A stretch of DNA of 41,458 bases from Oleiagrimonas sp. (GTDB lineage Bacteria; Pseudomonadota; Gammaproteobacteria; Xanthomonadales; Rhodanobacteraceae). The notes beneath the pieces were generated by a model. It was not told the origin of the DNA. It was given only the letters and a program-made list of their open reading frames with translations, and did not search any database. How positions within the stretch are numbered: the stretch's first letter is position 1; every line of letters begins with the position of its first letter. The position numbers and the translations under genes were made by a program. The stretch covers positions 1 to 41,458 of the forward strand of contig NZ_JAQIBU010000046.1 of NCBI RefSeq assembly GCF_027858935.1. Direction: 5' to 3'. Below, in pieces: positions 1-41,458 of this stretch.

Positions 1-1339
1 GCGCGAGCACGGCAGCGTGCTGACGCTGATGTTCAAGCACAGCTTCACCAACGGCATGACATGGAACGTGGACACGCGCGATGTCTGGCACACCGATTCG
101 GCGCGCGGTTACGACGTCATATCGATCAGGCCTGACCTGATGCACGTCGGGCGTCGCGCCCGCGGCCAGATCAACAAGCGCCGTTACGACTATCTGGACA
201 CCAACTTGCAGATGCCGTTCAAGCTGTTCGGTTTTGGCCACAAGATGGTCGTGGGCATGACCGAAGGACGCGTCGACAACACCTTCGATCGCCTGCAGTT
301 TTTCAATGCTCCCGCGACCGGTCCGACCTCGCTGGACATTGCCATCTACAACCCGGTCTACCACCAGGTGCCACCGCTCTGGCAGCTGCCGCTGGCCAAC
401 AGCCCGAAGTCACTGAATGACCGCAACACCCAGATCCACAGTTTCGGCGCCTATTTCGACGACATGATTACCTTCACACAGCAGTGGAAGGCGGCCGTCG
501 GCTTGCGCTACTCGAGGCTGAGCCAGACTTACGACGAGACCTTCCCTGAAGTGCCCGGCCTGACCGCTAACAGCAGCAAGACCAACACCAAGTTCCTGCC
601 GATGGCCGGCCTGGTCTACCAACCGGACCTGCATTGGAGCTATTACCTCAGCTACAGCACCTCGTTTGTCCCGCCACCGCCGCAGGCCATCAACGCGCAA
701 GGCGTGAATGACTTCATCCCGACGTCGGCCAAGCAGTTTGAAATCGGCACCAAGACCAACTGGTTCGACAACCGGCTACGCACGACCTTGGCGTTCTATC
801 AGATCAACGAAAAGGATACGCTGAGCCATTCGCATTGCGCGATCGGCACCTGCTATCAACAGGTCGGCAAGGCTCGATCGAAGGGCGCCGAACTGGAGGT
901 CAACGCACAACCCATGCCGAACTGGCAGATCACCGCCGGCTATTCGTACACGGACGCGCGCATCACCAGTTCGACCAACCCGGCGGAGATCAACACCCGC
1001 CTTCCCGACGTGCCGGTGAACAGCGAGCATCTGTGGTCGCGTTACGATTTCGAATCCAGTGTCCTGCAGGGCGTCGGATTCGGCGTGGGCATCATCCACA
1101 ACGGCCAGCGCGAGGGTGTCACTCCGAAAAAATTCAACGAGGTCATCCTCAAGCTGCCTGCCTATACTCGCGTGGATGCGGCGCTGTACTACGAAAAGGC
1201 GAGCTACAGCCTGACCTTCAAGGTGGAGAACATATTCGACACCACCTACTACCAGAGCGCGGGCTTCAACGGGGACATCAACCTGCTTCCGGGCAACCCC
1301 CGCTTGATCACGCTCTCGGCGCGGTTCTTCTTCGAATGA
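1..1339 (+). CDS. TonB-dependent (siderophore-type) outer-membrane receptor, C-terminal part; N-terminus and plug lie upstream of the window
   Basis: Open frame to the window edge; alternating beta-strand pattern, 'YYLSYSTSFVPPPP', 'QFEIGTKTNWFDNRLRTTLAFYQI', 'AGYSYTDARI', 'NIFDTTYY...', terminal 'LPGNPRLITLSARFFFE' with C-terminal Phe typical of TBDT barrels. Confidence 0.9.
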   Translation, partial: REHGSVLTLMFKHSFTNGMTWNVDTRDVWHTDSARGYDVISIRPDLMHVGRRARGQINKRRYDYLDTNLQMPFKLFGFGHKMVVGMTEGRVDNTFDRLQFFNAPATGPTSLDIAIYNPVYHQVPPLWQLPLANSPKSLNDRNTQIHSFGAYFDDMITFTQQWKAAVGLRYSRLSQTYDETFPEVPGLTANSSKTNTKFLPMAGLVYQPDLHWSYYLSYSTSFVPPPPQAINAQGVNDFIPTSAKQFEIGTKTNWFDNRLRTTLAFYQINEKDTLSHSHCAIGTCYQQVGKARSKGAELEVNAQPMPNWQITAGYSYTDARITSSTNPAEINTRLPDVPVNSEHLWSRYDFESSVLQGVGFGVGIIHNGQREGVTPKKFNEVILKLPAYTRVDAALYYEKASYSLTFKVENIFDTTYYQSAGFNGDINLLPGNPRLITLSARFFFE

Positions 1340-2538
1340 TGACGTACCTCGCATCCAGGCGACCTGCCCGCGCGCGGGCAGGTCGGTCCCTCGCGCTTCT
1401 CGCCGCGCTTTTGGTCTCGGCAGGAGGGTTTATTCCATGGGCCTGGTCGGCTCCGCCGCCCACCGTCCTGTGGCAGTTGCCCGTCGCACACCGTCATCCA
1501 GCGCAAACGCCGGCGCAGAAACTCAGCGGTAAGCAGGAGGGGCGGGACCTGCCCACGCCGGACATCCTGCAACCGACGCTGGATCCGAGGTTGACGGTCT
1601 ACCAGCCCCGCTACAGCGAGGCGCTGTCGGGCACGATCCGCATCGAGTCCTCTGACATCCTGCCCCGGTTGGTGCACTCGTGGATTCGAGCGTTCGCGCG
1701 TTTTTACCCGCACGTGCGGATCCAGTTCGGTCCACCGTACGAAGGTAGCCACGCCGCCCAGGACCTGATCGCGGGGAAGATCACCATCGCCATGGTTTCG
1801 CGCGAGCTCAAGCCCACCGATGTCAGCCAGTTCACCGCGCGCTATGGCTATGCGCCGACCAGCGTCCCGGTTTCGGGTGGCTCCTACCGTCAGTTCGGTT
1901 TTCTCGACGCGGTGACGGTGATCGTGAACCAGGCCAATCCCGTCAAGCAGTTGAGCAAACGCCAGCTTGACGCGATTTTTTCCTCGTCTCACCTGCGCGG
2001 CGATGTTCCGGTACGGCGATGGGGCCAACTCGGCGCCACCGGGGCCTGGAAGGACCGGCCCGTGCATGTCTATGCGATCAAGCCCTGGAATGGTTTCGAG
2101 GAGTTCTTTCGCCAGCGGGTGCTGGACGCCAGGGGCAAGCGTGGCCACTGGCGCCATGATATTCATCTAGCGCCGACGGTATTCCCGATCGCCGGCCAGG
2201 TCGCCGCCGATCCGGACGCCATCGCCTACACTGGGCTGGCTTTCGTCGATGCCCCGGTCAAGGTGATCGCCGTCGGCAACGGCGATACGGCCGTGTCCCC
2301 GACCTACGCTAACGTGGCGTCGGCGCGCTATCCGTTGAGCCGCCTGATCTACGCCAACGTCAACCGCAAGCCGGGCAGGCCGCTGCCGACTGACGTGGCC
2401 GAATTCCTGCGTTTCATCCTCAGCCGCCAGGGCCAGGCCGCGGTGCGCCATGAAGGCATCTTCCTGCCGCTGCGCGCCGGACAGGTGCAGGCAGCGAGAC
2501 AGGTCGAGGGTCCGCCGGACAGGAGTAAGTCCTCATGA
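1336..2538 (+). CDS. PstS-like periplasmic substrate-binding protein (single domain)
   Basis: ATGA overlap with the receptor stop; signal peptide 'LALLAALLVSAGG'; PstS-fold motifs 'GTIRIESSDILPRLVHSWIRAFARFYPHVRIQF', 'VIVNQANPVKQLSKRQLDAIFS', 'RRWGQLGATGAWKDRPVHVY', 'YPLSRLIYANVNRKPG...FLRFILSRQGQAAV'. Confidence 0.8.
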   Translation: MMTYLASRRPARARAGRSLALLAALLVSAGGFIPWAWSAPPPTVLWQLPVAHRHPAQTPAQKLSGKQEGRDLPTPDILQPTLDPRLTVYQPRYSEALSGTIRIESSDILPRLVHSWIRAFARFYPHVRIQFGPPYEGSHAAQDLIAGKITIAMVSRELKPTDVSQFTARYGYAPTSVPVSGGSYRQFGFLDAVTVIVNQANPVKQLSKRQLDAIFSSSHLRGDVPVRRWGQLGATGAWKDRPVHVYAIKPWNGFEEFFRQRVLDARGKRGHWRHDIHLAPTVFPIAGQVAADPDAIAYTGLAFVDAPVKVIAVGNGDTAVSPTYANVASARYPLSRLIYANVNRKPGRPLPTDVAEFLRFILSRQGQAAVRHEGIFLPLRAGQVQAARQVEGPPDRSKSS

Positions 2539-3590
2539 TGCTCGCGAAGCTTGCACCGGGCTGCTGGCGGCGGATGTCGCGCGTGCTCGTGGTCCTCGCC
2601 GGACTCATGCTGGTGGCGCCGGTCATGGCCGACCCGTCGTTCCCATTCCACATGCTGCGCACGCTGACTGTTCCGGGCAACGGTCCCGCGCAGGCGGTGG
2701 CCTTTCTGCCCGGCGGGAACGTCGCATTCGTGGCCGCTGGCCATGAGGTATCGGCGTATGCCTCGGACAATCCAAGCCCTGAGGCATCCCAGGTCGTCGC
2801 GGGTACCGTCACCGGTTTAGCGGTTGCGCCGGGCGGCAGGTTCCTCTACGCCGTGACCCGGGCCCCCGCGAAAGTCCTGGTCATGGACCCGAGCACGCTC
2901 AAAGTCATCCATCGCCGTGCCCTGCATGGTGGTTCGCCCGATGCCGTCTTTGAGGATGCGGCCACGCATGCCCTGTATGTCGTCGACGGCGCCGCGCGCG
3001 AGATCATGCGCATATCGCCGAGCACGCTCGAGATCGAATCCAGGGTCCGTTTGCCGCGCACACTCGGGCAGGTCGTGCCCAACGCGCGCGGGCGCCTGTA
3101 TGCAGTAGCGCCCGGACATGGCGGCGTCTATGCCATCGATGCACGCACCATGCGGCGACTCCCCAGCTACGCCACGCCGCACTGCACGCCCAGCGGCGCG
3201 CTGGCACTGGACACAGTGGGTCGCCGGTTGTTCGTCGGCTGCCGCTCCGGCACGGTGGCGATCCTGGACACCGACATGGGCTTCGTGTTCCGGCGCATCC
3301 AGGCGGGTTCCGCGCCAGGCACGCGCGCGGTGTTCGCCTTCCACCCCGCGTCCGGTTCGGGCTGGAAGGGCGGAATGTTCATGGTCGCGGCACGCCATCT
3401 CCAGGCGGTGAGAATGAACGCATTCGTGCGCTATGCCTACGGCGGGATGATGGCTCTGCCGGGCGTTGCGCGCTCCATCGCACTGTCGCCCGCCGACGGG
3501 CAGATATGGGTCGGCGTCGCCGCATCTGCCGCGCCGGATGCCGGTCCGGCACGCGTAGTGGTGTTTGGCAGCAACGGAGGTCGTCCATGA
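2535..3590 (+). CDS. Exported YncE/beta-propeller-type repeat protein
   Basis: Signal peptide 'VLVVLAGLMLVAPVMA'; repeated blades 'AQAVAFLPGGNVAFVAAGHEVSAY', 'VTGLAVAPGGRFLYAVTRAPAKVLVMDPSTLKVIH', 'GRRLFVGCRSGTVAILDTDMG'; ATGA overlaps on both sides. Confidence 0.75.
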   Translation: MMLAKLAPGCWRRMSRVLVVLAGLMLVAPVMADPSFPFHMLRTLTVPGNGPAQAVAFLPGGNVAFVAAGHEVSAYASDNPSPEASQVVAGTVTGLAVAPGGRFLYAVTRAPAKVLVMDPSTLKVIHRRALHGGSPDAVFEDAATHALYVVDGAAREIMRISPSTLEIESRVRLPRTLGQVVPNARGRLYAVAPGHGGVYAIDARTMRRLPSYATPHCTPSGALALDTVGRRLFVGCRSGTVAILDTDMGFVFRRIQAGSAPGTRAVFAFHPASGSGWKGGMFMVAARHLQAVRMNAFVRYAYGGMMALPGVARSIALSPADGQIWVGVAASAAPDAGPARVVVFGSNGGRP

Positions 3591-5104
3591 AGCGCAGTGG
3601 ATTGTGGGTCCTCATCCTTGGGCTTGCGGGCGTGTGGACTTGCGCCGCCGCGCATGCCCCGGCTCGCATGTTGCCGCGCTCGGCCCTACACGGCATGAAG
3701 GTGACCCTGGTCGAGGGAAGCGCTGCGCGTGAAAAGGGCAGCGACGATGCTCTGGTCGCGCGGCACCTCGAGTCGATGGGATTTCGCGTCAAGCAGGTGC
3801 CGGATACCGCGCCGGTATCCGTGGCGGCGGGCAGCAACCTGGTGGTGATTTCGTCCACCGCGGATGTGTCCGTGCTGGGCGACAAGTACAGCCACCTTGG
3901 GGTCCCCGTGTTCACCTGGAATACCTGGGACTATCCGCACCTGGGACTGACCGGACCGGTCCTGCACAACGACTTCGAGATCATCGATCCGGTGCAGCAT
4001 TATGCGCAGAGTTTCGCCATCCTGTATGCCTATGGCGCCAACCTGACGTCGTCGATCAGCCGGGCGGTAGGACTAAAGCCTCAGCTGTTCGGTACCCTTT
4101 ACCTGGAGCCCGGCAGCGCAGGGTGGGGGCGGCCCGGGCCCGGCGGGACGGTGATCGCCGATTACGACGGCACGCCGCACAAGGCCGCGATCTTTACTTA
4201 TGAACGCGACTCCACCTTGGCCAACGGCAAGCCGGCGCCCGCGCGGCGCGTGGCCTTCTACCTGCGCAGCGACAATTTCCATTTGCTGACCTCGACCTCC
4301 GGTCCGCCCAGCCACGATACGCACATGCGCCAGTGGGCGATCGGGCTGAAGCTATTCGACGCCTCGATTCGCTGGGCAGTTTCGCCACCGGCCCGGCCGA
4401 CGGGCGTGACCCCGGGCTCGATCGAGGCCGCGCTTCGCCGTCAGGCAGCCGCACACAAGACGATCGTGTTCGTCGAGCGCGTACACGGCGGCGAGGGCCG
4501 GCCTTCGGATGAACACATGGTCGCGCACCTGCGCAGCCTTGGCTTCAACGTGCGCGTCACCGACCAGACCGAGCCGCAATCGGTTGCGCATGGCGCCGGA
4601 CTGGTGATGATTTCGTCCACCTGCTCGAAGTACAAACTGGCCAACAAGTACGCCAATATCGACGTGCCGGTGCTCTCGTTGGAGGGCCTGCTTTCCGACG
4701 CGCTGCACTTCAGCGGGCGCAACCGCTACATCGACTACGGTGAACACGGCGAGGAGAAGGAAAGCGACGATCCCCCCGAAAGCTGGCTGAACATTGTCGG
4801 CGCCTGGAGCCCAATGGCCGCCGGCCTGGCAGACGGTCCGGTTCGCTTCACCCGCCATTCGGGCGTGCTGAAATGGGCCACGCCGTTCCCGGATGCGCAG
4901 GTCATCGCGACCATGACCGGCGAGCCCTGGGAGGCGGCGATCTTCGGTTATCCCAAGGGGTCGCTGATGGCCGACGGTTTCATTGCCCCGGCACGACGCG
5001 CGTTGCTGCCCATGGACAATCCAACCTATAACGACCTCACGCCGCAGGGCAAGGCGCTTTTCGATGCAGTGGTGTTATGGACGCTGGGCGGCTCGGCCAG
5101 GTAG
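3587..5104 (+). CDS. Exported protein with two homologous amidotransferase/ThuA-like domains (function unknown)
   Basis: ATGA overlap with previous gene; signal peptide 'SGLWVLILGLAGVWTCAAAHA'; two copies of '(V/I)xxVE....G..SD(D/E)..(V)A.HL.S(M/L)GF.V....T.P.SVA.G..LV(V/M)ISST...'. Confidence 0.6.
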   Translation: MKRSGLWVLILGLAGVWTCAAAHAPARMLPRSALHGMKVTLVEGSAAREKGSDDALVARHLESMGFRVKQVPDTAPVSVAAGSNLVVISSTADVSVLGDKYSHLGVPVFTWNTWDYPHLGLTGPVLHNDFEIIDPVQHYAQSFAILYAYGANLTSSISRAVGLKPQLFGTLYLEPGSAGWGRPGPGGTVIADYDGTPHKAAIFTYERDSTLANGKPAPARRVAFYLRSDNFHLLTSTSGPPSHDTHMRQWAIGLKLFDASIRWAVSPPARPTGVTPGSIEAALRRQAAAHKTIVFVERVHGGEGRPSDEHMVAHLRSLGFNVRVTDQTEPQSVAHGAGLVMISSTCSKYKLANKYANIDVPVLSLEGLLSDALHFSGRNRYIDYGEHGEEKESDDPPESWLNIVGAWSPMAAGLADGPVRFTRHSGVLKWATPFPDAQVIATMTGEPWEAAIFGYPKGSLMADGFIAPARRALLPMDNPTYNDLTPQGKALFDAVVLWTLGGSAR

Positions 5105-5120
5105 CCGGGTCGCTCCTCCC

Positions 5121-7127
5121 GTGAAGCGCGCAGCGTTGAGCCATCGGCTGGCCCTACTTGCCATGTTCGGCTGCGGCCTGGCGACGCCTGTCGCGGCACG
5201 ACCACATCCGTCGGCGTTGCGCTGCATGGGTGCCTCGACCATGCAGCATCTGGTCGCGGCATGGATGCAGGCTGCCCAGGCAGGATGGCCAGCCAACCAC
5301 AGCAAGGTTCTGGGTGGATCGCGCTTTTCCGCCACGGGCGTACAAGCGGCGCTGCGCGGAAAGGTCAATTGCGTGACCTTCGCGCGCGAGCCGTTCCCAG
5401 CCGAGGTGCGCGGATATCAGCATCGCTTCGGCGCCGCACCGATCCTCATCCCGGTGGCTCAGGGCAGCGAAAGGACCCCGCACGGCACGTTCGCCCTGGC
5501 GGTGTTTGTGAACCGGTCCAACCCCCTGCGGCGTCTCACGATGCGGCAGTTGCGCCGGGTACTCGGTGCCGATCCCGTCTCTGGGTCGGCAGTGCGCACC
5601 TGGGGCGAGCTGGGTGGCAGTGGTGCGTGGCGTCAACGTCCTGTGCACGTCTATGGCATGCAGCCGATGCGCGCCACGGGCAACCCGCCGGGAATTGTGA
5701 ATTTCCTGCAGATCAGGGTTTTACGCGGATGGCCTTGGCGCAAGGACCTGCGGGTGCGCACCGATACCCCCCGTGCAAGCGCGCTGACCCGGATCGTACG
5801 CGCGGTGGGGTCTGACCCGGATGGCATCGGCTACAGCGGCATCGGTTATGCCGATCCGAGCGTGGCAAAGCTGGCGATCGCCAAGCACGCGGACGGGCCA
5901 TATTTTCTGCCCGCCCCAGGCAACGTGAAAACCGCGCGTTATCCGCTGGCGCGTCTCATCTACCTCGGTTTCACGCCAGACATCGATGGCCAAGCCAAGC
6001 GAGCCGCCTGTCGCTTGGTGTCGTTGGCCCTGGGTCCCACCGGCCGCAGGCTGGATGCGAGCGATGCCATGCGCTTTCTGCCGCTCACTGCCACCCAGAC
6101 CCGGGTATCCAGGGGGCTGGCGCACCGCACCCTGGGTTGTGCACTGCATGTGCCGCCCGCCGGTCCCGCAGTCCGGCGGCCGCCGGGTACGACGAACTTG
6201 GACGCGTCCACCCTGACGATCATCGGCTACAACGACATGGCCGGCATGGTCCGGCTCTGGAATCGCGCCTTCGCGCGGCATCATGCTGGCGTGCGCTTCA
6301 TCGTCCGGCTGCAAGGCACGCGGACTGCGCCCGGGGCACTGGCCGACGGGACCAGCCAGCTGGCGCCGATGGGCGCGCCGTTCTCCGCGCGCGAGCGGCG
6401 CGCATACCTTGCTCAGCAGCCGTCCGGACCGGTGGGCTTGCGAGTTGCACATGCCAGCAACGACCCGCGTGCGCGATCCTCCCCGATCGCCCTGTACGTG
6501 CATCCCGGCAATCCACTGCGACAGGTGACCCTGGACCAGCTCAGGCGGGTGTTCACCCGCGCCTCGGCGTCGAAAGGCCGCACCTGGTCCATGCTGGGCC
6601 TGGATGGACACTGGGCCACGCGCACGATCGACGTGTGCGGGCTGGCGCCGAACACCGCGCTGGGCCGCTACATGATCCGCCGTCTGCTGCATGGCGGCCG
6701 CTTCGCGCATGGCTACCTGGCGTTTTCCGAATCCGCCGGAGCCGTGCGCCAGGCGGCCACGGATCGCGACGCGCTGTGTTTCGGCGACCTCAACGACACG
6801 CGGACCACGGCAAGACGCCTTGCCATCGTCGCGGGGCCGGGCCGCACGGTCTACACCGGGACCCGCGCGCAGATTCGCTCTGGGGACTATCCGCTGGATC
6901 GCTTCCTGTATCTCTATGTTCGCAATGACGTGGCGGCCAGTCCCCGGGGCGGCCTGGTCTGCGCCTACCTGGATATGGTGCTCTCGGCCCGTGGGCAAGC
7001 GCTGCTGGCGACCGCTCCGCCCGGTTACATCCCCCTGGATCGACGCGAGTTGCGCCATCAGCGCACCCGGCTGCGTGGCCTCGGTTGCACCCGGATTCAC
7101 GGAATGGTGTCCCCAACGGGTCGTTGA
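5121..7127 (+). CDS. Exported protein with two tandem PstS-like substrate-binding domains
   Basis: Likely GTG start at 5121 giving signal peptide 'VKRAALSHRLALLAMFGCGLATPVAA'; PBP motifs occur twice: 'VNRSNPLRRLTMRQLRRVLG...TWGELGGSGAWRQRPVHVYGM' and 'VHPGNPLRQVTLDQLRRVFT...TWSMLGLDGHWATRTIDVCGL'. Confidence 0.75.
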   Translation: MKRAALSHRLALLAMFGCGLATPVAARPHPSALRCMGASTMQHLVAAWMQAAQAGWPANHSKVLGGSRFSATGVQAALRGKVNCVTFAREPFPAEVRGYQHRFGAAPILIPVAQGSERTPHGTFALAVFVNRSNPLRRLTMRQLRRVLGADPVSGSAVRTWGELGGSGAWRQRPVHVYGMQPMRATGNPPGIVNFLQIRVLRGWPWRKDLRVRTDTPRASALTRIVRAVGSDPDGIGYSGIGYADPSVAKLAIAKHADGPYFLPAPGNVKTARYPLARLIYLGFTPDIDGQAKRAACRLVSLALGPTGRRLDASDAMRFLPLTATQTRVSRGLAHRTLGCALHVPPAGPAVRRPPGTTNLDASTLTIIGYNDMAGMVRLWNRAFARHHAGVRFIVRLQGTRTAPGALADGTSQLAPMGAPFSARERRAYLAQQPSGPVGLRVAHASNDPRARSSPIALYVHPGNPLRQVTLDQLRRVFTRASASKGRTWSMLGLDGHWATRTIDVCGLAPNTALGRYMIRRLLHGGRFAHGYLAFSESAGAVRQAATDRDALCFGDLNDTRTTARRLAIVAGPGRTVYTGTRAQIRSGDYPLDRFLYLYVRNDVAASPRGGLVCAYLDMVLSARGQALLATAPPGYIPLDRRELRHQRTRLRGLGCTRIHGMVSPTGR

Positions 7128-7208
7128 CACACGGCGTGGAAGCATGACGGCGGCTTATGCCCGGCAGCGGCAATACCTAAGGAATGTCTGATCAAACGGC
7201 CGAAGTGT

Positions 7209-7589
7209 CTACGGTACCGAGGCAAGTCCAAAGCGTGGTGGTTTAAGTCCGCGATAGCGCTGCGCCAGAGGTGCCAACTGCGGATCCAAGGACGCGAAGG
7301 CATAAAATGCGTCGAGATCCACATCCAGACCCAGAATGTGTCGCAGTACGGTGGTTGCGTAGGCACGTGCGCGGGGTTGTTCACTGGCTGCACCTTGCAG
7401 GCTCACAATCAAGTGGGGTTTGGCGGGACTGCCGCGCTGAGAAACTTCGGCCAGCAACGCCGTCTTGCCCATGGCGAAGCAGCGGCGATAGGTCACGCCG
7501 TCCCAGGTGTCGATCCGATTGCCTGCTTGACGGGGTAGCGCCCAGACAGTCAGATCCAGGCGGAAAGGCGCACGCGTCTCAAGCTTCAT
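7209..7589 (-). pseudogene. Truncated DNA-3-methyladenine glycosylase 2 (AlkA-like), N-terminal domain only
   Basis: 'MKLETRAPFRLDLTVWALPRQAGNRIDTWDGVTYRRCFAMGKTALLAEVSQRG...LAQRYRGLKPPRF' matches the AlkA N-terminal domain, but the frame ends 'GLASVP*' where the HhH catalytic domain should begin. Confidence 0.65.
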
Positions 7590-7944
7590 GTTGATGTCGG
7601 TGCAGGAAGGACCGCAACGCCACGGCGTTGTTGTGTACCTCGTCCCTGGCGGCATACAACAAGGTGATGTGCTGGTGAAGGACGAGTTGCGCGCGCAACT
7701 CGCCGACCGCTTCAGGCGCTGCATCGAGCTCAGCAAAATAGCGTTTTTGAAACGCCTCCCATTGGGCTGGATCGTGATCGAACCAGTGACGCAGGGCATC
7801 GCTCGGCGCCACGTTTTTCAACCACAGATGGACTGCAGCTTCATCTTTGCTCAGACCACGCGGCCACAATCGATCCACCAGGATGCGCATGCCGTCTGCC
7901 TGAGCCGCCTTTGTGTAAATCCGCTTGAGCGTGATGTTGGACAC
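7579..7944 (-). CDS. DUF488 (YeaO-like) family protein
   Basis: 'ITLKRIYTKAAQADGMRILVDRLWPRGLSKDEAAVHLWLKNVAPSDALRHWFDHDPAQWEAFQKRYFAEL...LLYAARDEVHNNAVALRSFL'; GTG start assumed; 11-nt overlap with the AlkA-like gene. Confidence 0.85.
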   Translation of the reverse strand: MSNITLKRIYTKAAQADGMRILVDRLWPRGLSKDEAAVHLWLKNVAPSDALRHWFDHDPAQWEAFQKRYFAELDAAPEAVGELRAQLVLHQHITLLYAARDEVHNNAVALRSFLHRHQHEA

Positions 7945-8150
7945 GACTGCTTTACCCTTCCCGTTGCTCTGACGGGCTGCTGTAAGGTCACGCTTCGCAG
8001 ACTCCGCCTCGGATCCTATGTACCGCATCGGGGGGTCTACCTCGTTCACTCGAGTTTTTCCAGGAAGCCCCACCTGGGGGAAGAAAAATGTCATGAAACA
8101 ACGACGTCACGTGTTTTGATGACGTCCACAAGCGGTTTCGAGCATCAATG

Positions 8151-8546
8151 TCAGAACACGTGCGGCGCAAGAAAACCCATAGGCTGCTTGGTAATGGCGA
8201 CACTGACAATGTAGGCGAATACCAGCATGGCGACGACCCAGGCGGCGCGCGCGACAAGACGCGAGCGCCGGTAGTGCAGCGCCACCATGCCGAACGCGAC
8301 ATAGGCCACCAGGCCAAGTACTTTGGCGGTCAACCAGCCGCTGTTGACGAACGGGTATTGGTGAATAAAGACGGCCAGGGTCAATCCACTTGCCAGCAGC
8401 AGCGTGTCCACGATATGCGGCATGATGCGCAGCCAACCCCACAGCGCTCGGCGCGTTCCGGTGAACAACCACAGTCCGCGACCGAAGAACAGGCTGAAAC
8501 TCAGCGCGACGCAGGTGACGTGCAGCAGTTTGATCCAGCTATACAC
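8151..8546 (-). CDS. SirB2-family integral membrane protein
   Basis: 'SWIKLLHVTCVALSFSLFFGRGLWLF...LRIMPHIVDTLLLASGLTLAVFIHQYPF..GWLTAKVLGLVAYVAFGMVALHY'; GTG start assumed. Confidence 0.75.
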   Translation of the reverse strand: MYSWIKLLHVTCVALSFSLFFGRGLWLFTGTRRALWGWLRIMPHIVDTLLLASGLTLAVFIHQYPFVNSGWLTAKVLGLVAYVAFGMVALHYRRSRLVARAAWVVAMLVFAYIVSVAITKQPMGFLAPHVF

Positions 8547-8612
8547 AGCATCTCCCGGTTTGTTCAGGCTCTTTCCGCGCGACAAATGTCGGTGTGCGGG
8601 GCGTCGCATGCC

Positions 8613-8626
8613 TTGATATGAGTCAA
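8613..8626. promoter_or_regulatory. FNR/DNR-type box TTGAT-ATGA-GTCAA upstream of nnrS, with CATAAT -10-like hexamer at 8647-8652
   Basis: Sequence read directly; 9/10 match to the TTGAT-N4-ATCAA consensus; box-to--10 spacing fits a class II (about -41) activator site. Confidence 0.6.
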
Positions 8627-8692
8627 GGATACAAGCCGGTGTACTGCATAATCTGGAGTTCCGTTCATCCGAACCTATTTGGTTCTGCGATC

Positions 8693-9943
8693 ATGCCTGT
8701 CGAACCCACCTCCCATCGGCAACGTCAACGTTGGATCATAACGGTTGCGCCGCACCGGCTGTTTTTCCTGGGGGGTGCGCTGCAGTTGGTCTGTGTGCTC
8801 GTATTCTGGCTGGATGTGTTGATCGGCTGGTATCTGCCTGTATGGGCGCCTCCGTCGCTCACGGTCGCGGCGCCGTTGGCTCACGTGTTCCTGATGTTGT
8901 ACGGGCTATTCACGTTTTTCGTGTTCGGTTTTCTGTTCACGGTGTACCCGCGCTGGCTGCAGACTGCCATCGTGCCGAGATGGCGATACACGACCATAGC
9001 CATCATGCTGAGCAGTGCCATGGCTTGCTTCTACGTTGGTGTGTTCACCTCACGGCTGTTGGCGACCCTTGGTGTGGTGTTGTACGCGCTAGGCTGGGCC
9101 GGCGCCGTGCTGACGTTGCTGCAGGTGTGGCTCAGTTCGAGCAAGACCGACAAGCGGTTCGCGTTGTTCCCATTGACCTTTGTCATGTTCGGTCTGGTGG
9201 GTAACTGCGTCTATGCGGGCTGGTTGATCAGACCCGCGTCGACCCTGTTTGACCTCACCCTTGCAGTCGGACTGTGGCTGTATCTGGTGCCGCTGATTGT
9301 CGCGGTAAGTCATCGCATGATTCCATTTTTCAGCAGTTCTGTATTGAAGCCATACACCATCGTCAAACCGAGCTGGACGGTTCCCGCGATGCTGGTTTGT
9401 GTGCTTCTGCACGGGGCACTGGATGTGACCGGAAATGCACAATGGACCGTACTCGCAGATTCTCCGCTGGCCGGAATGGCCATATGGCACAGCTGGCGCT
9501 GGGGCCTGATGCGCAGCTTGCGGATCCCATTGCTGGGAATGCTTCACGTAAGTTTCTTCTGGCTGGGAATTTCCATGCTGCTGTATGCAGCGCAGAGCCT
9601 GCTCCGGCTGTCTGGAGCAGGCTTCGACCTTGGGCTGGCTCCGCTGCACGCCCTGGGTATCGGGTTTATTTCCGGCATGGTGATCGCGATGGCGTCGCGG
9701 GTAAGCCTTGGGCACTCCGGGCGTGCCCTGGTGGCTGATCGCGTGACGCTGTGGGCCTTTGCCATCCTGCAATTCGTTGCGGTTCTTCGGATATTGGCCG
9801 AAGTGCCGCCATTTGTGCACCATCGGGCGAGCATGTGGCTGATCTTGACGGCAGGCGCGGTGTGGCTGATCGCACTGGTGCCGTGGAGCATGCGGTTTGC
9901 TGGCGTCTATTTCGCGCCACGCGTGGATGGTGTCCCGGGCTGA
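8693..9943 (+). CDS. nnrS: NnrS family haem/copper-type membrane protein (NO metabolism)
   Basis: Polytopic protein: 'APHRLFFLGGALQLVCVLVFWLDVL', 'HVFLMLYGLFTFFVFGFLFTVYPRWL', 'VSHRMIPFFSSSVL', 'HALGIGFISGMVIAMASRVSLGHSGRAL'. Confidence 0.85.
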   Translation: MPVEPTSHRQRQRWIITVAPHRLFFLGGALQLVCVLVFWLDVLIGWYLPVWAPPSLTVAAPLAHVFLMLYGLFTFFVFGFLFTVYPRWLQTAIVPRWRYTTIAIMLSSAMACFYVGVFTSRLLATLGVVLYALGWAGAVLTLLQVWLSSSKTDKRFALFPLTFVMFGLVGNCVYAGWLIRPASTLFDLTLAVGLWLYLVPLIVAVSHRMIPFFSSSVLKPYTIVKPSWTVPAMLVCVLLHGALDVTGNAQWTVLADSPLAGMAIWHSWRWGLMRSLRIPLLGMLHVSFFWLGISMLLYAAQSLLRLSGAGFDLGLAPLHALGIGFISGMVIAMASRVSLGHSGRALVADRVTLWAFAILQFVAVLRILAEVPPFVHHRASMWLILTAGAVWLIALVPWSMRFAGVYFAPRVDGVPG

Positions 9944-9953
9944 ACAAAAATTC

Positions 9954-10628
9954 TCAAGTCAGCTGCTGCTGCAGCTTTGCGCTGTCCAGCACATGGATGA
10001 CGTCGCCACGCACGCGTATGAGGCCGCTGTTTTCCAGCTCTCGGAACAGTCGTGACAATGTTTCCGGCTGCATGGCCAGTTGCGAGGCGATCACCGCTTT
10101 CCGCGCCGGCAACTTGATGACGTGTACGTTGGCACCGGGCGTGATCTGGTGCAGAAGATAATGCACGAGGCGATAACGGGTGTTCTGGATGGTCAGCGAC
10201 TCAATCTCGTCCAGATGGCGCTGGGTCCGCAGCACCATCTGCTGAAACAGCTTGCGGCAGGTGACGAACGATGTTTTCAGAATATCGAGATAAACCCTGC
10301 GATCCACACCCAAGATCGTACTTTCGACTACCGCCTCGGCGTTGACCGGGTAACGCGGTGGCTCCATGAACAGGATGCCCTCGGCAAAGCTTTGCTTCGG
10401 CATCACCAGCCCCATCACTTTCTGGTGTCCGTCACGGGACAGTCGATACAGTTTGATCTGGCCGCTCTCGAGCCACCAGAACTGATCCGCGCGATCCCCC
10501 TGCATGAAGAACGCTTCACCGGCAGCCAGCTTGCGTGTACGGCTGTGTTCTAGCAGCCGTCGACGTTGCTCGTCATCCAGCCCGTCAAACAGGTAATGGC
10601 CTTGCAGGTCGTGAGGACTTGTGTTCAT
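9954..10628 (-). CDS. Crp/Fnr-family regulator, DNR-like (no FeS cysteine cluster)
   Basis: cNMP fold 'GEAFFMQGDRADQFWWLESGQIKLYRLSRDGHQKVMGL' plus HTH 'VIASQLAMQPETLSRLFRELENSGLIRVRG'; only one Cys; adjacent to nnrS and norZ. Confidence 0.85.
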   Translation of the reverse strand: MNTSPHDLQGHYLFDGLDDEQRRRLLEHSRTRKLAAGEAFFMQGDRADQFWWLESGQIKLYRLSRDGHQKVMGLVMPKQSFAEGILFMEPPRYPVNAEAVVESTILGVDRRVYLDILKTSFVTCRKLFQQMVLRTQRHLDEIESLTIQNTRYRLVHYLLHQITPGANVHVIKLPARKAVIASQLAMQPETLSRLFRELENSGLIRVRGDVIHVLDSAKLQQQLT

Positions 10629-10705
10629 TGATACATCCGCAATCGTACGGTCGTGAAGCGGCTGTCTGTCTAGTTCGCAAGTTGGAAGAACTGGTTTTTT
10701 CTTCA

Positions 10706-10737
10706 TTGCGGCATGCTCCAGCAGACGCATGCCGCAA
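10706..10737. repeat. Perfect 11-bp inverted repeat TTGCGGCATGC-N10-GCATGCCGCAA in the leader/promoter of the DNR-like gene
   Basis: Read directly from the sequence. Confidence 0.85.
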
Positions 10738-11280
10738 ATACGCAAGGCGCCATGTCGCCGTTTCGGACCACGGTTGAGCAACAACTTAGCACGCCAACTG
10801 CTACGCACCGATTTACCGTCCAAAGTCTCCGCGCTGCTTGTACTTGCATCCATAAAAACCGAAAGCTACAGCTACGGTTGCGGTGTATTGATGTGTGTCC
10901 AGGGCCCGTGTCTCATGCGTAATCAGCAAGCAAACCAGCGATGAAAAATCGTTTCGCCGTGCCCCAAGTCCATTTCGAGGTCATCAGTTGGCAAGGGCGC
11001 CGCATTGTCTGTTGCCATGCGATGGACTGGATGCCGATATTCGCGCATGAAAATCACGATCCTCGCGTCCGCAGTGGCACACATCGGCCACATGGTCAGC
11101 GCGAGCTGTAAATTTCCGCCCGAGGTTTCAGCGGGGTCGCCGTCCAGGAGACCTCTCGATTTGCGATGAAAGACGAGCAACACCACCGCCTTGCAGACCC
11201 ACATGGTCCGATGGGAAATGCGTATGCGTGAAGGCGTGCAATACCCTGCGACAACTTGTCAATGCCTGTTTCAACTATCC

Positions 11281-11294
11281 CTGATCCAGATCAG
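11281..11294. promoter_or_regulatory. FNR/DNR-type dyad CTGAT-CCAG-ATCAG upstream of norZ, with TAGGAT -10-like hexamer at 11316-11321
   Basis: Perfect dyad; 8/10 match to TTGAT-N4-ATCAA; about 40.5 bp from the predicted start site. Confidence 0.6.
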
Positions 11295-11354
11295 CCGGAT
11301 TGCGCGGGTAGCACCTAGGATTTGCCGAGTTCCACTTTGGCAAACAGGAATGTC

Positions 11355-13691
11355 ATGAGCCCAACTATCCTCACCTCAGGCCGTGCCGGCCCCCAGGATC
11401 GCATCAGCAAAGTTCTGATCTGGATTTTGCTGTTCGTCGTCGTAGCTTGCTGGCTCGGCATGGCAGCAGCCACCCGCAGCACGTACCAGCAGGCTGCTCC
11501 GCTACCTCAACAGATGGTCACCAACAGTGGCACCTCAGTGATGAGCTATGCCGATATTGTGGCTGGCAAGTCGGGCTTCCAGAAAGCAGATCTGATGGAC
11601 TATGGAAGTCTTTACGGCATGGGATCCGCCTTTGGCGAGGACTACACAGCCGAGTACCTCGTGCAGCTGGCCAAGGAAGTCCGAAACAACCTGGCGCTTG
11701 CACGATACGGCAAGTCTTTCGATGCACTTAATGCTGATCAGCAGCCAAGTGTCACGAACGGTATGCGCGATGAGCTGCATGGTATCGACCTGAGCAAGGC
11801 GCAGGTGGTACTGCCCGACGCAGTGGCCAAGGCCATCGAATCGCTGCGCCCGCGCATAGCAACTTCGCTGCTCACCAATGACTTCAGCAAAGGCTATACG
11901 GGTGCGCGTGCACTGGACCCGACCAGCGCCGGTCAAACGGCAAACTTCCTGCTCTATTCGTCGTTGACAACGGTGGCGCGTCGTCCCGGAAAGGACTACT
12001 CGTGGACCAGCAATTGGCCGTCCGAACCGCTTGTCGGAAATGCCCCCACCAAGGCAACTTTCGTATGGACATGGGCTTCGTTCACCATGGTGTTTTTTGC
12101 CATCGGCGCGGTGCTGGTAATTTTCAGACTGTGGATCGAGCCGAAGGCGGACAACGAAACCTTCGAGCCAGTGCTGAACAAGTTCATGACGCCTACACCC
12201 AGCCAGAAGGCGCTATGGAAATACTTCCTGGTGGTCGCTGGTGTGCTGCTGGTGCAAATTCTTGCCGGCTCGATCATGGCGCACTACTACACTGATCGGG
12301 TCAGCTTTTACGGCATCGATGTGGGCAAGTGGCTACCGTTCGCGTTCCTGCGCAGTGTGCATTTGCAGGCACCGATCGTATGGATTGGCGTGAGTTGGAT
12401 CGGTGCGGGCCTGTTCCTGGCGCCGATGATCGGTAAACGCGAGCCCAGCGGGCAGAAGCTGCTGGTCAACCTGATCTTCTGGGTTCTGGTGACAATCGTG
12501 GCCGGTGCGCTGATCGGCGATTACTTGGGCATCATGGGACTGGTCCACACAAACTGGTTCTGGTTTGGCAACCAGGGACTTTCGTACCTGGAGCTGGGGC
12601 GCTTCTGGCAGATCCTGTTCTTTGTGGGTCTGGCCGTGTGGTGCCTGGTGCTGCTGCGTGCGTTCCTGCCTACCCTCAAGACGCTGTTCAGGCAGAACGG
12701 CGGCTCGCTTTACGGGTTGTTCCGGATTGAGCACCTGTTGTGGATAAGCACGTTGACGGTCGCCTTGTTCTACGTGTTCGGCATGATCCCGCTGACCTCG
12801 CCCAACCCTTCGTTTTCTATCACCGACTTCTGGCGTTGGTGGGTGGTACACCTGTGGGTAGAGCTGGCGTTCGAGCTGTTCACCGCGGCTGTTACCGGCT
12901 ACTTCCTGATGGCGCTTGGACTGGTGTCGCGGCAGATGGTCGAGCGTGCGGTACTGTTTGAATGGGTGCTGATTTTCATCGGCGGCGTGCTCGGCACAGG
13001 TCATCACCTGTATTGGGCCGGCGAGCCAGGGCTGTGGGTCGGCGTGGGCAGCATGTTCTCCTTCGTCGAGGTGCTGCCGCTGGTGCTACTGGTGCTCGAA
13101 GCGATCGACCAGCATCGTCATATCCGGCAGAAAAGGGACTTCCCGTACAAGCTCGCCTATCTGTACATCCTCGGTGCGGCGTTCTGGAACTTTGTCGGTG
13201 CCGGCGTGTTTGGCGGCGGCACGCTGAATGCACCGCTGGTCAATTATTACGAGCACGGTACCTTCCTTACCCTCAACCATGCGCACACTTCGATGTTTGG
13301 TGCCTTCGGTCTGCTGGCCATCGGTTTGCTCTACATGGTTTTACGCTATCTCAACGGCGATCGTCCGTGGAATGATCGAGCGGGTGTTTGGGCGTTTTGG
13401 CTGTACAACAGCGGTGTGGTGATGTGGATCGTGCTGAACTTCTATCCGATCGGCTGGCCTCAGCTCGAGGCGGTCTACACGCATGGCTACGCCTACGCGC
13501 GCAGCATGCAGTTCTACAACACCACCACGTTCTGGCAATGGATGCGCATGCCCGGCGATATCGTGTTCGCAGCAGGTGCCTTGTTGATGACCTGGGATTT
13601 CATCGTCAAATTGATTGCCCAACGTAAGTCGCCTGCGGTTGGAGTAACTGCGCTCGACGGAACTCCGACCCAAGCCGGTTCGAGTTCATGA
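11355..13691 (+). CDS. norZ: Quinol-dependent nitric oxide reductase (qNor, NorZ/NorB-type)
   Basis: 'WVVHLWVELAFELFTAAVTGYFLMALGLVSRQM', 'GGVLGTGHHLYWAGEP', 'SFVEVLPLVLLVLEA', 'AFWNFVGAGVFGG', 'NHAHTSMFGAFGLLAIGLLYMVLRYL'; N-terminal periplasmic extension typical of qNor. Confidence 0.93.
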   Translation: MSPTILTSGRAGPQDRISKVLIWILLFVVVACWLGMAAATRSTYQQAAPLPQQMVTNSGTSVMSYADIVAGKSGFQKADLMDYGSLYGMGSAFGEDYTAEYLVQLAKEVRNNLALARYGKSFDALNADQQPSVTNGMRDELHGIDLSKAQVVLPDAVAKAIESLRPRIATSLLTNDFSKGYTGARALDPTSAGQTANFLLYSSLTTVARRPGKDYSWTSNWPSEPLVGNAPTKATFVWTWASFTMVFFAIGAVLVIFRLWIEPKADNETFEPVLNKFMTPTPSQKALWKYFLVVAGVLLVQILAGSIMAHYYTDRVSFYGIDVGKWLPFAFLRSVHLQAPIVWIGVSWIGAGLFLAPMIGKREPSGQKLLVNLIFWVLVTIVAGALIGDYLGIMGLVHTNWFWFGNQGLSYLELGRFWQILFFVGLAVWCLVLLRAFLPTLKTLFRQNGGSLYGLFRIEHLLWISTLTVALFYVFGMIPLTSPNPSFSITDFWRWWVVHLWVELAFELFTAAVTGYFLMALGLVSRQMVERAVLFEWVLIFIGGVLGTGHHLYWAGEPGLWVGVGSMFSFVEVLPLVLLVLEAIDQHRHIRQKRDFPYKLAYLYILGAAFWNFVGAGVFGGGTLNAPLVNYYEHGTFLTLNHAHTSMFGAFGLLAIGLLYMVLRYLNGDRPWNDRAGVWAFWLYNSGVVMWIVLNFYPIGWPQLEAVYTHGYAYARSMQFYNTTTFWQWMRMPGDIVFAAGALLMTWDFIVKLIAQRKSPAVGVTALDGTPTQAGSSS

Positions 13692-13766
13692 TTTCAGATC
13701 TATGATGAATCCACGAAACGCTTGTTCTTAACCTTCACGTACCTTTCAAGGAAGGAAACCCATGCC

Positions 13767-14897
13767 ATGAGAAACCATCAAGATGGCAATCAACATTCGC
13801 TGAGCCCCCAGGATCCATCCAGACGGCATTTTGTCAGCGCTGCAGGAGCGGGCGTGGCGATGCTTGGCCTGGGCGGGCTGGCCGTACAAAATCGCGCCAT
13901 GGCCGCAGGTCATGCCGGGGCCTTGCCACATGCCGGGAAGTCCGACATCAGCGGCGGACTGTTACGCGCTGACACCGTGATTGCGGATCCAACGCGGTTA
14001 CCTCCACCCATTCATCGCCAGCATGCGATTCATCACACGATCGAGCTTGAGGCACGGGAAGTACATGCCAAGCTGGATGACGGCACTGAATTCGATTTCA
14101 TGACCTGGGATGGTCAAGTGCCCGGCCCCATGATCAGGGTGCGGCAAGGCGATACCGTGACTCTCACCGTGAAAAGTGCCAACGGTAACGTTCGTCCCCA
14201 CAGCCTGGATATACACGCCGTTATGGGTACTGGCGGTGGGTCAAATGCAACCATGGTCGGTCCGGGTCAAAGTCGCAGTGAGTTCTTCAAGTGCACGTAT
14301 CCGGGTGCATTCATCTACCACTGTGCAGTACCCAATCTGGACGAACATATCAGTCGCGGGATGTTCGGCATGATTGTGGTCGAACCGTATGACGGCCTGC
14401 CCATCGTGAATAGTGAAATCTACATTGGGCAGCATGAGATCTACACCCGTGAACCATTCGCCACCAAGGGAACGGCTCACTTCGACTACTCCAGGATGGC
14501 GGCCGAAGATCCGACTTATGTGCTGTTCAATGGTGCGGTCAACGCACTTACCGCAGATCGATTCGGTCCTGTGAAAGGGAAGGTGGGCGAGACCATGCGT
14601 GTATTCATGGTCTGCGGCGGTCCCAACCTGGGCTCGAGCCTGCATCCAATTGGTAATGTCTGGAAAGAATGTTGGCCACAAGGAGCGCTTGCCAATCCTC
14701 CGTTGCACTATATCCAGACGCAACCGGTTGCTCCTGGCAGTTGCTTTGTCGGACATCTGGATTTGTTGGTACCGGAAACCATCAAGTTGGTCGATCACGC
14801 CCTCAGTCGCGTTGCGCGTAAAGGCTTGCTTGCTGAAATTGCTGTTACTGGAACAGACAGACCGGATATCTTTAAGGAGGTATCGCCCCCAGTCTGA
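13767..14897 (+). CDS. nirK: Copper-containing nitrite reductase, AniA-like
   Basis: Tat-like 'SRRHFVSAAGAG'; T1/T2 Cu ligand motifs 'RPHSLDIHA', 'YHCAVPNLDEHISRGMFGMIVVEP', C-terminal 'SSLHPIGNVW' and 'LVDHALSRVARKGLL'. Confidence 0.93.
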   Translation: MRNHQDGNQHSLSPQDPSRRHFVSAAGAGVAMLGLGGLAVQNRAMAAGHAGALPHAGKSDISGGLLRADTVIADPTRLPPPIHRQHAIHHTIELEAREVHAKLDDGTEFDFMTWDGQVPGPMIRVRQGDTVTLTVKSANGNVRPHSLDIHAVMGTGGGSNATMVGPGQSRSEFFKCTYPGAFIYHCAVPNLDEHISRGMFGMIVVEPYDGLPIVNSEIYIGQHEIYTREPFATKGTAHFDYSRMAAEDPTYVLFNGAVNALTADRFGPVKGKVGETMRVFMVCGGPNLGSSLHPIGNVWKECWPQGALANPPLHYIQTQPVAPGSCFVGHLDLLVPETIKLVDHALSRVARKGLLAEIAVTGTDRPDIFKEVSPPV

Positions 14898-14984
14898 AGC
14901 TGCCGAACCTGCACGCCCACTTTGAGCCCATCAGGATCGACTCCGGAGGCGATCAACAGTCCGCCGTCGAAGTTCGCATCGCAT

Positions 14985-15746
14985 TCAGTCCCCTAACAAC
15001 GCCAGCCCGACTTGGCGCAAGCCTTCGGGATCCAGCAATTCGAGCTCGCGCCCCTCGCTCCTGATGAGTTTTTGAGTACGGAAGCGCCCGAGCACGCGGC
15101 TCACTGTATCGGCGGCCAAACGCAGATAGTTGGCAATGTCGCTGCGCGACATACTCAGGTGCAAGCGAGTGCCCGAAAATCCGCGTGCTTCAAAGCGGTT
15201 TGCTAAATCCACCAGGAACGCAGCGACACGTTCATCCGCGCTATGGTCGGCGGCAAGCAGGCTGGCATTGCCGAGCTCCTTGCTCAGCATCCGGAACAAG
15301 TGCTGCTGAACCACCGGCAGGCGACAGGCCAGCGCACTCATGGCGGGGAAAGAAAATCGACAGAAAAAAGCGGTATCCAGAGCCACCGCGTCACAGGGGA
15401 AATGATCTGGATAAATCGCATTGAGCCCGATCACTTCGCCGGGCAGGTAGAAACCGAGTACCTGCTCGCGGCCGTCTCTGTCGAACATTCGGGTCTTTAC
15501 TGTGCCGCTCCGAACCGCGAAGATCGCACGGAATGGATCGCTGGTACGGAAGATGTGCTCACCGGTGTGGTACGGCCCGACGTGTTCGACCAGGCATTGC
15601 AGCGCAGCCAATTCAGGCTTTTGATAGCCGGCTGAGAGGCACGCGCTGGAAAACGCGCAGGTGCCGCAGAAATGCGTCTCGTCGCCATCGTCGGCAATTG
15701 AGCCTGGTAGCTCGGACAAGCGGCCTGCCTGGTTCTTGGATTGCAT
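14985..15746 (-). CDS. fnr: FNR/Anr-type oxygen-sensing regulator with the complete 4-Cys set
   Basis: 'FCGTCAFSSAC' (C-x2-C-x5-C) plus the fourth Cys in 'ALDTAFFCRFSF'; HTH 'LSMSRSDIANYLRLAADTVSRVLGRF'. Confidence 0.9.
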   Translation of the reverse strand: MQSKNQAGRLSELPGSIADDGDETHFCGTCAFSSACLSAGYQKPELAALQCLVEHVGPYHTGEHIFRTSDPFRAIFAVRSGTVKTRMFDRDGREQVLGFYLPGEVIGLNAIYPDHFPCDAVALDTAFFCRFSFPAMSALACRLPVVQQHLFRMLSKELGNASLLAADHSADERVAAFLVDLANRFEARGFSGTRLHLSMSRSDIANYLRLAADTVSRVLGRFRTQKLIRSEGRELELLDPEGLRQVGLALLGD

Positions 15747-15826
15747 GGTGATGAGGCTGCCGGATCTGGGCTGCAGGTGATCAGATTACCACGCATAGTG
15801 TGCTGCCTGTGCCTCGCACAAGCCGC

Positions 15827-15856
15827 CCCGCTAAGCAGGCGCCACGCCTTAGCGGG
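15827..15856. repeat. Perfect 9-bp inverted repeat CCCGCTAAG-N12-CTTAGCGGG
   Basis: Read directly; intergenic between fnr and the IS remnant. Confidence 0.8.
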
Positions 15857-15951
15857 CCCGGCCAAGCTTGAACGTTGAACGACTGCTTATGGCCGAACTA
15901 CGCAGTCGCATCATACGGGCTGGATCGATTATGGCGCCGACGTGCTGACAG

Positions 15952-16390
15952 TGACCTGCTCCCCAATTTCAGGTCAAACATCAGCCTAGTAGAGTCCGTT
16001 CCCAGCAAGGGGAACGGATATGAAGAAGCGATTCACCGAGGAACAGATCCTCGACTTCCTGAAGCAGGCCGAGGCCGGCGTGCCCGTCAAGAGCTGTGCC
16101 GACGGTACGGCTTCAGCGATGCCAGCTTCTACACCTGGCGCGAAAACTTCAGCGGCATGATAGTGCCCGACGCGCGTCGGCTGCGTGAGCTGGAATCGGA
16201 GAACGGGCGCTTGAAGAAGCTGTTGGCTGAGGTCCACTTGGACATCGAGTCGCTGAAGGTGGTCGCGCGGGGAAAACGGCAAGCCCGGCGGAACGACGGG
16301 CGATGGTGGCAAGGATGCGTGAGCACACACGCATATCCTTCGCGTAGTATCGCCTGTGCAGTTTTCCACTGGGACATTACAAAGTCGTTG
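15952..16390 (+). mobile_element. Decayed IS3-family (OrfAB type) insertion sequence remnant; orfA frameshifted, orfB 5' end only
   Basis: TIR-like 'TGACCTGCTCCCCAATTTCAGG'; orfA 'MKKRFTEEQILDFLKQAEAGVPVK' then, after an apparent 1-nt deletion, 'LCRRYGFSDASFYTWRENFSGMIVPDARRLRELESENGRLKKLLAEVHLDIESLK'; orfB start 'AERRAMVARMREHTRIS' followed by a stop. Confidence 0.8.
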
Positions 16391-16397
16391 ATGTGTA

Positions 16398-16473
16398 TGG
16401 TGGGCCCACCAGGACTCGAACCTGGAACCAAAGGATTATGAGTCCTCTGCTCTAACCATTGAGCTATGGGCCC
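16398..16473 (-). tRNA. tRNA with CAT anticodon, probably tRNA-Ile2 (lysidine) rather than elongator Met
   Basis: Minus strand GGGCCCATAGCTCAATGGTTAGAGCAGAGGACTCATAATCCTTTGGTTCCAGGTTCGAGTCCTGGTGGGCCCACCA folds as a cloverleaf with encoded CCA; proximity to rpoD recalls E. coli ileX. Confidence 0.9.
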
Positions 16474-16512
16474 GCGTGCAGCGGCAAAGTGTAGCGCGTT
16501 GCGGGTGGTCGG

Positions 16513-17493
16513 TCAGCGTGCAGCTGTGGCCGCCTCGGCGCGGCGCGCGCGCGCGTTGCGGCGGTTGTGGTGCAGCGCGTCAGTGCTGAGGATGGCCAGG
16601 GCCAGCCAGATGATGGAAAAGCCGACCCAGTGACTGGGCGGCATGGGCTCGTGGTTGATGGCCACGGCAATGATGAACTGCAGGCTGGGCGCGAGGTATT
16701 GCATCATGCCGACCACGCTCAGCGGCAGGCGACGCGTGGCGGCGGCGAAGAAGGTCAGCGGGGCGGCGGTGACGATGCCGGTGGAGGCCATCCACAGCAT
16801 GCTGCGCGCGCCGTCGCTGGTGAAGTGGGTCTGCCCGCGACTGTGCAGCCAGGCCAGCGCGCCGATGGCCAGCGGGGCCAGCAGCAGGGTTTCCACGGCC
16901 AGACTGGCGACCGCCCCGGTACGACGGCCGGCGAAGCTCTTGGCCAGGCCGTACAGGCCAAAGCTGAAGGCCAGACCCAAGGCAATCCAGGGCGGCTTGC
17001 CGTCGCCCACGGCAATCACCAGCACGGCGATCAGGCCGATGCCCATGGCCAGCCACTGCATGCGTCGCAGCCGCTCGCGCAGGATCAGCACGCCCAGGAG
17101 CACGGTCAGCAACGGGTTGGTGAAATAGCCCAGCGAGGCCTGCTGCACCTGCTGGTGGTTGGCGGCGTAGACGTAGATCAGCCAGTTGGCGGCGATCAGT
17201 GCCGCGGCCATGGCCAGAAAGGCCAGCTGGCGGGGATGGCGTATGGCCTCGACGGCCTTGCCCAGCGTGCCGGTGAAGGCCAGGATCGCCAAGCAGATCA
17301 GCAGCGTCCACAGCGTGCGCTCGCCAACGATCTCAAGATCCGAGGCAAAGGCCAGTTGCTGGAAATACAGCGGCAGCAGACCCCAGATGCCATAGCAGGC
17401 CAGGCCAAACAGCAGGCCGCTGCGGCGTTGCGCAGCGTCGTGATGGGGCGTGGAAGGCGTGGGGGACACGAAGGCTCCGGAGACAGGGTGCAA
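16513..17493 (-). CDS. rarD: EamA-family transporter RarD
   Basis: 'GLLFGLACYGIWGLLPLYFQQL', 'ANWLIYVYAANHQQVQQASLGYFTNPLLTVLLGVLILRERL', 'MQYLAPSLQFIIAV'. Confidence 0.93.
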   Translation of the reverse strand: MHPVSGAFVSPTPSTPHHDAAQRRSGLLFGLACYGIWGLLPLYFQQLAFASDLEIVGERTLWTLLICLAILAFTGTLGKAVEAIRHPRQLAFLAMAAALIAANWLIYVYAANHQQVQQASLGYFTNPLLTVLLGVLILRERLRRMQWLAMGIGLIAVLVIAVGDGKPPWIALGLAFSFGLYGLAKSFAGRRTGAVASLAVETLLLAPLAIGALAWLHSRGQTHFTSDGARSMLWMASTGIVTAAPLTFFAAATRRLPLSVVGMMQYLAPSLQFIIAVAINHEPMPPSHWVGFSIIWLALAILSTDALHHNRRNARARRAEAATAAR

Positions 17494-17556
17494 CGGTTTT
17501 TACGTATGGTACGGACAGCCGGTTGCGTGCGCTGCGATGCCATGGGTCATGCAAAT

Positions 17557-17584
17557 GGAAAACGCCCGCGATGCGGGCGTTTCC
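17557..17584 (-). terminator. Rho-independent terminator of rpoD (possibly bidirectional)
   Basis: GGAAAACGCCCGC-GAT-GCGGGCGTTTCC hairpin between rarD and the rpoD stop. Confidence 0.75.
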
Positions 17585-17641
17585 GGGTTCATGCGCATCC
17601 GTGCGGCACGTGCCCGGCCCGGGGCCGGGACACGCTGGCGG

Positions 17642-19513
<1,872 letters not shown>

Positions 19514-19675
19514 AGACGTAACCGCGGGACCCGGAACCGTTCAGTGTATCAGATGGTGATGAATTGACCAGTGTTCAAGTGAAAAAATCCGATCGTCCGG
19601 CGAAGCAAAAAATATGCCTGACAAGGATTTGCGATCGCCGATACCGGCACGGCCACGACGATCGATCGGCCGTGT

Positions 19676-20116
19676 TCAACGGGCTTCGAGCCAGAAGGTC
19701 ACGGGCCCGTCATTGGTCAGCCGTACTTCCATATGGGCACGAAAACGTCCGGTTTCCACCCCCGGGTGCGTGTCTCGGGCCAGTTCGACCAGGCGGTCGA
19801 ACCATTGCCGGGCATGTTCCGGGCTGGCGGCACGGGTGAAACTGGCCCGCGTGCCCTTGGCGGTGTCGGCCGCCAGGGTGAACTGACTGACCAGCAGCAG
19901 GCCGCCGCCGGTATCGGACAGGGCTCGGTTCATGCGGCCCTCGGCGTCGGCAAACACCCGGTAGCCCAGCAGCCGTTCGAGCATGCGCCGGGCCTGCTTC
20001 TCGCCGTCTTCCGGCTGCACGGCGATGAAGGCCAGCAGTCCAGGGCCTATCGCGCCGACGGTCTCGCCGTCGACCACGACGCTGGCTTCGGTAACGCGTT
20101 GGATCAGGGCAATCAT
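19676..20116 (-). CDS. dtd: D-aminoacyl-tRNA deacylase
   Basis: 'MIALIQRVTEASVVVDGE..GAIGPGLLAFIAV', 'LLLVSQFTLAADTAKGTRASFTRAASPEHA', 'VETGRFRAHMEVRLTNDGPVTFWLE'. Confidence 0.97.
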   Translation of the reverse strand: MIALIQRVTEASVVVDGETVGAIGPGLLAFIAVQPEDGEKQARRMLERLLGYRVFADAEGRMNRALSDTGGGLLLVSQFTLAADTAKGTRASFTRAASPEHARQWFDRLVELARDTHPGVETGRFRAHMEVRLTNDGPVTFWLEAR

Positions 20117-20220
20117 GGCGGACGGCATGCAGGCATCGGACAGCAGACACCGAGCCTGCAGCAGGCGAGCCCGCACCGCAAGCGCGCCACGAGGCCTCGC
20201 CGCTTCGCTACACTTTACGG

Positions 20221-21144
20221 ATGCGATTCGACATGGTTCTGGTCTATGCCCTCCTGCGCGTGCTGGCGCTGCTGCCGCTGCGCGTGCTGCAGGGCATCGG
20301 CGCCGCAGTCGGCTGGGTGCTCTGGAAGACCGGGGCCGGCGCCGCAGCGACCACGCGCGTCAATGTTTCCGTGACGCGTCCGCAGCTGGACGCCGACGCG
20401 CAGGATGCGCTGACCGGTGAAGCGCTGCGTGCGACCGGGCGTTCGCTGACCGAGCTGGTGCGGGTCTGGGGCGGCGGCGCACGCCGCGCGTTGAAGCTGG
20501 TGCGCGAGGTGCGCGGAGAGGAGCACTTCCAGGCCGCATTGGCCTCCGGTCGCGGACTGATCATCGCCGCGCCGCACCTGGGCTGCTGGGAGCTGCTCAA
20601 CTACTGGCTGTGCAGCCGTACCTCGATGGCCATCCTCTACCGACCGCCGCGCATGGCGGCGCTGGAGGGGCTGTTGCGCAAGGTGCGCGGCGACCTGGCG
20701 CCGGAGCAGGTGCGTGCCGAGGGCGCCGGCGTACGCACGCTGTTCAAGCGCCTGGCGGCGGGTGGCACGGTAGGTATCCTGCCCGACCAGAAGCCGCGCC
20801 AGGGCGAGGGTCGTTTCGCGCCGTTCTTCGGCCGTCGCGCCCTGACCATGGTGCTGCTGCCGCGGCTGGCCGCGCGCACCGGTGCCACGGTGCTGTTTGC
20901 CTTCGCCGAACGCCTGCCGCATGGCGGCGGCTACCGCATCCACCTGCTGCCGGCGCCCGATGGACTGGCCGATGCCGATCCCGATCGCGCCTGCGCGGCG
21001 CTTAATCGGGGCGTGGAGCAATGTGTGGAGCGCGCCTTTGCGCAGTACCAGTGGGGCTACAAGCGGTTCAGTCCACCGGCGGAGGGCGATCGCAATCCCT
21101 ATTGGCAAAAGGACGCGAGCGCGCGTGAGACGAACGCCGGCTAG
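20221..21144 (+). CDS. Lysophospholipid/lauroyl acyltransferase (LpxL/HtrB family)
   Basis: 'GLIIAAPHLGCWELLNYWL', 'VGILPDQKPRQGEGRFAPFFGRRALTM'. Confidence 0.9.
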   Translation: MRFDMVLVYALLRVLALLPLRVLQGIGAAVGWVLWKTGAGAAATTRVNVSVTRPQLDADAQDALTGEALRATGRSLTELVRVWGGGARRALKLVREVRGEEHFQAALASGRGLIIAAPHLGCWELLNYWLCSRTSMAILYRPPRMAALEGLLRKVRGDLAPEQVRAEGAGVRTLFKRLAAGGTVGILPDQKPRQGEGRFAPFFGRRALTMVLLPRLAARTGATVLFAFAERLPHGGGYRIHLLPAPDGLADADPDRACAALNRGVEQCVERAFAQYQWGYKRFSPPAEGDRNPYWQKDASARETNAG

Positions 21145-21470
21145 CTGCCGGTGATGCGTTTTTCGGCACGCCGCAGGAACACCTGCATCTCTTTTTGCGC
21201 TTGCTTGTCGCCGCGGGTCCCGGCAACGCGAATGCCCTGGCGCCAGGCTTCGGCGGCCGCCTCGGGCCGGTCCTGGGCCATGCACGCCTTGCCGAGCAGT
21301 TTCCACGCGGCCGAATAGGCCGGGTCGAAGCCCACGGCGGTCTGCAGGGATGCAACGGCCTCGGCGGCATGGCCCGCATCGAGCAGGGCGCTGCCAAGGC
21401 TGTAACGCAGCAGCGCACCGTCGCGTGGACCACCGACATGCGCGCGCAGGCTGGCGATGCGATCGCTCAT
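21141..21470 (-). CDS. Small TPR-repeat protein
   Basis: 'LLRYSLGSALLDAGHAAEAVASLQTAVGFDPAYSAAWKLLGKACMAQDRPEAAAEAWRQGI'. Confidence 0.75.
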   Translation of the reverse strand: MSDRIASLRAHVGGPRDGALLRYSLGSALLDAGHAAEAVASLQTAVGFDPAYSAAWKLLGKACMAQDRPEAAAEAWRQGIRVAGTRGDKQAQKEMQVFLRRAEKRITGS

Positions 21471-23194
21471 GATGAAGGGGGGATGTGCTGGTATCGCCAG
21501 TAGTCGGGCGAGGGCAGCAGTCGGGTCGGCGCGCTGGGTTCGGCCGGCGTGTGGCCGCTGCGGATGGCGCCCAGGGTGCTGGCCTTCCACAGCACCAGCC
21601 AGTTGCCGCGGAACGGCTGCACCAGCAGTGCGTAGCGAAGGTCTGCGGCGCTGGGGCCGATCTCGCCCTTGCGGTAAGTGGCGACCAGTCCGTCCGGATG
21701 CCGCGCGGCGAAGGCCAGGATGGCGCGTTTGCTGTGCAGCTGAACCGGGGACGGACTCAGGCGCGCGCGGAAGGTGAACTGCCCTTCGGGATAGCCGACG
21801 GAGGCCACCGCGTGGCCGTGGGCCTGGGCGCGGGCCATCAGTGCGCTGGCCTGGCGCAGGTCATAGTTGTGCCACAGCGTCATGCTGAACAGCGCATTGG
21901 CGGCAAAGCTGCCGACCAGGCCGACCACGGCGATGCGGCGCATCTCGCCCCGACCGCGCAGCAGCAGGAATAGGCCCAGCAGCAGGTAGACCACCCCGAA
22001 ATAGCGGCTGTAGACGGCAAGGTCCACCATCCAGTGATTGGCAAACACCGGGTGGCCGACCAGCTCCGGCAGCGCGAGCAGGAAACCGCCGAAGGCGAAG
22101 CTGCCAAGCGCCAGGAGCCCGCTGCCCAGCCAGGGCGTGGTCGCCAGGCGCGAGTTGCGCTCGCGCAAGGCCGCGATCGCGGCGGCCACCAGCATCACCG
22201 CGCCGGCGAATTCGGGCAACGGGTAGTACAGCTGCTTGCCGCTGATCAGCGAGAAACCCGCCAGCACCGGCAGCAGCCAGCACAGCAGCAGGCGCAGGCC
22301 CGGGTCAAACGGGCTGCGCAGCGAGGCCACGGCCACCCAGGCGCGCGGCCAGGCCGAGAACGGAAACAGCAGCACCGGCAGCCAGGCCAGATAGAACCAG
22401 AGCGGCTCGGCATGGGCGAACGAGTCGACCACGCGGCCCCCGGTCTGCCGGAACAGCACGTTGTTGGCGTAGGCATCGCCACCGATGTGGATGGCCGGCA
22501 GCAACCAGACCAGGAGGATCGCCAGACCGCCCGCCAGCGCCAGCAGGCCATAGCCGTACCAGCTGGCCTTTTCGCGACGTGCGTAGGTGCTCCACAGCGG
22601 CCCGAGCAGCCACGGCCACAGCGTATGCAGCAGCATCACCGGGCCCTTGGCCAGCAGGCCCATGCCGATCCAGAAACCGAACCACCACCAGCGCGGCGCC
22701 ATGCGTCGGGCGTTGGGCACAAGGCTCAACAGGGCCGCGAGCACGCACACGGCCAGCATCACGTCGTACATGATCTGCAGGCTGAACAGGAACGCATAGA
22801 CCAGGGCCGCCAGCATCCAGGGCGTCGCCTTGGCCACCCAGGGACGCTCCGGGAACAGGCGCTGCGCCAGGGTCATGGCCAGCACCAGGTTGGCTGCTCC
22901 GAAAGCGACCTCCAGCACGCGCGGCCAGACGTCGTTGACGCCAAACACGAACCAGCCGGCATGGATCAGCCAGTACAACAGCGGTGCCTTCTCGCTGTAG
23001 GGCGCGCCGTTGAACCAGGGCACGATCCAGTGGTGGGTGTGCCACATCTCCCAGGCCACGGCGAGCGGGCGGGTGGAGAAGTTCGGCATCGGGCCATGCG
23101 CGAAGATGGCCAGCAGGGCCAGCGCCAGCCATAGCGGCAGCCAGGGCCACAGGCCGCGCAGGTATTGAATACGGGAATAGAGCCGGGGTTGCAT
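21467..23194 (-). CDS. ArnT-like / GT39 (PMT-type) glycosyltransferase membrane protein
   Basis: 'ALAVAWEMWHTHHWIVPWFNGAPYSEKAPLLYWLIHAGWFVFGVNDVWPRVLEV' and multiple TM segments. Confidence 0.85.
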   Translation of the reverse strand: MQPRLYSRIQYLRGLWPWLPLWLALALLAIFAHGPMPNFSTRPLAVAWEMWHTHHWIVPWFNGAPYSEKAPLLYWLIHAGWFVFGVNDVWPRVLEVAFGAANLVLAMTLAQRLFPERPWVAKATPWMLAALVYAFLFSLQIMYDVMLAVCVLAALLSLVPNARRMAPRWWWFGFWIGMGLLAKGPVMLLHTLWPWLLGPLWSTYARREKASWYGYGLLALAGGLAILLVWLLPAIHIGGDAYANNVLFRQTGGRVVDSFAHAEPLWFYLAWLPVLLFPFSAWPRAWVAVASLRSPFDPGLRLLLCWLLPVLAGFSLISGKQLYYPLPEFAGAVMLVAAAIAALRERNSRLATTPWLGSGLLALGSFAFGGFLLALPELVGHPVFANHWMVDLAVYSRYFGVVYLLLGLFLLLRGRGEMRRIAVVGLVGSFAANALFSMTLWHNYDLRQASALMARAQAHGHAVASVGYPEGQFTFRARLSPSPVQLHSKRAILAFAARHPDGLVATYRKGEIGPSAADLRYALLVQPFRGNWLVLWKASTLGAIRSGHTPAEPSAPTRLLPSPDYWRYQHIPPSS

Positions 23195-23240
23195 GGGATC
23201 GAATCGGTGAGGGAAAGGGAGGGCGCCGCGCATGCCGTCG

Positions 23241-24275
23241 TCAGCGGGACGGACCCCAGTAACCGATGCGCCGCCTGATCTTGAGCTTGCGCCACAGGTT
23301 CATCGGCTTGCGTTTGCGGTTGCGGCCGCCGGCAGCAATGAAGGCCTCCACGGCATCCAGCACGCGTTCGCTGGATTGGCCGTCCTGATAGGGATGGATG
23401 GCCTGGCCGTAGTCGCGGATGGCGGCCATCAGTTCAGGCGGACGCGAAAGCGCGCGTTCGATTGCCGGTTCAAAATCCGCCGGGGAGTCGATGTCGATCA
23501 GTTGCGGACCCGGGCGACGGTTCTTGTAGGTGACCACGGGCTTGCCGGTGAGCAGGAATTCATTGAGCGCCGAGGAGGTATCCGAACACATCATGTCCAC
23601 CTGCGGAAACAAGTCCAGGATGTTGTCGTCCTCGGCAAAGCGCAGGTGTTCGTTCTGCAGCGCCTTGAAGCGGGCCACGGTCTCGGGATTCATCTTCGGA
23701 TGGAAGGTGACGATCCAGCGCCAGCGGCCGTCGCGCGAGAGGCGTTTCACCTCGTCGTGCAGGTTCTCCGCAGCGCTCCACGATGGCGAGAAGGTGGAGT
23801 GGTACAGGATCACCGGCGGGTCGCGCAGCGGTGCCGGGTGGTCGGGCTGGAACACTTCCACGAACGGATCCAGTTTCGGCCAGCCGGTCTGCGCCACGCT
23901 GAAATGGCCCAGCGGGTCGGCCATCGCCGAGAAGGAGGCGGTGTCGCGCGGACCAGTGGTGCAGTACAGGTCGAAGAAGCCGCGGATATAGATGTGCCGG
24001 GGCTTGCCGGCATCGAAACCGTGGAACACTTCGGTCTTCACGCCGGGAAAGAAATGTGGCACGGCATTGGACGGCGTGAGCACCGCGCGCGGCTTCCAGG
24101 CCCGGACTTCCTCGGTGGTGCGCAGCCAGGACTCGCCTTCGACCAGATCCTCGCCGCCGGGGCCGTCAAAGAACCACGCCGCCTGGTCGCCGCGCGCGCG
24201 AATGGCGTCCTGCAGCGGACGCAGGATGGCCAGGGCATAGCGCTCGGAGCCGTATAGAAGGTAATGACGTGGCAT
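23241..24275 (-). CDS. CDP-glycerol glycerophosphotransferase-like protein (TagB/F-type fold)
   Basis: 'VILYHSTFSPSWSAAENLHDEV', 'WIVTFHPKMNPETVARFKAL', 'DMMCSDTSSALNEFLLTGKPVVTYKNRRPGPQLIDI'. Confidence 0.75.
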   Translation of the reverse strand: MPRHYLLYGSERYALAILRPLQDAIRARGDQAAWFFDGPGGEDLVEGESWLRTTEEVRAWKPRAVLTPSNAVPHFFPGVKTEVFHGFDAGKPRHIYIRGFFDLYCTTGPRDTASFSAMADPLGHFSVAQTGWPKLDPFVEVFQPDHPAPLRDPPVILYHSTFSPSWSAAENLHDEVKRLSRDGRWRWIVTFHPKMNPETVARFKALQNEHLRFAEDDNILDLFPQVDMMCSDTSSALNEFLLTGKPVVTYKNRRPGPQLIDIDSPADFEPAIERALSRPPELMAAIRDYGQAIHPYQDGQSSERVLDAVEAFIAAGGRNRKRKPMNLWRKLKIRRRIGYWGPSR

Positions 24276-24280
24276 GGCGA

Positions 24281-25096
24281 TCAGCGATCCAGTTCGTGAC
24301 GTTTGAGCAGGTCGGCGGCCATCTCCACCGAGTCGGGGTTCACGCACATCTCGTAGTAGCGCATGCGCTTGTAGACCGCGTACGAGGCGGCGGTCTGCGC
24401 GACCACGAAACCACGCCACCCGTCGAGTATGGCCAGACGCAGGACATAGTCCTTGATGAAACTGCTGAGAAACACCAGCGGACAGTCCCACATGCGTGGC
24501 GCGCGTTTCTTCTGGCGCCAGTCGCGCGCCTTGAGTTCGGCATAACGCAGCACCTTGAGCCCCTTGTGCACCAGCGTCGGGTTGTGCAGGTGCTCGAAGG
24601 GGGCCATGAACTGGACCTCGCGTCCGTCCCAGGCCAGCGACTCGTGCACGCGGACATCGCGCCAGCGGGCGCGGTCGCGGTGGTACAGGCGGGTCATGTG
24701 TTCGCCGACCATCGGCCGGTACCAGCGCATCGGTGCACCCATGAACAAGGTGCGCCTGCGCAACGTGCCGACGGCGGCATCGGAGGCCATCACTTCGGGC
24801 AGGCGCCGCTCCAGCTCGGCGGCCAGTTCCGGCGACAGGTACTCGTCGGCATCCAGGGCAAGGATCCACTTGTTCGCACACTGGGTGGTGGCGAAGTTGC
24901 GCTGCGGTCCGAAGCCCAGCCAGTCCTGATGCACCACGCGAGCGCCGTGGTCGCGGGCGATCATGCAGGTGGCGTCACTGCTGCCGCAGTCGACCACAAG
25001 CTTGTCGCCGGCGAACGGCACGCTGTCCAGGCAGCGGGCGATGTTCGCGGCCTCGTTGTGGGTCATCACGACCAGGGTCAGCGCGAGCTTGGGCAT
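24281..25096 (-). CDS. Family 2 glycosyltransferase (WaaE/KdtX-like)
   Basis: 'LTLVVMTHNEAANIARCLDSVPFAGDKLVVDCGSSDAT..IARDHGARVVHQDWLGFGPQRNFA', 'WILALDADEYLSPELAAEL'. Confidence 0.9.
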   Translation of the reverse strand: MPKLALTLVVMTHNEAANIARCLDSVPFAGDKLVVDCGSSDATCMIARDHGARVVHQDWLGFGPQRNFATTQCANKWILALDADEYLSPELAAELERRLPEVMASDAAVGTLRRRTLFMGAPMRWYRPMVGEHMTRLYHRDRARWRDVRVHESLAWDGREVQFMAPFEHLHNPTLVHKGLKVLRYAELKARDWRQKKRAPRMWDCPLVFLSSFIKDYVLRLAILDGWRGFVVAQTAASYAVYKRMRYYEMCVNPDSVEMAADLLKRHELDR

Positions 25097-25255
25097 GCGG
25101 GCATTCTAGCCGAGATCGGCCCGGCTTCACGGCCGCCGGGCCCGGTAAAACCAGTGGTGCCGGCATTGCGGACGTTGAGGCGAACTGTGCTGGGCTTTTC
25201 AGGGCACAGCAGCTGATCGCGGCTTCACAGGAGGACGCTGTCACGTGCAATGGGG

Positions 25256-25286
25256 TTCACACGTTTCATGACATGATCCGTGTGAA
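25256..25286. repeat. 31-nt near-perfect palindrome TTCACACG-tt-TCATG-A-CATGA-tc-CGTGTGAA in the divergent intergenic region
   Basis: Read directly; 13 of 15 position pairs complementary around 25271. Confidence 0.9.
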
Positions 25287-25590
25287 ACTTGTGACTCCCT
25301 TCTGAGTGCACCATGCATGGTTTAGGCAGCCTGCCAGGGGCCGGAAGAGCTTGGTATTGGAGGCCCGATATGCGAAGTGGTGCAGTCGAAGTGTGTGGGT
25401 TCAGGCCAAGGCAGCCTTTGACCCGCGCTGCCGCCGGCCCCTTTGCGCGGAGTCCGTCGAACCGGCTTGTATCCGCGTGGCACACACGAGGCGCAAGGCA
25501 GGCACTTCTGGACGTTCCGCGTGGTCCAATTGCACGACTATCATATGGACGTGATCGACTCCATCCACCTCTCAGGACATCCGGACCGCC

Positions 25591-26529
<939 letters not shown>

Positions 26530-26535
26530 TCGGAC

Positions 26536-27489
26536 ATGACAGAACCCGCCACGTTTTCTGTCGTCGTAACCAGTTACAACTACCGCGATTTCATCGAGAC
26601 GGCGGTTGACGCCGCACTGGCGCAGACGCGCGCGCCCAAGCAGGTGATCGTGGTGGACGACGGTTCCACTGACGGTACCCCCGAGCTGCTGCGCAAGCGT
26701 TACGGCGAGGATCCGCGCGTGACCTTGCTGCTCTGCGAAAATGGCGGCCAGCTGACCGCCTTTCACCGCGGACTGGAAGCATGCTCCGGTGACGTGATCT
26801 GTTTCCTGGATGCCGACGATACCTGGGGTCCGGAGTATCTGGCGCGGATCGGCGAGTTGTACGACGCGCGATCGGACATCGATTTCGTGTTCTCGGACCT
26901 GCAGTTGTTCGGCGACGAAAACCACTGGATGGGCTATGCCGACCGTGCGCTGGATCTGGGCTATACCGCCATCAGCACCTACATGCTGGTGCACTGGTAC
27001 GGTGCGCCGACCTCGGCGATCTCGTTGCGCGCGGTGTGGGCGCGACGGGTGCTGGACCTGCCGGAAAGCTTCCGTGCCAACTGGCGGCTGTCGGCGGACA
27101 ACTGCCTGGTCTACGGCACCAGCGTGCTGGGCGGTCGCAAGTACTACCTGCCCACCCGGAGCGTTCGCTACCGCATCCATGGTCGAAATGGATGGTGGGG
27201 GCAGCGCACCCGCGTCAACGAGTACCACAACCGGATTCGTTCGCGTTGCCTGATCGAGCACTATGCACGCAGCATCGGGTTGAACGACAACTGCCTGGAA
27301 AGCACCAAGCACGAGTTCAAGACCAAACCCGAGGCGACCTGGCGCGAGGCCAAGCGTTACGCGATGCTGGTGCGCATGCGGCGCGGCAACTGGTGGAAGA
27401 ATCTGGAACGCGCTGTCGCGATCCTGTGGCCGGCGTGGAAACACCGCAGCAAGGCTCCCAGGGAATACCGTGACCTTTCGAGTTCATAG
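26536..27489 (+). CDS. Family 2 glycosyltransferase
   Basis: 'FSVVVTSYNYRDFIETAVDAALAQTRAPKQVIVVDDGSTDGTPELL', 'ICFLDADDTW'. Confidence 0.92.
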   Translation: MTEPATFSVVVTSYNYRDFIETAVDAALAQTRAPKQVIVVDDGSTDGTPELLRKRYGEDPRVTLLLCENGGQLTAFHRGLEACSGDVICFLDADDTWGPEYLARIGELYDARSDIDFVFSDLQLFGDENHWMGYADRALDLGYTAISTYMLVHWYGAPTSAISLRAVWARRVLDLPESFRANWRLSADNCLVYGTSVLGGRKYYLPTRSVRYRIHGRNGWWGQRTRVNEYHNRIRSRCLIEHYARSIGLNDNCLESTKHEFKTKPEATWREAKRYAMLVRMRRGNWWKNLERAVAILWPAWKHRSKAPREYRDLSSS

Positions 27490-27504
27490 GCAAAGGAGCG
27501 CGGG

Positions 27505-28341
27505 TTGCGTATCAGCGTCGTTGTCATCACCTACAACTGGCCCGAGGCTCTGGCCGCGGTACTGGACGGTTTGGCGCGCCAATGCGAATTGCCGTACGAG
27601 GTGATCATCACCGATGACGGCTCCGGGCCAGCCACGCGCGAGCTGGTGGTCGGGATCGCAAGCGATTTCCCGACCCGCCTGGTGCACCTGTGGCAAGCCG
27701 ACGACGGTGCGCGCATGAGTCGAGCGCGCAACCGCGGTATCGCCGCTGCGCAGGGGGACTACATCGTGCTCATGGACGGCGATATGGTCCCGGACCGGCG
27801 CTTTGTCGCCGACCACCACGCTTTCGCGCAGCGCGGCTGCTTTGTGCAAGGCTCGCGCATGTTGCCCAACGAGGCTGCGAGCCGGCGCATGCTGGCCCGG
27901 AACAGGTTCCGGCCGCACTTCTTCAGCCGCGGACTGGAACGACGCCGGCACGCCTTGCGTGCCGGTTGGCTGGCGCATCTGGTGGCGCGGCCGAAAGTCA
28001 GTCGGCGCGGCATCAAGAGCTGCAACATGGGCTTCTGGCGCGAGGACCTGATCGCCATCAACGGTTTCAACGAGGCCATGATCGGCTGGGGCCGCGAGGA
28101 CGCCGAGCTGGCCGTGCGCGCTTTCAACCACGGATTGCTGCGCCGCGACCTGCGTTTCGCCGGCATGGCCACCCACTTGTGGCATCGCAGTCGCAAGTAC
28201 CGCGGCCGCGACGTCAATGACGACATTCTAGACGCCACCGTGACTCAGGGCCTGAGCCGCTGCGAACTGGGCATCGACACCCATCTGGCCGAATTCACCG
28301 TGCCGCCGCAGGACCTGCGCACCGACATCGGAGCGGTGTAG
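27505..28341 (+). CDS. Family 2 glycosyltransferase with galactosyltransferase-type C-terminus
   Basis: 'RISVVVITYNWPEALAAVLDGLARQCELPYEVIITDDGSG', 'SRARNRGIAAAQGDYIVLMDGDMV', 'AMIGWGREDAELAVRAFNHGL'; TTG start. Confidence 0.9.
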   Translation: MRISVVVITYNWPEALAAVLDGLARQCELPYEVIITDDGSGPATRELVVGIASDFPTRLVHLWQADDGARMSRARNRGIAAAQGDYIVLMDGDMVPDRRFVADHHAFAQRGCFVQGSRMLPNEAASRRMLARNRFRPHFFSRGLERRRHALRAGWLAHLVARPKVSRRGIKSCNMGFWREDLIAINGFNEAMIGWGREDAELAVRAFNHGLLRRDLRFAGMATHLWHRSRKYRGRDVNDDILDATVTQGLSRCELGIDTHLAEFTVPPQDLRTDIGAV

Positions 28342-28344
28342 CGA

Positions 28345-30051
28345 TCAGCTGCCGGATGGGCCCTTGTTCTTCACGCAGCCGGGCTTCAACGCGCGTGCCG
28401 GAACCAGCCACCAGTCGCGGCGATTGGCGTGGCCCACTTCGCTTGCACGATGGCGGTCCACGCAGGCGCCCATGGCCTGGCCGAGGATGAACAGCCGGCG
28501 GTGGACCGGGTCGGCACGCACCCACTGCGCGGCCTCGAGCAACTGTTGTGGCCATGGCTTGAGAAAACCGAACTCGGTCACGGGGCCCTGCGCCATCAGC
28601 AGGTTCTGTTCCTTCCATGCCACCAGGCCCAGGGTCGTGTCCGGTCCGGCCATGCTCCGCGCACGCTGCATCACATCCAGCCCCGAGCGCTCGCCGTTGA
28701 GCATGGGGTAGCCCCACAAGCCGTACAGGCTCCAGATGGCGCTCGCGAAGACCAGCCAGCCGAGTCCGGCACGACGAATGCCGAAGACCGCCGCCGCGGC
28801 CAGGCCGCACAGCCCGATCACCAGCAGCAGATCCCACAGGTGCGGATCCAGATGCTGTTCCAGATGCGCCGTCCATCGCGGGTGACTCCAGATCGCGAGC
28901 ACGGACAGCAGCGTGATCAGTCCGCCCAGTCCCGCGGTCAGGGCAAAGAAGGCGCGGCGCGGACCGGCCTTGCGTCGCAGCCCCGCCAGCAGCGGCCCCA
29001 GCGCCAGCGCCACCATCGGCAGCGCCGGCAGGATGTACACGTCACGCTTGCCCGGACTGATGGAGAAGAACACCACCACCAGCAGCCACCAGGCCAGCGG
29101 CAGGAGGTAACGCGCATCGCGCCGTCGCAGACGTCGCCACCAGGCCGGCAGCGCCCACGGCAACAGCAGCGACAGCGGCAACCAGTCGCTGGCGATGATG
29201 CCGAGGAAGTACCACGGAGGCTGCAGATGCCCGGTGGGCGTGGCATAGCGGTGCACGGTCTGGCCGAACAGGATGTTCTGCACGTAGGCGGCGTGCTGTG
29301 GGTCGCCGTCGGCATGTGCGATCAGCAGCATCGGCACCAGCCAGGCCGCGATCGGCAACAGGAAGAACAGCGGTCCCAATGCCCAGCGCCAGCCGCCGGC
29401 AATCGCCGGGAGGTGCCGCCATCCGCGACGGCGCACGGCCAGGTAGGGCAACAGCATCAGCAGCGCCAGTACGCCCACGCCCTTGGTCGCCACGCCGACG
29501 CCGGCAAACAGGCAGCCGATGGCGAACCAGCGCCAGTCCGGCCCCAGCAGCAGATGGCGCAGCAGGCCGTAGTTGGCCAGCGTCACCCAGCCCACCAGCA
29601 ACGGGTCGATCTGTGCGTCGCGGAACTGGTAGGTGAAGTGGATCGTCAGCAGCAGCAGCAGGGCCGCGAGCAAGCCGGCACGGTGGCTCCACAGACGGCG
29701 ACCGAGGTCGTGTACCAGCGCCAGCACCATCAGTCCCGACAACAGCGAGGGCAGCAGGAAGGCCACCCGCCAACTGCGCGTGATCAGGTAGAACAGGCCC
29801 TGCAGCGCCATGAACAGTGGCGGTTTGTCCGGATACAGCTCGTGGCCGCGGTGCGGGAACAGCCACTGGCCGTGCGCGACCATCCAGTGCGCGACCAGGG
29901 CGAAGCGGGGCTCATCCGACGGCCACGGGTCACGCAGGCCGATGCCGATGCCCAGCAGCAGCAGTGCGAAAGCCAACAACACCACGAGCTCGAGCCGCGC
30001 ATCGCGCAGCAGCAGGGGACGGGCACGGGAGAGCGGAATGGGCCGGGTCAC
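28345..30051 (-). CDS. ArnT-like / GT39 (PMT-type) glycosyltransferase membrane protein
   Basis: 'DPWPSDEPRFALVAHWMVAHGQWLFPHRGHELYPDKPPLFMALQGLFYLI', many TM segments; GTG start assumed. Confidence 0.85.
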   Translation of the reverse strand: MTRPIPLSRARPLLLRDARLELVVLLAFALLLLGIGIGLRDPWPSDEPRFALVAHWMVAHGQWLFPHRGHELYPDKPPLFMALQGLFYLITRSWRVAFLLPSLLSGLMVLALVHDLGRRLWSHRAGLLAALLLLLTIHFTYQFRDAQIDPLLVGWVTLANYGLLRHLLLGPDWRWFAIGCLFAGVGVATKGVGVLALLMLLPYLAVRRRGWRHLPAIAGGWRWALGPLFFLLPIAAWLVPMLLIAHADGDPQHAAYVQNILFGQTVHRYATPTGHLQPPWYFLGIIASDWLPLSLLLPWALPAWWRRLRRRDARYLLPLAWWLLVVVFFSISPGKRDVYILPALPMVALALGPLLAGLRRKAGPRRAFFALTAGLGGLITLLSVLAIWSHPRWTAHLEQHLDPHLWDLLLVIGLCGLAAAAVFGIRRAGLGWLVFASAIWSLYGLWGYPMLNGERSGLDVMQRARSMAGPDTTLGLVAWKEQNLLMAQGPVTEFGFLKPWPQQLLEAAQWVRADPVHRRLFILGQAMGACVDRHRASEVGHANRRDWWLVPARALKPGCVKNKGPSGS

Positions 30052-30095
30052 GTATGCATCAGGCGGAAGCTTCCGCGCAGCATAGCGCGAGCGGC

Positions 30096-31409
30096 TCAGG
30101 CGGACTTTTCGATGACGGCGTGGAACATCCCGTCCAGGTTCGCGTCGCCGGGCAGCACCTGCCAGCCGGGACCAGCGGTCTGGCCCATTGGCAAGCGGAG
30201 CGGAACGGCGAGCGCATCGGCGTGCTGGTCCAGGAATGGTGTCACCACGGCCTCGTTCTCGGCACGCAGAATCGAGCAACTGACATACAGCAGGCGTCCC
30301 CCCGGGGCCAGCAGTGGCCACAGGGATTCCAGCAGCCGATGCTGGATCAGATTCAGTGCCGCAATGTCGGTGGCCCGTCGATGCAGGCGCACATCCGGAC
30401 GCCGGCGCAATACGCCGGTGGCCGAGCACGGGGCATCGATCAGGATGCGGTCGAACGGCGAGCCGTCCCACCATGCCGCGGTGTCGGCGGCGTCCGCTTG
30501 GAGAACTCGCGCCTGCAGACCGAGCCGGGACAGGTTGTCGTGGATACGCGGAATGCGACCCGCTTCCAGCTCCACCGCAGTCAAGGCGATGTCGGCGCAT
30601 TCCAGCGCATGGCAGGCCTTGCCGCCCGGTGCGGCGCAGGCGTCGAGCACGCGCTGTCCGTCCGCCAGGTCCAGCAGCATGGCGGACAGCTGCGCGGATC
30701 CGTCCTGGACGGCAAAGGCGCCGTCGGCGAAGCCCGGCAAGCGGGTCACATCGGTGCTCGCCTCCAGCACGATGGCATCGGGCAAGTCCGGGTGCGCATG
30801 GGCAGGGATGGCCGCTTCCAAAAGTGCTGCGAGCAGGCGCTCGCGGGAGCCGTGACGACGATTGGCCCGCAGCATCAGCGGTGCCTCGCCATTGGCGGCG
30901 GTCAGAATGTCTTCTGATCGATCCGGCCAGTCGTGCTGGGTGGCGTCGATCAGCCAGGCTGGTTGTGCCCAACGGGCCACCGGGTCGTGGTCGAGCTGCA
31001 CGCGCAGGTCCGCAGCTTCGCGCTGCCAGCGGCGCAGTACTGCATTGACCAGGCCAGCCAGCCGCGGTCGTCCCAGTGCGCGTACCGCCTGCACGGTGGC
31101 GGCGACGGCGGCATAGGCGGGAAACCCGAGCACATCCAGCTGCACCAGACCGAGTACCAGCAGCGCATGCACGGCCGGTTCCTTGCGCCGCAGGGACTTG
31201 TCCATCAGCTGATCCAGCGCCGCGTCGTAGCGCAGCCACCAGCGGGCTCCGGCATGCACCAGGGCGCTGAGCAGGGCGCGGTCACGAGCGTCGCCGAGCG
31301 AGGGCGTCATGCGGCCCAGGATCTCGCGCGATGAGGCGCCACCCAGGGCCACATCCGCCAACGCGCGAGCGGCCAGAGCGCGGGTGTCGAGTGCAGGTGT
31401 GGCGGTCAT
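30096..31409 (-). CDS. rsmB: 16S rRNA (cytosine-967-C5)-methyltransferase
   Basis: 'ALDTRALAARALADVALGGASSREI', 'GFADGAFAVQDGSAQLSAMLLDLADGQRVLDACAAPGGKACHALE', 'DRILIDAPCSATGVLRRRPDVRLHR'. Confidence 0.97.
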   Translation of the reverse strand: MTATPALDTRALAARALADVALGGASSREILGRMTPSLGDARDRALLSALVHAGARWWLRYDAALDQLMDKSLRRKEPAVHALLVLGLVQLDVLGFPAYAAVAATVQAVRALGRPRLAGLVNAVLRRWQREAADLRVQLDHDPVARWAQPAWLIDATQHDWPDRSEDILTAANGEAPLMLRANRRHGSRERLLAALLEAAIPAHAHPDLPDAIVLEASTDVTRLPGFADGAFAVQDGSAQLSAMLLDLADGQRVLDACAAPGGKACHALECADIALTAVELEAGRIPRIHDNLSRLGLQARVLQADAADTAAWWDGSPFDRILIDAPCSATGVLRRRPDVRLHRRATDIAALNLIQHRLLESLWPLLAPGGRLLYVSCSILRAENEAVVTPFLDQHADALAVPLRLPMGQTAGPGWQVLPGDANLDGMFHAVIEKSA

Positions 31410-31420
31410 GACCTGTCGGC

Positions 31421-32437
31421 TCAGCAAGCAGGTGCGCGAAGTTCGGGGCGCGCGTTGAGATAGTCGCCGATGGCGATCTGCCGCCCGCCCGGACGCTGCA
31501 CCGAGAGCAGGCGCAGCACGCCATCGCCGCAGGCGATGGCGAGGCCTTCACGATCGCCGCCAAGGACGCTTCCTGGCGGCGCTCCGGGTGGTCGGTCGAG
31601 GGCCTGTGCCGACCAGATGCGCAGGCGTTCTCCGCCGATCTGCGCATCGGCCACGGGCCAGGGGTCGAAGGCGCGCACGATGCGTTCCAGCTCGCTCGCC
31701 GGACGCGTGAAATCCAGCCGGGCTTCGGACTTGTCCAGCTTGTGTGCATAAGTGACGCTGTCCCCAGCCTGCGCACGCGCGGGCGGGATCTCGCCGTGCT
31801 GGATCCGCTCCAGTCCCTCGGCGAGGACCTTGGCGCCCAGTACGGACAGACGATCATGCAGGCTGCCGCCGGTCTCGTGAGCGGTGATGGCAATGCGTTC
31901 CTCCATCAGCACCGGGCCGGTATCGAGGCCGGCTTCCATGCGCATCAGGTCGACGCCCGTCTCATGGTCGCCGGCGACGATGGCGCGCTGGATCGGAGCC
32001 GCGCCACGCCAGCGTGGCAGCAGGCTGGCATGCACGTTCCAGCAGCCCAGGGTCGGCAGGTCCAGTACCGCCTGCGGCAGAATCAGACCGTAGGCCACGA
32101 CCACCAAAAGATCGGGGCGGTATCCGGCCAGCGTGGTCTGTGCATCGGGATCCTTCAGTGTGCGGGGTTGTTCGACTGCCACGCCGGCTTCGAGCGCGGC
32201 GTGCTTGACCGGGCTGGCGGCCAACTTGCGACCCCGACCAGCCGGTCGGTCGGGCTGGGTGTACACGGCGACCAGTTCGGCTCCGCAGTCGCGGCAGGCC
32301 GCAAGGCAGGGCACGGCAAACTCGGGGGTGCCGGCAAAGACCAGCCGCAGACGACGCGTCACTGGCAGCACCTGCTGGCGTTCAAACCATCCGTCCGTGT
32401 CAGTTTGCCCAGCATCCTGCATCCTCACTTCGGTCAT
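31421..32437 (-). CDS. fmt: Methionyl-tRNA formyltransferase
   Basis: '[18 protein letters not shown]', '[22 protein letters not shown]', '[47 protein letters not shown]'; start codon uncertain. Confidence 0.97.
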
Positions 32438-32526
32438 GGATCGACATGGGGGTCCCTGCTCCGGCATGTGTTGCGGGCGAACAGATCGATGCCGGCGGAA
32501 GGCGCGTGCAGGCTGTAAACAAGGTG

Positions 32527-33030
32527 CTAGCTGGCCACGCGCCGCTGTTTTTCCATACGCTTGAGCAGCATGGATCTTTTCAGCGGCGACAGGTGGTCGA
32601 CAAACACCTTGCCGTCCAGATGGTCCAGTTCATGCTGGATGCAAACCGCCATCAGCCCCTCGGCTTCGATCTCGAAGGTCTTGCCGTCGGCGTCCTGCGC
32701 TTGGGCCTTCACCCAGCTTGCGCGCTCGACGTTGGCGAACACGCCGGGGAAGGACAGGCAACCTTCCTGCTCGACCTGCGCGCCACGCTTTTCGATGATG
32801 CGGGGATTGACCAGGACCTTCGGCTGGTCATTGCCATCGGAAACATCCATCACGAACAGACGCAGGTGCTGATCCACCTGTGTGGCGGCCAGGCCCACGC
32901 CGCGCTCGGCATACATGGTCTCGTACATGTCCGCGACCAATTGGCGCAACGTGTCATCGAACACGGCGACGGTTTTGGCCTTGGTGCGAAGGCGCGGGTC
33001 TGGAAATTCGAGTACTGTCAATATGCTCAT
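32527..33030 (-). CDS. def: Peptide deformylase
   Basis: '[13 protein letters not shown]', '[11 protein letters not shown]', '[19 protein letters not shown]'. Confidence 0.98.
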
Positions 33031-33150
33031 GATGAAACCTGTATCTTGATGCCAAATTGCGGGCGAATCGGCGAAATCCAAGCGCCTGCGTGGTTAGCAT
33101 TCCCATTGTACGGTGCGAAGCGGCTCGCTGCGAATGCGCCGATTGTGCAT

Positions 33151-33178
33151 TTGCGTAACCTTGCGAATCAGCTACACT
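33151..33178 (+). promoter_or_regulatory. Candidate sigma-70 promoter for the LysM gene (TTGCGT-N16-TACACT)
   Basis: Position 36 nt upstream of the start codon; plausible hexamers and spacing. Confidence 0.4.
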
Positions 33179-33213
33179 CGCAAAAACCTTGGGGGAACGG
33201 GGGATTACCCGTC

Positions 33214-34323
33214 ATGTTTAAGAAAACGCTTGTCCTTCTCGCCGGACTGCTCTTTACCGTTGCGGTTTATGCGGCCGGGGCTCAGATGCGGGCCGATCAC
33301 CCCGACACCTATGTGGTGAAGAAGGGCGATACCCTGTGGGACATCTCTGCGCACTTCCTGCGCAAGCCTTGGCTGTGGCCGGAAATCTGGCAGGCCAACC
33401 CGCAGGTGCGCAACCCGCACCTGATCTATCCGGGCGATGTGTTGAACATGTCCTACGACGGCCAGCACGTGACCATACTCAAACCACGCATCCGCGAGCA
33501 AGGTCATCCGATCAGTGCAATCCCGCTGCACCAGCTGCAGATGTATCTCAGGGATCTGCGTGTGGTCAAAAGCGGCGTTCTGGGCAAAGCCCCGTACGTG
33601 GTCGGTTTTGAAGAGAACCAGCTGCGCGGCATCCCCGGGCAGTTCATCTACGTACGCGGCCTCAAGGCCAAGCCCGGTGACCGTGTGGCGATTGTTCGTC
33701 CCAGCCATATCTACCGCCAGTACAGCGATGCTCCCACGCGGATTGGAGATACCCTGGACAGCAACGTGGCCATGGTTGATGGACCCTGGAGCGAGGACAT
33801 GCGCCACAACGGACATTCCGGCTTCGGCAAGATCATCGGTACCGAGGTTCGGGTGATCGGCAACGCCAAGGTGCTGCGCGGCGGTGATCCTGCCACGTTG
33901 CTGCTCGACTCCAGCACGCGCGAGATTCGCACGGGCGATCGCATACTTCCGGTCAACGATCATCCATACGACGCCAGCTATTTTCCGCACGCCCCCAAGA
34001 GCATGCCCCAGCACGCCCGCGTGGTTGCGTTCGCCGATGATCTTTATGCTGCAGGTCGCCGGGAGGTGGTGGCGCTCTCGATCGGTCGTGCCGATGGTGT
34101 CAACAATGGGCAGACCTACAGCATCTATGAGCCGGGGAAGACCATCCATGATGACGTCGCCAGCTCCAGCATGCGCCGCAGCTTCGGCGAGCACGTGAAG
34201 CTGCCCTCCGAATACGTCGGCCACGTCATGGTGTTCCGCACCTTTGACCATGTCAGTTATGGACTGATCATGGATGACATACGTCCGGTACGCATGGGCG
34301 ACAAGCTGAAACTTCCCGAGTAG
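33214..34323 (+). CDS. Exported LysM peptidoglycan-binding domain protein
   Basis: Signal peptide 'MFKKTLVLLAGLLFTVAVYAAG'; LysM 'TYVVKKGDTLWDISAHFLRKPWLWPEIWQANPQVRNPHLIYPGDVL'. Confidence 0.92.
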   Translation: MFKKTLVLLAGLLFTVAVYAAGAQMRADHPDTYVVKKGDTLWDISAHFLRKPWLWPEIWQANPQVRNPHLIYPGDVLNMSYDGQHVTILKPRIREQGHPISAIPLHQLQMYLRDLRVVKSGVLGKAPYVVGFEENQLRGIPGQFIYVRGLKAKPGDRVAIVRPSHIYRQYSDAPTRIGDTLDSNVAMVDGPWSEDMRHNGHSGFGKIIGTEVRVIGNAKVLRGGDPATLLLDSSTREIRTGDRILPVNDHPYDASYFPHAPKSMPQHARVVAFADDLYAAGRREVVALSIGRADGVNNGQTYSIYEPGKTIHDDVASSSMRRSFGEHVKLPSEYVGHVMVFRTFDHVSYGLIMDDIRPVRMGDKLKLPE

Positions 34324-34353
34324 TTACGGACACCACCTGTCGGTGTTCGCCTA

Positions 34354-34385
34354 CAAAACGGCGCGGCTTTGGCTGCGCCGTTTTG
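34354..34385 (+). terminator. Rho-independent-type terminator after the LysM gene
   Basis: CAAAACGGCGC-N10-GCGCCGTTTTG, 11-bp perfect stem with T-run. Confidence 0.8.
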
Positions 34386-34413
34386 CATGGGGCATGGACC
34401 TACACTCTTCAGC

Positions 34414-35547
34414 ATGGAGCACGCCCTCTGCCAACGCGCCTGGCTGACACTGCTGCGCACGCCCGGAATGGGCGCTCGGCACCTGCGCCAGCTGGTGCGT
34501 GATGCCGGCGGCGACATCGAGCTTGCCCTCGAGCAGGCTCGACATGGTCGATGGCCCGGGCTTGATGATCGCGCACGCGGATGGTTGCGTGCCCCGGACG
34601 CCAAACGCGTGGCTTCGGATCTGGACTGGCTGGCGCAGCCAAGGCACCGGTTGCTGTGCTTCACTGACGCGGACTACCCGCCGCAACTGGAACAGGCGCC
34701 GCATGCACCAGCGGCGATGTATGCAGTCGGCAATACGCAATTGCTGCTGCGCCCCCAGCTGGCCGTGGTCGGTGCGCGCAGTGCAAGCCCGGCCGGACGC
34801 ACCAATGCCGGGGCCTTCGCACGTGCACTGTCGCGGCGAGGTGTGGTCATCACCAGCGGCCTGGCCGAAGGCATTGATGCAGCCGCACACGAGGCGGCCC
34901 TTGCCGAGGGCGGCGGCACCATAGCGGTGGTGGGTACCGGTCCCGACCGGGTCTATCCCCGACGCAACCGGGTGCTGTCAGCCGCCATAGCGGAGCAGGG
35001 TCTGGTGGTCAGTGAGTTCGCACCCGGAACCGGAGCCAGGGCACAGCATTTCCCGCGCCGCAACCGCATCATTTCCGGCCTGACACTGGGGACCCTTGTG
35101 GTCGAGGCCGGGGTGCGATCGGGCTCGCTGATCACGGCGCGTTTGGCAGGCGACTACGGGCGCGAGGTTTACGCGCTGCCCGGTTCCATCCACAATCCGC
35201 TGGCCCGCGGTTGCCATCGCCTGATACGGGAGGGTGCCCGACTGGTGGAAACCGTGGACGAAATCCTCCAGTCCCTGGTGCCATTGGCGCGTGCCCAGGG
35301 GCATGAACTGGCTGCACGGCTTGCGGCCGATGCCGGGGTGGATAGTCCATCCCCGACATCGCAGATCATGGAAGATCCGCAATCGAGGCGCTTGCTGGAT
35401 GCGCTTGGTCATGATGTGGCGACCCTGGATGAGCTGCATGAACGCAGTGGTCTGGAGCCGGCCGAACTGTCCTCGATGCTGCTGATGCTGGAGTTGGAGG
35501 GCCGGGTGGCGGGCGTTGCCGGAGGGCGCTACCAGCGGCTGGATTGA
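34414..35547 (+). CDS. dprA: DNA-processing protein DprA
   Basis: 'LAVVGARSASPAGRTNAGAFARALSRRGVVITSGLAEGIDAAAHEAAL', 'VVGTGPDRVYPRRNRVLSAAIAEQGLVVSEF', 'FPRRNRIISGLTLGTLVVEAGVRSGSLITARLAGDYGREVYALPG'. Confidence 0.97.
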   Translation: MEHALCQRAWLTLLRTPGMGARHLRQLVRDAGGDIELALEQARHGRWPGLDDRARGWLRAPDAKRVASDLDWLAQPRHRLLCFTDADYPPQLEQAPHAPAAMYAVGNTQLLLRPQLAVVGARSASPAGRTNAGAFARALSRRGVVITSGLAEGIDAAAHEAALAEGGGTIAVVGTGPDRVYPRRNRVLSAAIAEQGLVVSEFAPGTGARAQHFPRRNRIISGLTLGTLVVEAGVRSGSLITARLAGDYGREVYALPGSIHNPLARGCHRLIREGARLVETVDEILQSLVPLARAQGHELAARLAADAGVDSPSPTSQIMEDPQSRRLLDALGHDVATLDELHERSGLEPAELSSMLLMLELEGRVAGVAGGRYQRLD

Positions 35548-35623
35548 GCCAGCGGGAAGGACGCCCTGAGCGATTTTGCTTGACAGGTCGGCGCGCCATG
35601 TGGTCCCACTAAATAATGCATGC

Positions 35624-35644
35624 GCGCGCCGAAGATCGGCGCGC
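35624..35644 (+). repeat. 9-bp hairpin GCGCGCCGA-AGA-TCGGCGCGC in the topA leader; its right arm is repeated upstream at 35588-35597
   Basis: Read directly. Confidence 0.85.
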
Positions 35645-35675
35645 CCCCTGAAATCGACACGGAAACCGTGCCTGT

Positions 35676-38171
35676 ATGGCAAAGAACCTGCTCATCGTCG
35701 AGTCGCCCGCCAAGGCCAAGACGATCAACAAGTACCTCGGCAAGGACTTCAAGGTCCTGGCCTCCTACGGACATGTGCGTGACTTGATCCCGAAGGAGGG
35801 CGCAGTCGACACCGAGCACGGTTTCGCCATGAAGTACGACGTCATCGAGCGCAACCAGAAGCATGTCGATGCGATCTCCAAGGAAGCCAAGCTCGCCGAT
35901 TCGATCTATCTGGCCACCGATCTGGATCGCGAGGGCGAGGCCATTTCCTGGCACATCAGCGAGATCCTTCGCGAGAAGGGCCTGCTCGAGGGCAAGATCA
36001 TGCACCGGGTGGTGTTCAGTGAAATCACTCCGCGTGCCATCAAGGCAGCGGTGGAGCATCCGCGCGGACTGTCGCACGACCTAGTCGACGCCCAGCAAGC
36101 GCGTCGTGCGCTGGACTATCTGGTCGGCTTCAACCTGTCTCCTGTGCTGTGGCGCAAGGTGCAGCGTGGTCTGTCCGCCGGTCGTGTGCAAAGCCCGGCA
36201 CTGCGCATGATTGTCGAGCGCGAGAAGGAAATCGAGGCTTTCGACCCCAAGGAGTACTGGACCATCGAAGCCGATCTGTCGCATGAGAATGTCGGTTTCC
36301 GCGCCAAGCTCACGCGTCTGGATGGCAAGAAGTTCGAGCAGTTCGACCTGACCGACGAGGTCACGGCCCATGCCGCGCGCAGGGCGCTGTTGACGGCCGC
36401 CGACGGAATCCTGACGGTGGACGAAGTCAACAGCCGCGAGCGCAAGCGTCGTCCGGCCGCGCCGTTCACGACCTCCACACTGCAGCAGGAAGCGGCGCGC
36501 AAGATCGGCTTTTCCACCAGCCGAACGATGCGTGTGGCCCAGGGGCTGTACGAGGGCGTGGCCATCGGCGAGGAGGGCAACGTCGGCCTGATCACCTACA
36601 TGCGTACCGATGCCACGGCGCTCTCCGAGGATGCGGTCGGCGAGTTGCGCGAACTGATCCGCAAGGATTATGGCGACAAGGCATTGCCGGACGCCGTGCA
36701 GGTGTACAAGGGCAAGTCCAAGAATGCCCAGGAAGCGCATGAGGCGATCCGTCCGACCTCGGCCTTGCGCCGGCCGTCCGAGGTGGCCAGGTATCTTTCC
36801 GACGACCAGCGCAAGCTGTATGAGCTGATCTGGAAGCGTACCGTGGCCTGCCAGATGATCCACGCCACACTGAACACCGTATCGGTGGAATTCCCGGTGG
36901 GCGAGTCCAGTTTTCGTGCCACCGGCACCACCGTGGTCGATCCGGGCTTCCTGGCCGTGTACGAGGAAGGCCAGGACAGCAAGTCCGACGACGACGAGAA
37001 GCGCCGCCTGCCGCATCTGGTCAAGGGGGATCGCGTGCCGCTGGCCGACATCCTCGCCGACCAGCATTTCACCGAGCCGCCACCGCGTTATTCCGAGGCC
37101 AGCCTGGTCAAGACGCTGGAGGAGTTCGGCATTGGTCGCCCGTCCACCTATGCCTCGATCATCCAGGTGCTGCTGAACCGTGAGTACGTCTGGCTGGACA
37201 GCCGTCGCTTCAAGCCCTCCGACGTCGGTCGCACGGTCAGCAACTTCCTGACCGAGCACTTCACCCAGTACGTGGACTATGACTTCACCGCACGCCTGGA
37301 GGATGACCTGGACGCCGTCAGCCGCGGCGACCGGGCCTGGGTACCGCTTCTGGAGAATTTCTGGAAGCCGTTCAAGCAACAGGTCGACGAGAAGATCGAG
37401 ACCGTCGACCGCGGCCAGGCGACCGGCGCGCGCGAGCTGGGCACGGACCCGAAGACCGGCAAGCCGGTGTCGGTGCGCTTGGGTCGCTACGGGCCGTTCG
37501 CGCAGATCGGCACGCGCGAGGACGAGGACAAACCGCAATTCGCCAGCCTGCGTCCAGGCCAGAGCATGCATACCATCGAGCTGGCCGAGGCGCTGGAGCT
37601 GTTCAAGCTGCCGCGAATACTGGGCGAGTCCGAGGACGGCGAGGAGGTCAGCGCAGGCATCGGCCGTTTTGGTCCCTTCGTCAAGCAGGGCAAGACCTAC
37701 GCCTCGCTGCCCAAGGAGGAGGATCCGCATGCGGTCACATTCGAGCGCGCCAGGGAGTTGATCCGCGAAAAGCTGGAGATGCTGGCCAACCGTGTGATTC
37801 AGGAGTTTTCCACCGGGGTGCAGGTGCTCAACGGCCGCTATGGTCCGTACATCACCGATGGCGAGAAAAACGCCCGCGTTCCCAAGGATCGTGAGCCCGC
37901 CTCGTTGACCGAAGCCGAGTGCAATGAACTGCTGGCCGCGGCCCCGCTCCGCAAGCGTCGTGGCGCCGCCAAGAAGGCGACCAAGAAAGCGCCAGCGAAG
38001 AAAACCGCGAGCAAGAAGTCGGCAACGAAAAAGGCCGCAACGAAAAAGACCGCTGCCAGGAAGTCCTCCACCAAGAAGGCTGCAAGCAAGAAGACGCCAG
38101 CCAGGAAAGCCAGCAAAAAGACGGCGGACAAGACTTCAGGCAAGGTCGACGCGTCGACCACGGGACAGTGA
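35676..38171 (+). CDS. topA: DNA topoisomerase I with lysine/alanine-rich C-terminal tail
   Basis: 'KNLLIVESPAKAKTINKYLGKDFKVLASYGHVRDL', 'LATDLDREGEAISWHISE', 'GLITYMRTDATALSEDAV', Topo C-terminal repeats 'RLGRYGPFAQIG', 'GIGRFGPFVKQG', 'LNGRYGPYI'. Confidence 0.99.
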   Translation: MAKNLLIVESPAKAKTINKYLGKDFKVLASYGHVRDLIPKEGAVDTEHGFAMKYDVIERNQKHVDAISKEAKLADSIYLATDLDREGEAISWHISEILREKGLLEGKIMHRVVFSEITPRAIKAAVEHPRGLSHDLVDAQQARRALDYLVGFNLSPVLWRKVQRGLSAGRVQSPALRMIVEREKEIEAFDPKEYWTIEADLSHENVGFRAKLTRLDGKKFEQFDLTDEVTAHAARRALLTAADGILTVDEVNSRERKRRPAAPFTTSTLQQEAARKIGFSTSRTMRVAQGLYEGVAIGEEGNVGLITYMRTDATALSEDAVGELRELIRKDYGDKALPDAVQVYKGKSKNAQEAHEAIRPTSALRRPSEVARYLSDDQRKLYELIWKRTVACQMIHATLNTVSVEFPVGESSFRATGTTVVDPGFLAVYEEGQDSKSDDDEKRRLPHLVKGDRVPLADILADQHFTEPPPRYSEASLVKTLEEFGIGRPSTYASIIQVLLNREYVWLDSRRFKPSDVGRTVSNFLTEHFTQYVDYDFTARLEDDLDAVSRGDRAWVPLLENFWKPFKQQVDEKIETVDRGQATGARELGTDPKTGKPVSVRLGRYGPFAQIGTREDEDKPQFASLRPGQSMHTIELAEALELFKLPRILGESEDGEEVSAGIGRFGPFVKQGKTYASLPKEEDPHAVTFERARELIREKLEMLANRVIQEFSTGVQVLNGRYGPYITDGEKNARVPKDREPASLTEAECNELLAAAPLRKRRGAAKKATKKAPAKKTASKKSATKKAATKKTAARKSSTKKAASKKTPARKASKKTADKTSGKVDASTTGQ

Positions 38172-38189
38172 GATTCACCGTTTCCGACC

Positions 38190-38798
38190 ATGACCGAAGC
38201 CACTGCCAGTCCAGGGATCCAGCAGGCCGCCGCCGCACTCAAGTCCGGCAAGGTGGTGGCCTATCCTACCGAAGCTGTCTTCGGGCTTGGTTGCGATCCC
38301 GGCGACCGCGCCGCATTTGAACACCTGTTATCGCTCAAGCAGCGCCCGGCTACGCAGGGTGTCCTGCTGATCGCAGGCGATTTCGAACAGCTGGTGCCCT
38401 ACATCGACATGGACAAATTGCCGGCCGACGCGCTGCAGCGGGTCCAGGCAAGCTGGCCCGGTCCCCATACCTGGATCCTGCCGCGCGCGGCTTCGGTACC
38501 GCCCTGGGTGACCGGGACCCATGCCGGGATTGCCTTGCGCATGACCGCCCACCTGCCTGCAGCACAACTGTGCCGCGCTTTCGGCGGCGCGCTCGTCTCG
38601 ACCAGCGCCAATATCCATGGCCATCCACCTGCCCGTGACGCGGCCACGGCACGCGCCATGTTCGGTGATGAACTGGCGTTCGTCCTGGATGACCCGGTTG
38701 GCGGACTGGATAGGCCCACTTCGATCCGCGACGCCCTGACTGGCGCTATCATTCGCGAAGCAACGCCAACAACGGTGGACTCGACCCAGATCGGGTGA
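38190..38798 (+). CDS. tsaC: Threonylcarbamoyl-AMP synthase (YrdC/Sua5 domain)
   Basis: 'AAAALKSGKVVAYPTEAVFGLGCDPGDRAAFEHLLSLKQRPATQGVLLIAGDFEQL', 'ALVSTSANIHGHPPARDA'. Confidence 0.96.
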   Translation: MTEATASPGIQQAAAALKSGKVVAYPTEAVFGLGCDPGDRAAFEHLLSLKQRPATQGVLLIAGDFEQLVPYIDMDKLPADALQRVQASWPGPHTWILPRAASVPPWVTGTHAGIALRMTAHLPAAQLCRAFGGALVSTSANIHGHPPARDAATARAMFGDELAFVLDDPVGGLDRPTSIRDALTGAIIREATPTTVDSTQIG

Positions 38799-38844
38799 GC
38801 ACCATGGAACGCAAGTCCCGGACATAGGGCGAGGGAGCGAGCAC

Positions 38845-40206
38845 ATGTCGACAAGCGAAGAAGCCAAAGGCGGGATTTCGCCCCTGCCGCAGCTGCCCTT
38901 GCTGCAGGCAGGCGAGCGTTCGCGCATTGTGGCCTGGTGCGCAGGTGCGCCGGTGCGCGCCGATGTATTTCTGGCGCATGTGCGGCAGGTGCACGGGCTT
39001 ATTCCTCCGGGAACCTGTGTGGTCAATCTGTGCGAGGACCGTTACCACTTCCTGGTGGCGTTCTGCGCCATCGTACTTGCCGGCCAGGCCAATCTGCTGC
39101 CGCCTTCGCGTGCACCGCAGCCCGTGGCCGAGATCATGCTCGCGCATCCGGACTGCCATGTGCTGGCTGATGGCGAGGTGTCGCGGCCGATCGAGGGCAT
39201 GATCCGCATGCCGGCCCTGCATGCCGCCATCGATGCCCTGTTTGAAATACCGGACATCCCTGCCGGACAGATCGCGGTGATCGGCTATACCTCCGGATCG
39301 ACCGGCAAGCCGCAGGCCAACCACAAGACCTGGGGTTCCCTGCATGTCAGCAATGCCGGCAACCAACGCTGCCTCGAGCGTGTGCTGGGGCAGCCGTTCC
39401 ATATCCTGGCCACGGTGCCGCCACAGCACATGTACGGTCTGGAAATGTCGGTGCTTTTGCCCATGCTTGGCACGTCCAGCGTGCATGCAGGGCGGCCCTT
39501 CTTTGCCGCGGATATTGCCGCCGAACTGGACACGTTGCCGCAACCGCGTGTGCTGGTGCTCACACCGGTGCATCTGCGTGCGCTCATGGCCGAGACGGTG
39601 CACTTGCCCGCGCTGGCGGCCATGGTTTCGGCCACGGCGCCGATGCCGGTGGAGCTTGCGCGTGCGGCCGAGGCGCGTTTCGATGCACCGCTGCTGGAGG
39701 TGTTCGGGTCCACCGAAACCTGTGTCTTTGCCAGTCGCCGCACCGCGCAGGAAGATGCCTGGACGCTTTATCCGGGCACGCACCTGCATCCGCAACCGGA
39801 TGGCACACGCGTGGATGCACCGCAGCTGGATGGGCCGGTGACCCTGGCTGACGTGGTCGAACTGTCCGACGACACGCATTTTTTCCTGCGCGGCCGCAAC
39901 ACGGATCTGCTGGAGATTGCCGGCAAGCGGGCTTCACTCGGTGACCTCAACCAGCGTCTTTGCAGTATCGAGGGTGTCGAGGACGGTGTGATGTTCCAGC
40001 TCGATGCCACCGACGCCATGCAGGTGCGCCGGATCGCCGCCCTGTTCGTGGCGCCACGCTTGAGTGAGGCCGAGGTCATGGCACAGTTGCGCCAGATGCT
40101 CGACCCCGCGTTCCTGCCCCGGCCCTTGCGCAAGGTGAGCGTGTTGCCACGCAATGCGGCCGGGAAGTTGCCGCGTGGCACCCTGCTGGACGCGCTCCGG
40201 CACTGA
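38845..40206 (+). CDS. AMP-binding acyl/aryl-CoA(ACP) ligase resembling those of aryl-polyene/xanthomonadin pathways
   Basis: 'AVIGYTSGSTGKPQANHKTWGSL', 'LLEVFGSTETCVFASRRT', 'FFLRGRNTDLLEIAGKRASLGDLNQRL', 'PRPLRKVSVLPRNAAGKLPR'. Confidence 0.8.
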   Translation: MSTSEEAKGGISPLPQLPLLQAGERSRIVAWCAGAPVRADVFLAHVRQVHGLIPPGTCVVNLCEDRYHFLVAFCAIVLAGQANLLPPSRAPQPVAEIMLAHPDCHVLADGEVSRPIEGMIRMPALHAAIDALFEIPDIPAGQIAVIGYTSGSTGKPQANHKTWGSLHVSNAGNQRCLERVLGQPFHILATVPPQHMYGLEMSVLLPMLGTSSVHAGRPFFAADIAAELDTLPQPRVLVLTPVHLRALMAETVHLPALAAMVSATAPMPVELARAAEARFDAPLLEVFGSTETCVFASRRTAQEDAWTLYPGTHLHPQPDGTRVDAPQLDGPVTLADVVELSDDTHFFLRGRNTDLLEIAGKRASLGDLNQRLCSIEGVEDGVMFQLDATDAMQVRRIAALFVAPRLSEAEVMAQLRQMLDPAFLPRPLRKVSVLPRNAAGKLPRGTLLDALRH

Positions 40207-40331
40207 GGCAGTGCTCCCGACGCGCCGGGGTTTTCGTTATGCTCTCAAGCTTCGGCAGGGCGCGCGACCTTCGGTCGCGTGTCCGGGCGTCATCTGATGG
40301 CGCCTGTACCTGACAGCATTGGAGTACACCC

Positions 40332-41458
40332 ATGAAAGTCCTGGTCATCGGCGGCGGTGGGCGCGAGCATGCGCTGGCCTGGAAGCTCAAGCAGTCCAAG
40401 CGCGTCAGCGAGGTGATGGTCGCGCCTGGCAATGCCGGAACGGCTCTCGAGCCGGGACTGCGCAACGTGGCCGTGGACGTCAACGATATCGGCGCGCTGC
40501 TGCAGCTGGCCCGTGACCAGGCCGTGGATCTGACCGTGGTCGGACCCGAGGCACCGCTGGTGGCCGGGGTGGTCGACCGTTTCCGGGCTGCCGGCCTGCG
40601 CTGCTTCGGCCCGCGTGCGATTGCCGCGCAGCTGGAGGGCTCCAAAGCCTTCAGCAAGGACTTCCTGCAGCGTCACAATATCCCCACGGCGGGCTATGCC
40701 GTGTTCACGGAGCTGGATCGCGCCCTGACCTTCGTGCGCAAGCAGAAGATTCCGATCGTGATCAAGGCCGATGGCCTGGCCGCCGGCAAGGGCGTGGTGG
40801 TCGCGCTGACGCTGGCCGACGCCGAACAAGCGTTGCACGACATGCTTGGCGGCAAGGCTTTCGGCCAGGCTTCCGCGCGGGTGGTGATCGAGGAGTTCCT
40901 GGAAGGCGAGGAGGCCAGCTACATCGTCGTCAGCGACGGCCATGGTTTCCTGCCGATGGCATCCAGCCAGGATCACAAGCGCCGAGACGAGGGTGACCTG
41001 GGACCCAATACCGGCGGCATGGGCGCCTATTCCCCGGCGCCAGTGGTCACCGCCGAGGTCGAGCGGCGCATCCAGGAACAGGTCATCGAGCCGACTCTGC
41101 GCGGCATGGCCGCCGAAGGCGCGCCGTTCATCGGTTTCCTGTATGCCGGCCTGATGATCGATCGCGACGGTGCGCCGAAGGTGGTCGAGTTCAACGTGCG
41201 CTTCGGGGATCCGGAGACGCAGCCGATCATGCTGCGCCTGCAGTCGGATATGGTCGATCTGGTCGAGGCCGCGCTGGATGGCAAGCTGGAACGGGTGGAC
41301 ATGAAGTGGGACCCGCGCCCTGCGATCGCAGTGGTGCTGGCCTCGGGCGGCTATCCGGGCAAGGTCCGAAGCGGATTGCCAATCCAGGGTCATGACCAGG
41401 ATTTCGGCAACGACGTGAAAGTGTTCCATGCCGGTACCCAACTGGATGATGATGGCCA
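40332..41458 (+). CDS. purD: Phosphoribosylamine-glycine ligase, truncated by the window end
   Basis: 'MKVLVIGGGGREHALAWKLKQS', 'VVGPEAPLVAGVVDRF', 'IKADGLAAGKGVVVA', 'QDHKRRDEGDLGPNTGGMGAYSPAPVV', 'EFNVRFGDPETQ'. Confidence 0.98.
   Translation, partial: MKVLVIGGGGREHALAWKLKQSKRVSEVMVAPGNAGTALEPGLRNVAVDVNDIGALLQLARDQAVDLTVVGPEAPLVAGVVDRFRAAGLRCFGPRAIAAQLEGSKAFSKDFLQRHNIPTAGYAVFTELDRALTFVRKQKIPIVIKADGLAAGKGVVVALTLADAEQALHDMLGGKAFGQASARVVIEEFLEGEEASYIVVSDGHGFLPMASSQDHKRRDEGDLGPNTGGMGAYSPAPVVTAEVERRIQEQVIEPTLRGMAAEGAPFIGFLYAGLMIDRDGAPKVVEFNVRFGDPETQPIMLRLQSDMVDLVEAALDGKLERVDMKWDPRPAIAVVLASGGYPGKVRSGLPIQGHDQDFGNDVKVFHAGTQLDDDG

Follow-up and report, generated by a model that had tools for sequence, protein, structure and literature searches.

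A TonB receptor cassette with PstS-fold binding proteins in Oleiagrimonas sp.: a candidate citrate uptake route without an adjoining ABC transporter

Gene organization of the locus

The window, i.e., the whole stretch of 41,458 nucleotides analysed here, is contig C201 of the Oleiagrimonas sp. genome and starts at base 1 of that contig, thus the receptor TBDR1 is represented only by its C-terminal part and the region upstream is not visible in the window. Its N-terminal part was absent from all other contigs of the genome when these were searched. Five open reading frames on the same strand were read from the sequence at positions 2-7127 (Table 1), and their coordinates and letters agree with an earlier note on this DNA, which had described five same-strand genes, three ATGA overlaps and a last gap of about 16 nt; the GTG start of PBP2-PBP3 (5121) lies 16 nt past the GAT stop. 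The note had also assigned signal peptides to the four downstream products, and hydropathy, used here in place of SignalP, gave a charged stretch, a hydrophobic core and an AxA-like site at the N-termini of PBP1, PROP, GAT and PBP2-PBP3.

Table 1. Features of the cassette in the window; the overlap counts 24/28 and 24/24 include the window itself as one locus.
Feature	Position	Strand	Remarks
TBDR1, TonB-dependent receptor, C-terminal piece	2..1339	+	445 aa of ~770, open at window start
ATGA stop/start overlap TBDR1/PBP1	1336..1339	+	letters in sequence; retained in 24/28 loci
PBP1, exported PstS-fold binding protein, ligand pocket altered	1336..2538	+	400 aa
ATGA stop/start overlap PBP1/PROP	2535..2538	+	letters in sequence; retained in 15/23 loci with data
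PROP, exported YncE-like beta-propeller, 7 blades	2535..3590	+	351 aa
ATGA stop/start overlap PROP/GAT	3587..3590	+	letters in sequence; retained in 24/24 loci with data
GAT, exported, two class I amidotransferase-like domains without conserved catalytic Cys/His	3587..5104	+	505 aa
PBP2-PBP3, exported two-domain PstS-fold fusion	5121..7127	+	GTG start, 668 aa
PBP2-PBP3 domain limits	~5211-6155 and ~6186-7055	+	

Conservation and co-inheritance

The core of the cassette, TBDR1, PBP1, PROP and GAT, is found again in about 20 other loci, where the ATGA overlaps are largely retained, which argues against a chance arrangement; these loci belong mostly to Xanthomonadales or to unclassified proteobacterial assemblies. 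The four core genes have one common history and are co-inherited (Mantel r 0.82-0.91 over 21 loci, with 0 of 2000 permutations as high). The neighbourhood analysis called for by the earlier note found PBP1, PROP and GAT travelling with TBDR1, while the stoichiometry that it had stressed, one receptor, three PBP domains, one propeller and two amidotransferase-like domains, proved variable: PBP2-PBP3 is optional, with about half of the relatives missing it, and in the f1-g9 variant the operon holds four PBP domains and neither a propeller nor an amidotransferase-fold gene. Same-genus relatives without the cassette also exist. No description was found among open-licence papers, and the cassette appears to be undescribed, as the note had suggested. 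A viral origin was rejected, as no viral contig encoding GAT was found, and a search for plasmid carriage gave distant relatives only (29-35% for GAT, up to 52% for PBP1).

The receptor and its siderophore-type relatives

The TBDR1 fragment matches PF00593 (1.6e-51), scores 177 bits against TIGR01783 and aligns at 69% with residues 337-779 of its counterpart in locus L077. The full-length orthologue of locus L054, in which both the plug (PF07715) and the barrel (PF00593) are present, reaches 266.5 bits against TIGR01783, above the cut-off of 223.5, and is thus a member of the TonB-siderophore receptors. TBDR1 resembles the enantio-pyochelin receptor, CntO, FoxA and FhuA and not FecA, and its orthologue is nearest to FetA, CntO and FoxA. 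An ECF sigma factor, FecR and a receptor STN domain occur together in eight relative loci and are absent from the rest; in a ninth locus of this type, L084, the sequence ends before the sigma gene, and the window TBDR1 lacks the N-terminus, where an STN domain would be sought.

This receptor class and the ECF-FecR-STN loci are what one would expect of a system for (xeno)siderophores or metallophores that releases the iron in the periplasm. The PBPs would then hold siderophore and metal, PepSY or cytochrome b561 would reduce the iron, which would enter separately as ferrous iron, and organic-acid carriers would be incidental or serve ligand recycling. PepSY-Fer2 and cytochrome b561 genes do adjoin PBP1 relatives in L056, L082, L123 and L124, and the FpvJ/FpvC/FpvF complex offers a precedent (PMC6954188). 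However, reductases were seen in few loci, and such a system gives no reason for the presence of two non-homologous kinds of citrate-family carrier near the cassette in alpha- and gammaproteobacteria. We regard it as unlikely, albeit the foremost alternative, and it overlaps with our preferred reading if the ligand is ferric citrate.

PstS-fold binding proteins and the phosphate question

PBP1 matches PF12849 (2.2e-18), as does PBP2-PBP3 in two stretches (2.6e-11); PBP1 scores 125 bits against ptsS_2, below the cut-off of 206.6, and its nearest solved structures are 4omb and 4pqj. The pocket motif of PBP1 reads IKPWNGFEEF where PstS has RNSVSGTYGY, and GRNSVSGT of Pseudomonas aeruginosa PstS aligns with AIKPWNGF, YGMTP..GNPPG and CGLA..TALG of the three PBP domains. 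The phosphate-site Arg and the Ser-Gly-Thr loop, whose roles we take to be those of E. coli PstS, were not found in the orthologues of PBP1, PBP2 or PBP3; in place of the Arg, Ser and Thr stand motifs conserved across genera, and each domain has a separate conserved non-phosphate pocket signature. The domains thus appear, from their residues, to have been re-specialised away from phosphate.

Phosphate uptake as such was rejected on these pocket residues and on the separate PstS of the same genome. The broader alternative, that the ligand is phosphate or another small oxyanion in keeping with the PstS fold, can appeal to the PF12849 and ptsS_2 matches and to the SR of the phosphate site, which PBP1 retains. 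We consider it highly improbable, as the Arg, Ser and Thr of the loop are gone in the orthologues of all three domains and the genome has PstS (contig C69) and a pstB-like ATPase with two permease matches (contig C155) elsewhere. No PstC, PstA, PstB or other ABC permease was seen next to the cassette in any mapped relative, in agreement with the earlier note, which had pointed to the missing ABC transporter. The cassette therefore shares the PBP fold with the phosphate transporter PstSCAB, but neither the phosphate motif nor adjoining PstCAB.

Propeller and amidotransferase-fold protein

Domain searches with PROP gave only weak matches under the cut-off, including the NCBIfam family YncE (NF052280; 2e-7, 30 bits against a cut-off of 400), and the score does not place it in that family. 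Its AlphaFold model (pLDDT 89) has E. coli YncE (7seu and 3vgz) as top PDB matches, and C217 and C236 are invariant. Searches of Pfam, NCBIfam and PDB with the GAT sequence returned no match at all, thus GAT is placed by fold search alone: its model (pLDDT 85) matches GMP synthetase (Foldseek 2.7e-7), CTP synthetase (4.3e-5) and other GATase-fold domains, i.e., the class I amidotransferase fold. Model-based fold matching in this way upheld the beta-propeller and the amidotransferase-like fold proposed earlier. Across 33 sequences, no column conserved at 90% holds a Cys or a His, which leaves no conserved Cys-His-Glu triad, and GAT is predicted to be catalytically inactive. It lies directly 3' of a siderophore-type TonB-dependent receptor in Cupriavidus, Caballeronia, Acinetobacter and Rhodanobacteraceae, and relatives with one such domain are encoded right behind TonB receptors in alpha-, beta- and gammaproteobacteria.

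The TonB receptor YncD (PqqU) and the propeller YncE are genomic neighbours in E. coli, but PqqU imports PQQ and no PstS-fold or amidotransferase-fold partners are known there. PROP0 relatives score on a PQQ-associated propeller family, and isolate names suggest a metal-rich or mine-type origin for some hosts, which would suit a cluster for lanthanide or other metal acquisition of the Lut type, where a TonB receptor is likewise combined with several unknown periplasmic proteins (PMC7391723). Lut, however, depends on the ABC transporter LutAEF (PMC7391723), whereas no ABC transporter was seen beside the cassette and citrate-type carriers lie there instead; this explanation has very little probability in our estimate.

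Secondary carriers next to the cassette

In both f2 genomes, the citrate:H+ carrier CitMHS (614 and 618 bits; TIGR00784 cut-off 259.7) is encoded immediately upstream of TBDR1 and on its strand; in locus L105, a 2CSK_N sensor kinase, a regulator and a porin adjoin it, and sensor, regulator, porin and CitMHS are also grouped together in cassette-free relatives. The citrate:cation carrier 2HCT adjoins the cassette in L061, L062, L064, L066 and L085, with 377-446 bits against the TIGR00783 cut-off of 549 and 411-488 against the PF03390 cut-off of 26. An MFS transporter takes the 2HCT slot in other loci, since PROP0 or TBDR2 adjoins 2HCT in L061, L064 and L066 and MFS in L055, L077 and L133. Among 399 genomes of the order, 2HCT exceeds the cut-off in four, two of them cassette genomes of a single genus; a PBP1 orthologue is present in seven, all with CitMHS, 2HCT or MFS, and the carrier lies within about 10 kb in six and at a contig end in the Oleiagrimonas genome itself. 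There, a 9.5-kb contig (C99) ends inside the MFS gene, the remainder of which was absent from all other contigs searched. This contig is probably the missing upstream part of the window, which we infer it to abut. The earlier note had implied that no inner-membrane partner exists, an impression not borne out by the adjoining carriers of the relatives and by this MFS fragment. Two independent alphaproteobacterial cases are a Polymorphobacter plasmid with the gene order PROP0-2HCT-GAT-cytochrome b561 and Novosphingobium pSA1, where PstS-like PBPs lie inside a locus with CitMHS and a 2CSK_N/TctD-type pair.

Several observations weigh against reading the cassette as a citrate uptake module. The relatives of TBDR1 named above are nearer to it than FecA; in some ten relatives, most of them with ECF sigma and FecR, the roughly 10 kb in view held no carrier, and the cassette is missing from relatives of the same genus; the MFS belongs to a general organic-acid/sugar group without a citrate-specific match and is also found without the cassette; neither CitMHS nor 2HCT was found in the contigs of the Oleiagrimonas genome; and neither family is exclusive to citrate, as both also transport malate or other acids.

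The regulators near these genes could instead mark a sensing module, with the receptor and PBPs reporting the ligand to FecR/ECF or to the HK/RR pair off the main uptake route. Apart from the ECF-FecR-STN loci, one HK/RR pair speaks for this: in Rhodanobacteraceae it adjoins the PROP0/TBDR2/MFS module, and in Polymorphobacter and Azoarcus the same pair lies next to 2HCT or PBP1. In citrate loci that lack the cassette, an SBP gene neighbours the 2CSK_N sensor. Yet the core is retained where ECF/FecR was not seen, and known surface signalling needs less than a set of several PBP domains with a propeller and a two-domain GAT. A purely sensory role seems improbable to us, and uptake and sensing can coexist.

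Proposed mechanism and comparison with known systems

From the gene neighbourhoods we infer citrate or metal-citrate as the ligand, and by a slight preference we read the cassette as a TonB-driven uptake route that delivers citrate, or a hydroxy-tricarboxylate related to it, to a secondary carrier, the imported form being most likely a metal chelate. TBDR1 would move the chelate through the outer membrane, and in the periplasm the PstS-fold proteins would trap either the chelate or its components after separation. Next to the receptor, GAT, predicted to be inactive, and the YncE-like PROP may act as partners that dock or unload the ligand. The acid, once free, would cross the inner membrane via CitMHS, 2HCT or MFS, depending on lineage, and not via an ABC pump, while the metal would leave separately; in some relatives PepSY or cytochrome b561 would probably reduce it first. 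The earlier note's idea that the receptor's ligand may be captured or chaperoned in the periplasm remains the best one. Only tentatively do we hypothesize a distinct class of proteobacterial envelope uptake, in which a TonB receptor, a dead GAT-fold protein, a propeller and a PstS-fold relay feed an interchangeable carrier without an ABC transporter.

The ferric-citrate system Fec of E. coli has a TonB receptor for the citrate chelate, and FecI/FecR/STN signalling is common to it and part of the relatives, but TBDR1 falls far under the FecA cut-off, and no FecB or FecCDE was seen adjoining the cassette in the loci mapped. In Stenotrophomonas, fciTABC (with feoABI) operates without FecBCDE (PMC9047314), as the cassette would; identity with fciTABC was rejected, as the products differ and FciT, FciB and FciC have no counterpart in the cassette (PMC9047314). 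Xanthomonas CitH was reported as a citrate transporter under TctDE regulation (PMC3321045 and its reference list), and the cassette adjoins such a set of CitMHS carrier and two-component system in L105. Loci of this kind without the cassette encode a Porin_O_P porin and an SBP but not TBDR1, PBP1, PROP or GAT, and the Oleiagrimonas genome has the MFS fragment and no CitMHS. In the pyoverdine system FpvGHJK-CDEF of Pseudomonas (PMC6954188), several periplasmic proteins, two of them binding proteins, likewise unload the ligand of a TonB siderophore receptor. Unlike that system, the cassette lacks the ABC transporter FpvDE, its binding-protein families differ, and only three of its relatives showed a PepSY reductase; the abstract on the pyoverdine system names no propeller or amidotransferase-fold protein.

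Significance

If our reading is true, TonB-dependent import would be linked to a secondary carrier via several periplasmic binding proteins and no ABC pump, and a function would be given to an unnamed periplasmic GAT family that trails TonB receptors, including those of Cupriavidus metallidurans CH34. It would also call for caution against labelling such PstS-like proteins phosphate transporters. The proposal is open to direct test in culturable relatives, e.g., Rhodanobacter sp. B05, and points to how bacteria of soil or acid water may acquire metal-bound citrate.

Gene organization and conservation

The window begins at the first base of its contig (C201), one of 375 in the 3.0-Mb draft genome. 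The ATGA overlaps at three junctions and the 16-nt gap at the fourth are as described in the earlier note, and its statement that the four downstream products have signal peptides agrees with their signal-peptide-like N-termini; of its five-gene observation the genes and junctions are confirmed, but the receptor is cut and its upstream side is invisible from the window. By eye, a minus-strand ORF of the window resembles the N-terminal part of an AlkA-type glycosylase, seemingly shortened, and adjoins a DUF488-like ORF. An NnrS-like protein, a Crp/Fnr-type regulator and a quinol-type nitric oxide reductase, also recognized by eye, suggest that nitric oxide handling genes neighbour the cassette, and no link between the two was seen.

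According to neighbourhood maps, about 20 further loci share TBDR1-PBP1-PROP-GAT with the window, in this order and on a single strand, and additional contigs end inside the cassette. PBP2-PBP3 was seen in only some of the loci. Among the named hosts are Rhodanobacter sp. B05 and Rhodanobacter, Rhodanobacteraceae, Lysobacteraceae and Steroidobacteraceae assemblies. The distance matrices of the four core proteins correlate pairwise at 0.82-0.91 over 21 loci (0 of 2000 permutations as high), and the ATGA overlaps are kept, window counted, at TBDR1/PBP1 in 24 of 28 loci, at PBP1/PROP in 15 of 23 and at PROP/GAT in 24 of 24. The distribution is sporadic: a PBP1 orthologue occurs in 7 of the 399 genomes of the order, and four same-genus species lack the cassette. 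A variant operon in genus f1-g9 combines TBDR1 with four PBP domains and contains neither PROP nor GAT, and two genomes of a different family, f2, carry GAT at 38-40% and PBP1 at about 50% identity. An exported protein family, by eye with two dimeric alpha/beta-barrel-like halves, lies near the cassette in seven loci; the members scanned had no Pfam match.

Positions of the cassette, its neighbours and related loci
Locus	Position	Strand	Feature
C201 (window)	2-7127	plus	five-gene cassette including PBP2-PBP3
C201		plus	TBDR1, TonB-dependent receptor, C-terminal 445 residues only
C201		plus	PBP1, PstS-fold binding protein
C201		plus	PROP, beta-propeller
C201		plus	GAT, duplicated protein without sequence family
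C201		plus	PBP2-PBP3, fusion of two more PstS-fold domains
C201	7209-7799	minus	AlkA-type-like ORF
C201	7579-8094		DUF488-like ORF
C201	8594-13691		putative nitric oxide handling genes (by eye)
C99 (L100)	582-9522		TBDR2, HK/RR, two propellers, truncated MFS at contig end
L082	14581-15708		recurring exported family
L065	1862-2896		recurring exported family
L073	4448-5443		recurring exported family
L085	2-1033		recurring exported family
L105	295-1686		recurring exported family
L106	8985-9824		recurring exported family
L056	9901-10686		recurring exported family
L112	12276-13358		solute-binding protein
L111	3084-4136		solute-binding protein
L111	6448-7659		porin
L120	859-5624		receptor-GAT pair
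L127	3695-8639		receptor-GAT pair

Component proteins and regulation

A full-length TBDR1 orthologue (L054, a contig of Rhodanobacter sp. B05) exceeds the TonB-siderophore cut-off; among solved structures it is closest to those of the enantio-pyochelin receptor, CntO, FoxA and FhuA. An ECF sigma factor and FecR precede an STN-domain receptor in L067, L070, L071, L072, L075, L083, L087 and L088; in L084 STN and FecR stand at the contig edge, in L066 the ECF and FecR genes lie farther away, and the other loci tested lack all three. Part of the lineage is therefore predicted to use FecIRA-type surface signalling.

The confident structure model of PROP finds its best PDB matches in E. coli YncE, and that of GAT fits the class I amidotransferase fold. 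Among 33 relatives neither Cys nor His reaches 90% conservation at any position, and we therefore treat GAT as a putative non-catalytic use of this fold. Single-domain GAT directly follows siderophore-type receptors in Cupriavidus, Caballeronia, Acinetobacter, Novosphingobium and several Rhodanobacteraceae. Of all observations, this adjacency hints most strongly at GAT working together with the receptor. In two such pairs, on the Cupriavidus metallidurans CH34 megaplasmid (L120) and in Caballeronia (L127), a FecR-like gene and a small gene of ECF-sigma size lie upstream.

The solved structures closest to PBP1 are 4omb and 4pqj, which we take to be PstS of P. aeruginosa. Aligned with the ligand loop of that PstS, FGRNSVSGTYGYF, 25 PBP1 orthologues read Y(A/G)IKPWNGFEEFV or a near variant, having lost the loop Arg, Ser and Thr and retained an SR pair elsewhere; in E. 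coli PstS the counterparts of the lost residues contact phosphate. The corresponding loops are YGMTP..A.GNPPGIVNFL in PBP2 orthologues and CGLA..TALG in PBP3 orthologues. As each pocket is conserved within its own set in a different way, the three domains are more likely to have separate specialised functions than to have decayed. Phosphate was rejected as the ligand: the predicted contact residues are lost, and the genome has a separate PstS (C69) and, on C155, a PstB-like ATPase with two permease-domain matches.

Inner-membrane carriers and the proposed ligand

The earlier note saw no inner-membrane partner, a view that finds no support in the relatives, many of which have CitMHS, 2HCT or MFS secondary carriers near the cassette. 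In both f2 genomes the gene immediately upstream of TBDR1, in the same orientation, encodes a CitMHS citrate:proton symporter (614 and 618 bits; cut-off 259.7); one of the two also has a 2CSK_N sensor kinase, its response regulator and a porin next to it. Cassette-free relatives likewise group CitMHS with the sensor, the regulator and a Porin_O_P porin, an arrangement that we take to match that of Xanthomonas, where CitH is reported to be under TctDE regulation (PMC3321045). In the cassette-free CitMHS loci L112 and L111 a solute-binding protein gene, with no ABC permease seen nearby, adjoins the 2CSK_N sensor, which its product may feed; L111, from an f2 genome (probably Xanthomonas), appears to serve citrate despite the phosphate-selective Porin_O_P family of its porin.

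A 2HCT carrier lies close to the cassette in L061, L062, L064, L066 and L085; only 4 of the 399 genomes exceed its cut-off, two of them cassette genomes of one genus. Most Rhodanobacteraceae have an MFS protein as the carrier (L055, L056, L073, L076, L077, L078, L079, L080, L082, L133), which shares with 2HCT one kind of slot, beside PROP0, a second propeller, and TBDR2, a second receptor of ~1000 aa. This MFS module also occurs without the cassette (L129, L131 and L132, with HK/RR, PROP0 propellers and MFS; TBDR2 in two of the three), so that the cassette appears to have been added to it. In the window's genome, contig C99 (9522 bp) carries such a module, whose MFS gene runs off the contig end after 152 residues. 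As MFS precedes TBDR1 in L055, L077 and L082, C99 probably precedes the window directly, with about 2 kb between the two left unassembled.

Plasmids give independent support. One from Polymorphobacter combines HK/RR and PROP0 with 2HCT, a single-domain GAT and cytochrome b561. On Novosphingobium pSA1, PstS-fold proteins are encoded alongside CitMHS and a 2CSK_N/TctD-type pair, and another region of that plasmid holds a TBDR-GAT pair. In Azoarcus and Paraburkholderia, a plasmid-borne PBP1 (about 50% identical) has a PepSY-Fer2 reductase, NMT1-type binding proteins and a large TBDR as neighbours.

We hypothesize, with slight preference, that the receptor would capture citrate or a related, probably metal-bound, tricarboxylate in a TonB-driven step and that the ligand would be handed to the secondary carrier; citrate is inferred from the neighbourhood association in several lineages with two carrier families. 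The main rival, periplasmic release of iron from a siderophore, is rather improbable in our estimate; it is raised because the relatives of TBDR1 handle siderophores and about 10 relatives have no carrier within view. If the ligand is ferric citrate, the two explanations overlap.

No published description of the cassette was found in the open-licence literature. Its parts and general logic, a TonB receptor, periplasmic binding proteins and an inner-membrane carrier, are already known; apparently new are their combination, the putative non-phosphate PstS-fold relay, a receptor-linked amidotransferase fold that is probably inactive, and the absence of any ABC pump beside the cassette. The receptor-GAT pairs of L120 and L127 belong to well-studied or culturable species.
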